A stretch of 64,000 nt of DNA. Source: Rubritepida flocculans DSM 14296. GTDB taxonomy: Bacteria > Pseudomonadota > Alphaproteobacteria > Acetobacterales > Acetobacteraceae. This document shows positions 1 through 64,000 of the stretch, one piece after another. The notes beneath the pieces are model-generated. The model was not told the origin of the DNA and did no database searches. It saw nothing but the letters and a program-made list of their open reading frames with translations. Made by a program: the position numbers and the translations under genes. Within the stretch, counting starts at the first letter, position 1, and every line of letters begins with the position of its first letter. The DNA is taken from the NCBI RefSeq assembly GCF_000425365.1, contig NZ_AUDH01000006.1:62001-126000 (forward strand). The letters are read 5' to 3'.

Positions 1-3000
1 ATGGGCTCGAGACAGCCGTCGTTGAGCGGGATTTCCTCGCCCACCAGGCTGCGCAGGCAGTAGAGCACCACGGCGCGGGTGACCGCGGGCGGGGCGTTGA
101 CGTTGCCCGGATGCTCCGGCCCCGTGCCGGTGAAGTCGATCACGGCCCGGCGCGCCGCCCGGTCCACGCGCACCGAGACGACGAGCGGCGCGCCGTCGTC
201 GGTGCGGGTCTCGAAGCGGCCGTCCCGCAGGCGGGAGAGCAGGCGGCGCACGCTCTCCTCGGCGTTGTCCATGACATGGCGCATGTAGGCGCGCACCATG
301 GCGAGCCCGTGCTCGCGCACCGCCGCGCGCAGCCCCTGCGCGCCCGCCTCGTTGGCGGCCACCTGGGCCTTGATGTCGGCGAGGTTCACCTCCGGGCTGC
401 GCGCCGGGTAGCGCGCCGAGGCCAGCAGCGCGCGGAACTCCGCCTCGCGGAAGCGGCCCTGCTCGACCAGCAGGAAGTCGTCGATGACCACCCCCTCCTC
501 CTCCAGCGTGGCGGAGTCGGGGGGCGTGGAGCCGGGGGTGAGGCCGCCGATGTCGGCATGGTGCCCGCGCGAGCCGACGAAGAAGAGGATCTCCCGCCCC
601 TCCTCGTCGAAGACGGGCGTGATCACCGTCACGTCCGGCAGATGGGTGCCGCCATTGTAGGGGTTGTTCAGCGCCACCACGTCGCCCGGGCGCAGCGTCG
701 TCCCGCGGCTGCGGATCACGGTGCGCACGCTCTCGCCCATCGCGCCGAGATGGACGGGCACATGCGGGGCGTTGGCGACCAGCCGCCCCTGCGCGTCGAA
801 GACGGCGCAGGAGAAATCGAGCCGCTCCTTGATGTTCACGCTGTGCGAGGTGTTCTGCAGCACCACGCCCATCTGCTCGGCGATGGCCATGAACAGGCTG
901 TTGAACAGCTCGAGCATCACCGGATCGGGGCGCGAGGCGTCGGCCGGCCGCGCCTCGGCGCGCGCCTCCACGCGATGCAGGACGAGGTGGTCGAGCGGGC
1001 TCACCCGCGCCTCCCAGCCCGGCTCCACCACGGTGGTGGCGATCGCCTCGCGGATCAGGGCGGGTCCGCGGATGGCGTCGCCCGCGCGCAGCGCCGCGCG
1101 GTCCAGCACCGGCGCCTCGCGGAAGGCGCCCTCCATGAAGACGCGCACGCGCTCCAGCACCGGGATCGCCTCGCCCTCCGGGCGGGGCGGGAGCGGGGTT
1201 TCGGCCACCGGCTCCCCGGGCAGGGTCACCTCGGCCAGGGCGGCCTCCACCACGATCTCGCGCTCGGGGGTGGCGAAGCCGAAGCGCTGGCGGTGCGCGG
1301 CGGTGAAGGCCTCGCGCAGCGCCTCGGCGTCGGCGGCGAAGGGAAGGGGCAGGAAGCTGTCGGTGCCGGCATAGCGCAGGTGCAGGCGGTGCTGGGCGCG
1401 CAGCCGGGCGGGGTCCGCGCCCTGGCGCGCGAGCTCGGCGCGCCCCTCCGCCTCCAGCGCCGCGAGCCGCGCGCGCAGCGCGGGGATCACCGCGGGGGCG
1501 AGGGGCTGTTCCACCGCCGCCTCGCGGATCGCGCTCTGGTCGGCGAGGCCCATGCCATAGGCCGAGAGCACGCCCGCGAAGGGGTGGAGGAACACCGTCT
1601 CCATGCCCAGAGCGTCGGCGACGAGGCAGGCGTGCTGCCCGCCCGCGCCGCCGAAGCAGGCCAGCGCGTATTTCGTCACGTCATGGCCGCGCTGCAGCGA
1701 AATCTGGCGGATGGCGTGGGCCATGTTGGCCACGGCGATGCGGATGAAGCCCTCGGCCACCTGCTCCGCCGTGCGGGGCTGGCCCGTGGCCGCGGCCACC
1801 TCCGCGGCGAGCGCCTCGAACTTCGCGCGCACCGTCGCGGCGTCGAGCGGCTGGTCGCCCGCAGGGCCGAAGATGGTGGGGAAATGCGCGGGCTGGATCT
1901 TGCCCAGCAGCACGTTCGCGTCGGTGACGGTGAGCGGCCCGCCGCGGCGATAGGCGGCGGGGCCGGGCACGGCGCCCGCGCTGTCGGGGCCGACGCGGAA
2001 GCGCGCGCCGTCGAAATGCAGGATGGAGCCGCCGCCGGCCGCGACGGTGTTGATCGCCATCATCGGCGCGCGCAGCCGCACCCCGGCCACCATGGTCTCG
2101 AAGGCGCGCTCGAACTCGCCGGCATAGAGCGCGACATCGGTGCTGGTGCCGCCCATGTCGAAACCGATGATGCGGCCGAAGCCCGCCATGGCCGCGGTGC
2201 GCGCCGCGCCCACGATGCCGCCCGCGGGGCCGGAGAGGATCGCGTCCTTGCCCTGGAAGCGTCCGGCCTCGGTCAGCCCGCCCGAGGACTGCATGAAGTA
2301 GAGCCGGGTGTGCGGGCCGAGCTCCTCCGCCACCTGCGCGACGTAGCGGCGCAGGATGGGCGAGAGATAGGCGTCCACCACCGCCGTGTCGCCGCGCGGC
2401 ACGAGGCGCGGCAGCGGGCTCGCGGCGTGGGAGAGGCTGATCTGCGCGAAGCCCTCCTCGGCGGCGATCTCGCCCAGGCGCCGCTCATGCGCCGGATGCG
2501 CCCAGGCGTGCATCAGCGCCACCGCCACGGCGCGGATGCCCTTCGCATGGGCGGCCCGCAGCGCGGCGCGCGCGCCCGCCTCGTCGAGCGGCTCGATCTC
2601 CGCCCCGTCCACCGCCACCCTGCCGCCGATCTCGGCCACCTCCTCGTGCAGCAGCGCGGGCAGGCGCACGTCGAGGTCGAACAGGCGCGGGCGGGCCTGG
2701 TTGCCGATGCGCAGCAGATCGCCGAAGCCGCGGTTGACCAGCAGCAGCACGCGCTCGCCCTTGCGCTCCAGCAGCGCGTTGGTGGCCACCGTGGTGCCCA
2801 TCTTCACCGCCTCGACGAGGCCCTCGGGCAGCGGCGCGCCGGGCGGCAGGCCGAGGATCTGGCGGATGCCGGCCACCGCGGCGTCCCGGTAGCGCCCCGG
2901 ATTCTCGGAGAGCAGCTTGGCGGTGGACAGGCGCCCGTCGGGGTGGCGGGCCACGATGTCGGTGAAGGTGCCGCCGCGGTCCACCCAGAACTGCCAGCCT

Positions 3001-3011
3001 CCGCCCGCCAT
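1..3011 (-). CDS. Hydantoinase/5-oxoprolinase family protein, HyuA-HyuB fusion (C-terminus cut by window edge)
   Basis: The frame is open from ATG at 3011 to the left edge, giving at least 1003 residues with no stop. The N-terminus [14 protein letters not shown] and the later [13 protein letters not shown] are the ATP-binding motifs of the HyuA half (roughly residues 1-680). The rest, with blocks such as [27 protein letters not shown] and [12 protein letters not shown], is the HyuB half. Fusion of both halves is typical of 5-oxoprolinase-like proteins of about 1200-1300 residues, so perhaps 200 residues lie outside the window. The family hydrolyses cyclic amides (5-oxoproline, hydantoins) in the cytoplasm with ATP; the substrate cannot be told from sequence alone. 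It is transcribed divergently from the TerB/DnaJ gene, 98 bp away. The ATG at 3019 is in another frame. Confidence 0.9.
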
Positions 3012-3109
3012 CCGTCCATCCCTTCCTTGCGCTGCCGGTTTGGCGGGGCGGGCCGTGGCGCGCAAGGGGGCGCGCGTGCTATCCGCCGCCCATCAGAGGG
3101 GAGCCGGGA

Positions 3110-3871
3110 TTGGGGTTCTGGGGCAAGATCATCGGCGGCATCGCGGGCTTCGCCACCGGCGGGCCGCTGGGCGCGGTCATCGGCGCGGCGGCGGGCCATG
3201 CGGCCGACAGCGGGGCGCTGCGCCGGCGCATGGCGCCGGACGCGGCGAAGCTCGCCGCGCTGCTCGGCTCGAAGGAGCAGCTCTTCGCCATCTCGGTGGT
3301 GGTGCTCTCGGCCAAGCTCGCCAAATGCGACGGGCCGGTGGTGCGCGCCGAGATCGACGCCTTCAAGCGGCTGTTCCGCATCCCGCCCGAGAACATGAAG
3401 GACGTGGCCGAGCTCTTCGACCAGGCGCGCGAGACGGCCGAGGAGTTCGAACCCTTCGCCGACCGGCTGGGCGAGGCCTTCGCCGACAACCGCGCCATGC
3501 TGGAGGACGTGCTGGCCGCGCTCTTCCAGATCGCGCGGGCCGACGGGCCGCTGACGCGCGGGGAGGTGCGCTTCCTGCAGCGCGTGCAGCAGGGCTTCGG
3601 CCTGGACGCGCCCGCCTGGGAGCGCGCGCGCGACGGCCATGCGCGCCCGGGGATGGGCGAGCCCGCCTTCGACCCGTACGCCGTGCTCGGCCTGCCGAAG
3701 AACGCGAGCGACGAGCAGGTGCGCGCCGCCTGGCGCAAGCTGATGCGCGAGAACCACCCTGACGCGCTGGCCGCGCGCGGCGTGCCGGCCGAGTTCATCG
3801 AGCGCGCGACGAACAAGGTGGCCGAGATCAACGCCGCCTGGGACCGCATCAAGCGCGAGCGCCGGCTCTAG
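3110..3871 (+). CDS. TerB and DnaJ domain protein (DjlA-like co-chaperone)
   Basis: The protein has 253 residues. The N-terminus is glycine-rich and hydrophobic (GFWGKIIGGIAGFATGG) and could associate with membrane, as in DjlA. Residues about 45-160 form a helical TerB-like domain. Residues about 185-250 are a J domain (DPYAVLGLPKNASDEQ) carrying the HPD tripeptide that stimulates DnaK ATPase. The start is TTG at 3110, preceded by GGGGAG at about 3097; no ATG gives the full N-terminus. DjlA-type proteins recruit Hsp70 and can influence envelope stress signalling, but the partner here is unknown. The gene is followed 7 nt later by the amidase gene, so the two may be cotranscribed. Confidence 0.85.
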   Translation: MGFWGKIIGGIAGFATGGPLGAVIGAAAGHAADSGALRRRMAPDAAKLAALLGSKEQLFAISVVVLSAKLAKCDGPVVRAEIDAFKRLFRIPPENMKDVAELFDQARETAEEFEPFADRLGEAFADNRAMLEDVLAALFQIARADGPLTRGEVRFLQRVQQGFGLDAPAWERARDGHARPGMGEPAFDPYAVLGLPKNASDEQVRAAWRKLMRENHPDALAARGVPAEFIERATNKVAEINAAWDRIKRERRL

Positions 3872-3878
3872 CGGCCTG

Positions 3879-4562
3879 ATGCCCATGCGCATCCACGACC
3901 GCCCCTCCCCCAACCACGACCCGCGGCCCGAGGGCGCGGCGGTGGACATGCTCGTGCTGCACTACACCGGCATGCGCAGCGGCGCGGCGGCGCTGGAGCG
4001 GCTCCGCGACCCCGCGGCCGGCGTCTCCGCCCATTACCTGGTGGAGGAGGACGGCACGGTGTTCCGCCTCGTGCCCGAGGAGCGCCGGGCGCGCCATGCC
4101 GGGCTCTCCCACTGGCGGGGGCGGGAGGGGCTGAACGCCGGCTCCATCGGCGTGGAGATCGTGAACCCCGGCCATGAATGGGGCTACCGCCCCTTCCCCG
4201 CGCTGCAGATGGGCGCGGTGGCGGAGCTGTGCCTCGGCATCCTCGCGCGCCACCCCATCCCCGCGCGCAACGTGGTGGCGCACAGCGACATCGCCCCCGA
4301 CCGCAAGCAGGACCCGGGCGAGCTGTTCGACTGGGAGGGTCTGGCCGCGCTCGGCATCGGGCTCTGGCCCGCCCCGGCCGCGCCGCCGCCGGAGGAGGAG
4401 GCGCGCGCGCTGCTCGGCCGCATCGGCTACCGCACCGATCTGCCCCTGCCCGTGCTCGTCACCGCCTTCCAGCGCCACTGGCGGCCCGCGCGGGTGGACG
4501 GGGTGGCGGACGCCGAGACCCGCGCGCGCATGGCGGGGCTGCTCGCGCGCATCGAGGCTTGA
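3879..4562 (+). CDS. N-acetylmuramoyl-L-alanine amidase, AmiD type
   Basis: The protein has 227 residues: an Amidase_2 (PGRP-like) domain at about 20-150 and a short C-terminal peptidoglycan-binding-like segment at about 170-225 (LPLPVLVTAFQRHWRP). Zinc ligands are visible as the His of VLHYTGM (H28) and the His and Asp of HSDIAPDRKQDPG. The family cleaves the amide between MurNAc and the stem peptide, often on recycled anhydro-muropeptides. No clear signal peptide or lipobox is seen, so it may act in the cytoplasm like AmpD, or the true export signal is missing. ATG at 3885 is an alternative start. The stop codon region contains the likely -35 element of rnpB. Confidence 0.88.
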   Translation: MPMRIHDRPSPNHDPRPEGAAVDMLVLHYTGMRSGAAALERLRDPAAGVSAHYLVEEDGTVFRLVPEERRARHAGLSHWRGREGLNAGSIGVEIVNPGHEWGYRPFPALQMGAVAELCLGILARHPIPARNVVAHSDIAPDRKQDPGELFDWEGLAALGIGLWPAPAAPPPEEEARALLGRIGYRTDLPLPVLVTAFQRHWRPARVDGVADAETRARMAGLLARIEA

Positions 4563-4588
4563 CCCGGCGCGCCCCGCGGGCGCAACAG
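4559..4588 (+). promoter_or_regulatory. Candidate rnpB promoter
   Basis: TTGACC at 4559-4564, overlapping the amidase stop codon, is a good -35 match. CAACAG at 4583-4588, 18 bp downstream, is a poor -10. The pair would place transcription start within a few bases of the 5' end of the RNase P RNA, which is the main argument for it. Confidence 0.4.
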
Positions 4589-4597
4589 GGCATCGGT

Positions 4598-4992
4598 GCC
4601 GGGGGGCCGGGCGACCGCTGGCGCGGGAGCGATCCCGCGCTGGAGGAAAGTCCGGGCTCCACGGGAAGACGGTGCCGGCCAACGGCCGGCGGACGCAAGT
4701 CCAGGGAAAGTGCCACAGAGAACAGACCGCCCGCGCCGCATCCGCGCCTCGGGCAAGGGTGAAACGGTGGGGTAAGAGCCCACCGCGCCTCCAGCAATGG
4801 CGGCGGCACGGCAAACCCCACCGGGAGCAAGGCCGAATAGGGAGGGCTGCCGCCCAGGCTCCGGCTTGAGCGGCAGGGGGTTCCCGCCCCGCCCTCCGGG
4901 TTGGCCGCGCGAAGCCGATGGCGACATCGGCTCCAGAGGAATGGTCGCCCAGGCCCGCAAGGGCTGGACAGAACCCGGCTTACAGGCCCCCC
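4598..4992 (+). ncRNA. rnpB: RNase P RNA (class A)
   Basis: This is the catalytic RNA of the tRNA 5'-processing ribozyme. The conserved core GAGGAAAGTCCGGGCTCC lies at 4643-4660, followed by the ACAGAGAACAGACCGCC block near 4715-4731 and GGGTAAGAGCCCACCGCG near 4770-4787. The terminal AGAACCCGGCTTACAGGCC lies near 4970-4988. The first bases (GGGGGGCC near 4601) can pair with the last (GGCCCCCC near 4986) to close helix P1. About 395 nt is the usual size in alphaproteobacteria. Ends are estimated from P1 pairing and could be off by a few bases. Confidence 0.95.
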
Positions 4993-5348
4993 GCACCGCC
5001 CCCTGTTGCCGAGATGCCACAGCGCCCGAGGAAGCGCGCGCGCACGCCAGGGGCCGGGCGGAGGGCTCGCGGCGCTTTTCCATCAAGCGATTGATTTCGC
5101 TTGCGGTAACCCCCTGTTTACCGCCCGGGCACCCAGAATTATCCCTTGAAAGCCCAGATCACTCCAGCTACAACCGGATCAGCCCAGGGAAGTGAGTGCG
5201 CTCGGGGGGGCGAGACACTTCCAGACGGGCTGGTCGGGCGAGCCGACGGGGTCGGGGGGCTCCGTCGGCCGCTGCCCCTCCCGCGCCGCGGGAGGGGCGG
5301 AACGGCCCTTCCCCCCTGCGCGGCCAGGCGGGGGGCTCCGACGCTTCG
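4993..5348 (+). other. Gene-free, hairpin-rich leader between rnpB and mraZ
   Basis: No coding region is seen. The stretch holds a series of inverted repeats: CAAGCGA/TCGCTTG (5084-5103, loop of 6); GCGGTAA/TTACCGC (5103-5124, loop of 8, sharing one base with the first); CCGACGG/CCGTCGG (5243-5268); an 11-bp perfect stem GCCCCTCCCGC/GCGGGAGGGGC with a 3-nt loop (5274-5298); and C6/G6 (5311-5335) just before mraZ. The first could end rnpB transcripts, though no T-run follows. The later ones would fall in the mraZ mRNA leader. Confidence 0.6.
5117..5145 (+). promoter_or_regulatory. Weak candidate promoter for the dcw cluster
   Basis: TTTACC (5117-5122), 17 bp, then TATCCC (5140-5145) lies in the only AT-richer patch upstream of mraZ. 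The matches are modest, and it overlaps the second inverted repeat, so protein binding there could affect it. Confidence 0.22.
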
Positions 5349-5807
5349 ATGGGCGATTTCGTCGGCACAGAGACGAGCACGCTGGACCGCAAGGGTCGCT
5401 GCATCGTCCCGGCCGGCTTCCGCCGCGTGCTGCAGGGCGAGCCGCTCTACCTCCGGCCCTCCGTCCGCGGCGCCTTCCTGGAAGGCTGGCCCGCCTCCGC
5501 CGTCACCAGCGACGCCGCCCCGCGCCTCGGCCCCACCGACGTCATCGCCCCCGAGGACGACGACCAGCTCTACGCCCTCATCGCCGCCGCCGTGCCCGTC
5601 ACCCCCGACAGCGACGGCCGCGTGATCCTGCCCGGCGAGCTGATCGCCTATGCGGGGCTGGAGAGCGAGCTCGTCTTCGTCGGCCGTCGCAGCTTCCTCG
5701 AGATCTGGTCCAAGCCCGCCTTCGCCGAGCGCATGCGCCAGGCCATGGCCGCGATGGCCGAGCGCCAGCGCGCCGCCGCCGCCCGCGCCAAGGGAGGGGC
5801 GGCATGA
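5349..5807 (+). CDS. mraZ: Transcriptional regulator MraZ
   Basis: The protein has 152 residues with two SpoVT/AbrB-like halves. The first carries [16 protein letters not shown] at about 10-25, the second [18 protein letters not shown] at about 85-102. MraZ proteins form rings, bind repeats upstream of their own gene, and repress the dcw operon in bacteria where this has been tested. It is the first gene of the cluster, as usual. Its stop overlaps the rsmH start (ATGA at 5804-5807). The C-terminus is alanine- and arginine-rich. The long structured leader just upstream is a natural target region, but I did not find the clear repeated TGGG-type boxes known from other groups. Confidence 0.95.
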
Positions 5808-6742
5808 GCCACATCCCCGTGATGCTCGCCGAGGTGCTGGCCACCCTCTCCCCCCGCCCGGGCGAGGCGATCCTGGACGGCACCTTCGGCGGCGGCGGCT
5901 ACAGCGCCGCCATCCTGCAGGCCGCCCCCTGCACCGTCTGGGCCATGGACCGCGACCCCGAGGCCATCGCGCGCGGCGCGGCGCTCGCCGCCCGCTTCCC
6001 CGGCCGGCTGCACCTGATCGAGGGGCGGTTCGGCGACATGCTCGCCCACCTCGCCGCGCGCGGCGTGACGGCGCTCGACGGGGTGGTGCTCGATCTCGGC
6101 GTCTCCTCCTTCCAGCTCGACCAGCCCGAGCGCGGCTTCTCCTTCCGCGCCGAGGGGCCGCTCGACATGCGCATGGGCCGCGAGGGGCCCACTGCGGCCG
6201 ATCTGGTCAACACCCTGCCCGAGCGCGAACTGGCCGATCTGCTTTGGGAACTCGGCGAGGAGCGCCATGCCCGGCGCGTCGCCCAGGCCATCGTCCGCGC
6301 CCGCGCCGAGGCCCCCTTCACGACCACGCTGCGGCTGGCGGAGGTGATCCGCCGCGCCGTCCCGCGCGACCCCTCGGGCATCGACGGCGCGACGCGCAGC
6401 TTCCAGGCGCTGCGCATCCGGGTGAACGACGAGCTGGGCGAGATCGAGCGCGCGCTCTCCGCCGCGCTCGGCCTGCTCGCCCCGGGCGGGCGGATCGTCG
6501 TCGTCTCCTTCCATTCTCTGGAGGACCGGCTGGTGAAGCGCGCCTTCCAGAAGGCCGCCGGCCGCGCCCCGGCCGCCTCCCGCCACGATCCGGCCGCGCT
6601 GCTGGCCCGCCCCGCCCCCGCGGGCTTCGAGCTGCTGACGCCGCGCCCCCTCCTGCCCTCGGCGGAGGAGGTGGCGGCCAACCCGCGCGCCCGCAGCGCC
6701 CGGCTGCGCGCGCTGCGCCGCAAGGCGGAGGAGGGGCGATGA
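5804..6742 (+). CDS. rsmH: 16S rRNA (cytosine1402-N4)-methyltransferase RsmH
   Basis: The protein has 312 residues, the normal family size. It begins [10 protein letters not shown] and has the SAM-binding [10 protein letters not shown] at residues 25-34. Other family blocks are [24 protein letters not shown] and the C-terminal [13 protein letters not shown]. It methylates N4 of C1402 in the ribosomal P site, using SAM, in the cytoplasm. It overlaps mraZ by 4 nt and ftsL by 4 nt (ATGA at 6739-6742), so translation is probably coupled along the operon. Confidence 0.97.
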
Positions 6743-7581
6743 TCCGCCCGCTCACCCTCCTCTCCGCCCTCGCCTTCGTCGGCGCGGGCTTCTACGTCTT
6801 CCACACCAAGGAGCAGGTGGCGGGCCAGGAGCGCCAGCTCCGCGAACTGCACCGCGAGGCGGAGGCCCATCGCGAGCGCACCCGGCTGCTGCAGGCCGAA
6901 TGGGCGCGGCTGAACGACCAGGAGCGGCTGCGCGCGCTGGCGGGCGCGCATCTGCGCGACATGCAGCCCATGGAGCCGCAGCAGTTCCTGCGCGCCGAGG
7001 ACGCGCTGCGCCGCCTGCCCGCCGCCCTGGCCTTCGTCGCCCCGCCCGAGGCCGGCTTCCGCCAGCGCGCCGACGCCCCCTCCTCGCCGCATGAGCCGCT
7101 GGTCTTCACCGCGGCCAGCGTCGCGGCCCTGGCCCGCGCCGCCGAGGAGCCCCGCTCCGCCGCGCCGCGCCCCGCCGCACCCGCCCCGGCCGGCGCCGGC
7201 GCGGCCCCGCCCGCGCCCGCTCCCGCCGCCGCGCCCGTGGCCGCGCCGGCCCCCGCCCCGCGCCAGCCCGCCGCGCCGGCCCTCGCCGCCTCCGGCCCCG
7301 CCGCGGCCCCGTCCGAGGCCCCCCGCCCCGCGCCGCGCCCGGTCGCGGTCGCCGCCGCCACGCCGCCCGCCACGCCGGCCCCCGCCGGCCGCCCGCCGGC
7401 CGAGCCCGCCCGCCTGCCGCCCATCGCCGGGGCCGCCGCGCCGCCGCCGCGCCCCGCCCCGCCGCCCCCCGCCCCGCCGCTGCGCCACGCGCTGCACGTC
7501 CAGCCCGCCCCGCCGCCCGCCCAGGGCTCGCTGCTCGGCGCGGGGGCGAGCCTGCCGCCCCCCGTGCCCTTCAGCCGATGA
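6739..7581 (+). CDS. ftsL: Cell division protein FtsL with a very long Ala/Pro-rich tail
   Basis: The protein has 280 residues. A short cytoplasmic start is followed by one membrane segment (about 5-21, [17 protein letters not shown]), then a coiled-coil-like periplasmic stretch (about 25-70) with [16 protein letters not shown], the usual FtsL/DivIC-type end. Classical FtsL ends near residue 100-120. Here about 170 more residues follow, almost wholly Ala, Pro and Gly. FtsL joins FtsB and FtsQ to activate FtsWI at the septum. Identification rests on position between rsmH and ftsI plus topology, because FtsL sequences diverge strongly. It overlaps both neighbours by 4 nt. Confidence 0.85.
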
Positions 7582-9539
7582 CCGCGGTTCCGCCACCCCC
7601 GCCCGAGGCCCGCCCCGTCCTGCCCGCGCGCGACGGGCGCGTGGCCGTGCGCTCGCCGCTGGCCGAGGCCGCGCAGCAGCGCCGCGTGCGCGCGCGCCTC
7701 GCCCTCGCCACCATCGGCTTCGCGGTGCTCTTCGGCGCGGTGGGGCTGCGGCTTGCGGAAAAGACCATCATCAACCCCGAGGCCTCGCGCATCGCCTCCG
7801 CCCCGCGCCTGCCCCGGCCGGAGCCGCCCGTCAGCCGCGCCGAGATCACCGACCGCAACGGCGAGGTGCTGGCCGTCACGGTGCGCGGCCTCGCCCTCTA
7901 CGCCCGGCCGAACCTGATCGAGAACCCGCGCGAGACGGCCGAGCGGCTGCACGCCATCCTGCCGCATCTCGACCGCGAGCGGCTGGTGGAGCGGCTCTCC
8001 GGCCCGCGCGTCTTCGCCTACATCGACCGCTTCATCACGCCGCAGCAGATGGAGCGGATCAACGCCCTGGGCATCGTCGGCCTCGACTTCGAGACGGCCG
8101 AGCGCCGCACCTATCCCAAGGGGCGCGACGCGGCGCATGTGCTCGGCCTCGTGGACGTGGACAACCAGGGCCTGTTCGGCGCCGAGCGCTGGTTCGACGA
8201 GCGCCTGCGCACGAGCCGCGAGCCGCTGCGCCTCTCCCTCGACATCCGCGTGCAGCGCGAGCTGCGCGAGGCGCTCGCCTGGGCCATCGAGCGCTTCAAC
8301 GGCATCGGCGGCGCGGCCATCGTGATGGACGTGCACACGGCCGAGGTGCTGGGCATGGTCTCCCTGCCCGATTTCAGCGGCGCGAACCCGGCCGCCTCCC
8401 CGCCCGAGAACCGCTTCCACCGCGCGGTGGAGGGCGTCTACGAGCCCGGCTCCACCTTCAAGCTGCTGACGGCGGCGATGGCGCTGGAACTCGGCACCGT
8501 GCAGCTCCATTCGGGCTTCGACGCCTCGCGCCCGATCCGCGTGGGCGGGCACGAGATCAACGATTTCCGCGGCAAGAACCGCTGGCTCGCCCTGCCCGAG
8601 ATCATCGCCTATTCCTCCAACCTCGGCACGGCGCACATGGCGATGACGGTGGGCCCGGCCCGGCACCGCGAGTTCCTCGCGCGCTTCGGCATCGCCCGCC
8701 ACCAGCGCCTGCCCATCGAGCTGCCCGAGGCGGCGGCGGTGCTCCTGCCCGGAAGCCGCGACTGGCGCGAGATCAACACCATGACCATCGGCTTCGGCCA
8801 TGGCGTCTCGGTCACGCCGCTGCATGTGGTGAACAGCATCGCCACCCTGGCCAATGGCGGCATCTTCCGCACGCCCACCATCCTCGCCCAGCCCGAGGGC
8901 GCGGAGCGCGAGGGCACGCGCGTGATCAGCGAGCGCACCTCCGAGCAGATGCGCCGGCTGATGCGCATCGCCGTCACCGAGGGCTCGGGCCGGGCGGCCG
9001 ATGCGCCGGGCTATTTCGTGGGCGGCAAGACCGGCACCGCGCTCAAGACCAACGAGCGCGGGCGCGGCTATTCCGAGAACCGGCGCATCTCCGCCTTCGT
9101 CGGCGCCTTCCCGATGAACGCGCCGCGCTATGCGATCTACGTGATGGTGGACGAGCCCAAGCCGCGCGCCGACACGGGCGGCTTCGCCACCGCCGGCGTG
9201 GTCGCCGCCCCGGCCGCGCGGCGGGTGGTGGAGCGGGTGGCGCCCATCCTCGGCCTCGTTCCCGAGACGGAGCGCATCGCCCAGATCCAGCAGACCATCG
9301 CGCTGCCGCTGCAGCCGCCGCGCCCGCGCGCCGCCACGCCGGCCACGCCCGGCCCGCGCGGCCACGCCCCGCAGCCCGCGGCCCAGCCCGCCGCGCCCCC
9401 CGCCCTCGGCCCGCGCGCGCCGGTGCCGGTGGAGGTGCCCGGCAGCCCCATCCGCCGCACCGACGCGGAGCCGCGCATGCCCGCGCCGCGCCTCGCCCTC
9501 GCCCTCACGCCCGCCGAGACCGGCCGTGACGCTCGATGA
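7578..9539 (+). CDS. ftsI: Septal peptidoglycan transpeptidase FtsI (PBP3)
   Basis: The protein has 653 residues. One N-terminal membrane anchor (about 38-56) is followed by the PBP dimerisation domain (about 90-240), beginning ITDRNGEVLAVTV, and the transpeptidase domain (about 260-560). Catalytic motifs are S292 in PGSTFKL, SSN at 346-348 and K484 in GGKTGTA. It crosslinks septal peptidoglycan in the periplasm together with the glycan polymerase FtsW. The last 75 or so residues are Pro/Ala-rich and lie beyond the catalytic domain. The start overlaps ftsL by 4 nt; the end overlaps murE by 14 nt. Confidence 0.97.
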   Translation: MTAVPPPPPEARPVLPARDGRVAVRSPLAEAAQQRRVRARLALATIGFAVLFGAVGLRLAEKTIINPEASRIASAPRLPRPEPPVSRAEITDRNGEVLAVTVRGLALYARPNLIENPRETAERLHAILPHLDRERLVERLSGPRVFAYIDRFITPQQMERINALGIVGLDFETAERRTYPKGRDAAHVLGLVDVDNQGLFGAERWFDERLRTSREPLRLSLDIRVQRELREALAWAIERFNGIGGAAIVMDVHTAEVLGMVSLPDFSGANPAASPPENRFHRAVEGVYEPGSTFKLLTAAMALELGTVQLHSGFDASRPIRVGGHEINDFRGKNRWLALPEIIAYSSNLGTAHMAMTVGPARHREFLARFGIARHQRLPIELPEAAAVLLPGSRDWREINTMTIGFGHGVSVTPLHVVNSIATLANGGIFRTPTILAQPEGAEREGTRVISERTSEQMRRLMRIAVTEGSGRAADAPGYFVGGKTGTALKTNERGRGYSENRRISAFVGAFPMNAPRYAIYVMVDEPKPRADTGGFATAGVVAAPAARRVVERVAPILGLVPETERIAQIQQTIALPLQPPRPRAATPATPGPRGHAPQPAAQPAAPPALGPRAPVPVEVPGSPIRRTDAEPRMPAPRLALALTPAETGRDAR

Positions 9540-11004
9540 GCTGCTCGCGCGCTGCGGAGAGCCCCCCGGGGGCACGGGGAACGCCGCGGCGCTGCGCATC
9601 GCCGGCCTGACGGCCGACAGCCGCGCCGTCCGCCCGGGCTTCCTCTTCGCCGCCCTGCCCGGCGCGCGCACCGATGGGGCGCGCTTCCTCGCCGAGGCCG
9701 TGGCCCGGGGTGCGGCGGCGGTGCTGGCACCCCCCGGCCTCGCCTGGCCCGAGGGCGTGGCGCGGCTGCCCGTGGTGGAGAGCGCCGAACCCCGCGCCCT
9801 GCTCGCGCGCCTCGCCGCCGCCTTCCACGGCGCGCAGCCCGAGGTGGTCGTCGCCGTCACCGGCACCAACGGCAAGACGAGCACGGTGGATTTCCTGCGC
9901 CAGCTTCTCTCGGGCGCGGGGCACCGCGCCGCCTCGCTGGGCACGCTCGGCCTCATCGCCGAGGGCTTCCCGGCCGGCGAGAGCCTCACCACGCCCGACC
10001 CCGTGGCGCTGCATGCGAGCCTCGCCGCGCTGGCGCGGGCGGGGGTGACGCATCTCGCCATGGAGGCGAGCTCGCACGGGCTCGACCAGCGCCGCCTCGA
10101 CGGGGTGCGCCTCGCCGCCGCGGGCTTCACGAACCTCACGCGCGACCATCTCGACTACCACGGCAGCATGGCCGCCTATCGCGCCGCCAAGCTGCGGCTG
10201 TTCGAGGCGCTGCTGCCCCCGGGCGCGCCCGCCGTGCTGCACGCCGACATGGAGGCCGAGACGCTGGCCGCGCTGCGCGAGATCGCTGCGCGCCGGGGCC
10301 TCCTCGCCATCGAGGTGGGCGAGGCGGGGCGCGACATCCGCCTGCTGGCGCAGACGCCCCTGCCGCGCGGCCAGCGCCTGCTGCTGGAGATGGAGGGCGC
10401 GCGCGCGGAGGTCGAGCTCGCCCTGCCCGGCCGCTTCCAGGCGGACAATGTGCTGGTGGCGATGGGCCTCGCGCGGGCGCTCGGGCTCGGGCGCGAGCGG
10501 CTGCTCGCCCTGCTGCCCGGCCTGCTTGGCGTGCGCGGGCGGATGGAACTCGCCGCCACCCTGCCGAACGGCGCGGCCGTCTATGTGGACTACGCCCACA
10601 CGCCGGATGCGCTGAGCCGGCTGCTCGCCGCGCTGCGCCCGCATGTCGCGCCCGGCGCGCGGCTGCATGTGCTCTTCGGCGCGGGCGGGGAGCGCGATCC
10701 GGGCAAGCGCCCGCTGATGGGCGCGGCGGCGGCCGCGGCGGCCGACCTGGTCTGGATCACCGACGACAACCCGCGCGGCGAGGACCCCGCCGCCATCCGC
10801 GCCGCCATCCTCGCCGCCGCGCCCGGCGCGCGCGACGCCGGCCCGCGCGAGGCCGCCATCGCCGCCGCACTCGCCGCGCTCGGCCCGGGCGATGTTCTGG
10901 CGGTGGCCGGCAAGGGGCATGAGCGCGGCCAGACCATCGCGGGCGTCACCCACCCCTTCGACGACGCTGAGGTGGTGCGCCGCCTCGCCGGGGGCGGCGC
11001 ATGA
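9526..11004 (+). CDS. murE: UDP-MurNAc-tripeptide synthetase MurE (meso-DAP adding)
   Basis: The protein has 492 residues with three Mur-ligase domains. The ATP loop is VTGTNGKTS with K117. The DNPR signature at 414-417 is the marker of meso-diaminopimelate specificity, as opposed to lysine. The enzyme adds the third stem-peptide residue to UDP-MurNAc-L-Ala-D-Glu in the cytoplasm. The start is GTG at 9526, inside the end of ftsI; no in-frame ATG gives the conserved N-terminus. DapA, encoded at 32768-33649, belongs to the pathway that makes its DAP substrate. Confidence 0.97.
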
Positions 11005-12368
11005 GCCCGCTCTGGACCGCGGCGGAGCTGCGCGAGGCGACGGGCGGCGTCTGCGCCGATTCCCTCGCGGTGCACGGCGTCTCCATCGACACGCGCAGCC
11101 TCGCGCCGGGGGATCTCTTCGTCGCGCTGCGCGCGGCGCGCGACGGGCACGACTTCGTGCCCGAGGCCTTCGCCAAGGGTGCCGCGGCGATGGTGGAGCG
11201 CGACATCCCCGACGGCCCCACGCTGCGCGTGGCCGACACGCTCGCGGGCCTCACCGCCCTCGGCGCGGCGGGGCGGGCGCGCAGCCGGGCGCGCGTGGTC
11301 GCCGTCACGGGCTCGGTGGGCAAGACCACGACGAAGGAGATGCTGCGCCGGGCCATGCAGGCGCTGGGCGAGACGCACGCCTCCGCCGCCAGCCACAACA
11401 ACCACTGGGGCGTGCCGCTGACCCTCGCGCGCATGCCGCGCGCGACGGAATGGGCGGCGCTGGAGATCGGCATGAACCACCGCGGCGAGATCGCGCCCCT
11501 CTCGCGCCTCGCCGCGCCGCATGTCGCCATCGTCACCGCCATCGGCACGGCGCATATCGGCAACCTCGGCAGCCAGGAGGCCATCGCCGAGGAGAAGGCG
11601 GACATCACGGCGGGGCTGACGCCGGGGGCAGGGGTCGCGATCCTGCCGCGCGAGAGCCCCTTCTTCGCGCGCATGGCCGGCATCGCCGAGGCGCGGGGCG
11701 CGCGCGTGCTGGGCTTCGGCGAGGACGCGGAGGCCGAGGCGCGGCTCCTCTCCTACCAGGGCGAGGCCGCAGGCGGGGTGGCGGAGTTCGATCTGCTCGG
11801 CCGGCACGTCAGCCTTCGCCTCGCCCAGCCGGGGCGGCACATGGCGCTGAACGCGCTCGCCGCACTCGCCGCCATCCAGGCGGCCGGGGGCGATGCGGGG
11901 CTCGCCGCCGCGGCGCTGGAGGGCTTCGGCGCGGGGGCCGGGCGCGGGCAGATCCGCCCCATCCCCACCGCCGATGGCGGCAGGGCGCTGCTGCTGGACG
12001 AGAGCTACAACGCCTCCGACAGCGCGGTGCGCGCCGCGCTCGCGGTGCTGGCGGCCCAGCCCGCGCGGCGGCGCATCGCCGTGCTGGGGGACATGCTGGA
12101 ACTGGGCGAGTTCGGCCCCGCCCTGCATGCCGGGCTTGCGCCCGACGCAGCCCGGGCCGACCTCGTGTTTGCCTGCGGGCCGCTCATGGGGCATCTCTTC
12201 GCCGCGCTTCCGCCCGACCGGCGGGGGGCGCATGTCCCGGACGCCGCGAGTCTCGCGCCGCTGGTCGCGGCCGCGCTGCGCGACGGGGACGCCGTGCTCG
12301 TCAAAGGCTCGCTCGGCATGCGGATGGCCGAGATCGTCCGCGCGCTGACCGAGAGGAACGCCCCATGA
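11001..12368 (+). CDS. murF: UDP-MurNAc-tripeptide:D-Ala-D-Ala ligase MurF
   Basis: The protein has 455 residues with the three-domain Mur-ligase layout. The ATP loop is [12 protein letters not shown] with K108; the central domain has [22 protein letters not shown] and [15 protein letters not shown]. It attaches D-Ala-D-Ala to UDP-MurNAc-tripeptide, the last cytoplasmic step before MraY. It starts with ATG overlapping the murE stop by 4 nt and ends overlapping mraY by 4 nt. Confidence 0.97.
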
Positions 12369-13453
12369 TCCCGCTTCTGCTCGGCCCGCTCGCCGACGAC
12401 TTCATCCTGTTCAACCTGGTGCGCTACACCACCTTCCGCGCCGGCGCCGCCTGCATGACGGCGCTGCTGATCTGCCTCGTCTTCGGCAACGCCATCATCG
12501 CCTGGCTGCGCAGCTTCCAGCGCGGCGGCCAGCCGATCCGCGAGGACGGGCCGCAGAGCCACCTGATCACCAAGAAGGGCACGCCCACCATGGGCGGGCT
12601 GCTCATCCTGCTCGCGCTCAGCGTGGGCGTGCTGCTCTGGGCGGATCTGCGCAACGGCTTCGTCTGGGCGGTGCTGTTCGTCACGCTCGGCTATGGCGGC
12701 CTCGGCTTCCTCGACGACTGGCTGAAGGTGACGAAGCGCAACACCAGGGGCGTCTCGGGCCGGGCGAAGCTGCTGGCGCAGGGCGCGATCGGCCTTCTCG
12801 CCGGCGTCTGGATCATGCTGCTGCTGCCGCCCGCGCTGAACTCCAACCTCGCCGTGCCGGTGTTCAAGGAGGTGCTGATCCCGCTCGGGCTGCTTTTCCC
12901 GCTGGTGGGGATGTTCGTGATGATGGGCGCCTCCAACGCGGTGAACCTGACGGACGGGCTGGACGGGCTCGCCATCGTGCCGGTGATGATCGCAGCCGCC
13001 GTCTTCGCGCTGATCGCCTATCTCGTCGGCAACCGCGTCTTCGCGGACTATCTGCAGCTTCATGGCGTCCCGGGGGCGGGGGAGCTTGCGGTGTTCTGTT
13101 CGGCGCTGATCGGCGCCTCGCTCGGCTTCCTGTGGTTCAACGCGCCGCCCGCGGCGGTGTTCATGGGCGATACGGGCTCCCTCGCGCTCGGCGGCGCGCT
13201 GGGCTCCATCGCGGTGGCGACGAAGCACGAGATCGTGCTCGCCATCGTGGGCGGGCTGTTCGTGGTCGAGACGCTCTCCGTCATCATCCAGGTGTTCTGG
13301 TTCAAGCGCACGGGGCGGCGCGTCTTCCTGATGGCGCCGCTGCACCATCATTTCGAGAAGAAAGGCTGGGCGGAGGCAACCATCGTGATCCGCTTCTGGA
13401 TCATCGCCATGGTGCTCGCCCTCATCGGTCTTTCCACGCTGAAGATCCGATGA
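12365..13453 (+). CDS. mraY: Phospho-MurNAc-pentapeptide transferase MraY
   Basis: The protein has 362 residues and about ten membrane helices. Signature blocks include [23 protein letters not shown] with its aspartate pair, [25 protein letters not shown], and the histidine run [11 protein letters not shown] near residue 325. It transfers phospho-MurNAc-pentapeptide to undecaprenyl phosphate, making lipid I at the inner membrane. ATG overlaps the murF stop, and its own stop overlaps the murD start. Confidence 0.98.
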
Positions 13454-14787
13454 GGCCCTTCGCCGGACAGCGCATCGCCGTCGTCGGGCTCGGCAAGGCC
13501 GGGCTGCCGGCGGCGCGGCGCCTCGCCGAATGGGGCGCCGAGGTGACCTGCTGGGACGACCGCGAGGCGGCGCGCGCCGAGGCCGCCGCCGCGGGGCTGC
13601 GCGTCGCCGACCCGGCGGCGGGCTTCGCCTTCGACGCGCTGCTGCTCTCGCCCGGCATCCCGCATGGCCTGCCCGCCCCGCACCCGGCGGCGGCGGCGGC
13701 GCGCGCGGCGGGCGCGCCCATCCTGAGCGACGTGGAGTTCCTGCACCGCGCGGTGCGCGCGGCCGGTTCGCGCGCGCGCTTCGCGGGAGTCACCGGCACC
13801 AACGGCAAGAGCACCACCACCGCGCTGCTCGGCCATCTGCTCGCCTCCGCCGGCATCGCCTGCGCGGTGGGCGGCAATCTCGGCCCGCCCGCGCTGGGGA
13901 TGCCCCTGCTGGGCGACGACGGCGTCTATGTGCTCGAGATGTCGAGCTACACGCTGGAGCGAATCGAATCGGTTCGATTCCACTGCGCGGCGATGCTCAA
14001 CCTCTCGCCCGACCATCTGGACCGCCACGGCGACATGGCGGGCTACCGCGCCGCCAAGGCGCGCATCTTCGCGCGCCAGCAGGCGGGGGACCTCGCCGTG
14101 CTCGGCCAGGAGGACGAGTGGACGCGCTCCCTCGCCGGCGAGGTGGCGGGGCGCGTGCTGCCCCTCGGCCCCGGCGGCGTCTGGTGGGAGGGGCGGCTGT
14201 TGCGCGACGCGGAGGGCGTGCTGGCCGATCTCTCGCGCTGCCCCACCCTGCCCGGCGCGCACAACGCGCAGAACGCGGCGGCGGCGGCGGCCATGGCGAT
14301 GTTCCTCGGCGTGCCGCGCGAGGCGATCGCGCCGGGCCTTGCGGCCTATCCCGGCCTGCCGCACCGGCAGGAGATCGTGGGGCGCATCGGCGGCGTCACC
14401 TTCGTCAACGACAGCAAGGCCACCAACGCGGATTCGGCGGCGCGGGCGCTCGCCTCCTATCCGCGCGTGGTCTGGATCGCGGGCGGCATGGGCAAGGAGG
14501 GTGGGATCGCGCCCCTCGCCCCCTGGTTCCCGCGCATCGCCGAGGCCTTCCTGATCGGGCGCGACGCACCGGCCTTCGCCGCGACGCTCGCCGCGCATGG
14601 CGTGCCGCACGCGCTCTGCGGCACGCTCGAGCAGGCGGTTCCGCGCGCGGCCGAGGCGGCGCGGCGCGGCGCGGCGGATGTGGTGCTGCTCTCGCCCGCC
14701 GCCGCCTCCTGGGACCAGTTCACCGGCTTCGACCAGCGCGGCGACCGCTTCCGCGCCCTGGTCGCGGCGCTCGAAGGGGGCGGCTGA
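13450..14787 (+). CDS. murD: UDP-MurNAc-L-alanine:D-glutamate ligase MurD
   Basis: The protein has 445 residues. It has an N-terminal Rossmann-like domain ([17 protein letters not shown]), the ATP loop [11 protein letters not shown] with K120, the central [10 protein letters not shown] and [11 protein letters not shown], and the C-terminal [17 protein letters not shown]. It adds D-glutamate to UDP-MurNAc-L-Ala. At codons for ERIESVRF the DNA at 13961-13980 forms a perfect 8-bp inverted repeat using codons (CGA, GAA, GTT) that are rare in this GC-rich setting. It overlaps mraY by 4 nt and ftsW by 1 nt. Confidence 0.97.
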
Positions 14788-15959
14788 TGGCCATCTCGCG
14801 CACCGACACCTCCGTGCTCGGCCGCTGGTGGTGGAGCGTGGACCGCTGGACGCTCGCCGCGCTGCTCGCGCTGGTGGCCATCGGCTATGTGATGATGCTC
14901 TCCGCCTCGCCGGCGGTGGCCGAGCGCATCGGCGCCTCCTCGCGCCACATGTTCCTCGCCCGGCAGGTGCTCTACTCGAGCCTCGCCGTGGTGGTCATGG
15001 TCGTCGTCTCGCTGCTGACGCCGCGCTGGGTGCTGCGGCTGGCCATCCTGGGCGCGCTGGGCGCGCTGGCGCTGACAGCGCTGACGCTGGTGGCCGGCAC
15101 GGAGATCAAGGGCGCGCGGCGCTGGCTCTCGCTGCCGGGCATGTCGCTGCAGCCCTCGGAGTTCCTCAAGCCCTGCCTCGCGGTGGTCTGCGGCTGGCTG
15201 ATCGCCGAGGGCAAGCGCGAGCGGCGCTTCCCCGGCCTCATCCTCGGCTTCGTGCTGGTGGGCGGGGTGGCCTTCCTGCTCAAGCAGCAGCCGGACATCG
15301 GCATGCTCGCCGTCATCGTCGCGGTGTTCCTCGCGCAGGTCTTCGTCTCGGGGATCAACCTGATGTGGGTGGCGCTGGGCGGCGCGGGCGTGGCGGGGCT
15401 CGCGGTCGCGGCCTTCACCCTGCACGGGCATGTGCGCTCGCGCATCCAGCGCTTCCTCGACCCGGAATCGGGCGACAATTTCCAGATCCGCATGTCGCTC
15501 GAGGCCTTCGGCAATGGCGGGCTCTTCGGCCGCGGCCCCGGCGAGGGCCGGGTGAAGGACGTGCTGCCCGACGCGCACGCCGACTTCGTCTTCCCCGTGG
15601 CGGCGGAGGAGTTCGGCCTGCTGACCTGCCTCGTCATCCTCGCCATCTTCGCCTTCGTGGTGATCCGCGGCCTGCTGCGGCTGATGGAGGAGCGCGACCT
15701 GTTCGTCAGCCTCGCCGCCACCGGGCTGCTCGTGCAGTTCGGGCTGCAGGCCTTCATCAACATGGCCTCCTCGCTGCACCTGATCCCGACCAAGGGTATG
15801 ACGCTGCCCTTCGTGAGCTATGGCGGCTCCTCGGTGCTCGCGCTCGCCATCGGCATGGGCTTCCTGCTGGCGCTGACGCGCCGGCGCGGGCCGCGCGCGC
15901 CGGAGGAGGGCGGGCTGAACCCCTACACGGCGGGCCTGCGCGCGCCGTTCCCCACATGA
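14787..15959 (+). CDS. ftsW: Septal peptidoglycan glycosyltransferase FtsW (SEDS family)
   Basis: The protein has 390 residues and about ten membrane helices. SEDS blocks include [31 protein letters not shown] and the end [18 protein letters not shown]. The conserved aspartate of QPDIG corresponds to the catalytic region of SEDS polymerases. It polymerises lipid II into glycan strands at the septum and works with FtsI. ATG at 14787 shares one base with the murD stop; the end overlaps murG by 4 nt. Confidence 0.97.
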
Positions 15960-17086
15960 GGGGCGCCGCGCTGCGCCCCATCGCCATCGCCGCCGGGGGC
16001 ACGGGCGGGCATCTGTTTCCGGCCGAGGCGCTGGCGGCGGAGCTGGCCGCGCGGGGCCAGCGCATCGTGCTGTTCACCGACGCGCGCTCGGCCGCCTTCG
16101 ACAGCCCGGCCTTCGCCAACGCCGAACGCTTCGTGCTGAAGGGCGAGGGGCTGGCGGGGCGGAGCGTGCTGCGCGCGCTGCGCGGGGCGCTCGCGCTCTC
16201 GGCCGGCACGCTCACGGCGCGCAGGCTGCTCAAGCGGCTGGATGCGGCGGCGGTGGTGGGCTTCGGCGGCTATCCCTCCATCCCGCCCGCGCTGGCCGCG
16301 CTGAGCCTCGGCGCGCGGCGGCCGGCGCTGATCCTGCACGAGCAGAACGCGGTGCTGGGCCGGGCGAACCGCGCCCTGGCCGGCCGGGCGGATCTGCTCG
16401 CCCTCTCCTACCCCGAGACGGCGCGGGTGCCCGCCGCCGCGCGCACGCGCCATGTGGGCAACCCGGTGCGCCCCGCGCTCGCCGCGCTGGTCGGAGAGCC
16501 CTACCCCTCCACCGAGGGCGCGCTGCGGCTGCTCGTCACCGGCGGCTCGCTCGGCGCGCGGATCTTCGGCGAGATCGTCCCGCCCGCCGTGGCCGCGCTG
16601 CCCGAGGCGCTGCGCGCGCGCCTGGTGGTGACGCAGCAATGCCGCGTAGAGGATCTGGAGCGGGTGCGCGCCGCCTATGCGGCCGCCAACATCCCCGCCG
16701 AGCTTTCGCCCTTCTTCACCGACATCGCGCGGCGGCTTTCGGGCGCGCATCTCGTGGTCGCGCGCGCGGGGGCCTCGACGGTGGCAGAGCTCGCCTGCGC
16801 CGGGCGGCCCTCCATCCTGATCCCGCTGCCCGGCGCGATCGACGACCACCAGGCGGCCAATGCGCGGGCGCTCGCCGCGGCCGGGGCCGCGCGGGTGCTG
16901 CCCCAGGCGGAGGCGAGTCCCGCCCGGCTCTCCGCCCTTCTCGCCGAATGGCTCGGCTCCGGCGAGAGGCTTGCCGAAGCGGCCCGGCATGCGGCATCCC
17001 TCGCCCGGCCCCAGGCCGCCCGGGAACTCGCGGACGCCGTGATGGACGCCGCGGCCCGCACCGCCACCCACCAGGAGTCCCGCTGA
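15956..17086 (+). CDS. murG: Undecaprenyl-PP-MurNAc-pentapeptide GlcNAc transferase MurG
   Basis: The protein has 376 residues, a GT28 fold. The glycine loop [14 protein letters not shown] is at 13-26, with [14 protein letters not shown] and [13 protein letters not shown] in the first half. The second half has [22 protein letters not shown] and [14 protein letters not shown], where UDP-GlcNAc binds. It makes lipid II on the cytoplasmic face of the inner membrane. It overlaps ftsW by 4 nt and murC by 1 nt. Confidence 0.97.
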
Positions 17087-18540
17087 TGCGCGCGCTGCCT
17101 CTCTCCATAGGGACCATCCATTTCGTCGGCATCGGCGGCATCGGCATGTCGGGCATCGCCGAGGTGCTGCACAATCTCGGCTATTCCGTGCAGGGCAGCG
17201 ACATCGCGGACGGCTACAACGTGGCCCGGCTGCGCGAGGCCGGCATCCCGGTGATGATCGGCCATGACGCGGCGAATCTGGGCGACGCGCAGGTGGTGGT
17301 CGTCTCCACCGCCGTGAAGCGCGACAACCCGGAGGTGCAGGCCGCGCGCGCGCGCCTCATCCCCGTGGTGCGCCGGGCCGAGATGCTGGCCGAACTCATG
17401 CGCCTCAAATGGGGCATCGCGGTGGGCGGCACCCACGGCAAGACGACGACGACGAGCCTGATCTCCGCCGTGCTCGAGGCCGCCCGGCTCGACCCCACCG
17501 TGATCAACGGCGGCATCATCAACGCCTATGGCACCAACACCCGCATGGGCACGGGCGAGTGGATGGTGGTGGAGGCCGACGAGAGCGACGGCAGCTTCCT
17601 CCGGCTGCCCGCGACCGTCGCGGTCGTGACCAACATGGACGCCGAGCACCTCGACCACTGGGGCAGCGAGGAGGCGATGCGCGAGGGCTACGCGCAGTTC
17701 GTCTCCAACATCCCCTTCTACGGCTTCGCGGTGCTCTGCATGGACCATCCGGCGGTGCAGGCGATGATCCCGCGCCTCGATCGCCGCATCGTGACCTACG
17801 GCTTCTCGCCCCAGGCCGATGTGCGCGCCGAGAAGGTGCTGACCGACCGGCTCGGCGCCACCTTCGAGGTCAGCATCCAGGACCGGCTGACGCGCCGCGT
17901 GCGCACCATGAAGCCCTTCCGCCTGCCCATGCTGGGCGCGCACAACGTGCAGAACGCGCTCGCCGCCATCGCCATCGGGGTGGAGATGGAGGTGGGGGAG
18001 GACGTGATCCGCCAGGCGCTGGCCGGCTTCAAGGGCGTGAAGCGCCGCTTCACCCGCGTGGGCGAGGTGGGCGGCATCCATGTGATCGACGATTACGGCC
18101 ACCATCCGGTGGAGATCGCGGCCGTGCTCAAGGCCGCGCGCCAGGCCGGGGCGCGCGACGTGATCGCGGTGGTGCAGCCGCACCGCTACTCGCGCCTCTC
18201 CCAGCTCTTCGGCGAGTTCTGCACCTGCATGAACGACGCCGGCACGGTGATCGTGGCCGATGTCTATGCCGCCGGCGAGGCGCCCATCCCGGGCGTGGAC
18301 AAGGAGGCGCTTGTGGAGGGGCTGCGCGCGCGCGGCCATCGCAGCGTGGTGCCCCTGCCCTCGCCCGAGCATCTGCCCGAGATGATCCACGCCATCGCCC
18401 GGCCGGGCGACTACGTGGTCTGCCTCGGCGCGGGCAACATCACGGCCTGGGCCCATGCGCTGCCCGAGCAGATCGCGGCGCTGCAGGCGCAGTCGGGCCT
18501 GGCGGGAGGGGCGCGCGTGACGCCGCTGCGCCGTGCCTGA
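17086..18540 (+). CDS. murC: UDP-MurNAc:L-alanine ligase MurC
   Basis: The protein has 484 residues. It has the N-terminal [18 protein letters not shown] dinucleotide-like motif, the ATP loop [12 protein letters not shown] with K119, EADESDGSF in the central domain and [10 protein letters not shown] before the C-terminal domain. It adds the first stem-peptide residue, L-Ala, to UDP-MurNAc in the cytoplasm. ATG at 17086 shares one base with the murG stop. MurB, which makes its substrate, follows 10 nt after the stop. Confidence 0.97.
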
Positions 18541-18550
18541 GGGCGGCCTC

Positions 18551-19489
18551 ATGGACCTGACGGAGCAGGGGCTGCGCGGGCCGCAGGATCGCCGCGCGCT
18601 CGACCTGCCGCCGCCCATCCGCGGCCGCATGGAACGCGCCGCCCCGCTCGCGCCCTTCACCTGGTTCCGGGTGGGGGGGCCGGCGGAATGGCTCGCCCGC
18701 CCGGCCGATGCGGAGGATCTGCTCGCGCTGCTCGCCGGGCTGCCGGCGGAGGCGCCGCTGACCGTCATCGGCGCGGCCTCCAACCTCATCGTCCGCGACG
18801 GCGGGGTGCGCGGCCTGGTGCTGCGCCTGCCCGCGCGCGGCTTCGGCCGCATCGAGGTGGAGGCGGATGGCGTGATCGCCGGCGCCGCCGCGCTCGACGC
18901 CACGGTGGCCGAGCACGCGGCGGCCGCGGAGCTTGCGGGGCTCGAGTTCCTCTGCGGCATCCCGGGCAGCATCGGCGGCGCGGTGGCGATGAACGCCGGC
19001 GCCTACGGGCGCGAGATCGCCGATGTGCTGGACTGGGCGGAGTTCGCCACCCCCGCGGGCCTCGTGCGGCTCGACGCCGCGGCGCTCGGCTTCTCCTATC
19101 GCCATGCCGAACTCCCCCCGCGCGGCGTCCTCACGCGCGCGCGGCTGCGCGCCGCGCCGGGCGAGCGGCCCGCCATCGCCGCGCGCATGGCCGAAATCCG
19201 CGCGGCGCGCGAGGCGAGCCAGCCCGTGCGCGCGCGCACCGGCGGCAGCACCTTCCGCAACCCGCCGGGCCGCAAGGCCTGGGCGCTGATCGATGCGGCC
19301 GGCTGCCGCGGAATGTCGCTCGGCGCGGCGCAGGTCAGCGAGAAGCACTGCAACTTCCTGATCAACACGGGCGGCGCGAGCGCGGCCGAGATCGAGGATC
19401 TGGGCGAGGCGGTGCGCGCGCGCGTGCTCGCGCACAGCGGCGTCGCGCTGGAGTGGGAAATCCGCCGCATCGGAGAGCGCGCATCATGA
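18551..19489 (+). CDS. murB: UDP-N-acetylenolpyruvoylglucosamine reductase MurB
   Basis: The protein has 312 residues, an FAD enzyme reducing UDP-GlcNAc-enolpyruvate to UDP-MurNAc with NADPH. Visible blocks are [13 protein letters not shown], the FAD-binding [34 protein letters not shown], and the catalytic-serine segment [11 protein letters not shown] chose ATG at 18551 because GAGGG stands 7 nt before it. GTG at 18533 would add six residues and overlap the murC stop, but has no good ribosome site. It overlaps ddl by 4 nt. Confidence 0.95.
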
Positions 19490-20406
19490 CGCATGTGGCG
19501 GTGCTCTACGGCGGCGTCTCGGCCGAGCGCGAGGTGAGCCTCTCCTCCGGCCGGCAGGTGATCGCGGCGCTGCGCGCGGCGGGCTTCGCGGTCACGCCCA
19601 TCGAGGTGACGGAGGATCTTCCCGCCACCATCGGCGCGCTGGCCGCGGCGCGGCCCGAGGCGGTGTTCAACGCCCTGCACGGCCGCTTCGGCGAGGATGG
19701 CTGCATCCAGGGCGTGCTGGACTGGATGGGCCTGCCCTACACCCATTCGGGGGTGCGCGCCTCGGCCATGGCCATGGACAAATCCGCCGCCAAGGCGGTG
19801 TTCCAAGCGCATGGGCTGCCCGTCGCGGCGCATCGCGTGGTCAGCCCCGAGGAGCTGGCCGAGGCCGATCCCCTGCCGCGCCCCTATGTGGTGAAGCCGG
19901 TGGACGAGGGCAGCAGCGTGGGCGTCGCCATCCTGCGGGAGGGCGACAACCGCCGGCGCGAGATCGCGCTCTCCTGGCGGCACGGGCCGCGCATCATGGC
20001 CGAGAGCTACATCCCGGGGCGCGAGCTGACGGTGGCGGTGATGGGCGAGCGCGCGCTCGCGGTCACCGAGATCGCCACCGAGGCGGGCTTCTACGACTAC
20101 GAGGCGAAATACGCCGCGGGCGGCAGCCGCCACCTGCTGCCCGCGCCGGTGCATCCCGCCATCGCCGAGGAGGCGATGCGCGTGGCCCTGGCGGCGCACC
20201 GCGCTCTCGGCTGCCGCGGCGTCTCGCGCGCCGATTTCCGCTACGACGACACGGCGGGCGAGCCGGGCAGGCTCTATCTTCTCGAGGTGAACACCCAGCC
20301 CGGCATGACGCCCACCTCCCTGCTGCCCGAGCAGGCGGCGCATCACGGCATCGGCTTCCCCGAACTCTGCGCCTGGATGGTGCGGGAGGCGCGGCATGGC
20401 GCGTAG
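19486..20406 (+). CDS. ddl: D-alanine-D-alanine ligase
   Basis: The protein has 306 residues, an ATP-grasp enzyme. It begins [19 protein letters not shown] and contains [45 protein letters not shown], and the C-terminal Mg/ATP motif [18 protein letters not shown]. It supplies the D-Ala-D-Ala dipeptide used by MurF. Position and length fit the DdlB type found in dcw clusters. The start overlaps murB by 4 nt; the end overlaps ftsQ by 11 nt. Confidence 0.96.
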
Positions 20407-21268
20407 CCCCGCGCGCAAACCGCCCGCCCGCGCCCGCGCGGCCGCGGCGCCGAAGCGGCCCTCGCCCGCCGGGATCTTCCTGCGCCAGCACCGCGGGCTG
20501 CTGCGGGCGGCCGGCTTCGGGCTGCTGCTGATCGCCCTCGTCGGGGCGGGGGCGGCGGGCGTCGCGGCGCTCGACCCCGCGCTGCGCGCGCGCGACGCCG
20601 CCGCCTGGCTGGCCGGGATCGGCCGCGCCCCGGGCCTCGCGGTGCGGGAAATCCGCATCGAGGGGCGGGAGTTCACCCCGCGCGAGGCGCTGCTCGGCGC
20701 CATCGGCATCCTTCCGGGCGAGGCGCTGCTCGACTTCGACCCGCACGCGGCGCGCGCCCGGCTGGAGGAGATCGCCTGGGTGGAGCGCGCGCATGTCGAG
20801 CGGCGCCTCGACGGCACGATCCTGGTGCGGATCGAGGAGCGCAAGGCCTTCGCCATCTGGCAGCGCGAGGGGCGCTTCGCGGTGATCGACCGCCAGGGCC
20901 GGGTGATGGCGACCGAGAGGCTGGAGGCCTTCGGCCCGCTGCCGCTCGTGGTCGGCGCCGGGGCGGAGCGCGAGGCGGCGGCGATGATCGACCTGCTGCG
21001 CAGCGCGCCCGAGATCGCCGACCGCGTGCAGGCGCTGGTGCGCGTCTCGGAGCGGCGCTGGAACCTCCGTCTGCACAACGGCGCGGATGTCCTGCTGCCC
21101 GAGGGGCAGGAGGAGGCCGCGATCGTCCGCCTCGCCGAGCTGCAGGCGCGCGAGCGGCTGCTCGACCGCCCGCTCGCCGCCGTGGACATGCGCCTGCCCG
21201 ACCGGCTGGTGCTGCGCCTGCCCGCCCCCGCCGCGCCCGCGGCGCCGCCCAGGAGCACGCGAGGATGA
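20396..21268 (+). CDS. ftsQ: Cell division protein FtsQ
   Basis: The protein has 290 residues. The cytoplasmic start (about 1-38) is rich in Arg, Ala and Pro. One membrane segment follows (about 40-60, [21 protein letters not shown]), then a periplasmic POTRA domain ([23 protein letters not shown]) and the FtsQ beta domain with [12 protein letters not shown] and VIDRQGRVM. It scaffolds FtsL and FtsB and controls FtsWI activation at midcell. The start codon lies inside the end of ddl; the stop overlaps ftsA by 4 nt. The last 15 residues or so are Ala/Pro-rich. Confidence 0.94.
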
Positions 21269-22569
21269 ACGAGATCGCCCGCCCGCTGGCGACGCAGCCG
21301 GATCTGCCCGGCCGCCGCCTCGCGCTCGGCCGCGCCCGGCCGGGCACCTTCGGGGTGCTCGACATCGGCTCGAGCAAGATCATCTGCGTGATCGCGCGCA
21401 TCGAGAGCGACGGCGCGCCGCGCGCGCTGGGCTTCGGCTGGCAGAAGGCGCGCGGCGTGAAGGCCGGCTCGGTGGTGGACATGGAGGAGGCCGAGGGCGC
21501 GATCCGCGCCGCCGTCGCCCAGGCCGAGCAGATGGCGGACACGCTGCTCAAGGGCGTGATCGTCAACCTCGCCTGCGGCCAGCCGCAGAGCCGCAGCCAC
21601 CACATCGAATGGCCGATCGGCGGCCGCGCGGTCACCGAGGCCGATCTGCGCTCCATCCTGCAGGAGGGCGCGCGCCGCACCCAGGGCGAGGGGCGCGAGG
21701 TGGTGCACAGCTTCCCCGCCGGCTTCACCGTGGACGAGACGGGCGGCGTCGAGGATCCGCGCAAGATGGTCTGCGAGCGGCTGCGCGCCCGGCTGCACGT
21801 GGTGGACGCGGCGAGCCACGCGCTGTTCAACCTGGGCCAGACGCTGCACCGCTGCGAGCTGGAGGCGGAGGAGATGATCTCCTCGCCCTTCGCCGCCGGC
21901 CTCGCCACCCTGGTGGACGACGAGCGCGAGCTCGGCGCCGTCTGCGTGGACATGGGCGCGGGCACGACGAGCCTCGCCTGCTTCGCCGAGGGCAAGCTGC
22001 TGCACACCGCGCAGCTTCCCGTGGGCGGCTGGCAGGTGACGAACGATCTCGCGCGGGTGCTCTCCACCCCGATCAGCCACGCCGAGCGGCTCAAGACCAT
22101 GCACGGCAGCGTGCTGCTGGGGGGCGAGGACCGGGGCGAGATGCTGCCCATCCCGCTGGTGGGCGAGGAGGAGGACCAGATCGCCCGCGTCCCGCGCGAG
22201 ATGATCGTGAAGATCATCCGCCCGCGGCTGGAGGAGACCTTCGAACTGCTGCGCGACCGGCTGGAGGCCTCCGGCCTGCCGCTCGAGCTGCGCCGGCGCG
22301 TGGTGCTGACGGGCGGCGCCGCGCAGCTTCTGGGCGCGCGGGAGCTGGCCGGGATCGTGCTCGGGCGCGAGGTGACGGTGCGGGTGGGCCGCCCGCGCCA
22401 AGTGCGCGGCCTGCCCGAGACGGCGCAGGGGCCGGCCTTCTCGGGCGCGATCGGGCTGCTCGCCTGGGCCGCCGGGGAGGGCCGGCCGCTGCTCGACATC
22501 GCCCCCGGCCCCGTGGCGTCCGGCGGCTGGTTCCGGCAGGTTCTGACCTGGCTGCGGGAGCGGCTGTGA
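21265..22569 (+). CDS. ftsA: Cell division protein FtsA
   Basis: The protein has 434 residues, an actin-like ATPase. Phosphate and adenosine motifs are [30 protein letters not shown] and [15 protein letters not shown]. The C-terminus [15 protein letters not shown] is an amphipathic helix of the type that anchors FtsA, and through it FtsZ, to the inner membrane. It overlaps ftsQ by 4 nt. After it comes the first real gap in the cluster (136 nt), so ftsZ may have its own promoter. Confidence 0.97.
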
Positions 22570-22705
22570 CGCCCGCGGCCGTTGCGATGAGCGCCGCCCG
22601 CCCCCGCCCTCTGTGGATTACGGGGATGACGGGGACAACTCGCGCGCGAGGGGCAGACGCGACTCGCCCGCCGCGCCTAGTCTGTGCGGAAGGAGAGACG
22701 AGGCC
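22570..22705 (+). promoter_or_regulatory. Upstream region of ftsZ with a DnaA-box-like site and a GANTC site
   Basis: TGTGGATTA at 22612-22620 differs from the reverse-complement DnaA box (TGTGGATAA) at one base. GACTC at 22661-22665 is a GANTC site, the CcrM methylation target of many alphaproteobacteria. CTCGCGCGCGAG at 22639-22650 is a perfect palindrome. AAGGAG at 22690-22695 is the ftsZ ribosome site. No convincing -35/-10 pair was found. Each short site could occur by chance. Confidence 0.35.
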
Positions 22706-24223
22706 ATGACGCTGAACCTGACGCTGCCGGTGTCGCAGCACACCGATTTCTCGCCGCGCATCGCCGTCATCGGCGTCGGCGGGGGCGGCACCAACGCGGT
22801 GAACAACATGATCGCGCTCGGCCTCGAGGGCGTGGAGTTCATCGTCGCCAATACCGATGCGCAGTCGCTCGTCACCAGCCGCGCCGAGCGGCGCGTGCAG
22901 CTCGGGCCCCACCTGACACAGGGCCTCGGCGCGGGCGCCAAGCCCGAGATCGGCCGCGCCGCGGCCGAGGAGGCGACGGACGAGCTGGCCCGCCACCTGG
23001 ACGGCTGCCACATGGTCTTCGTCACCGCGGGCATGGGCGGGGGCACGGGCACGGGTGCCGCGCCGGTGATCGCGCGCATGGCGCGCGAGCGCGGCATCCT
23101 CACCGTCGGCGTCGTCACCCGGCCCTTCGACTTCGAGGGGCCGAAGCGCAAGCGCGCGGCCGACCAGGGCATCGAGGAGCTGCAGGGCTTCGTGGACACG
23201 CTCATCGTCGTGCCCAACCAGAACCTGTTCAAGCTGGCCAATGACCGGACGACCTTCCAGGAGGCGTTCCGCATGGCCGACAACGTGCTCTACACCGGCG
23301 TGCGCGGCGTGACGGACCTCATGGTCAACCCCGGCATGGTCAACCTCGACTTCGCCGACATCCGCACCGTGATGGCCGAGATGGGCAAGGCCATGATGGG
23401 CTCGGGCGAGGCGGAGGGCGAGGACCGGGCGCTGCGCGCGGCCGAGGCGGCGATCAGCAACCCGCTGCTGGAGGACACCTCGATGCGCGGGGCGCGCGGG
23501 GTGCTCATCAACATCACCGGCGGCCACGACATGACGCTGTTCGAGGTGGACGAGGCCGCGAACCGCATCCGCCGCGAGGTGGGCGAGCACGAGACGGAGG
23601 TGAACATCATCTTCGGCTCCTCCATCGACGAGACGATGAACGGGCGCATCCGCGTCTCGGTCGTGGCCACGGGCATCGACGTGGCGGCGGCCGCCGCGCC
23701 GCAGCCGCAGCCGCGCCTTGCGGTGGTGGGCGGGCAGCGCCCGGCCGCCGCGCCGATGGGCGCGCCGCGCCCCGCCGGCGCTTTCGGCGCGCCCCAGGTG
23801 CCGCCCGCCGCGGCGCGCCGGCCCATCCATGCCGGCGGGGCCGGGCTGCTGCGCCAGGCGGTGGCCCCGGCCGCCGCGCCGCCGGTCGCCCAGCAGGCCC
23901 CCTTGGCCGAGGAGCCGCTGCCCCAGCCGGAGCCCGTGATGGTCGAGGCCCCGCAGCCCGCCCCGCCGCCGGCCCCGGCCGCGCCGCCGCCCATGGCCGC
24001 CCCTCCGGCCGCGGCCGAGGCGGCGCCGGGCAGCGGCTGGCGCTCGCTCTTCCGTCAGGCCACCGGGGCCATCCGCCAGCCCCGCCCCGCGGCCGAGGCG
24101 CCGCCCGCCCCCGCCGCCCGCCGCGCCGAGCCGGGGCTCGAACTGCCCCGGCAGGGTCGCGACGCCCCGCCGGAGGACAATCGCCTCGACATCCCGACCT
24201 TCCTGCGCCGTCAGAGCAACTGA
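22706..24223 (+). CDS. ftsZ: Cell division GTPase FtsZ
   Basis: The protein has 505 residues. The GTPase core covers about 15-325, with [13 protein letters not shown] near the start, the tubulin signature GGGTGTG at 111-117, and [11 protein letters not shown]-like polymerisation segments (seen as [15 protein letters not shown]). Residues about 330-490 are a long disordered linker rich in Ala, Pro and Gln. The end [10 protein letters not shown] is the conserved C-terminal peptide that binds FtsA and other partners. The long linker is common in alphaproteobacteria. It forms the Z ring. ATG at 22706 follows AAGGAG by 10 nt. Confidence 0.98.
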
Positions 24224-24251
24224 CCGGCGCCGCCACGGCGGCGTCCTGGAC

Positions 24252-24290
24252 CGGCCCGGCGAGACGCTCCTCGCCGGGCCGATTCCTTGT
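24252..24290 (+). terminator. Hairpin terminator after ftsZ
   Basis: CGGCCCGGCGAG (24252-24263) and CTCGCCGGGCCG (24270-24281) form a perfect 12-bp stem with a 6-nt loop, followed by ATTCCTTGT. It is 28 nt past the ftsZ stop. The T-tract is poor, as often in GC-rich genomes. It likely separates the dcw transcript from lpxC. Confidence 0.6.
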
Positions 24291-24489
24291 CGGGCGCAGC
24301 CGCGGCGGGGGCCGAGTCGCTGCGGCGAGGCCTTTAGGGGCCTCAAATCTCCAAGTGAAATCAGCGGCTTATTCGGAAACATCACGAAACAACGCTTGAC
24401 TGGCGCCCGCCCGCCCCCGCTGCCAGTTTCGCAGCGCAGCGAGGCGCGGGGGCGCGTCGCGCGGCGGCACCACAGGGGGTTTTCACCGC
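24291..24489 (+). promoter_or_regulatory. AT-richer leader of lpxC
   Basis: This segment has no gene. It contains a second inverted repeat, GAGGCC/GGCCTC (24327-24344, loop TTTAGG), then an unusually AT-rich patch at about 24344-24395, the best place for an lpxC promoter. TTGACT at 24397-24402 is a good -35, but nothing like a -10 follows at the right distance. GANTC sites occur at 24281 and 24314. Confidence 0.35.
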
Positions 24490-25431
24490 ATGGATGGTTA
24501 CGCGCCGCTTCCCGCAGGACGCCGCCGCCGGCTCGCCCAGAGCATCGGCTGCCGCGGCGTGGGCCTGCACAGCGGCCGCGCCGTCGCGCTCACGCTCCAT
24601 CCCGCGCGCAGCGGAGAGGGCATCCGCTTCCACCGTTCCGACCTCGGCGTGACCATCCCCGCCCGGCACGACCATGTGGCCGACACGCGCCTCTGCACCG
24701 CCCTCGCCCTGCCCGGGCGGCCCGAGGCGGTGGTGGGCACGGTCGAGCATGTGATGGCCGCGCTCTGCGCCGCCGGCATCGACGATGCGGTGGTGGAGCT
24801 GGACGGGCCGGAGGTGCCGATCCTCGACGGCTCGGCCGAGCCCTTCCTCTTCCTCATCGGCTGCGCCGGGGTGGTGGAGCATTACGGCCAGCGCCGCTCC
24901 ATCGAGGTGCTGAAGCCCGTGCGCGTGGCCGACGAGCACGGCGCCTGGGCCGAGCTGCTGCCCGCCGAGGAGCCCGGCTTCCATGCGGAGCTGGAGATCG
25001 ACTTCCCCGGCACCGCCATCGGCCGGCAGAGCTTCGCCCTGCGCGTCACCGCCGCGAGCTTCCGCGCCGAGCTCGCCCGCGCGCGCACCTTCACCCTGGC
25101 CGAGGAGGTGGCGCGGCTGCGCGCCGCCGGGCTCGCGCGCGGCGGCAGCCTCGAGAATGCGGTGGTGGTGGACGGGCCGCTGGTGCTCAACCCCGGCGGG
25201 CTGCGCCACCCCGAGGAGTTCGTGCGCCACAAGCTGCTGGATGTGGTGGGGGATCTCGCCCTGGCGGGCCACCCCATCTCGGGCCGGTTCCGCGGCGCGC
25301 GCTCGGGCCATGCGCTGAACAACCGCCTGCTGCGCGCCCTGCTGGCCGACCGTTCGGCCTGGCGCCTGCACGCCGGGCACGCGCTGGAGGCCGAGACGAC
25401 GGAGGCGGAGCGGCTGGTTCCCGCCGCCTGA
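24490..25431 (+). CDS. lpxC: UDP-3-O-acyl-GlcNAc deacetylase LpxC
   Basis: The protein has 313 residues, the zinc enzyme for the committed step of lipid A synthesis. Zinc ligands are H87 in EHVMAAL, H247 and D251 in HKLLDVVGD; H261 in LAGHPISG is the catalytic histidine. GVGLHSG near residue 25, LDGPEVPILDGSA and RTFTLAEEV also match the family. It acts in the cytoplasm on UDP-3-acyl-GlcNAc. It directly follows ftsZ, as in many proteobacteria. The first 16 residues are basic and poorly conserved. Confidence 0.97.
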   Translation: MDGYAPLPAGRRRRLAQSIGCRGVGLHSGRAVALTLHPARSGEGIRFHRSDLGVTIPARHDHVADTRLCTALALPGRPEAVVGTVEHVMAALCAAGIDDAVVELDGPEVPILDGSAEPFLFLIGCAGVVEHYGQRRSIEVLKPVRVADEHGAWAELLPAEEPGFHAELEIDFPGTAIGRQSFALRVTAASFRAELARARTFTLAEEVARLRAAGLARGGSLENAVVVDGPLVLNPGGLRHPEEFVRHKLLDVVGDLALAGHPISGRFRGARSGHALNNRLLRALLADRSAWRLHAGHALEAETTEAERLVPAA

Positions 25432-25497
25432 TCCGCCCCGGTGGCGGGCCCGCGCCCGCATGGTATAGAGCGGGCCGCCCGGAGTCAGACCGTCCAG

Positions 25498-26349
25498 ATG
25501 CGCCACCTCACCGCCCCCGCCCTTCTCCTGCTCGCCGCGCTGCCGCTCTCGGCCTGCGGCGTGACGCAGTGGGACGGCTCCATGGCCGGGCTGTTCGAAT
25601 CCCGCCGCCAGGCGGTCGCCGGCATCGTTGACCGCTCGCCCGAGGCGCTCTACGCCGCCGGCGTCGCCGCCCTGCAGGAGCGCCGCTTCCAGCAGGCGGT
25701 GGAGGTGTTCGAGACGCTGGAGCGCGAGCACCCCTTCTCCACCTGGACCACCAACGCGAAGATCCTCGCCGCCTATGGCGAGTACATGCGCAACCGCTAC
25801 ACCGAGGCGATCGGCCAGCTCGACCGCTTCATCCAGCTCCACCCCTCGCATCGCGACATCGCCTACGCCTACTACCTGCGCGCGCTCTCGCAATACGAGC
25901 AGATCAGCGACAGCCAGCGCGACCAGCGCCAGACCGAGATCGCCCTGGCCGCGCTGCAGGATGTGGTGAACCGCTTCCCCGACACGGCCTATGCGCGGGA
26001 TGCGCGCCTCAAGATCGACCTCGCGCGCGACCATCTCGCCGGGCGGGAGATGAACATCGGCCGCTTCTACCAGCGCCAGCGCCTGTTCACCGCCGCCATC
26101 GGCCGCTTCCGCCGCGTCATCGAGGATTACCAGACCACCAACCACGTGCCCGAGGCGCTGCACCGGCTGACGGAGATCTACCTCTCCCTCGGCCTGACCG
26201 AGGAGGCGGCGCGCACCGCCTCGGTGCTCGGCCACAATTTCCCCGGCAGCCCCTGGTACCAGGACAGCTACGCGCTGCTCACCCCCGGCGCGCCGCGCGG
26301 CCCCGATTCCCCAGGCCTGTTCCGCCGCGCCTGGAACGCCGTCTTCTGA
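25498..26349 (+). CDS. bamD: Outer membrane protein assembly factor BamD (lipoprotein)
   Basis: The protein has 283 residues. The signal peptide ends in the lipobox LSAC with the lipidated C20. Tetratricopeptide repeats follow (for example ALYAAGVAALQERRFQQAVEVFETLE). The blocks RDIAYAYYLRALSQYEQI and FPDTAYARDARLKI are typical of BamD/ComL. It is a periplasm-facing subunit of the BAM complex that inserts beta-barrel proteins. ATG at 25498 gives the proper signal peptide; GTG at 25441 would put 19 residues before it. It is followed by recN, a conserved alphaproteobacterial order. Confidence 0.95.
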   Translation: MRHLTAPALLLLAALPLSACGVTQWDGSMAGLFESRRQAVAGIVDRSPEALYAAGVAALQERRFQQAVEVFETLEREHPFSTWTTNAKILAAYGEYMRNRYTEAIGQLDRFIQLHPSHRDIAYAYYLRALSQYEQISDSQRDQRQTEIALAALQDVVNRFPDTAYARDARLKIDLARDHLAGREMNIGRFYQRQRLFTAAIGRFRRVIEDYQTTNHVPEALHRLTEIYLSLGLTEEAARTASVLGHNFPGSPWYQDSYALLTPGAPRGPDSPGLFRRAWNAVF

Positions 26350-30144
<3,795 letters not shown>

Positions 30145-30153
30145 GCCGCGGCG

Positions 30154-31110
30154 ATGGAGGCCATCCCCGTCCCGGTGATGTTCTTCGCGCTGGGCTTCGC
30201 CGCGGCGCTCGCGCGCAGCGACCTCGCGGTGCCCGAGGCGCTCTCCAAGGCGCTGTCGCTCTATCTGATGCTCGCCATCGGCGTGAAGGGCGGCATCGCC
30301 ATCGCCGCGCCGGGCGGGGCGGCGGGCATGCTGCCGGCGCTGGCGGCGGGCATCCTGCTCTCCTTCCTGCTGCCCATCCCGGCCTATGCGGGGCTGCGCG
30401 GCCTGACGCGGCTCGATCGGCCGACGGCGGCGGCGGTGGCGGGGCATTACGGCTCGGTCAGCGTGGTCACCTTCGCCGCGGGGCTCGCGGCGGTGCAGGC
30501 GGCGGGCCTGACCGCCGAGCCCTTCCTGCCCGCCGTGCTGGCGGCGATGGAGACGCCGGCCATCCTCACCGCCCTGCTGCTCGCCCAGCGCGGCGGGGCG
30601 GCGCGCAAGCCCAAGGACCGGGCGAAGCTGCTGCGCGAGGTGCTGCTGAACGGCTCGGTGGTGCTGCTGCTCGGCTCCTTCCTGATCGGCTGGCTGGGCG
30701 GCGCGCGGGCGGCGGCGGCGCTCTCGCCCTTCGTGGAGGGGCTGTTCCAGGGCGCGCTCTGCCTCTTCCTGCTGGACATGGGGCTGCTCGCCGCGCGGCA
30801 GTTGCGGGCGGCGCCCCAGGCGCTGGAGCCGCGGCTGATCGCCTTCGGCATCCTCATGCCGCTCTTCGGCGCGGGCTGCGGGCTGGCGGCGGGAATGGCG
30901 GCGGGGCTCTCGCCCGGGGGCGCGGCGCTGATGGCGGTGCTGGCGGGCTCGGCCTCCTACATCGCGGTGCCGGCGGCCATGCGGCTCGCGCTGCCCGAGG
31001 CGGATCCGGGCGTCTATGTCACCCTCTCGCTCGCGGTGACCTTCCCGTTCAACGTGGTGCTGGGCATCCCCATCCATCTTGCGCTCGCGCAGCGCCTGGC
31101 CGGAGGCTGA
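30154..31110 (+). CDS. sbtA: SbtA-like sodium-dependent bicarbonate transporter family protein
   Basis: The protein has 318 residues, nearly all hydrophobic, with about ten membrane helices in two repeats. GVKGGIAIA near 47-55, GHYGSVSVVTFAAGL near 97-111, the loop PKDRAKLLREVLLNGSVVLLLGS, and GSASYIAVPAAMRLALPEADPGVY near the end match the DUF897/SbtA family. Cyanobacterial SbtA (about 370 residues) imports bicarbonate with sodium; this copy is somewhat shorter. It lies 9 nt after ligA and 4 nt before a PII-like gene, the arrangement seen in sbtA-sbtB pairs. The transported ion here is inferred, not shown. Confidence 0.8.
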   Translation: MEAIPVPVMFFALGFAAALARSDLAVPEALSKALSLYLMLAIGVKGGIAIAAPGGAAGMLPALAAGILLSFLLPIPAYAGLRGLTRLDRPTAAAVAGHYGSVSVVTFAAGLAAVQAAGLTAEPFLPAVLAAMETPAILTALLLAQRGGAARKPKDRAKLLREVLLNGSVVLLLGSFLIGWLGGARAAAALSPFVEGLFQGALCLFLLDMGLLAARQLRAAPQALEPRLIAFGILMPLFGAGCGLAAGMAAGLSPGGAALMAVLAGSASYIAVPAAMRLALPEADPGVYVTLSLAVTFPFNVVLGIPIHLALAQRLAGG

Positions 31111-31114
31111 GGGC

Positions 31115-31423
31115 ATGACCCATTCCCGCAAGCGCATCGAGATCGTGGTGGAGGCGGTGCGCGCCGAGCAGGTGACCGATCTGCTCGACGCCTGCGGCGC
31201 CTCGGGCTGGACCATCCTGCCCGTCGTCTCGGGGCGCGGGCGCACGGGCATGCGCCGGGGCGGCGATCTCGCGGGCGTCTTCGACAATGTGCTGGTGCTG
31301 TGCATCGCCTCCGAGGCGGTGGCGGCGAAGGTGCTGGAGGCGCGCGAGGAGCTGCTCGGCGCGCGCCCGGCCATCGTCTCGGTCAGCGACTGCGCGGTGC
31401 TGCGCGCCGAGCATTTCCGCTGA
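31115..31423 (+). CDS. sbtB: PII-like nucleotide-binding regulator, SbtB type
   Basis: The protein has 102 residues. KRIEIVVEAVRAEQVTDLLDACGASGWTI matches the first beta-alpha unit of PII proteins (cut here for length at the conserved GWTI). SGRGRTGMRRGGDLAGVF is in T-loop position, and NVLVLCIASEAVAAKVLEA is the second unit. The C-terminal cysteine motif CGPxGC of cyanobacterial SbtB is absent. SbtB proteins bind adenine nucleotides (AMP, cAMP, ATP/ADP) and block SbtA. Immediate linkage to the transporter is the strongest evidence for the role. ATG follows GGAGGCTGAGGG. Confidence 0.75.
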   Translation: MTHSRKRIEIVVEAVRAEQVTDLLDACGASGWTILPVVSGRGRTGMRRGGDLAGVFDNVLVLCIASEAVAAKVLEAREELLGARPAIVSVSDCAVLRAEHFR

Positions 31424-31497
31424 GGCGCCCCGCGCCCGCCCAGCCGCGGCGCGGCTGCGGGGTTGAAGCCGGGGCCACCAGCCGCGACATTGCGGGG

Positions 31498-32253
31498 GTG
31501 CACAGCCGCGCCCGACGTCCGCAGTTCTTCTACACCACCACCCCCCTGCCCTGCCCCTACCTGCCGGGCCGGACGGAGCGGAAGATCGTGACCGAACTGA
31601 CCGGCGCGGATTCCGAGGCGCTGCACGACCGGCTCTCGCGCGCGGGCTTCCGGCGCAGCCACAACATCGCCTATTCGCCCGTCTGCCCCGGCTGCCGGGC
31701 CTGCATCCCGATCCGCGTGCGGGCGGCGGATTTCGCCCCCAGCCGCACCCAGCGCCGGATCGCCCAGCGCAATGCGGGGCTCGCGGCGCGCATCACCCCC
31801 GCCCGCGCCACGGCCGAACAGTTCGCCCTGTTCCAGCGCTACCAGCAGGGCCGCCACGCCGGGGGCGACATGGCGGCGATGGGCTTCTACGACTACCGCG
31901 CCATGGTGGAGGACACGCCGATCACCACCGGCATCGTCGAGTTCCGCGACGAGGGCGGGCGGCTGCTCGGCGCCTGCCTGACGGACTGGCTTTCGGACGG
32001 GCTCTCCGCCGTTTACAGCTTCTTCGCGCCGGAGGAGGAGCGGCGCAGCCTCGGCACCCAGGCGGTGATGTGGCTGCTCGAGGAGGCGAAACGCTCCGCC
32101 CTGCCCTACGTCTATCTGGGCTACTGGGTGCCGGAGAGCCGGAAAATGGCCTACAAGGCCGGCTTCCGCCCGGCCGAGGTGCTGCTGCAAGGGCAGTGGC
32201 GGCCGCTCGCGGAGGCGGGCGCCCTGCCGACCGCGCCGGTCACGGTGGGATGA
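31498..32253 (+). CDS. bpt: Aspartate/glutamate leucyltransferase Bpt (N-end rule)
   Basis: The protein has 251 residues. It has the N-terminal FFYTTTPLPCPYLPGRTERK, the cysteine motif SPVCPGCRACIPIRV, AQRNAGLAARI and the C-terminal LGYWVPESRKMAYKAGFRP. Bacterial Bpt transfers leucine from Leu-tRNA to proteins with N-terminal Asp or Glu, marking them for ClpS/ClpAP. The start is GTG at 31498, preceded closely by GGGGG, and gives the usual family length. It converges on smpB with a 29-nt gap. Confidence 0.93.
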   Translation: MHSRARRPQFFYTTTPLPCPYLPGRTERKIVTELTGADSEALHDRLSRAGFRRSHNIAYSPVCPGCRACIPIRVRAADFAPSRTQRRIAQRNAGLAARITPARATAEQFALFQRYQQGRHAGGDMAAMGFYDYRAMVEDTPITTGIVEFRDEGGRLLGACLTDWLSDGLSAVYSFFAPEEERRSLGTQAVMWLLEEAKRSALPYVYLGYWVPESRKMAYKAGFRPAEVLLQGQWRPLAEAGALPTAPVTVG

Positions 32254-32282
32254 TGCGTCCGGCGGTCAGGCCGGCCCGGTGA

Positions 32283-32768
32283 TCAGCCCTTCTCGCGCAT
32301 CAGCCGCGCCTTGTCGCGCTCCCAGTCGCGCTTGGCGATGTCGGCGCGCTTGTCGTGCAGCTTCTTGCCGGTGGCGAGGCCGATCAGCACCTTCGCCCGG
32401 CCCTTCTCGTTGAAGCGGATTTCGAGCGGCACCAGCGTGGCGCCGGCGCGGGTGACGGCGCCCGCCAGTTCACGCACCTGCTTCTTGTGCAGCAGCAGCT
32501 TGCGCGGCCGCACCGGGTCCATCTTCGCCATGTAGCTGCCCGGCTGCCATTCTCCGATATGGCAGCCGAACAGCCAGATTTCGCCGTCGCGCTCGCCCGC
32601 CCAGGCCTCGTTGAGCGAGGCGCGGCCGGCGCGCAGGCTCTTCACCTCGGGGCCCTGCAGGACGATCCCGGCCTCGATCACCTCGCCGATCTTGTAGTCG
32701 TGCCGGGCCCTGCGGTTCTGCGCGGCGAGGCCGGTGGAGATGAGCGGCTTCTTGCGGGGTTCCGCCAT
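32283..32768 (-). CDS. smpB: tmRNA-binding protein SmpB
   Basis: The protein has 161 residues. KPLISTGLAAQNRRARHDY, EAGIVLQGPEVKSLRAG and NEKGRAKVLIGLATGKKLHDKRA are characteristic, with the basic C-terminal tail KRDWERDKARLMREKG that enters the mRNA channel. It works with tmRNA to rescue stalled ribosomes; no tmRNA gene is in this window. The ATG shares a base with the dapA stop (TGATG read on the minus strand), so the two are coupled. A longer start at 32852 lies within dapA and is unlikely. Confidence 0.97.
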   Translation of the reverse strand: MAEPRKKPLISTGLAAQNRRARHDYKIGEVIEAGIVLQGPEVKSLRAGRASLNEAWAGERDGEIWLFGCHIGEWQPGSYMAKMDPVRPRKLLLHKKQVRELAGAVTRAGATLVPLEIRFNEKGRAKVLIGLATGKKLHDKRADIAKRDWERDKARLMREKG

Positions 32769-33649
32769 CAGTTCAGCAGGCCGGCCTCGCGCATCGCGCC
32801 CTCCACCCGCGCCGCCGTCTCGGGCGCGATGGGGGCGAGCGGCAGGCGGCAATGCGCCGTCCCGTGGCCGAGCAGGCTCGCGGCGTATTTCACCGGCCCG
32901 GGCGAGGTCTCGCAGAACAGCGCGTCATGCACCGGCAGCAGCCGGTCCTGGATCGCCATCGCCTCGGCCAGCCGGCCCTCGCGCCACGCGCGGTGCATCT
33001 CCGCGCAGAGGCGCGGCGCGATGTTGGAGGTGACGCTGATGCAGCCATGCCCGCCCGCGGCGAGGAAGGCGAGCGCCGTGTGGTCCTCGCCCGAGAGCTG
33101 GATGAAATCCGCCCCGCAGGCGCGGCGCTGGTGCAGCGGCCGGGCGAGATTGGCCGTCGCGTCCTTCACGCCGACGATGTTGGGGTGCTTCGCCAGCCGC
33201 CCCATCGTCTCGGGCGTCATGTCGATCACGCTGCGGCCGGGGATGTTGTAGATGATGATCGGCAGGTCCACCGCCTCGGCGATGGCCATGAAATGCGCGT
33301 AGAGCCCCGCCTGGGTGGGCTTGTTGTAGTAGGGCGTCACCACCAGCGCGGCGTCCGCCCCGGCCTGCTTCGCGTGCCGGGTGAGCTCGATGGCCTCGGC
33401 GGTGGAGTTGCTGCCCGTGCCCGCGATCACGGGCACCCGCCCGGCCGCGGCCTCGATGCAGATCTCCACCACGCGCTTGTGCTCGTCATGGCTGAGGGTG
33501 GGGGATTCGCCGGTGGTGCCGACGGGCACGAGCCCCTCCGTCCCCTCGGCGATCTGCCACTCGACGAGGGCGGCATAGGCCCTCTCGTCCACGCGCCCGT
33601 CGGCGTGCATGGGCGTGACAAGGGCGGTCAGGGAGCCGGTGAAGCGCAT
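32768..33649 (-). CDS. dapA: 4-hydroxy-tetrahydrodipicolinate synthase DapA
   Basis: The protein has 293 residues, a TIM-barrel aldolase. [12 protein letters not shown] holds the pyruvate-site threonines, [10 protein letters not shown] the catalytic tyrosine, and GVKDATANL the Schiff-base lysine (K162). It condenses pyruvate with aspartate semialdehyde, the first step toward DAP and lysine, feeding MurE. AGAGGAA lies 10 nt before ATG. dapA followed by smpB is a common alphaproteobacterial pair. The slt gene is transcribed divergently. Confidence 0.97.
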
Positions 33650-33673
33650 GGCGGGCGTTCCTCTCGTGCACCA

Positions 33674-33702
33674 CAGGTAGTCCCGTCGCCGCCGCGCAAC
33701 AA
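33674..33702 (-). promoter_or_regulatory. Candidate dapA-smpB promoter
   Basis: On the minus strand, TTGTTG (33702-33697) and TACCTG (33679-33674) are separated by 17 bp, in the 99-bp divergent region with slt. The -35 is fair, the -10 weak. Confidence 0.28.
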
Positions 33703-33748
33703 GCGCGCCGGGTGGATGGCAGCCCCGCCCCGGGGCTAGAAACGGGGG

Positions 33749-35671
33749 ATGCGACGCCTCCTCCTCGCCCTCGCCCTGCTGCTTCCCGTGGCCGCCGCGG
33801 CCCAGCCCCCGCGCGAGGCCGCGCGCCAGGCCCTGGCCGCCGCCCAGGCCGGGCGCTGGGGCGAGGCGCAGTCCCTCGCCGTCCAGGCCGATCCGCTGAT
33901 CGCGAAGATGGTGCAGTGGATGCGCCTCACCCAGCGCGGCGGCGCGGCCAGCGCGACGGAGATGGTGGGCTTCATCGAAAGCGCGGCCGACTGGCCGATG
34001 CAGGAGGCGCTGCAGCGCAACGCCGAGGCGCTGCTGGCCGCCGAGCCCGATGACGCGCTGGTGCTGCGCTTCTTCGCCCCCCGCCCCGCCCGCACGCTCG
34101 ATGGGGCAGGGCGCCATGTCGCGGCCCTGCTCGCCGCCGGCCGCCGCGAGGAGGCGGCCCGCGCCGCCCGCCGCGCCTGGGCCGAGGACGCGCCGGGCGA
34201 TGCGGCGGCCGAGGCGCTCTTCCTCGAGCGCGCCGGCGCGCTGCTGGACGCGGAGAGCCACTGGCGCCGCTACAACCGGCTCTGGTTCGCCCGCGACGCG
34301 GCCGGGGCGGAGCGCGTGGCGCCGCTGCTCGATGCGCCGCGCCGGGCGCTCGCGCAGCTCCGCGCCGCGGGGGCCGAGGCGGAGGCCGCCGCCGCCGCCC
34401 GCGACGCCGGGGCCACCCTCGCCCGCGCCCGCGCCCTGCGCCAGCGCGACGCCGACCGCGAGGCCGCCGCCGCCTGGGCCGCCGGCGCCGCCGCCCAGCA
34501 GGGGCTGGACGCCGCCGCGCAGCGCGCCCTCTGGACCGAGCGTCAGGTGCTCGCGCGCAAGCTGCTGCGCCTCGGCGAGCCGCGCCTCGCCTACCAGGTG
34601 GCGAGCCAGCACGGCCAGAGCCTGCCGGGCGAGCCGCGCCAGGAGGCGGAGTTCCTCTCGGGCTTCATCGCGCTGCGCTTCCTCGAGGATCCGGCCCGGG
34701 CGCTGGCGCATTTCCGCCGGGTGCGCGAGGGCAGCCGCAGCGCCATCACCCAGGCCCGCAGCCTCTACTGGGAAGGCCGGGCCGAGCGCGACCCCGCCCG
34801 CGCCCGCGCCCGCTACCAGGAGGCGGCGGCCTTCCCCGTCACCTTCTATGGCCAGATGGCGGCGCTGGCGCTGGGCGAGAACGGCGCGCAGATCAGCGCG
34901 CGCATCAACGGCCTCGAGGTGCCGCGTCCCAGCCCCGCCGAGGCGCGCGCCTTCGCGGGGCGGGAGCTCGCGCGCCTCGTCGCGCTGCTGGGCGATCTGG
35001 GCGAGGCGCGGCGCGCGCGGATCTTCCTGCTGCGGCTCGAGGAAACCTCCCCCTCCAACGCCGAGCGGCTGCTGGTCGCGCGGCTCGCCACCGCCATCGG
35101 CCGGCCGGATTTCGCGGTGTGGGTGGCCCGGCGCGGCGGCGCGCAGGGCGCGATGCTGGTGGAGGATGGCTGGCCGCGCCCCTACCCCGCCCCCGAAGGC
35201 CTGGCCGAGCCCGCCCTCGTCTTCGCCATCGCCCGGCAGGAGAGCAATTTCGACCCGGAGGCGGTCTCCTCCGCCAATGCCCGGGGGGTAATGCAGCTTC
35301 TCCCCGCCACCGCGACGGCGGTGGCGCGGCGGCTCGGCATCCCCCACCGGACGGAATGGCTCACCACCGACCCCGCGCACAACAAGCGGCTGGGCGCCGC
35401 CTACATCCAGGAGCGGCTGGAGCGTTTCGGCGGCGTGCTGCCCTTCGCGCTGGCCGCCTACAACGCCGGCACGGGGCGGGTGGAGGAATGGCTCGTCACC
35501 TATGGCGACCCGCGCGGCGGGCAGGTGAGCATGCTCGACTGGATGGAGCAGATCCCCTTCGGGGAGACGCGCAACTACGTCCAGCGCGTGATCGAGAACC
35601 TCGCCGTCTATCGCGCGAAGGATCCGCGCACGGCGGGGCTCGACCACCCCATGGCGGCCTGGCGGCCGTGA
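33749..35671 (+). CDS. slt: Soluble lytic murein transglycosylase (Slt70 type)
   Basis: The protein has 640 residues. The signal peptide (about 1-19) ends PVAAAAQ. A long helical, superhelix-forming region (about 20-460) is rich in Ala and Arg. The C-terminal transglycosylase domain (about 470-625) has the catalytic glutamate E498 in [25 protein letters not shown] and [13 protein letters not shown]. It cuts glycan strands in the periplasm, forming 1,6-anhydro-muropeptides. Its stop overlaps the GTG of pgpA by 4 nt. Confidence 0.94.
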
Positions 35672-36093
35672 GCCCGGCGCGCATCGCCTCGCTCTGGGGC
35701 GTCGGCGGGCTGCGGCCCGCGCCCGGCACCTGGGGTTCGGCGGCGGTGCTGCCGCTCGCGCTGCTGCCGGGCTGGGTGGCCATGGCGGCCTGCGCCGCCT
35801 TCACCCTGGCCGGGTTCTGGGCGCTGAACCGGCTGCCCGAGGCCGAGCGCGATCCCGACTGGGTGGTGGTGGACGAGGCGGCGGGCATGAGCTTCGCGCT
35901 GGCCTTCGCCATGAGCCTCTGGGGCGCGGCCCTGGCCTTCGCCCTGTTCCGGCTGTTCGACATCGCCAAGCCCGGCCCCGTGGGCTGGGCCGACCGCCAG
36001 CCCGGCCCCTTCGGCGTGATGGCCGATGACCTGGCGGCGGGCGGGCTGGCCGCGCTCGGCGTGCTCGCCTTCCACGCCGCGGGGCTCGGCTGA
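35668..36093 (+). CDS. pgpA: Phosphatidylglycerophosphatase A
   Basis: The protein has 141 residues and about four membrane segments. [15 protein letters not shown] near the N-terminus, [27 protein letters not shown] and [10 protein letters not shown] are the PgpA motifs. It removes phosphate from phosphatidylglycerophosphate to give phosphatidylglycerol. The start is GTG at 35668, overlapping slt. Its stop shares a base with the ATG of the next gene. Confidence 0.94.
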
Positions 36094-36605
36094 TGCTGGA
36101 GGCCGGCACGCTGGAGGAGGCGGCGGCGCTGCTCGCGCGGCTGCAGGCGCAGGGGCTGACCCTCGCCACGGCCGAGAGCTGCACGGGCGGGCTGATCGCG
36201 GCGGCGCTGACGGCCATTCCCGGCTCCTCCGCCACGCTGCTGTGCGGCTATGTCACCTACTCGAACGAGGCGAAGGCCGCGATGCTGGGGGTGGACCCGG
36301 CGCTGATCGCCCGGCTGGGCGCGGTGAGCGAGGAGGTGGCCCGCGCCATGGCCGAGGGCGCGCTGGCCCGCTCGGGCGCGGAGATCGCTGTGGCCTGCAC
36401 CGGCATCGCGGGGCCGGGCGGAGGGAGTGCGGCGAAGCCCGTGGGCCTCGTCCACCTCGCCGCCGCGCGGCGCGGCGGGCCCTTGCTGCACCGTCGGGAG
36501 GTCTTTCCCGGGGACCGCGCGGCGGTGCGCGCGGCGACGGTGCGCGCGGCCTTCTCGCTGATCGAGGCGCTGCGCCCTCGGCAGAGCTTCATCCGGCCCG
36601 AGTGA
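36093..36605 (+). CDS. pncC: CinA C-terminal domain protein (NMN amidohydrolase PncC)
   Basis: The protein has 170 residues, made of only the CinA C-terminal domain. [32 protein letters not shown] and [17 protein letters not shown] are its signature blocks. Stand-alone forms deamidate nicotinamide mononucleotide in the pyridine-nucleotide cycle. pgpA followed by this gene is a frequent pairing in alphaproteobacteria. It converges on gapR with a 43-nt gap. Confidence 0.93.
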
Positions 36606-36648
36606 TCCCAGCGGCTGAAGCCACGATAAGGGCGGCCGCGCCGCCCGA

Positions 36649-36906
36649 TCACATGCCCAGCGCGCGCCTGTAGAGGTCGAGCAGCGTCTCCTGCTCCTCC
36701 ACCTCCGCCGGCTCCTTCTTGCGGAGCTGGATGAGCTGGCGGATCACCTTCACCTCGAAGCCGGCGGATTTCGCCTCGGCGTAGATGTCCTTGATGTCGG
36801 AGGCGAGCGCCTTGCGCTCCTCCTCCAGCCGCTCGATGCGCTCGACGATGCTGCGCAGACGGTCGGCGGCGATGCCGCCCACCTCGTTGTCGTCCCTGTT
36901 CGCCAT
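36649..36906 (-). CDS. gapR: GapR-like nucleoid-associated protein (DUF2312)
   Basis: The protein has 85 residues. RLRSIVERIERLEEERKALAS is followed by DIKDIYAEAKSAGFEVKV and the end LLDLYRRALGM; together this is the DUF2312/GapR coiled-coil family. GapR in Caulobacter binds overtwisted AT-rich DNA ahead of forks and helps topoisomerases. I chose ATG at 36906 because family members start shortly before the GIAADRLRSI block. ATG at 36933 would add nine residues and overlap the upstream gene by 8 nt; neither has a strong ribosome site. Confidence 0.9.
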   Translation of the reverse strand: MANRDDNEVGGIAADRLRSIVERIERLEEERKALASDIKDIYAEAKSAGFEVKVIRQLIQLRKKEPAEVEEQETLLDLYRRALGM

Positions 36907-36925
36907 GCGCGGGGCTTTAGCCCGC

Positions 36926-37276
36926 TCAGCCATGCTTGGCCATGGCCGCGGCGAAGGCCTGCTTCTGCGCCTCGCTCGCCTCCTTCTGGTGCGCCGCCTG
37001 CCAGGCCTTGTAGTCCATGCCGTAGATCACCTCGCGCGCGGCGGGCGTCTCGAGAGGGAGGCCCGCATCGGCCGCCGCCTCCTGATACCAGCGCGAGAGG
37101 CAGTTCCGGCAGAAGCCGGTGAGGTTCATCATGTCGATGTTCTGCACGTCCGTGCGCTCGCGCAGGTGCTGCACGAGCTTGCGGAAGGCCGCGGCCTCGA
37201 TCTTCTCGCGCGTCGCGGCGTCGAGGCCGGCGGCGGCGCCGAGGGCGAGGTTCGCTTCGGGCTGGGGTGCGGGCAT
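36926..37276 (-). CDS. DUF1244 family protein
   Basis: The protein has 116 residues. The core MMNLTGFCRNCLSRWYQEA with its paired cysteines, then EVIYGMDYKAWQ, is typical of the small DUF1244 family of proteobacteria, whose function I cannot name. The last residues are Ala/Lys/Gln-rich. It lies just upstream of gapR on the same strand and is probably cotranscribed with it. AGGAGG stands before the ATG. Confidence 0.88.
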   Translation of the reverse strand: MPAPQPEANLALGAAAGLDAATREKIEAAAFRKLVQHLRERTDVQNIDMMNLTGFCRNCLSRWYQEAAADAGLPLETPAAREVIYGMDYKAWQAAHQKEASEAQKQAFAAAMAKHG

Positions 37277-37324
37277 GGGCTCCTCCTTCGCTGCTTCGTC
37301 AGATGCCCCCGCCCGCGCCCGGCT

Positions 37325-38290
37325 TCAATCCGCGAACTGCCCGGCGGCGAGGATGAGGGGGCGCAGCCGGGCGATCTCGCTCGCCAGGAAGCGCGCGTGG
37401 TGGGCGGGGGTGGCCTCGGCCTCGGCCGCCACCGTGGTCAGCGTCTCGGCGAAGCGCTGCCGCAGGCGCTCCTCGCGCAGCGCGGCGCGGATGGCGGCGG
37501 CCAGGCGCTCCTGCACCTCGGGCGGCGTGCCTGCCGCGGCGTAGAGCCCGTGCCAGGCGGACATCACGAGATCCACCCCCTGCTCGCGCGCCGTCGGCAC
37601 CTCGAAGCCGGGGATGCGCTCGGGCAGCGTCACGGCATAGGCCTTGATGCGGCCGTCGCGCACGAAGGGCGCGGCCACCGTCGCCTGCTCGCAGGAGATG
37701 TCGAGCCGGCCGGCCATCATCTCCGTCATCGCCGGCGCGCTGCCGCGGAAGACGATGGTGGTGGCGCTGCGCCCCGCCGCGTGCTGCAGCAGCATGCCGC
37801 AGAGCTGGTTGGAGCCGCCCAGCCCGCTGTGGCCGAGGTTCAGCCGCTCGCCCTGCTCGCGCAGCAGGGCGATGTAGCCGGCGAGGTCGCGCGCCGGGAA
37901 ATCGGGCCGCGCCACCAGCGTCATGCCGGTGTGCGAGACGATGCCGAGCGGCGCGAGGCCGCGTTCGATGCTGAAGGGAAGCTGGCGGTAGAGCGTGGCC
38001 GCCGCCGCCAGGCCGATGTGGTGGATGAGCAGCGTGTGCCCGTCGGGGCGCGACTGCGCGACGCGCGCGGCGGCGATGGTGCCGCCCGCCCCCGTCACGT
38101 TCTCCGCCGCCACGGGCTGGCCCAGTTCCTTCGCCATGCCCTCGGCCAGCAGCCGGCCGATCATGTCGGTCGGCCCGCCCGCGGCGAAGGGGATCATCAG
38201 CGTCAGCGGCCGGCCCGGGAAGCCGGGCTGCGCCAGCGCGGGTGTGGCGAGCAGCACGGGCAGCGCGACCGCGGCGCGGCGGCGGATCAT
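37325..38290 (-). CDS. Bug/TctC-type periplasmic substrate-binding protein
   Basis: The protein has 321 residues. The signal peptide (about 1-20) ends ATPALAQ. FPGRPLTLMIPFAAGGPTD and NVTGAGGTIAAARVAQSRPDG are hallmarks of the tripartite tricarboxylate transporter receptor family. It binds a carboxylate in the periplasm. No TctA/TctB membrane genes are in the window, so the receptor is an orphan here, as often. It lies 20 nt downstream of the TtuC-like gene on the same strand, suggesting a dicarboxylate such as tartrate as ligand (inference). Confidence 0.9.
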   Translation of the reverse strand: MIRRRAAVALPVLLATPALAQPGFPGRPLTLMIPFAAGGPTDMIGRLLAEGMAKELGQPVAAENVTGAGGTIAAARVAQSRPDGHTLLIHHIGLAAAATLYRQLPFSIERGLAPLGIVSHTGMTLVARPDFPARDLAGYIALLREQGERLNLGHSGLGGSNQLCGMLLQHAAGRSATTIVFRGSAPAMTEMMAGRLDISCEQATVAAPFVRDGRIKAYAVTLPERIPGFEVPTAREQGVDLVMSAWHGLYAAAGTPPEVQERLAAAIRAALREERLRQRFAETLTTVAAEAEATPAHHARFLASEIARLRPLILAAGQFAD

Positions 38291-38310
38291 GGCGTTCCTC
38301 CCGAGGAGAG

Positions 38311-39384
38311 TTATGCGTTGTCTCCACGGATAGCTTCGATCACCGCCGCCGTCACCTCCGACGTGCGGGCGGTGCCGCCGAGATCGGGCGTCAGCACGCC
38401 CTTCGCCGTGGCGGCCTCGATGGCGCGCATCAGCCGCGCCGCGCCGGCCGTCTCGCCCAGGTGCTCGAGCATCATGCAGGCGGTCCAGAAGGTGGCGATG
38501 GGGTTCGCCACGCCCTTGCCCATGATGTCGAAGGCCGAGCCGTGGATGGGCTCGAACATGGAGGGGTGCGCGCGCGAGGGATCGAGATTCGCCGTGGGCG
38601 CGACGCCGAGCGAGCCGGCCAGCGCGCCCGCGAGGTCGCTCAGGATGTCGGCGTGCAGGTTCGTCGCCACCACCGTGTCGATGCTGGCCGGGCGGCGCAC
38701 CATGCGCGCGGCCATCGCGTCCACCAGCTCCTTCTCCCAGCGCACCTCGGGGAACTCGGCGGCGACCTGTGCGGCGATCTCGTCCCAGAACACCATGCCG
38801 TGGCGCTGCGCGTTGGACTTGGTGACGACGGTGAGCAGCCTGCGCGGGCGGGAGCGCGCGATGGCGAAGGCGGTGCGCATGATCCGCTCCACCCCCGCGC
38901 GCGTGAAGATGGAGGTTTCGGTCGCCACCTCGATGGGGTGGCCGCGATGCGCGCGCCCGCCATGGCCGGCGTATTCGCCCTCGCTGTTCTCGCGCACGAT
39001 CACCCAGTCGATGGCGCCCGGAGCCAGGCCGCGCAGCGGGCTTTCGAGGCCGGGCAGAACCCGCGTGGGGCGGATGTTCGCGTACTGGTCGAAGCCCTGG
39101 CAGATGGCGAGCCGCAGGCCCCACAGCGTCACGTCGTCGGGCAGATGGGGGTCGCCCACCGCGCCGAAATAGATCGCATCGAACCCCTTGAGCGTGGCGA
39201 GCCCGTCCTCGGGCATCATCCGGCCGGTGGCGCGGTAGAAATCGCTGCCCCAGGGGAACTCCTCCACCTCGAGCCGGAAATCGCCCGCGCGCTCGGTCAG
39301 CGCGCGCAGCACCTCGAGCCCGGCGGGAATCACCTCCTTGCCGATGCCATCCCCGGCGATGGCGGCGATCCGGTGCGTGCGCAT
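38311..39384 (-). CDS. ttuC: Tartrate dehydrogenase/decarboxylase family (TtuC-like isocitrate/isopropylmalate dehydrogenase)
   Basis: The protein has 357 residues. IAAIAGDGIGKEVIPAGLEVL opens the fold, VIVRENSEGEYAGHGG and VTKSNAQRHGMVFWDE line the substrate and NAD sites, and MFEPIHGSAFDIMGKG is near the C-terminus. Within this dehydrogenase superfamily, YAGHGGR and LWGLRLAICQGFDQYANIRP fit tartrate dehydrogenases better than LeuB, and the neighbours (glycerate 2-kinase, pyruvate kinase) match the ttuCDE set. It would oxidise tartrate with NAD. GGAGGAG precedes ATG. D-malate dehydrogenase is an alternative. Confidence 0.82.
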   Translation of the reverse strand: MRTHRIAAIAGDGIGKEVIPAGLEVLRALTERAGDFRLEVEEFPWGSDFYRATGRMMPEDGLATLKGFDAIYFGAVGDPHLPDDVTLWGLRLAICQGFDQYANIRPTRVLPGLESPLRGLAPGAIDWVIVRENSEGEYAGHGGRAHRGHPIEVATETSIFTRAGVERIMRTAFAIARSRPRRLLTVVTKSNAQRHGMVFWDEIAAQVAAEFPEVRWEKELVDAMAARMVRRPASIDTVVATNLHADILSDLAGALAGSLGVAPTANLDPSRAHPSMFEPIHGSAFDIMGKGVANPIATFWTACMMLEHLGETAGAARLMRAIEAATAKGVLTPDLGGTARTSEVTAAVIEAIRGDNA

Positions 39385-39441
39385 GGCGCTCTCCTCCCTC
39401 TGTTGCGGCCGCGTGGCATCGCATGTCCGCGCGCCGCGTTG

Positions 39442-39456
39442 AAGCCTGCCGGGCTT
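39442..39456. promoter_or_regulatory. Possible operator between ttuC and ttuD
   Basis: AAGCCTGCCGGGCTT is an interrupted inverted repeat (AAGCC/GGCTT) in the 122-bp divergent region, touching the candidate -35 of ttuD. No regulator gene lies nearby. Confidence 0.22.
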
Positions 39457-39484
39457 GGCGCGGCGCGCGCGGCGGGGCCATAAA
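39455..39484 (+). promoter_or_regulatory. Candidate ttuD promoter
   Basis: TTGGCG (39455-39460) and CATAAA (39479-39484) are 18 bp apart, each matching four of six consensus bases, 22 nt before the ttuD start. Confidence 0.33.
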
Positions 39485-39506
39485 GCGGGGGAGGATCGGG
39501 AAGGCG

Positions 39507-40802
39507 ATGTCCGGCGAATGGAACGAGGCGCGCGCCGCCGCCGCGCTGCGCGCGATGTACGAGGCGGGCGTGCGCGCGGCCGATCCGCTCGCCGTGCTGG
39601 CCGCCCATCTGCCCGAGCCGCCGCGCGCGGGGCGCGTGGTGGTGGTGGGCGTGGGCAAGGCAGCGGCGAAGATGGCGCAGGCGGTGGAGGCCGCCTGGGC
39701 CGATCTGCCGCTGACGGGCCTCGTCATCGCGCCGCATGGCGCGGAGCTGCCGCTCTCGCGCATCGCGCTGCGCTTCGGCGCGCACCCGGTGCCCGATGCG
39801 GCCGGCGCGGCCGCCGCGCGCGAGATGCTCGGCCTGCTGCGCGGGCTGACGGAGCATGATCTCGTGCTCGCGCTCGTCTCCGGCGGGGGCTCGGCGCTGG
39901 CCACGCTGCCGGCGGAGGGGCTCTCGCTCGAGGATCTGATCGCCACCAACCGCGCGCTGCTGGCCTCGGGCGCGGGCATCCACGCGATGAACTGCATCCG
40001 CAAGCATCTCTCGGCCTTCTCGGGCGGGCGGCTCGCGCTGGCGGCGCATCCGGCGCGGGTGGTCACGCTCGCCATCTCCGACGTGCCGGGCGACGATCCG
40101 GAAGTGATCGCCTCCGGCCCCACCGTGGCCGACCCGACCAGCTTCGCCGAGGCGCGGGCGCTGGCCGCGCATCACCGGCTCGACCTGCCCGCCACCGTGG
40201 CCGCGCATCTCGCCGCCGCGCGGGAGGAGACGCCCAAGCCGGGCGATCCGCGCCTCGCGCGCGCCGAGTTCCGGCTCATCGCCACGCCGATGATGGCGCT
40301 GCGCGCCATGGCCGAGGCGGCGCGGGGGCTCGGCCTTTCGCCGCTCATCCTGGGCGATGCGCTGGAGGGCGAGGCGCGGCATGTGGGCACGGCGCTGGCC
40401 GGCATCGCCCTCTCGGCCCGGCGGCACGGGCTGCCGCTCGCGCCCCCCTGCGTGCTGCTCTCGGGCGGGGAGACGACGGTGACGCTCGCCCCCGGCGCCG
40501 AGGGCCGCGGCGGACGCAACAGCGAGACGCTGCTCGGCCTCGCGCTCGCGCTCAACGGCGCGCCGGGCATCTGGGCGCTCTGCGCGGACACGGACGGCAT
40601 AGACGGCCGCTCCGAGGCGGCGGGCGCCTGGTGCGGGCCGGCCACGCTGGCCGCCGCGCGCGCGGCGGGGCTCGATCCGCGCGCCGCGCTCGCCGCGCAT
40701 CGCAGCCTCGACGTGTTCGAGGCCGCGGGCGGGGCCATCGTCACCGGCCCCACCCTGACCAACGTGAACGACATGCGCGCCATCCTGGTCGCGGAGGCCT
40801 GA
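39507..40802 (+). CDS. ttuD: Glycerate 2-kinase / hydroxypyruvate reductase family (TtuD-like)
   Basis: The protein has 431 residues. VVVVGVGKAAAKMAQAVE, LALVSGGGSALATLPAEG, NCIRKHLSAFSGGRLA, ISDVPGDDPEVIASGPT, and the C-terminal LSGGETTV, GGRNSETLLGLAL and CADTDGIDG are the MOFRL/DUF4147 family motifs. These enzymes phosphorylate glycerate to 2-phosphoglycerate; older literature calls the tartrate-operon member hydroxypyruvate reductase. ATG at 39507 follows GGGAAGG. The stop is 3 nt before pyruvate kinase, which could complete the route from 2-phosphoglycerate via enolase. Confidence 0.9.
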   Translation: MSGEWNEARAAAALRAMYEAGVRAADPLAVLAAHLPEPPRAGRVVVVGVGKAAAKMAQAVEAAWADLPLTGLVIAPHGAELPLSRIALRFGAHPVPDAAGAAAAREMLGLLRGLTEHDLVLALVSGGGSALATLPAEGLSLEDLIATNRALLASGAGIHAMNCIRKHLSAFSGGRLALAAHPARVVTLAISDVPGDDPEVIASGPTVADPTSFAEARALAAHHRLDLPATVAAHLAAAREETPKPGDPRLARAEFRLIATPMMALRAMAEAARGLGLSPLILGDALEGEARHVGTALAGIALSARRHGLPLAPPCVLLSGGETTVTLAPGAEGRGGRNSETLLGLALALNGAPGIWALCADTDGIDGRSEAAGAWCGPATLAAARAAGLDPRAALAAHRSLDVFEAAGGAIVTGPTLTNVNDMRAILVAEA

Positions 40803-40805
40803 GCC

Positions 40806-42242
40806 ATGCCCGCACGCATCCCGCTGCGCCGCCACCGCCGCACCAAGATCGTGGCCACCCTCGGCCCCGCGAGTTCCTCGCCCGAGATGATCGAGCGCCT
40901 CTACCGCGCGGGGGCGGACGTGTTCCGCCTGAACTTCAGCCATGGCAGCCACGAGGACCACGCCGCGCGCATCGCCGCGATCCGCGCGGTGGAAGGCAAG
41001 GTGGGCCGGCCCATCGCCATCCTCGCCGATGTGCAGGGGCCCAAGCTGCGCGTGGGCAAGTTCGGCGCGGGGCGCGTGCAGCTCGCCCCCGGCCGGCGCT
41101 TCCGCCTCGACCTCAGCCCCACCCCGGGCGATGTGCAGCGCGTGCAGTTGCCGCACCCCGAGATCATCGCCGCCGCGCGCATCGGCACCACCCTGCTGCT
41201 CGACGACGGCAAGCTGCGCCTGCGCGTGGTGCGCCAGGTGGAGGGCGACCATCTGGAGACGGAGGTGGTGGTGGGCGGCCCGCTCTCCGACCGCAAGGGC
41301 GTGAACGTGCCGGACGTGGCCCTGCCCATCCCCGCCCTGACGGAGAAGGACCGCGCGGACCTCGCCTTCGTGCTGCCGCTCGGCGTGGAGTACATCGGCC
41401 TCAGCTTCGTCCAGCGCGCCGAGGATGTGGAGGAGGCGAAGGCCATCGCCGCCGGCCGCGCCTGGATCATGGTGAAGATGGAGAAGCCCCAGGCCGTCGA
41501 GAACATGGACGCCATCCTCGCCGCCGCCGATTGCGTGATGGTGGCGCGCGGCGATCTCGGCGTGGAGCTGCCGCCCGAGGAGGTGCCGCTCGTGCAGAAG
41601 CGCCTGGTGCGCGCGGCCCGGGCGCTGGGCAAGCCCGTGGTGGTGGCGACGCAGATGCTCGAGAGCATGATCAGCGCCCCCGCCCCCACCCGCGCCGAGG
41701 CGAGCGACGTGGCGACCGCGGTCTTCGACGGGGCGGATGCGGTGATGCTCTCGGCCGAGACGGCGGCCGGGCAGTATCCGGTCGAGGCGGTCACGATGAT
41801 GGACCGCATCCTCGCCCGCACCGAGCAGGATCCGGGCTGGCGCGCGCAGACCGACGCCCAGCGCCCCGAGCCCGAGCACAACAGCGCGGGCGCCATCGCG
41901 GCCGCGGCGGCGCAGGTGGCGCGCACCATCTCGGCCCAGGCCATCGCCACCTTCACCAGCACCGCCTCCACCACGCTGCGCGTGGCGCGCGAGCGGCCGG
42001 CCTGCCCCATCCTGGGGCTGACCTCGCGTCTCGCCTCCGCGCGGCGGCTCGGCGTGGTGTGGGGGGTGCATCCGCTCGTGGTGCAGGATATCCACTCGAT
42101 GACGGAGATGGTCGCCCGCGCCAGCCGCGCCGCCCAGCAGGAGGGCTTCGCCCGGCACGGGGAGGAGATCGTCGTCACCGCCGGCGTGCCCTTCGGCACG
42201 CCGGGCACCACGAATGCGCTGCGCGTGGCGGCGGTGAAATGA
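40806..42242 (+). CDS. pyk: Pyruvate kinase
   Basis: The protein has 478 residues. It begins TKIVATLGPASSSPEMIERL, then FRLNFSHG, ADVQGPKLRVGKF and MVKMEKPQAVENMDAIL. GDLGVELPPEEVPLVQK and AETAAGQYPVEAV follow, then a C-terminal regulatory domain. It converts phosphoenolpyruvate and ADP to pyruvate and ATP. It starts 3 nt after ttuD, so it may be the pathway-dedicated copy (TtuE-like) as well as, or instead of, the glycolytic enzyme. Confidence 0.96.
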   Translation: MPARIPLRRHRRTKIVATLGPASSSPEMIERLYRAGADVFRLNFSHGSHEDHAARIAAIRAVEGKVGRPIAILADVQGPKLRVGKFGAGRVQLAPGRRFRLDLSPTPGDVQRVQLPHPEIIAAARIGTTLLLDDGKLRLRVVRQVEGDHLETEVVVGGPLSDRKGVNVPDVALPIPALTEKDRADLAFVLPLGVEYIGLSFVQRAEDVEEAKAIAAGRAWIMVKMEKPQAVENMDAILAAADCVMVARGDLGVELPPEEVPLVQKRLVRAARALGKPVVVATQMLESMISAPAPTRAEASDVATAVFDGADAVMLSAETAAGQYPVEAVTMMDRILARTEQDPGWRAQTDAQRPEPEHNSAGAIAAAAAQVARTISAQAIATFTSTASTTLRVARERPACPILGLTSRLASARRLGVVWGVHPLVVQDIHSMTEMVARASRAAQQEGFARHGEEIVVTAGVPFGTPGTTNALRVAAVK

Positions 42243-42252
42243 GGGGTCCGCG

Positions 42253-42609
42253 ATGAAGAGACTGTTCCTGGCCGCGCTGCTCGCCATCGGCCTCGCCCTG
42301 CCGGCCGCGGCCCAGCGCAGCACGGTCTATGACGTGACCGGGACCAATCCCGACGGGACGGAGTATTCGGGCACCATGATGCTCCAGCAGGTGGGGCTGT
42401 CGAGCTTCCGCATCGTCTGGACCATCGGCGCCGACACCTTCGAGGGGGTGGGCATGGTCTCCGGCCTCACCCTCGCCACCGCCTTCAGCCTGGGCGAGAA
42501 CCAGACGGGCATGGGCATCTACGAGATCAAGCCCGGCGACGTGCTGGAGGGGGTGTGGACGGTGATCGGCGCCTTCGCCGCGGGGCGGGAGACGGCGCGG
42601 CCGCGCTGA
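42253..42609 (+). CDS. Small secreted protein of unknown function
   Basis: The protein has 118 residues with a clear signal peptide (about 1-20, ending LPAAAQ). The mature part has short beta-like segments: YDVTGTNPDGTEYSGTMML, FRIVWTIGADTFEGVGM, and a glycine-rich GENQTGMGIYEI followed by GVWTVIGAFAAG. There is no cysteine. I do not recognise a named family with confidence; similar small periplasmic beta proteins are often called hypothetical or fibronectin-binding-like. It follows pyk by 10 nt and may be cotranscribed with it. Confidence 0.7.
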   Translation: MKRLFLAALLAIGLALPAAAQRSTVYDVTGTNPDGTEYSGTMMLQQVGLSSFRIVWTIGADTFEGVGMVSGLTLATAFSLGENQTGMGIYEIKPGDVLEGVWTVIGAFAAGRETARPR

Positions 42610-42763
42610 TGCCGCCGGGGCTCGCGCCGGGGCTCTCGCGCGCTGGGGCGGCCCGGCGGGAGGGGGCGGGAACGAAGCCTTGCCCGCGGCCGCCGGCATC
42701 AGGCTTCCGCCCGCCCGGGGATGGTGGCAGGCTCCGCGCCAAGAGCATGAGGAGGCGCGGCGC

Positions 42764-44053
42764 ATGAGCGGCTACACCAACCCCGAGACCATCGCCCTGC
42801 ACGGCGGCAGCCACCGCGCGGACCCGAACACCGGCTCGGTGGCCGTGCCCATCCACCAGACCACGAGCTTCCAGTTCCAGGACACGGGCCACGCCGCCCG
42901 GCTCTTCGGCCTTGCGGAGCTCGGCAACATCTACACCCGCATCATGAACCCGACCTGCGACGCGCTGGAGACGCGCATCGCGGCGCTGGAAGGGGGCGCG
43001 GCGGCGCTGGCGCTGGGCTCGGGCCAGGCGGCCACCACCTTCAGCGTGATGAATCTCTGCGAGGCGGGGGACAACATCGTCTCCTCCACCGACCTCTACG
43101 GCGGCACCTGGAACCTCTTCGCCAACACGCTCAAGCAGTTCGGCATCGAGGTGCGCTTCGTGGACCCGGCCGACCCGGAGGCCTTCGCCCGCGCCACCGA
43201 TGCGCGCACCCGCGCCTATTATGCCGAGACCCTGCCCAACCCGAAGCTGCAGGTCTTCCCCATCGCGGAGGTGGCGGCCATCGGCCGGAAGCTCGGCGTG
43301 CCGCTGATCATGGACAACACCGCCGCCCCCATCATCTGCAAGCCCTTCCAGCACGGCGCGGCGGTGGTGATGCACTCCACGACCAAATGGATCGGCGGGC
43401 ACGGCACCTCCATCGGCGGCATCGTGGTGGATGGCGGCAATTTCGACTGGGAGAAGTGGGGCGAGCGCTTCCCCACGCTGAACAAGCCCGATCCTTCCTA
43501 CCACGGCGCGATCTGGACGCAGGCCGCGAAGCCCCTCGGGCCCATCGCCTACATCCTGCGCATGCGCACCTGCCTGCTGCGCGACATCGGCGCGCCCATG
43601 TCCCCCTTCAACGCCTTCCTCTTCCTCCAGGGGCTGGAGACGCTGCCGCTGCGCATGGAGCGGCACTGCCAGAACGCGCTGCGCGTGGCCGCGCACCTGG
43701 CCGCGCACCCGGCGGTGGCGCGGGTGATCCACCCCTCGCTGCAGGAGGGCGAGGCGCGCCGCCGCGCCGAGGCCTATCTCAAGGGCGGCATGGGCAGCCT
43801 GGTGGGATTCGAGCTGAAGGGCGGCAAGGAGGCCGGGCAGCGCTTCATCGACCGGCTGAAGATGTTCTACCATGTGGCGAACATCGGCGATGCGCGCAGC
43901 CTCGCCATCCATCCCGCCACCACCACCCACAGCCAGCTCGACGAGCAGGAACAGGCGGCGAGCGGCGTCACGCCCGGCTATGTGCGCCTGTCCATCGGCA
44001 TCGAGCACATCGACGACATCCTGGCCGATCTCGACCAGGCTCTGGGACAGTAG
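42764..44053 (+). CDS. metY: O-acetylhomoserine sulfhydrylase (MetY type)
   Basis: The protein has 429 residues, a PLP enzyme of the Cys/Met metabolism family. ETIALHGGSHRADPNTGS, YTRIMNPTCDALE, LGSGQAATTFSVM, MDNTAAPIICKP and the PLP lysine K208 in HSTTKWIGGHGT are visible. Length near 430 and the sequence after the lysine favour MetY over cystathionine gamma-synthase or beta-lyase. It makes homocysteine from O-acetylhomoserine and sulfide. ATG at 42764 follows GAGGAGGCG. I saw no SAM riboswitch in the 154-nt upstream gap. Confidence 0.93.
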   Translation: MSGYTNPETIALHGGSHRADPNTGSVAVPIHQTTSFQFQDTGHAARLFGLAELGNIYTRIMNPTCDALETRIAALEGGAAALALGSGQAATTFSVMNLCEAGDNIVSSTDLYGGTWNLFANTLKQFGIEVRFVDPADPEAFARATDARTRAYYAETLPNPKLQVFPIAEVAAIGRKLGVPLIMDNTAAPIICKPFQHGAAVVMHSTTKWIGGHGTSIGGIVVDGGNFDWEKWGERFPTLNKPDPSYHGAIWTQAAKPLGPIAYILRMRTCLLRDIGAPMSPFNAFLFLQGLETLPLRMERHCQNALRVAAHLAAHPAVARVIHPSLQEGEARRRAEAYLKGGMGSLVGFELKGGKEAGQRFIDRLKMFYHVANIGDARSLAIHPATTTHSQLDEQEQAASGVTPGYVRLSIGIEHIDDILADLDQALGQ

Positions 44054-45115
<1,062 letters not shown>

Positions 45116-45151
45116 TGCGGGCGGCGGTCACGCCGGGCGTATCATAGGAGA

Positions 45152-45174
45152 AGCCGCCGGTACGGCTCTGTTTC
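45152..45174. terminator. Weak hairpin between convergent hemB and lipoprotein genes
   Basis: AGCCG/CGGCT with a 6-nt loop is followed on the plus strand by CTGTTTC and on the minus strand by TCTCCTAT. The stem is short. It sits in a 108-nt gap that is less GC-rich than its surroundings. Confidence 0.25.
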
Positions 45175-45223
45175 GGCGCGCCGCCGCCACGCCAACCTTG
45201 CGCGCACCAGGCCCGGCCGCCCT

Positions 45224-45511
45224 TCAGGACGGGGTCCGCACCCGCTCCACCCCGCCCGGGGCGGGCAGGCCGCGCGCGCGCAGGCAGCGGCGATAGGCGT
45301 TCCACTGCGCGTCCAGCAGCTCCTGCCGCAGCCGCGCCGTCAGCTCGGGGTTCTCCGGATTCGCGCGGCGGCCGATCTCGCGCACATCGGGCGCCGCCAG
45401 CGCCTCGGCGCGGCACTCGGCGTTGTCCATGGCGGGCATGGCGGGCTCGCGCGGCTGGAAGGCGGCGCAGCCGGCGAGCAGAAGGGCGAGCGGCAGGGCG
45501 AAGCGCATCAT
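45224..45511 (-). CDS. Small lipoprotein of unknown function
   Basis: The protein has 95 residues. A short signal sequence MMRFALPLALLLAGC places a lipobox cysteine at C15. The mature part has one further pair of cysteines (AECRAE and YRRCLRARG) around a helical stretch NPELTARLRQELLDAQWNAY. I recognise no family name; a phosphoribosylamine-glycine-ligase-like label sometimes attached to such small lipoproteins would not be justified. Its ATG overlaps the nudC stop by 4 nt, so it is translated from the nudC message. Confidence 0.75.
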   Translation of the reverse strand: MMRFALPLALLLAGCAAFQPREPAMPAMDNAECRAEALAAPDVREIGRRANPENPELTARLRQELLDAQWNAYRRCLRARGLPAPGGVERVRTPS

Positions 45512-46431
45512 GCGGCGAGCCAGTCCTCGATCAGCCGGCGCGCGATGGAATCCGCGCGGGGCAGGTGGAAGCCATGGGCGGCGTGGTCGCGGATCTGCGC
45601 GCGGGTGAACCAGCGCGCGTCGCGCAGCTCCTCGGGGTCGATCTCGATCTCCTCCGAGAGCCCCTCGGCGTGGAAGCCGATCATGATGGAGGCCGGGAAG
45701 GGCCAGGGCTGCGAGGAATGATAGGCCACCGCGCCGACCCGCACGCCCGTCTCCTCCAGCACCTCGCGGCGCACCGCCTCCTCGAAGCTCTCGCCCGGCT
45801 CCACGAAGCCCGCCAGCGTCGAGTACATCATCACGTTCGGAAAGCGGTGGGAGTGGCCGAGCAGGCAGGAATCGCCGCGCACCACCAGCATGATCACGGC
45901 GGGGTCGGTGCGCGGGAAATGCTGCGCGCCGCAGCCGGTGCAGACCATGGCGTGGCCGGCGCTGCGCGGTTCGCACACCCCGCCGCAGACGCCGCAGAAA
46001 CGGTGCTTCACGCGCCAGTGCATCAGGCCGCGCGCATGGGCCAGCACGCTCGCCTCGCCCTCGGGCAGCAGCCCGGCCACCGCGCGCAGGTCGGTGAAGC
46101 CGCCCATGCCGGGGGGCAGCAGCGGCAGCGGGTCATCGGCGGCCGAGCAGTCCACCGCGAAGACCGGCCGCCCCGCCCAGAGGCCGAGGAAGGCCCAGGG
46201 CCCGCCGGCCATGCGCACCGCCTCGGCGGCCTCGCGCGTCAGCAGCACGGCCTCGGGCCGGCCCTCCTCCACGCCCTTCATCAGGCTGCGCGCGCGCCAG
46301 ACGGGCACGAAGAGCGCCTCCTCCGAGGCCAGGGCGGCGGCGATCCATTCCGCGTCGTCCCGCCGCTTGCCGGCGCGGTCGAGCGGGCTGCCGGTATAGA
46401 CATTGGCGCGGCGGGCGGGGATGGGGCGCAT
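45508..46431 (-). CDS. nudC: NAD(+) diphosphatase / RNA de-NADding enzyme NudC
   Basis: The protein has 307 residues. A variable N-terminal domain (1-150) is followed by a zinc ribbon (FCGVCGG, then CTGCGAQHFPRTDPAVI) and a Nudix domain with GFVEPGESFEEAVRREVLEE. Next to the Nudix box is the NudC signature SQPWPFPASIM. It cleaves NADH/NAD and can remove NAD caps from RNA. ATG at 46431 was chosen because the longer frame upstream is only Arg/Ala-rich. It is divergent from the 4.5S RNA. Confidence 0.94.
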   Translation of the reverse strand: MRPIPARRANVYTGSPLDRAGKRRDDAEWIAAALASEEALFVPVWRARSLMKGVEEGRPEAVLLTREAAEAVRMAGGPWAFLGLWAGRPVFAVDCSAADDPLPLLPPGMGGFTDLRAVAGLLPEGEASVLAHARGLMHWRVKHRFCGVCGGVCEPRSAGHAMVCTGCGAQHFPRTDPAVIMLVVRGDSCLLGHSHRFPNVMMYSTLAGFVEPGESFEEAVRREVLEETGVRVGAVAYHSSQPWPFPASIMIGFHAEGLSEEIEIDPEELRDARWFTRAQIRDHAAHGFHLPRADSIARRLIEDWLAA

Positions 46432-46505
46432 GGCGCGCACCCTACGCCGGGCGCCGGGGCGCGCCAATCTGGCCCGCCCCCCATGCCAGGACGGCGCGGG
46501 CATGC

Positions 46506-46511
46506 TATATG
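46506..46511 (+). promoter_or_regulatory. Candidate -10 element for ffs
   Basis: TATATG lies 8-13 nt before the estimated 5' end of the 4.5S RNA, in otherwise GC-rich sequence. No matching -35 is seen. Confidence 0.3.
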
Positions 46512-46518
46512 CGAAAAT

Positions 46519-46613
46519 GGAAGGTCGGCGCGGACGGGCTCCCCGCCAACCCGGTCAGGTCCGGAAGGAAGCAGCCGTAACGGGTTCTCGCTCGGGTCGC
46601 TGTCCGGCCTTCC
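46519..46613 (+). ncRNA. ffs: Signal recognition particle 4.5S RNA
   Basis: The apical loop core CAGGTCCGGAAGGAAGCAG (46555-46573), with its GGAA tetraloop, is the Ffh-binding signature. The ends GGAAGGTCGG and GGCCTTCC pair to close the hairpin, giving about 95 nt. With Ffh it targets membrane proteins to FtsY and SecYEG. It sits directly before dnaX, a conserved order (ffs-dnaX-ybaB-recR). Ends are estimated from base pairing. Confidence 0.93.
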
Positions 46614-46641
46614 ACCCCTCCGCCCCGAGCGACCAGGACGC

Positions 46642-48546
46642 ATGACGAGCGAGCGCGACCGCGACGCCGGCCCCGAGGAGGGGGGCCTCCCCGAACCGCC
46701 GCCGCCCGAGGGGCCCGGCTTGTTCGGCTTCGCCGAGGCGCCCGCGCCCGCGCCCGCGCCCTCGGTGCCGCCCCCGCGCGCGGCGGCCTCGGCCGCCCAG
46801 CCCGCGCCCTACCGCGTGCTCGCGCGCAAGTATCGCCCGCAGAACTTCGACGACCTGATCGGGCAGGAAGCCCTGGTGCGCACCCTGCGCAACGCCTTCG
46901 CGCGCGGGCGGGTGCACCACGCCTTCCTGCTCACGGGCGTCCGCGGCGTGGGCAAGACCACCACCGCGCGCATCATCGCCCGCGCGCTGAACTGCATCGG
47001 CCCCGACGGCAAGGGCGGCCCCACCGCCGACCCCTGCGGCGCCTGCCCCGAATGCCAGGCCATCCTCGCCGACCGCCACCCGGACGTGATCGAGATGGAC
47101 GCCGCCTCCAACCGCGGCATCGACGACGTGCGCGAGCTGCGCGAGGCGCTGCGCTTCCGCCCCGCCCAGGGCCGGCAGAAGGTGTTCATCCTCGACGAGG
47201 TCCACATGCTGACGGAGCAGGCCTTCAACGCCCTGCTCAAGTCGCTGGAGGAGCCGCCGCCCGCCATCACCTTCATCCTCGCCACCACCGAGCTGCGCAA
47301 GGTGCCCGTCACCATCCGCAGCCGCTGCCAGACCTTCGCGCTGAAGCGCGTGCCGGAGGCGCGGCTGCGCGCGCATTTCGGCAAGGTGGCCGCGCAGGAG
47401 GGCTTCTCGGCGGAGGAGGACGCGCTCGCCATGCTCGCCCGCGCAGCCGACGGCTCGGTGCGCGACGGGCTCTCGCTGCTCGACCAGGCCATCGCGCTGG
47501 CCGGCGAGGGCGGGCTGGTCCGCGCCGAGAGCGTGCGCGAGATGCTCGGCCTCGCCGACCGCACCCTGGTCTTCGACATGCTGGAGGCGGTGATGGCGGG
47601 CGATCTGCCCGCCGCGCTGGCCCGCTTCGGCGAGGCGCATGAGCGCGGCGCGGACCCGCACTCGGTGCTGACCGACATGCTGGAGCAGGTGCACATGCTC
47701 ACGCGCTTCGCCGCCATCCCGGCGCTGCGCGAGGAGCCGGGCCTGCCGGAGAACGAGCGCGTGCGCGGCGCGGCGCTGGCCGCGCGCCTCTCCGTGCCGG
47801 TGCTGACCCGCGCCTGGCAGATGCTGCTCAAGGGCATCGAGGAGGTGCGCGAGGCGCCGGACCGCCGCGCGGCGGCCGAGATGATCCTCATCCGCCTCGC
47901 GCATGTGGCGGAGATGCCCACGCCGGGCGACATCCTGAAGCGGCTCGAATCGGGCGGCGCCATGCCGGCCGGCGGCGCGCCCGCCCCCGCCCCGCCGCCG
48001 CCCGGCGGCGGGCTGCGGGCGCTGGCGGGAGGTGCGGCGCTGGCCGCGGCCCCGGCGCCGCGCCCCCCGCCCCAGCCTTCGGCCCTTCCCGGAAGCTGGC
48101 GCGAGGTGGTGGCGCTGGCCAGCGGCGGCGAGCCGCTGCTGCACGCCCATCTGCTGCACGACGTGCACCCGGTGCGCCTCGCCCCGCCGCGCATCGAAAT
48201 CCGCGTCCGCCCCCAGGCCCCGCGCGACCTCGCCGCCCAGCTCGCCGCGCTGCTCGAGGCGCGCACCGGCACGCGCTGGACGATCGCCCTCTCCAACGCG
48301 CCAGGCGCGCCCACGCTCGCCGAGCAATCCGCCGCCGCCGAGCAGGACCGCCGTGCCGCGGCCGCCCAGCACCCGATGGTGCAGGCCATCCTCGCCGCCT
48401 TCCCCGGCGCGACGCTGGACGCGGTGCGCGACGCGACGCTCGACGATTACGGCCTGGCCCCGGCCGCGCCCGAGCCCGATCTGCCGGACTTCGCGCCCCC
48501 CGACGCCACGCCCGCCTATGACGACGAACTCCCGGAGGAGGACTGA
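46642..48546 (+). CDS. dnaX: DNA polymerase III subunits gamma/tau
   Basis: The protein has 634 residues. A Pro/Ala-rich N-terminal extension (1-55) precedes YRVLARKYRPQNFDDLIGQ. The Walker A is GVRGVGKTT with K105, the zinc module is CGACPEC, and the Walker B region is KVFILDEVHMLTEQAFNALLK. SRC and the arginine finger follow in VTIRSRCQTFALKRV. Residues about 440-500 are a flexible Pro/Ala linker, and the C-terminal tau-like domain is about 505-620. It loads the sliding clamp and organises the replisome. I saw no clear slippery A-run for a short gamma form. Confidence 0.97.
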   Translation: MTSERDRDAGPEEGGLPEPPPPEGPGLFGFAEAPAPAPAPSVPPPRAAASAAQPAPYRVLARKYRPQNFDDLIGQEALVRTLRNAFARGRVHHAFLLTGVRGVGKTTTARIIARALNCIGPDGKGGPTADPCGACPECQAILADRHPDVIEMDAASNRGIDDVRELREALRFRPAQGRQKVFILDEVHMLTEQAFNALLKSLEEPPPAITFILATTELRKVPVTIRSRCQTFALKRVPEARLRAHFGKVAAQEGFSAEEDALAMLARAADGSVRDGLSLLDQAIALAGEGGLVRAESVREMLGLADRTLVFDMLEAVMAGDLPAALARFGEAHERGADPHSVLTDMLEQVHMLTRFAAIPALREEPGLPENERVRGAALAARLSVPVLTRAWQMLLKGIEEVREAPDRRAAAEMILIRLAHVAEMPTPGDILKRLESGGAMPAGGAPAPAPPPPGGGLRALAGGAALAAAPAPRPPPQPSALPGSWREVVALASGGEPLLHAHLLHDVHPVRLAPPRIEIRVRPQAPRDLAAQLAALLEARTGTRWTIALSNAPGAPTLAEQSAAAEQDRRAAAAQHPMVQAILAAFPGATLDAVRDATLDDYGLAPAAPEPDLPDFAPPDATPAYDDELPEED

Positions 48547-48870
48547 GTGAAGAATCTCGGCAACATGCTGAAGCAGGCCCAGCAGATGCAGGCGCGCATG
48601 CAGGAGATGCAGGCGCGGCTGGAGGCCATGGAGGTGGAGGGCCAGGCCGGCGGCGGCATGGTGAAGGTGACGCTGACCGGCAAGGGCGACCTGCGCCGCG
48701 TGAGCCTCGACCCCTCGCTCGTCTCCCCCGACGACCGCGAGATGCTGGAGGATCTGATCGTGGCCGCCCATGCCGACGCGAAGCAGAAGGTGGAGGCGGC
48801 CATGGCCGAGGAGATGCAGAAGGCCACCGCCGGCATGAGCCTGCCGGCCGGGATCAAGCTGCCCTTCTGA
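48547..48870 (+). CDS. ybaB: YbaB/EbfC nucleoid-associated protein
   Basis: The protein has 107 residues. [21 protein letters not shown] begins a helical arm. The middle is the small beta core [19 protein letters not shown], and the end is a second helix with [11 protein letters not shown]. These dimers bind DNA with tweezer-like arms. The start is GTG immediately after the dnaX stop (no gap), typical of the dnaX-ybaB-recR operon. Confidence 0.95.
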
Positions 48871-48916
48871 TGACCTCCGCGACGCCGCCGCGCGGCGGCG
48901 GAGGGCGCCTGCGCGC

Positions 48917-49513
48917 GTGAAGCCGCCCGATCCCGTCGAGCATCTGGTCGCGCAGCTCGCGCGGCTGCCCGGCATGGGCCGGCGCAGCGCGCGGCGCGCC
49001 GCGCTGAGGCTGCTCATGGAGCCCGAGCAGCGGCTGCGCCCGCTGGCCGAGGCGCTGCGCGCGGCGGCCGAGGCGGTGCGCCCCTGCACGCGCTGCGGCA
49101 ATCTCGACAGCAGCGACCCCTGCCGCCTCTGCACCGATCCCGAGCGCGACCAGGGGCTGCTGTGCGTCGTCGAGGGGGTGGCCGATCTCTGGGCGCTGGA
49201 GCGCGCGCACGCCCATCACGGCGCCTATCACGTGCTCGGCGGCAGCCTCTCGGCCCTGGCCGGGGTGGGGCCGGAGGAGCTGCGCATCGCGCCGCTTCTG
49301 GCGCGCGTGGCCGAAGGCGGGGTGCGCGAGGTGATCCTCGCCCTGCCCGCCACGGTGGAGGGGCAGAGCACCGCCCATTACCTGGCCGACCGGCTGCGGC
49401 CGCTCGGCGTGGCGCTGAGCCGCCCCGCCCAGGGCATGCCGGTGGGCGGGGCGCTCGATGCGCTGGACGAGGGGACGCTCGCCACCGCCCTGCGCGCCCG
49501 GCGCGAGGCGTGA
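48917..49513 (+). CDS. recR: Recombination protein RecR
   Basis: The protein has 198 residues. HhH motif LARLPGMGRRSARRAAL lies at the N-terminus, the zinc finger is CTRCGNLDSSDPCRLC, and the Toprim domain has LLCVVEGVADLWALE and VILALPATVEGQSTAHYL. It acts with RecF/RecO in loading RecA at gaps. The start is GTG at 48917, 46 nt after ybaB; no ATG is available near it. It converges on the methyltransferase gene 19 nt away. Confidence 0.96.
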   Translation: MKPPDPVEHLVAQLARLPGMGRRSARRAALRLLMEPEQRLRPLAEALRAAAEAVRPCTRCGNLDSSDPCRLCTDPERDQGLLCVVEGVADLWALERAHAHHGAYHVLGGSLSALAGVGPEELRIAPLLARVAEGGVREVILALPATVEGQSTAHYLADRLRPLGVALSRPAQGMPVGGALDALDEGTLATALRARREA

Positions 49514-49532
49514 GCGGCGGGGCGCGTCCCCC

Positions 49533-50507
49533 CTATCCCGCCCGCTCCGCCACCACGAGGTTGGAGAGCAGCCGCTCCGGCCGGTCGCCCGCGCCGGGCG
49601 CCTCGCGCAGTTCGCGCAGCCGGCAGCCGGTTTCGCCGATCAGGGCGAAGAGCTCGGGCTGGGGCAGCGCGTGCAGTTCCATCACGCCGCCGCGCGGCGC
49701 GGCGAAATAGGACTCCGGCTCGAACCCGTAGCCCTCGATCCAGGTGACGAGCTGGAACAGCGCGAGCCCCCCGGGCGCCAGCGCCCGCAGCGCCGCGCGC
49801 AGCAGCCACAGCGCGGCCGGCGGGGGCAGGTGCTGCAGCGTCGCGAAGCAGAGCCAGAGATCGTGCTGCGGCAGGGGCAGCGCCCGTTCCGGCCCCACCT
49901 GCACGAAGGAGAGGTTGCCGATGCCCGCCGCCCCCAGCTCCGCCGCCGCCACTCGCAGATGCGGCAGGGAGATGTCCGCCGCGACGATCCGCTCGAAATG
50001 GGGGGCGAGGTGGCGGGTGAGGCGACCCACCCCGCAGCCCTGCTCCACCACCCGGGCGAAGCGGCGGGGCGCGCGCCCGGCCCGGGCGAGCGCGGCGAGG
50101 ACGGCGCGCGCCTCCGCCGCGCCGCTCGCGTCGAAGGCGGCACGGTTGGCCGCGAGATTCTCGGGCAGGAAGCGCGCCTCGGGCAGGGCGGACCAGTGCG
50201 GCGCCGCCTCGCCGATCCGCTCCCAATAGGCGCGCTGGGCGGCCAGCATGCGCGCGATGCCCGGCGCATCGGCCTCCGCCCGCACCGCATTGGCCGGAAG
50301 GTCGAGAGGCAGCGCCTCCGGCTCGGGCGGGACGAAGCGGCGGCGGAACTCCTCGCTCTCCGTCAGCGCCTGGCCGAAGGCCCGGAGATCGGCCCAGTTC
50401 CGCCGGTGCGCGAGGATCACCTCCTCGCTCTCCGGGTCGCGCAGGAGGATGAGGCGATAGGCGAGGATGACCTCCTCGCGGGTCAGGCCGAAGGCCTCAT
50501 CCGGCAT
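49533..50507 (-). CDS. SAM-dependent methyltransferase with N-terminal DUF4214-like module (copy 2)
   Basis: The protein has 324 residues. The N-terminus LTREEVILAYRLILLRDPES and the following ESEEFRRRF form a short helical module like those (DUF4214-type) found before glycosyl- and methyltransferase domains. Residues about 140-290 are a class I methyltransferase with motif I VEQGCGVGRLTRHLAP. WIEGYGFEPESYF lies near the C-terminus. It is clearly paralogous over its whole length to the protein at 51857-52834. It overlaps the aminotransferase by 11 nt. The substrate is unknown; a cell-surface glycan or lipid is a guess from the module type. Confidence 0.8.
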   Translation of the reverse strand: MPDEAFGLTREEVILAYRLILLRDPESEEVILAHRRNWADLRAFGQALTESEEFRRRFVPPEPEALPLDLPANAVRAEADAPGIARMLAAQRAYWERIGEAAPHWSALPEARFLPENLAANRAAFDASGAAEARAVLAALARAGRAPRRFARVVEQGCGVGRLTRHLAPHFERIVAADISLPHLRVAAAELGAAGIGNLSFVQVGPERALPLPQHDLWLCFATLQHLPPPAALWLLRAALRALAPGGLALFQLVTWIEGYGFEPESYFAAPRGGVMELHALPQPELFALIGETGCRLRELREAPGAGDRPERLLSNLVVAERAG

Positions 50508-51825
50508 GGGCGTCCCGGATGGCGGCGGCGAAGCGGTCGAGGATCATCTCGAGCTCCGTCTCCGTGACATTGTAGGGGGGTGCGAGGATCACATGGTCGC
50601 CGCGCCGGCCGTCTATGGTCCCGCCCATGGGGTAGCAGGCGAGGCCGCGCGCATAGGCCGCCTGCTTCACCCGCTCGTTCATGCGCAGCGCGGGGTCGAA
50701 GGGCGTCTTGCTCGCGCGGTCCTGCACCAGCTCCACCGCCCAGAACAGGCCGCGGCCGCGGATGTCGCCCACATGGGCGTGGTTGCCCAGGCGCTCGATC
50801 AGCCCCTGCTCCAGCCGCGCGCCCATGGCGCGGACATTGGCGAGCAGCCCCTCCTCCTCGATCGCCTCCTGCACCGCCAGCGCGGCGGCGCAGGCCATGG
50901 GGTGCGCCTGGTAGGTGTGGCCGTGCACGAAGGCGCCCGAGCCCGCCTCCAGCGCCGCGATGACGCGCCCATGCACGAGGATGCCGCCGATGGGCTGGTA
51001 GCCGCCGCCGAGCCCCTTCGCGATCACCTGGATGTCCGGCGCCACGCCTTCCTGCTCCCAGGCGTGCAGCGTGCCGCAGCGGCCCATGCCGCTCATCACC
51101 TCGTCGAGGATCAGCAGCGCGCCGTGCCGGTCGCAGATGGCGCGCACCTTCTCGAAATAGCCGGGCAGCGCCGCGACGCAGCCGAGCGTGGCGCCCACCA
51201 CCGTCTCCGCGCAGAAGGCGATGACCGTCTCGGGGCCGAGGCGCTGGAACTCCGCCTCCAGCTCATCGGCCAGGCGCTGCACGTAGTCGGCCTCGCTCTC
51301 CTCGTCGCGGCGGTCGCGGTAGGCGTAGCAGGGCGAGACGTGGTGGAAGGCGGGCGAGAGGATGGGCTCGTAGAGCGCGCGGCGCATCATGTTCCCGCCC
51401 GCGGCCAGCGCGCCCAGCGTGTTGCCGTGATAGGACTGCCGGCGCGCGATGACGTGGCGGCGCTGCGGCTCGCCGCGCTCCACATGGTATTGCCGGGCCA
51501 TCTTCAGCGCCGCCTCCATCCCCTCGCTGCCGGAGGAGACGAAATAGGCGCGGCTCAGGCCGCCCGGGGCGTGGCCGACGAGCTTCTCGGCCAGGCGCTC
51601 CGCGCTCTCGCAGGAGAAGAGGGCGGTGTGCGCGTAGGTGAGCCGTTCGAGCTGCGCGCGCAGCGCCGCCAGCACGCGCGGATGGCCATGGCCCAGGCAG
51701 GCGACGGCCGCGCCGCCCGAGCCGTCGATCACGGCATGGCCGTTCTTCTCGTGAAGCCAGATCCCCTGACCGGAGACGGCGATGGGCGGGTCGGCGCGCA
51801 GGCTGCGGTGGACGAGGTGCGACAT
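50497..51825 (-). CDS. Class III PLP-dependent aminotransferase
   Basis: The protein has 442 residues, fold type I omega-transaminase group. FVSSGSEGMEAALKMARQY binds phosphate and substrate, YHGNTLGALAAGG follows, LLILDEVMSGMGRCG carries the aspartate that contacts the PLP ring, and K270 in IAKGLGGGYQPIGG forms the Schiff base. It is annotated in relatives as an aspartate aminotransferase family protein; acceptor and donor cannot be read from sequence. It sits between two paralogous methyltransferases on the same strand, 31 nt after the first and overlapping the second, suggesting one pathway. Confidence 0.9.
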   Translation of the reverse strand: MSHLVHRSLRADPPIAVSGQGIWLHEKNGHAVIDGSGGAAVACLGHGHPRVLAALRAQLERLTYAHTALFSCESAERLAEKLVGHAPGGLSRAYFVSSGSEGMEAALKMARQYHVERGEPQRRHVIARRQSYHGNTLGALAAGGNMMRRALYEPILSPAFHHVSPCYAYRDRRDEESEADYVQRLADELEAEFQRLGPETVIAFCAETVVGATLGCVAALPGYFEKVRAICDRHGALLILDEVMSGMGRCGTLHAWEQEGVAPDIQVIAKGLGGGYQPIGGILVHGRVIAALEAGSGAFVHGHTYQAHPMACAAALAVQEAIEEEGLLANVRAMGARLEQGLIERLGNHAHVGDIRGRGLFWAVELVQDRASKTPFDPALRMNERVKQAAYARGLACYPMGGTIDGRRGDHVILAPPYNVTETELEMILDRFAAAIRDAHAG

Positions 51826-51856
51826 GACGCAAGCCTAGCCCGGCCCGCGCGCCGCG

Positions 51857-52834
51857 TCAGCGGCGCTTCTCGAAGGCGAAGCTGTTGGACAGGCCCCGGG
51901 CCGGGCGGCCCAGCAGGTCGTTGTCCTCGCGCACATCGCGCAGCACGAGGCCGTGCGCGGCCGCGAGGTCGAGAATCTCGGCCTGGGGCACGGCGTGCAT
52001 CTCCATCTCTTCGCCCGGCGCGCCGGCCAGGTAGTCGGCGATGCGGAAGCGGTAGCCCTCGATCCAGGTCGGCGTCTGGAACACGGCCATCCCGCCCGGG
52101 CGCAGCCGCAGGAAGGCGCGCGTGAGGATGGCCATGATCACCGGCGGGGGGTTGTGCTGCAGCACGATGCGCGAATACCAGAGGTCGCAGGGCTCGCCCG
52201 GCATCAGCGCCTCGGGCGTCACCTGCAGCAGCCGCACATGGGCGATCCCCCGCCCCGCGAGCTCCGCCGCCGCCAGGTCGAGATGCGGGCGCGAGACGTC
52301 GAGGCCGCTCACCCGCGGAAAGCGCCGGGCCAGCGCCACGGTGGCCCGCCCCACCCCGCAGCCGTACTCCACGCAATGCTCGAACTCCGCGTGCCGGCGC
52401 CCCGCGCGCGCCAGCACCGCGTCCAGCACCTGCGCGTCCCACTCGCCCGAGGCGAAGAAGGCCTCCCGGTGCTCGGCGAAGCGCTCGGGCAGGAAGCGCT
52501 CCTCGGTCAGCACCGACCAGTGCGGGGCCGCCTCGCCCACGGCCGACCAGTAGCGCGCCACATGCGCGAGCAGCCGTTCGAGCGTCGCCGCATCGGCGCG
52601 CGTCTCGATCTCCTGCGGCGCGATGTCGAGCGGCGGGGGCGGCTGCGGCAGGGGGCCGGAAAGGCGCTGGCGGAACTCCTCGCTCGCCCGCACCGCGAGG
52701 CCGAAGGCCTCCGGGCTGGCATGGGCGCGGCGGTGGGCCTCGATCACCTCCTCGCTTTCCGGCAGGCGGCCGAGCATGAGCCGGTAGCCCAGCACCACCT
52801 CCTCGCGCGACAGCATGGGTTCAGGCTCGCTCAT
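51857..52834 (-). CDS. SAM-dependent methyltransferase with N-terminal DUF4214-like module (copy 1)
   Basis: The protein has 325 residues. LSREEVVLGYRLMLGRLPES and ASEEFRQRL form the same N-terminal module as in the protein at 49533-50507. GEAAPHWSVL and RFLPERFAEHREAF are also shared. The methyltransferase motif I is VEYGCGVGRATVALAR, followed by GLDVSRPHLDLAAAEL. Near the C-terminus is TWIEGYRFRIADYL. The two copies align without large gaps, so this looks like a duplication with the aminotransferase between. It starts 21 nt after the nucleoside transporter stop, on the same strand. Confidence 0.8.
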   Translation of the reverse strand: MSEPEPMLSREEVVLGYRLMLGRLPESEEVIEAHRRAHASPEAFGLAVRASEEFRQRLSGPLPQPPPPLDIAPQEIETRADAATLERLLAHVARYWSAVGEAAPHWSVLTEERFLPERFAEHREAFFASGEWDAQVLDAVLARAGRRHAEFEHCVEYGCGVGRATVALARRFPRVSGLDVSRPHLDLAAAELAGRGIAHVRLLQVTPEALMPGEPCDLWYSRIVLQHNPPPVIMAILTRAFLRLRPGGMAVFQTPTWIEGYRFRIADYLAGAPGEEMEMHAVPQAEILDLAAAHGLVLRDVREDNDLLGRPARGLSNSFAFEKRR

Positions 52835-52855
52835 GGCAAGGCGATTAGCACCGGC

Positions 52856-54100
52856 TCAGGGCGGCGTCAGCACGCCCACCGCCGCCCCCACCATGCAGGA
52901 GGCCAGGGTGGCGCAGCCGAGCGCGGGCAGGCCGAGGCGCACCACCTCCGCCCGCCGCTCGGGGCAGAGGGAGGAGAGCCCGCCCATCAGGATGCCGACC
53001 GAACCGATATTGGCGAAGCCGCACAGCGCATAGGTCAGGATCAGCCGGCTGCGCGCGTCCAGCGCCTCGGCCCCCCCTCGGGCGAAGTCGAGATAGGCGA
53101 CGAACTCGTTCACCACCAGCTTCACGCCGAGCGAGGCGGCGACGGTGGCCGCCTGCTCCCCCGGCACGCCCATCAGCCAGGCAAGAGGGCGCAGCAGCAG
53201 CCCCGCGATCTGCTGCAGCGAGACGCCGAAAAGGGGCTGCAAGGCCTCATTGGCCAGGGCCACCAGCGCCACGAAGACGATCAGCGCCGCCATGATGCCG
53301 AAGAGGAGCTGCAGCCCCTCGGCCGTGCCCTGCACCAGCGCCTCCATGGTGCTGGCGTAGCGGGGCGGCGCCTCGCCCCCGCCCCCGGTCGCGCCCTCCG
53401 CCCCGCCCGGGCGCATCAGCAGCGCCGCCAGCACCGCCGCCGGCGCGGCGATGAGCGAGGCGGTGAGGAGCTGCCCCGCCGCATCCGGCACCACGGGCGC
53501 GATGACGAGCGCATAGACGACCAGCGTGTTGCCCGAGATGGTGGCGAGCCCCGCCACCATCACGACGAACAGCTCGCTCTGCGTGAGCCGTGCGAGCCAG
53601 TGGCGGATGAGCAGCGGCGCCTCCACCATGCCCACGAACACGTTCGCCGCCACCGCGAAGCCGGCCGCCCCGCCGAGGCCGAGGCCGCGCCGCAGCAGCG
53701 CCGCAAGGCCGCGCACGATCACCGGCAGCACGCGCCAGTGATACAGCACGGCCGAGAGCGCGCCGACGACGAGCACCAGCGGCAGCGCCTGGAAGAACAG
53801 GATGAAGGAGCTGCCGGGCGCCGTCTCGACGAAGGGCAGCGGCGCGCCGCCCAGATAGCCGAACACCAGCGCCGTGCCGCTGCGCGTGGCCCGCGCCAGC
53901 GCCTCCACCGCCCCGCCGATCACGGAAAACCCCGCGCGCAGCGCCGGCACATGCAGCAGCAGCGCCGCCAGCCCGAGCGTGCCGATCAGCCCGCCCAGCA
54001 CCACCCGCGGCGAGACGCCCCGGCGGAACCCGCCCGCCGCCCAGGCGAGCAGGCAGAGCCCCACCAGCCCCGCGAGCGACTGGAGCTGGACCGCGCTCAC
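52856..54100 (-). CDS. Concentrative nucleoside transporter (CNT/NupC family)
   Basis: The protein has 414 residues with about ten membrane segments. ETAPGSSFILFFQALPLVL, FVGMVEAPLLIRHWLARLTQSELFVVM, GLATISGNTLVVYAL, VNEFVAYLDFA and LCGFANIGSVGILMGGLSSLCPERR are the conserved CNT pore and gate blocks. It imports nucleosides with H+ or Na+ at the inner membrane. The start is GTG at 54100, overlapping the rmuC stop by 4 nt, so it is the second gene of the rmuC run. Confidence 0.93.
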   Translation of the reverse strand: MSAVQLQSLAGLVGLCLLAWAAGGFRRGVSPRVVLGGLIGTLGLAALLLHVPALRAGFSVIGGAVEALARATRSGTALVFGYLGGAPLPFVETAPGSSFILFFQALPLVLVVGALSAVLYHWRVLPVIVRGLAALLRRGLGLGGAAGFAVAANVFVGMVEAPLLIRHWLARLTQSELFVVMVAGLATISGNTLVVYALVIAPVVPDAAGQLLTASLIAAPAAVLAALLMRPGGAEGATGGGGEAPPRYASTMEALVQGTAEGLQLLFGIMAALIVFVALVALANEALQPLFGVSLQQIAGLLLRPLAWLMGVPGEQAATVAASLGVKLVVNEFVAYLDFARGGAEALDARSRLILTYALCGFANIGSVGILMGGLSSLCPERRAEVVRLGLPALGCATLASCMVGAAVGVLTPP

Positions 54101-55506
54101 CCCTCCTCCTCCTCCTCCTCGCCCGGCGCGATGGCGTCCACGCCGAGCAGCGCGGCCGACTGCTCGCCGGGCATGGCCTCCACCGTCCTGAGCTTGCGCG
54201 CGATGACGCGGGTGCGCTTCTGCGCCTCGCCCAGCGTGTTGGTCACCGTGCCCACCTGCTTCACCACCTTGTCCAGCACGCCTTCCATCTTCGCCATCTC
54301 GGCCTTGGTGGCGGCCAGCAGGTCGCGCACCGCCTCGGCGTTCTTCGACAGCGCGAGGGTGACGTGGCCGAGCTGGATGGTGCGCAGCATGGCGGGCAGC
54401 AGCGAGGGCCCGGCGATGAACACGCGCGCCTTCTTGCCCACCTCGTCGATGAGGCCCGGGATGCGCGCCGCCTCGGCATAGAGCCCCTCGGTGGGGAGAT
54501 ACATCACCGCGAACTCGGTGGTGGCGGGCGGGTGGATGTATTTCTCGCGGATCTTCTGCGCCTCCGCGCGGATGCGGTTCTCGAGCGCGCGGCGCGCCTG
54601 CGCCTCGGCCTGCGCATCGCCCGCCTCATGCGCGGCGAGCAGGCGCTCGTAGTCCTCCACGGGGAATTTCGCGTCCACCGGAAGGCGCACCTCCGCCCCG
54701 CCCGGCGCGGGCATGCGGATGGCGAACTCCACCGCCTCGTTGCTGCCCTCGCGCAGCCGCGCGTTCGTCTCGTAGCTGCCTTCGGGGAGGAAGTCGTCCA
54801 GCAGCGCCTTCACCTGCGCCTCGCCCCAGCCGCCGCGCGTCTTGACGTTGGAGAAGAGGCGCTTGAGGTCGCCGACCTGCGAGGCGACGGACTGCACATT
54901 GCCCATCATCGCCTGGATGGCGTTGAACTGGTCGATGACGCGGGTGAAGCTCTCGCTCATCTGCTTCTCGACGGCGGCGCCGAGCTGCTCGTTCACGCTG
55001 GCCTGGATGTCGGCGAGGCGCTTGTCGTTCGCCTCGCGCATCTCGCGCAGCTTCGCCTCCAGCTCCGCGCGGCTCTCGGCGGCCTTGCGGTCGATGAGAT
55101 CGCGCGCGGCGGCCATCTCGGCCGCGATGGCGGTCTTCATGGCGGATTGCGCCTCGGCGAGCGCGCTGCGCACCTGCTCGACCATCAGGTTCATGCGCGC
55201 GAGCTTCTCGGCCACCTCGGCGCGCAGCGCCGCGGCCTCGTCCTTCTGCGCCTGGGCGGCGGCGCCCTGCACCTGCATCATCGCGCTGGTGAGCGCGGAC
55301 ATCTCGCGCGCCAGCACCGTCTCGGTGGCCGAGAGCGCGGCCTTCACCTCGCCCCCGAGCGCGGCGAGGCGCTCGCCCTGCCGCTCCTGCGCCGCCTGGA
55401 GCAGCGGGATGGCCGGATCGGCGCCCGGTTTGCGCGCAAGCAGCAGGAACAGCACCGCCAGTAGCAGCGCCAGCACCAGCACCAGAAGAACCACCTCGAC
55501 CGCCAT
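54097..55506 (-). CDS. rmuC: DNA recombination protein RmuC
   Basis: The protein has 469 residues. One N-terminal membrane segment (about 3-24) is followed by a long coiled coil (about 30-215) and the RmuC nuclease-like domain (about 225-420) with [56 protein letters not shown] and a trailing [14 protein letters not shown]. RmuC limits inversions at short repeats. The end is a run of glutamates (GEEEEEEG) encoded by a TCC-type triplet repeat on the plus strand. It overlaps the CNT gene. Confidence 0.93.
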
Positions 55507-55590
55507 CTTCCGCCCCCCGGCGTCCTCGCGCGGCGTCGCCGCGCGCGGATGAGCCCAGCCACCAGGATGAAGCGCCCGGCCGGGCCCCCA

Positions 55591-55617
55591 CGAAGGTTTC
55601 GCGCAGCGAAACTTTCG
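55591..55617 (-). terminator. Hairpin between purH and rmuC
   Basis: GTTTCGC (55596-55602) and GCGAAAC (55606-55612) form a perfect 7-bp stem with a 3-nt loop; CGAA/TTCG outside extend it past one mismatch. It lies 12 nt beyond the purH stop and before the rmuC start. No T-run is seen, so termination is only plausible. Confidence 0.35.
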
Positions 55618-55628
55618 CGGGGATCACA

Positions 55629-57206
<1,578 letters not shown>

Positions 57207-57208
57207 GG

Positions 57209-58318
57209 TCACAGTCCCAACAGGTCGAGCGTGCGGGCGAGCACGCGCTCCTCGGTGAAGCGGGCGCGCGCGCGCGCCAGCCCGGCACGCCCCATGCTCT
57301 GGCGCAGCGCCGCATCCGCGCACAGCCGCCCCAGCGCATCGGCGAGCGGCGCGGCCCGCATGGGCGGCACCAGCAGCCCTGTCTCGCCCGGCACCACCTG
57401 CTCGCGGCAGCCGCGGATGTCGGTCGCCACCACGGGCAGGCCGGTCAGCATGGCCTCGATGACGCTCATCGGCAGCCCCTCGAAATGCGAGGGCAGGCAG
57501 AACAGGTCGGCGGCGGCGAGCAGGCGCGGCACGTCATGGCGGTAGCCCAGCGCGTGCAGGCGCGGGCCCATCGCGGCGGCGGCGCGGGCGAAATGCGGGG
57601 CCATGTCCTCGCCATGGTCGGAGGGCAGGCGCTCGCCCACCGCGATCAGATGGGCATCGGGCAGGCGGGCCATCGCCTCCAGCAGCTCCGGCCAGCCCTT
57701 GTGGCGCACCAGCCGCGCGGTGGCGATCACCACCGGCGCCTCCTCGGGGATGCCGAGCTCCGCCCGCACCGCGGCGCGGGCCGCGGGATCGGGATGGAAC
57801 AGCGCGGGGTCGCGGCCGTTGCCCACCGCCATGGCGCGGCGATGCACCCGGAGCCGGCGCGCATCCCGCGCCTCCTCCTCGCTGACGGTGAGGAACACGT
57901 CGGTCAGCCGCCCGCCGCACCACTCCACCCCGAGCGAAAGCGCGCGCCGCCACAGCGGGCCCGGCTGGTTGAACAGGAAACCGTGGCAGGTGTAGGCGAT
58001 GCGCGGCACGCCCTCGAGCCGCGCCGCCAGCCGCGCCAGCGCGCCCGAGATGGGCATGTGCGCATGCACCAGGTCGAAGCGTTCGGCGCGCAGCGCGGCG
58101 CGGATGGCCGAAAGCGCGGCGAGGTTCGCGCGCGGCGAGAGGCTGCGCGCCATCGGCACGGAGATGACGCGGAAGCCCTCGGCCCGCGGCAGGTCGAGCA
58201 GCGGGCCCTCGGCGCACATGCCCACCACCTCGTGCCCGCGCGCGCGGGCGGCGCGCATCAGCGGCAGCAGGAAGTGCCGCAGCGAGAAATCCACGTTGGT
58301 GACCTCGAGGACGCGCAC
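57209..58318 (-). CDS. Glycosyltransferase family 4 (GT-B fold)
   Basis: The protein has 369 residues. The N-terminal half has [19 protein letters not shown] and [18 protein letters not shown]. The C-terminal half has [18 protein letters not shown] and the nucleotide-sugar motif [17 protein letters not shown], followed by [17 protein letters not shown]. It resembles the capsular polysaccharide type of GT4 that acts on undecaprenyl-linked sugars. The start is GTG. Gaps to the heparinase (4 nt) and purH (2 nt) are tiny, so it is cotranscribed with both. Sugar and acceptor are unknown. Confidence 0.9.
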
Positions 58319-58322
58319 GCCC

Positions 58323-59960
58323 TCAGGCGGCCGGCTTCGCGGGGCCGGGCGGCTCGGCCGCCGTCACCCGCGTGATGGCCCACTGGATGCCCTCGTTCGC
58401 GGCCTCGGCGGTGAGCACGATCTGGCTGGTGCGCCGCGCCTCCGCCGCCATGTGGATGCTCTCCTCGAGCGAGATCGCCGCGCCGCGCGCGCGCAGCCGC
58501 CAGCCCTGGCCGCCGGGCAGGCGCATCAGCACCCCGCCCTCCTCCTCCTGGAGCAGCGCGTCCACCGAGGGGTGGAGGTGGAAGCGCACCACGCAGGGCG
58601 GGGACGCGCCGCCCTCGGTCTCGATCACGTCCTCGCCGCGCAGGTCGTCGCCGTTCTCGGAGAGGTAGAGACGCCGGCGATGCACCGCCCCATGGGTGCG
58701 GCGATAGCCGTCATGGCTCGCCTCCAGCCATTGCGCGCCCTGCGCCTCGAAGCGCTCGGCCTCCACGCGCTCGGGGCGGCGGCCCAGCCCCTCGGGGCGC
58801 AGCTCCGCGCTGTTCGTCTCGGCGAGGACGAGGGTGGAGTGCGCGGCGGTGGAGCGCAGAGCCATGCACCAGCCCTCCTCCGCCGCCGGGGCCGCGCCGC
58901 AGTTCACGATCAGCCTGTCCCGCCCCACCGACATCTCGAAGGAGAGCGCGCCGGCATGCGCGAAGCGGTCGGCCCCGCGCGGCGCGCCGGTCGCGGGGTC
59001 CGGCGCGCGGCCGGGCGGCGGGGCGCCGCAATCGGCGATGACGAGGGTGCGGCTCGCCGCCAGGCGGTGGAAGCCCGTCTCCTGCAGCAGCAGCGGCGCG
59101 CGGCCCTTGGCCTGGCCCTGGGTGAGCGCGAGGTCCACGCTCGCCGCCGCCTCCTCGCGCGTGCCGTTGAACAGCGCGAGCGTGCCGTCGCCATGGCGGA
59201 ACAGGCGCAGCGCCTGGCCCGCGCGCTCGATGACGGTGGCGAGCTGCGGCGGGGCGAGCACCCCGCTGCCGTTGAGCAGGTTGCGCAGTTCCACCAGATC
59301 CTGGAAGGCGAGGAGCTGCACGGCCGGGCTGCGCTCCACATGCCCGCCATCGGGGTGGAACTGCCGCTCCAGCTCGGCCGGGAGGAACTTGAGCGCGCGG
59401 ACCATCCACGCCTCCTCGCCCAGCGCGATGGCGGCGGCGATGGCGCCCTTGAGCACCACCAGCGCACCGCGATGCGCCGCCTCGTCGGGCACGTTCGCGG
59501 CGACGAGCCGGCCATCCTGCACGAGGCGCTGCATCAGCGCGCGGCGGAACCCCTCATCGGCGCTGGCGGCGAGGAAATCCCAGTGGCCGAGCCAGGCGGA
59601 GATGCGCGCGGCCGCCACCTCGGGCAGGCTGGCCAGCGGCTCAGCCGCGCCGGCGGCCAGCCATTCCTCCGTGATGTCGCGCGCCTCGACGCGCGCGGCG
59701 TCGGTGCCCAGCATGCGCAGGTCGCGCAGCCAGGCGAAGCCGTGCAGGGCCTGGCGCCAGGGCAGGGGCCCCGCCTCCGGCCCCCAGCCGGTCAGGCTGC
59801 GCGCGCTGCCCATCACCTCGAACTCGCCGCGCAGCAGCCGCGCGCCGCGCTGCGCGTCCCCGGGCCAGAGATCGCGGAAGGCGCGGGCCGGCGCCTCGGG
59901 CACGCGCACGGGGCGGATGCGGGAGAGGAGGCGGCGCGCGCCGCGGAAGATGTCCGCCAT
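58323..59960 (-). CDS. Heparinase II/III family protein
   Basis: The protein has 545 residues. The N-terminal half is a helical toroid-like domain (FAWLRDLRMLGTDAARVEARDI, cut here, and HPDGGHVERSPAVQLLAFQDL). The C-terminal half is a beta sandwich (RSTAAHSTLVLAETNSAEL, and ASHDGYRRTHGAVHRRRLYL). It is the alphaproteobacterial heparinase-like protein usually found beside purH or rsmB. No signal peptide is obvious, which is odd for a polysaccharide lyase; the true function may not be heparin cleavage. ATG shares a base with the rpe stop. Confidence 0.88.
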   Translation of the reverse strand: MADIFRGARRLLSRIRPVRVPEAPARAFRDLWPGDAQRGARLLRGEFEVMGSARSLTGWGPEAGPLPWRQALHGFAWLRDLRMLGTDAARVEARDITEEWLAAGAAEPLASLPEVAAARISAWLGHWDFLAASADEGFRRALMQRLVQDGRLVAANVPDEAAHRGALVVLKGAIAAAIALGEEAWMVRALKFLPAELERQFHPDGGHVERSPAVQLLAFQDLVELRNLLNGSGVLAPPQLATVIERAGQALRLFRHGDGTLALFNGTREEAAASVDLALTQGQAKGRAPLLLQETGFHRLAASRTLVIADCGAPPPGRAPDPATGAPRGADRFAHAGALSFEMSVGRDRLIVNCGAAPAAEEGWCMALRSTAAHSTLVLAETNSAELRPEGLGRRPERVEAERFEAQGAQWLEASHDGYRRTHGAVHRRRLYLSENGDDLRGEDVIETEGGASPPCVVRFHLHPSVDALLQEEEGGVLMRLPGGQGWRLRARGAAISLEESIHMAAEARRTSQIVLTAEAANEGIQWAITRVTAAEPPGPAKPAA

Positions 59961-60616
59961 CAGCCGCCCCCGCGCAGCGCGACGATGGCCGCGGCGTAGT
60001 CCGGCGCGCCGAACACCGCGGTGCCCGCCACCAGCACATCGGCCCCGGCCGCGATGCAGGCGGGCGCGGTCTCGGCCGTCACGCCGCCATCCACCTCCAG
60101 CGCGATCTCCCGCCCGCTCGCCGCGATCATGCGGCGCAGCGCGGCGATCTTGGGAAGCTGCGAGGCGAGGAAGGACTGCCCGCCGAAGCCCGGGTTCACC
60201 GTCATGACCAGGATGAGGTCCACGAGGTCCAGCACATGCTCGACCGCCGAGACGGGCGTGGCCGGGTTCAGCACCACCCCGGCCTGGCAGCCGAGCGCGC
60301 GGATGCTCTGCAGGCTGCGGTGCAGGTGCGGCCCCGCCTCCGGGTGCAGGCTGATGACGCGCGCCCCCGCCTCGGCGAAGGCGGCGAGGTAGGGATCGGC
60401 CGGGGCGATCATCAGATGCACGTCGAAGGGCAACGCGCAATGCGCCCGCAGCCCCTTCACCAGCCCCGGGCCGAAGCTGATGTTGGGCACGAAATGCCCG
60501 TCCATGATGTCGAGGTGCAGCCAGTCCGCGCCGGCGCGCTCCACCGCGCGCACCTCCTCGCCGAGGCGCGCGACATCGGCGGCGAGCAGCGAGGGAGCGA
60601 TGCGGACCCGACTCAT
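59960..60616 (-). CDS. rpe: Ribulose-phosphate 3-epimerase
   Basis: The protein has 218 residues, a TIM barrel. IAPSLLAADVARLGEEV, WLHLDIMDGHFVPNISFGP, VHLMIAPADPY, MTVNPGFGGQSFL and EVDGGVTAETAP contain the metal and catalytic residues. It interconverts ribulose 5-phosphate and xylulose 5-phosphate in the pentose phosphate and Calvin pathways. I chose ATG at 60616 because the family core starts right after it and AGGGA lies before it; ATG at 60634 adds six residues. Confidence 0.95.
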   Translation of the reverse strand: MSRVRIAPSLLAADVARLGEEVRAVERAGADWLHLDIMDGHFVPNISFGPGLVKGLRAHCALPFDVHLMIAPADPYLAAFAEAGARVISLHPEAGPHLHRSLQSIRALGCQAGVVLNPATPVSAVEHVLDLVDLILVMTVNPGFGGQSFLASQLPKIAALRRMIAASGREIALEVDGGVTAETAPACIAAGADVLVAGTAVFGAPDYAAAIVALRGGG

Positions 60617-60756
60617 GCCATCCCTGTTTTCCATGGCCCCCCGCGGGGCCCATCGGGGTTAGCCCATCCCCGGGGGCTTGAAAACCTCGCGCCGCGCCGT
60701 TGCCTCCAGCCCGTGCCGCGCCCAGTCTGCGCCCGCCCGAGCCCCGGAGAGACGCC

Positions 60757-61871
60757 ATGACCGAGCCCGCCCGCGAGGCCCTCGCCTTCCTCGTTCCCGC
60801 CCGCCATCCGGGCGATGCGGCGGCCGTGGCCGCGCTGTTCGACCAGGGCGCGCTGCGGCCGGAGGAGGTGGTGGCGATCCTGGGCAAGACCGAGGGCAAT
60901 GGCTGCGTGAACGACTTCACCCGCGCCTATGCGGTGGAGGCGCTGGCGGCGATGCTCGCCACGCGGCTCGGCCTCGCGCCCGAGGCGGTGCTGGCGCGCG
61001 TGGCCATGGTGATGTCGGGCGGCACGGAGGGCGGGCTCTCGCCGCATTTCCTCGTGCTCGGCGTGCGGCAGGGGGCGGCGGAGGCGATGCCGGGCCCCGC
61101 GCTCGCGCTCGGCGTGGCCTTCACGCCCGAGTTCCGCCCGGAGGAGCTGGGCCGCATGGCGCAGGTGGAGGCCACCGCCGAGGCGGTGCGGCGCGCCATG
61201 CGCGAGGCCGCCATCGCCCGCGCCGAGGATGTCCACTACGTCCAGGTCAAATGCCCTCTGCTGACGAGCGAGCGCATGGCCGAGGCGCGCGCGCGCGGCG
61301 CCCTCTGCGCGACGGAGGACACCTACGCCTCCATGGGCCTCTCGCGCGGGGCCTCGGCGCTCGGCATCGCGCTGGCGCTGGGCGAGGTTCCGGCGGCGGC
61401 GCTCTCGGACGCGGCGGTGGGGCGGGACTGGTCGCTCTTCTCTGCCCGCGCGAGCTGCTCGGCCGGGGTGGAGCTGACGCGCAACGAGATCGTGGTGCTG
61501 GGCAACAGCCCGGCCTGGCGCGGGGCGCTCGCCATCGCGCATGACGTGATGCAGGACGCGATCGACCTGCCCGCGGTGCAGCGCGCGCTGGCGGCGGCCG
61601 GCCTCGCGGCGGGCGGCGGCCAGCTCCCCGAGGCGGAGGCCGCGCGCCTCGTCGCGCTGCTGTGCAAGGCCGAGCCCAGCAGCACGGGCCGCATCCGCGG
61701 CCGCCGCCACATCATGTGGGACGACAGCGACATCAACGCCACGCGGCATGCGCGCGCCCTGGTGGGCGGGGTGGTCGCGGCCGCGACGGGGAGGACGGAT
61801 CTCTTCGTCTCCGGCGGCGCGGAGCACCAGGGGCCGGACGGCGGCGGGCCCGTGGCGGTGATCGCGCGGCG

Positions 61872-61884
<13 letters not shown>
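60757..61884 (+). CDS. Ring-opening amidohydrolase (cyanuric acid amidohydrolase/barbiturase family)
   Basis: The protein has 375 residues. The AtzD/TrzD/barbiturase fold is three related repeats, each contributing one Ser and one Lys. Visible blocks are [102 protein letters not shown] and the end [16 protein letters not shown]. It hydrolyses cyclic ureides such as cyanuric acid or barbiturate; which one cannot be decided by eye. CCGGAGAG precedes ATG at 60757. Its last 13 nt overlap the convergent amidohydrolase gene. Confidence 0.9.

Positions 61885-64000
<2,116 letters not shown>

Follow-up and report, generated by a model that had tools for sequence, protein, structure and literature searches.

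The DNA analysed here, referred to below as the window, is a stretch of 64,000 nt from Rubritepida flocculans DSM 14296 in which four genes follow one another in the order ligA-sbt-PII-ate, all on the + strand. The outer two, ligA (28054-30144, +; name recognised from sequence) and ate/bpt, the gene for an arginyl-tRNA-protein transferase (31498-32253, +; ATE_N and ATE_C matches), are given as context only. Between them, sbt (30154-31110, +) begins 9 nt after the ligA stop on the same strand and encodes a transporter of 318 residues that belongs to the Sbt_1 family (PF05982), as indicated by the open reading frame, Pfam and a structure model. It is followed after a gap of 4 nt (stop to start) by a gene for a CPII-like regulator of the PII type with 102 residues (31115-31423, +), assigned from the open reading frame, Pfam, a profile and a structure model. 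Both genes are intact. A GGAGG sequence inside the 3' end of sbt (31102-31106, +) lies 8 nt ahead of the ATG of the PII gene and is probably its ribosome-binding site, so that the two genes are probably translated together; this arrangement suggests translational coupling. A preliminary description of this DNA had placed such a pair next to ligA, with 4-nt spacing and a 102-residue PII protein, and every one of these details was found in place.

The transporter matches Sbt_1 in Pfam with 358.9 bits (cut-off, 27) over residues 8-313 of 318, and its AlphaFold2 model is confident (pLDDT 91.3, pTM 0.89). The closest solved structure found with Foldseek is SbtA (TM 0.70-0.80), and the next matches are bile-acid symporters and their relatives. 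The ten-helix DUF897/SbtA family protein of the preliminary description is thus an Sbt_1 member by Pfam, and the structural match to SbtA is consistent with the ten-helix fold. In SbtA, bicarbonate contacts have been proposed for S114, Y140, S324 and S327 from a docking model, and mutants in these residues lose activity (PMC8352866). Alignment with SbtA places the putative substrate/Na+ site of the R. flocculans protein in three segments. Loop 1, Tyr99-Gly100-Ser101-Val102-Ser103 (30448-30462, +), corresponds to F110-G111-A112-V113-S114 of SbtA. The segment from Leu129 to Glu133 (30538-30552, +) has Leu129 at the position of Tyr140 and Glu133 at that of Asp144, as compared with the SbtA mutants of the same study (PMC8352866). 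Loop 2, Ala264 to Pro273 (AGSASYIAVP; 30943-30972, +), keeps S324 as Ser268, with Ala271 in place of S327 and Tyr269 in place of D325. Two of the four proposed bicarbonate contacts are therefore kept (S103 and S268) and two are changed (L129 and A271 for SbtA Y140 and S327), so the substrate may differ.

The wider family was examined in a transporter alignment of 171 rows, comprising 8 sequences of the own type from the host family, 79 of the 80 named relatives described below, 13 sequences of two other host-family types, 70 from a sample of the class and a partial SbtA. In the 163 sequences that are not of the SbtA type (own included), Y140 and S327 are replaced and A112, D144 and D325 have become S, E and Y without exception (163/163 each), while S324 is kept in 163/163 and S114 in 162/163. 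Seven alphaproteobacterial sequences of the class sample keep the SbtA residues at all ten positions compared. In the Sbt_1 tree (a single FastTree run, with a partial SbtA row), these seven and SbtA Slr1512 fall on one side and the query with 162 others on the opposite side, with a support of 100. The transporter is outside the cyanobacterial SbtA branch, judging from aligned residues and this tree, and the substrate site of the larger, non-SbtA branch is rebuilt, with bicarbonate as its presumed substrate. The earlier term 'SbtA-like' therefore holds for the Sbt_1/DUF897 family and the fold, but not for the branch or for two of the four SbtA contacts. A grouping with non-bicarbonate DUF897 proteins, which the preliminary description had regarded as a possible refutation, is borne out only in that the protein lies outside the SbtA branch, as no functionally known non-bicarbonate group was found for placement. 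The altered residues, the well-supported split and the bile-acid symporters among the structural matches would all suit a transporter that carries some other small anion, such as a short carboxylate, that shares its fold with SbtA and whose PII partner senses the energy state only.

The regulator matches the P-II family (PF00543) in Pfam with 57.9 bits (cut-off, 25), its AlphaFold2 model is confident (pLDDT 89.3, pTM 0.82) and all of the aligned PII members (50/50) match the PII model of Pfam; the only NCBIfam match of the own PII, to PG0541_fam, remained below the cut-off (27.3 versus 45 bits). Its best solved relative by sequence is CPII of Thiomonas intermedia (5d4n, E 2.7e-10; other entries 5d4o and 5d4p), with SbtB at E 0.02, and a profile of the 50 PIIs scored CPII at 71 bits, TTHA0516 at 49 and SbtB at 43 and 38. 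CPII is also the best Foldseek match of the model (E 3.6e-10, TM 0.89), with a Z of 15.3 and an rmsd of 1.8 Å over 102 residues at about 30% identity; TTHA0516 is tied with it at a Z of 15.1, and SbtB reaches 12.1 at most. The regulator is closer to CPII than to SbtB by sequence, profile and structure, and the earlier designation 'SbtB-like' is not supported. ADP, AMP and bicarbonate appear as ligands in the titles of some CPII entries in the PDB, and bicarbonate is said to strengthen the binding of adenylate nucleotides by CPII. This protein was reportedly described from carboxysome operons, a setting unlike that of the R. flocculans gene, which stands beside an Sbt_1 gene near ligA, in the order ligA-sbt-PII-ate, in a host without a RuBisCO match.

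The predicted T-loop of the regulator spans residues from about 38 to 57 (31226-31285, +), with limits drawn from the profile and the model. Gly40, Gly42 and Arg97 (31403-31405, +), the last of them a probable phosphate contact, are invariant across the 50 aligned members, so a loss of the nucleotide-binding residues, raised earlier as a possible objection, is not indicated. As the preliminary description had noted, the protein has no CGPxGC motif at its C-terminus, which reads VLRAEHFR. Its further suggestion, that this absence points to a different mode of control, was set aside because, according to a survey, about half of 460 cyanobacterial SbtB proteins lack the CGPxGC loop as well (PMC10991534), so that the absence says little.

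To define the company that this transporter keeps, named bacterial and archaeal genomes were scanned with the 8 host-family transporters, and the best 80 of at least 569 confirmed relatives were kept. In 79 of these 80, a PII gene lies directly downstream on the same strand; the transporter relatives do travel with PII genes, a check put forward in the preliminary description, and the pairing is beyond chance. Among the same best 80, 39 of the 79 pair loci also have a carbonic anhydrase gene on the strand of the pair and no more than 1.8 kb from it (measured stop to stop); this gene is downstream in 20 loci and upstream in 19. Loci with such a neighbour occur in the Rhodobacterales, Hyphomicrobiales, Sphingomonadales, Rhodospirillales and Acetobacterales. 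The Pro_CA family was confirmed by Pfam in all three of the 39 that were checked, and also for the carbonic anhydrase beside a second Sbt/PII type of the host family (4/4 overall). Such a neighbour is an argument that the pair deals with inorganic carbon. The 64,000-nt window itself yielded no carbonic anhydrase gene, and in the class sample one lies downstream on the same strand at 1 of 43 pair loci (flanks of about 1.5 kb) and on the opposite strand at 2 more, so the link is lineage-specific. For the transport of another anion, then, the carbonic anhydrase genes in two arrangements and the CPII-like partner are awkward, and so is the retention of S114 and S324; moreover, the four contacts from which the doubt arises stem from a docking model, although the mutants do lose activity. 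We therefore regard this explanation as unlikely, and bicarbonate as the better candidate.

The host assembly (3.83 Mb, 99.14% complete) contains no match to the RuBisCO large subunit (PF00016), a search that was positive in 5 of 14 control genomes, and no match to rhodopsin. It does contain two Photo_RC (pufLM) genes, clustered with pufC, bchZ, bchY, bchX and bchC, each of the latter above its NCBIfam cut-off. With pufLMC and bchXYZC present and no RuBisCO match, the host is an anoxygenic phototroph without the Calvin cycle, and its lifestyle is likely aerobic. The statement in the preliminary description that the window has no RuBisCO gene thus extends to the whole assembly. Its suggestion that the host might be autotrophic or phototrophic stands in its second half, and Calvin-cycle autotrophy was rejected, given that an assembly of this completeness has no PF00016 match.

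A sample of 367 genomes drawn evenly from the Alphaproteobacteria was used to relate the pair to phototrophy and carbon fixation. Sbt_1 occurs in 70 of them, pufLM in 25 and RuBisCO in 24. RuBisCO was counted only at 360 bits or more (24/367 class genomes and 24/150 host-family genomes), and weaker PF00016 matches (about 197-246 bits, fragments, and those below 150 bits) were taken as RuBisCO-like proteins or left out. With the host's own genome left out (366 genomes), the pair, that is, Sbt_1 with an adjacent PII gene, is present in 13 of 24 pufLM genomes versus 29 of 342 others (odds ratio 12.8, p 1e-7), in a test that, like all the pufLM association tests here, ignores the species tree, habitat and genome size. 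No association with RuBisCO was seen in the same 366 genomes (2/24 versus 40/342, p 1.0). The conclusion is unchanged under a looser count, in which the pair was found by eye in 5 of all 44 class genomes above the Pfam RuBisCO cut-off. When the genomes were collapsed to families, which number 171 going by the highest family code and are not independent of one another, the pair was present in 12 of 18 with pufLM versus 15 of 153 without (p 2e-7), and the counts for RuBisCO were 3/19 versus 24/152 (p 1.0). Among the first 50 of the best 80 named relatives, 27 have pufLM, which is about equally common with an adjacent carbonic anhydrase gene (15 of 25) and without one (12 of 25). PF00016 is matched in 13 of these 50 and exceeds the cut-off in 12, of which 5 were counted as RuBisCO (4 full-length and 1 split over contigs, the 8 others being weaker); pufLM and RuBisCO occur together in 2 of the 50.

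Within the host family (150 genomes) the relation is weak, with any Sbt_1 in 9 of 51 pufLM genomes versus 9 of 98 others (p 0.18). For the own-type pair it is not significant (4/51 versus 3/98, p 0.23), in a count that includes G115, where the transporter gene is broken, and G005, where the PII gene is at a distance of about 5 kb, and excludes six genomes that have the second Sbt/PII type. A post-hoc comparison among host-family phototrophs, to be taken as a hint only, found Sbt_1 in 9 of 32 without RuBisCO versus none of 19 with it (p 0.018). Two genomes of the same genus as the host (G044 and G124) have pufLM and no Sbt_1 match, which makes the distribution of the pair in the genus patchy.

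Another explanation is that the pair would be a device for bicarbonate, pH or Na+ homeostasis in aquatic bacteria and that its link to pufLM would reflect shared habitat and ancestry only. The pair is found in non-pufLM members of four families that also hold pufLM members, and in 15 further families without any pufLM genome in the sample; many genus names among the best 80 relatives are, we presume, those of marine or aquatic bacteria, and the missing significance within the host family points the same way. The survival of the link to pufLM after the collapse to families argues otherwise. So do the genomes with rhodopsin, which are also typical of lit waters: the pair is present in 0 of 29 rhodopsin genomes (over the cut-off) versus 38 of 297 others (p 0.03), a control weakened by the small size of many of the 29, in a draw whose genomes were inferred from the listing order. 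On balance, a pure homeostasis device seems improbable to us. Still less credible is a leftover of lost autotrophy, in which the transporter survived the loss of RuBisCO from an ancestor that had a Calvin cycle and a carbon-concentrating system: the carboxysome operons reported for CPII would suit it, but both genes of the R. flocculans pair are intact, the pair shows no association with RuBisCO in the class sample, and in the host family Sbt_1 occurs in none of the 24 RuBisCO genomes versus 18 of 125 others (p 0.08).

The explanation that we favour, and which seems to us reasonably probable, is that the transporter takes up bicarbonate together with Na+, under the control of a CPII-type sensor of adenylates and bicarbonate, and that this import feeds anaplerotic carboxylation in a phototroph without RuBisCO. 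In this mechanism, the transporter, an Sbt_1 superfamily member, would work as a Na+ symporter of the elevator type, the fold being that of the model and the Na+ coupling presumed, and it would bring bicarbonate into the cell. The PII trimer would bind adenylates and, given the ligands in the CPII titles, probably bicarbonate as well. The T-loop of SbtB plugs SbtA (PMC8352866), and by analogy with that complex the T-loop of the regulator may dock on the transporter from the cytoplasmic side and close it, presumably at low energy or once the cell contains enough bicarbonate. The imported bicarbonate would be passed to anaplerotic and biotin-dependent carboxylases rather than to the Calvin cycle. 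In a photoheterotroph, energy from light could make bicarbonate uptake worth its cost, and this would account for the occurrence of the pair with pufLM rather than with RuBisCO. These observations suggest that phototrophs without RuBisCO import inorganic carbon to aid their growth on organic food.

Some precedent for this view exists in the literature. In RuBisCO-less phototrophs of the Ca. Phycosocius clade, Sbt has been proposed to serve anaplerotic CO2 assimilation, according to a passage in the report on these bacteria (PMC10008586). The anaplerotic role that the preliminary description had offered as a possibility thus gains a parallel in another aerobic anoxygenic phototroph, with substrate and use in R. 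flocculans still argued by analogy. What is shared, an Sbt transporter in a phototroph of the Alphaproteobacteria that lacks RuBisCO, is a likeness by description, and the passage concerned does not mention a PII partner. In RuBisCO-less aerobic anoxygenic phototrophs at large, CO2 assimilation is described as anaplerotic only, for example in another study (PMC5071866). Two Sbt transporters of Thiomicrospira pelophila, Sbt and Sbt-CS, reportedly rescue an Escherichia coli strain that lacks carbonic anhydrase (PMC12628692); they are likewise proteobacterial Sbt transporters, likened here by description and not by Sbt_1 branch, but their host is an autotroph with a carboxysome. A further report lists an SBT permease in two SAR11 IIIa.3 and six LD12 genomes (PMC10030771). 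On the other hand, a review of finished genomes states that SbtA-family genes are widespread in heterotrophs too and most abundant in autotrophs (PMC10880623). This speaks partly against a reading tied to phototrophy; in our own sample, limited to a single class and a single pathway, no tie to RuBisCO was seen.

Compared with the cyanobacterial SbtA-SbtB system (Slr1512-Slr1513), the R. flocculans pair has the same superfamily fold in its transporter, a PII-fold partner encoded next door and the equivalents of S114 and S324. Unlike that system, its transporter belongs to the other branch of the family, with Y140 changed to L and S327 to A, its PII protein is nearer to CPII and has no CGPxGC loop, and its host has no RuBisCO match. 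Among open-licence full texts, no paper was found that connects aerobic anoxygenic phototrophs with a PII partner. What is new here is the CPII-like regulator, the rebuilt substrate site and the strong tie, in a sample of the class, to anoxygenic phototrophy rather than to RuBisCO.

A broader proposal may be ventured, though only tentatively and with rather less conviction than the reading of the single locus: phototrophs without RuBisCO may share an inorganic-carbon module, made up of an Sbt_1 transporter with a rebuilt site, a CPII-type sensor of energy and bicarbonate and, in some lineages, a carbonic anhydrase, which would couple light energy to anaplerotic carbon capture; CPII would then have been a regulator of Sbt transporters originally, and not a part of the carboxysome. 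If this is true, the module would concentrate carbon in cells that have no Calvin cycle, the anaplerotic CO2 flux in phototrophs would gain a dedicated machine and a genetic handle, and the control of Sbt transporters by PII proteins would not be a cyanobacterial speciality. With its naturally altered version of the SbtA substrate site, the transporter could also serve to test which residues are decisive for bicarbonate transport.

Several other settings of Sbt_1 genes came to light. In G115 (L021 and L025), in-frame stops interrupt the Sbt_1 gene, whose parts lie in different frames, and the adjacent PII gene is open. The second Sbt_1 type of the host family (L034, L037, L041, L042, L044 and L005) pairs with a different PII protein, 23-32% identical to the own PII in the five compared, and in L034 a carbonic anhydrase gene follows the pair. 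In G035 (L036:4549-10157), an Sbt_1 gene of yet another kind, without a PII gene and with a LysR regulator gene ahead of it, lies between genes for phytoene synthase and an FAD-dependent, probably carotenoid, oxidoreductase, with pufLM about 10 kb away. LysR genes also stand beside the Sbt_1 genes of the Cereibacter plasmids H1-H3; 16 plasmid records have an Sbt_1 relative, and none of them has this PII. One gammaproteobacterial family has Sbt_1 in 9 of 20 genomes; of the 11 stretches taken from it, the single locus that was read closely (L212) contains the pair, with no carboxysome gene recognised. As for the seven Alphaproteobacteria whose Sbt_1 keeps the SbtA residues (L185, L187, L188, L189, L190, L191 and L192), five have pufLM and two have rhodopsin; six of the seven genomes are in the rhodopsin draw, and all six have pufLM or rhodopsin, versus 42 of the 320 others (p 8e-6).
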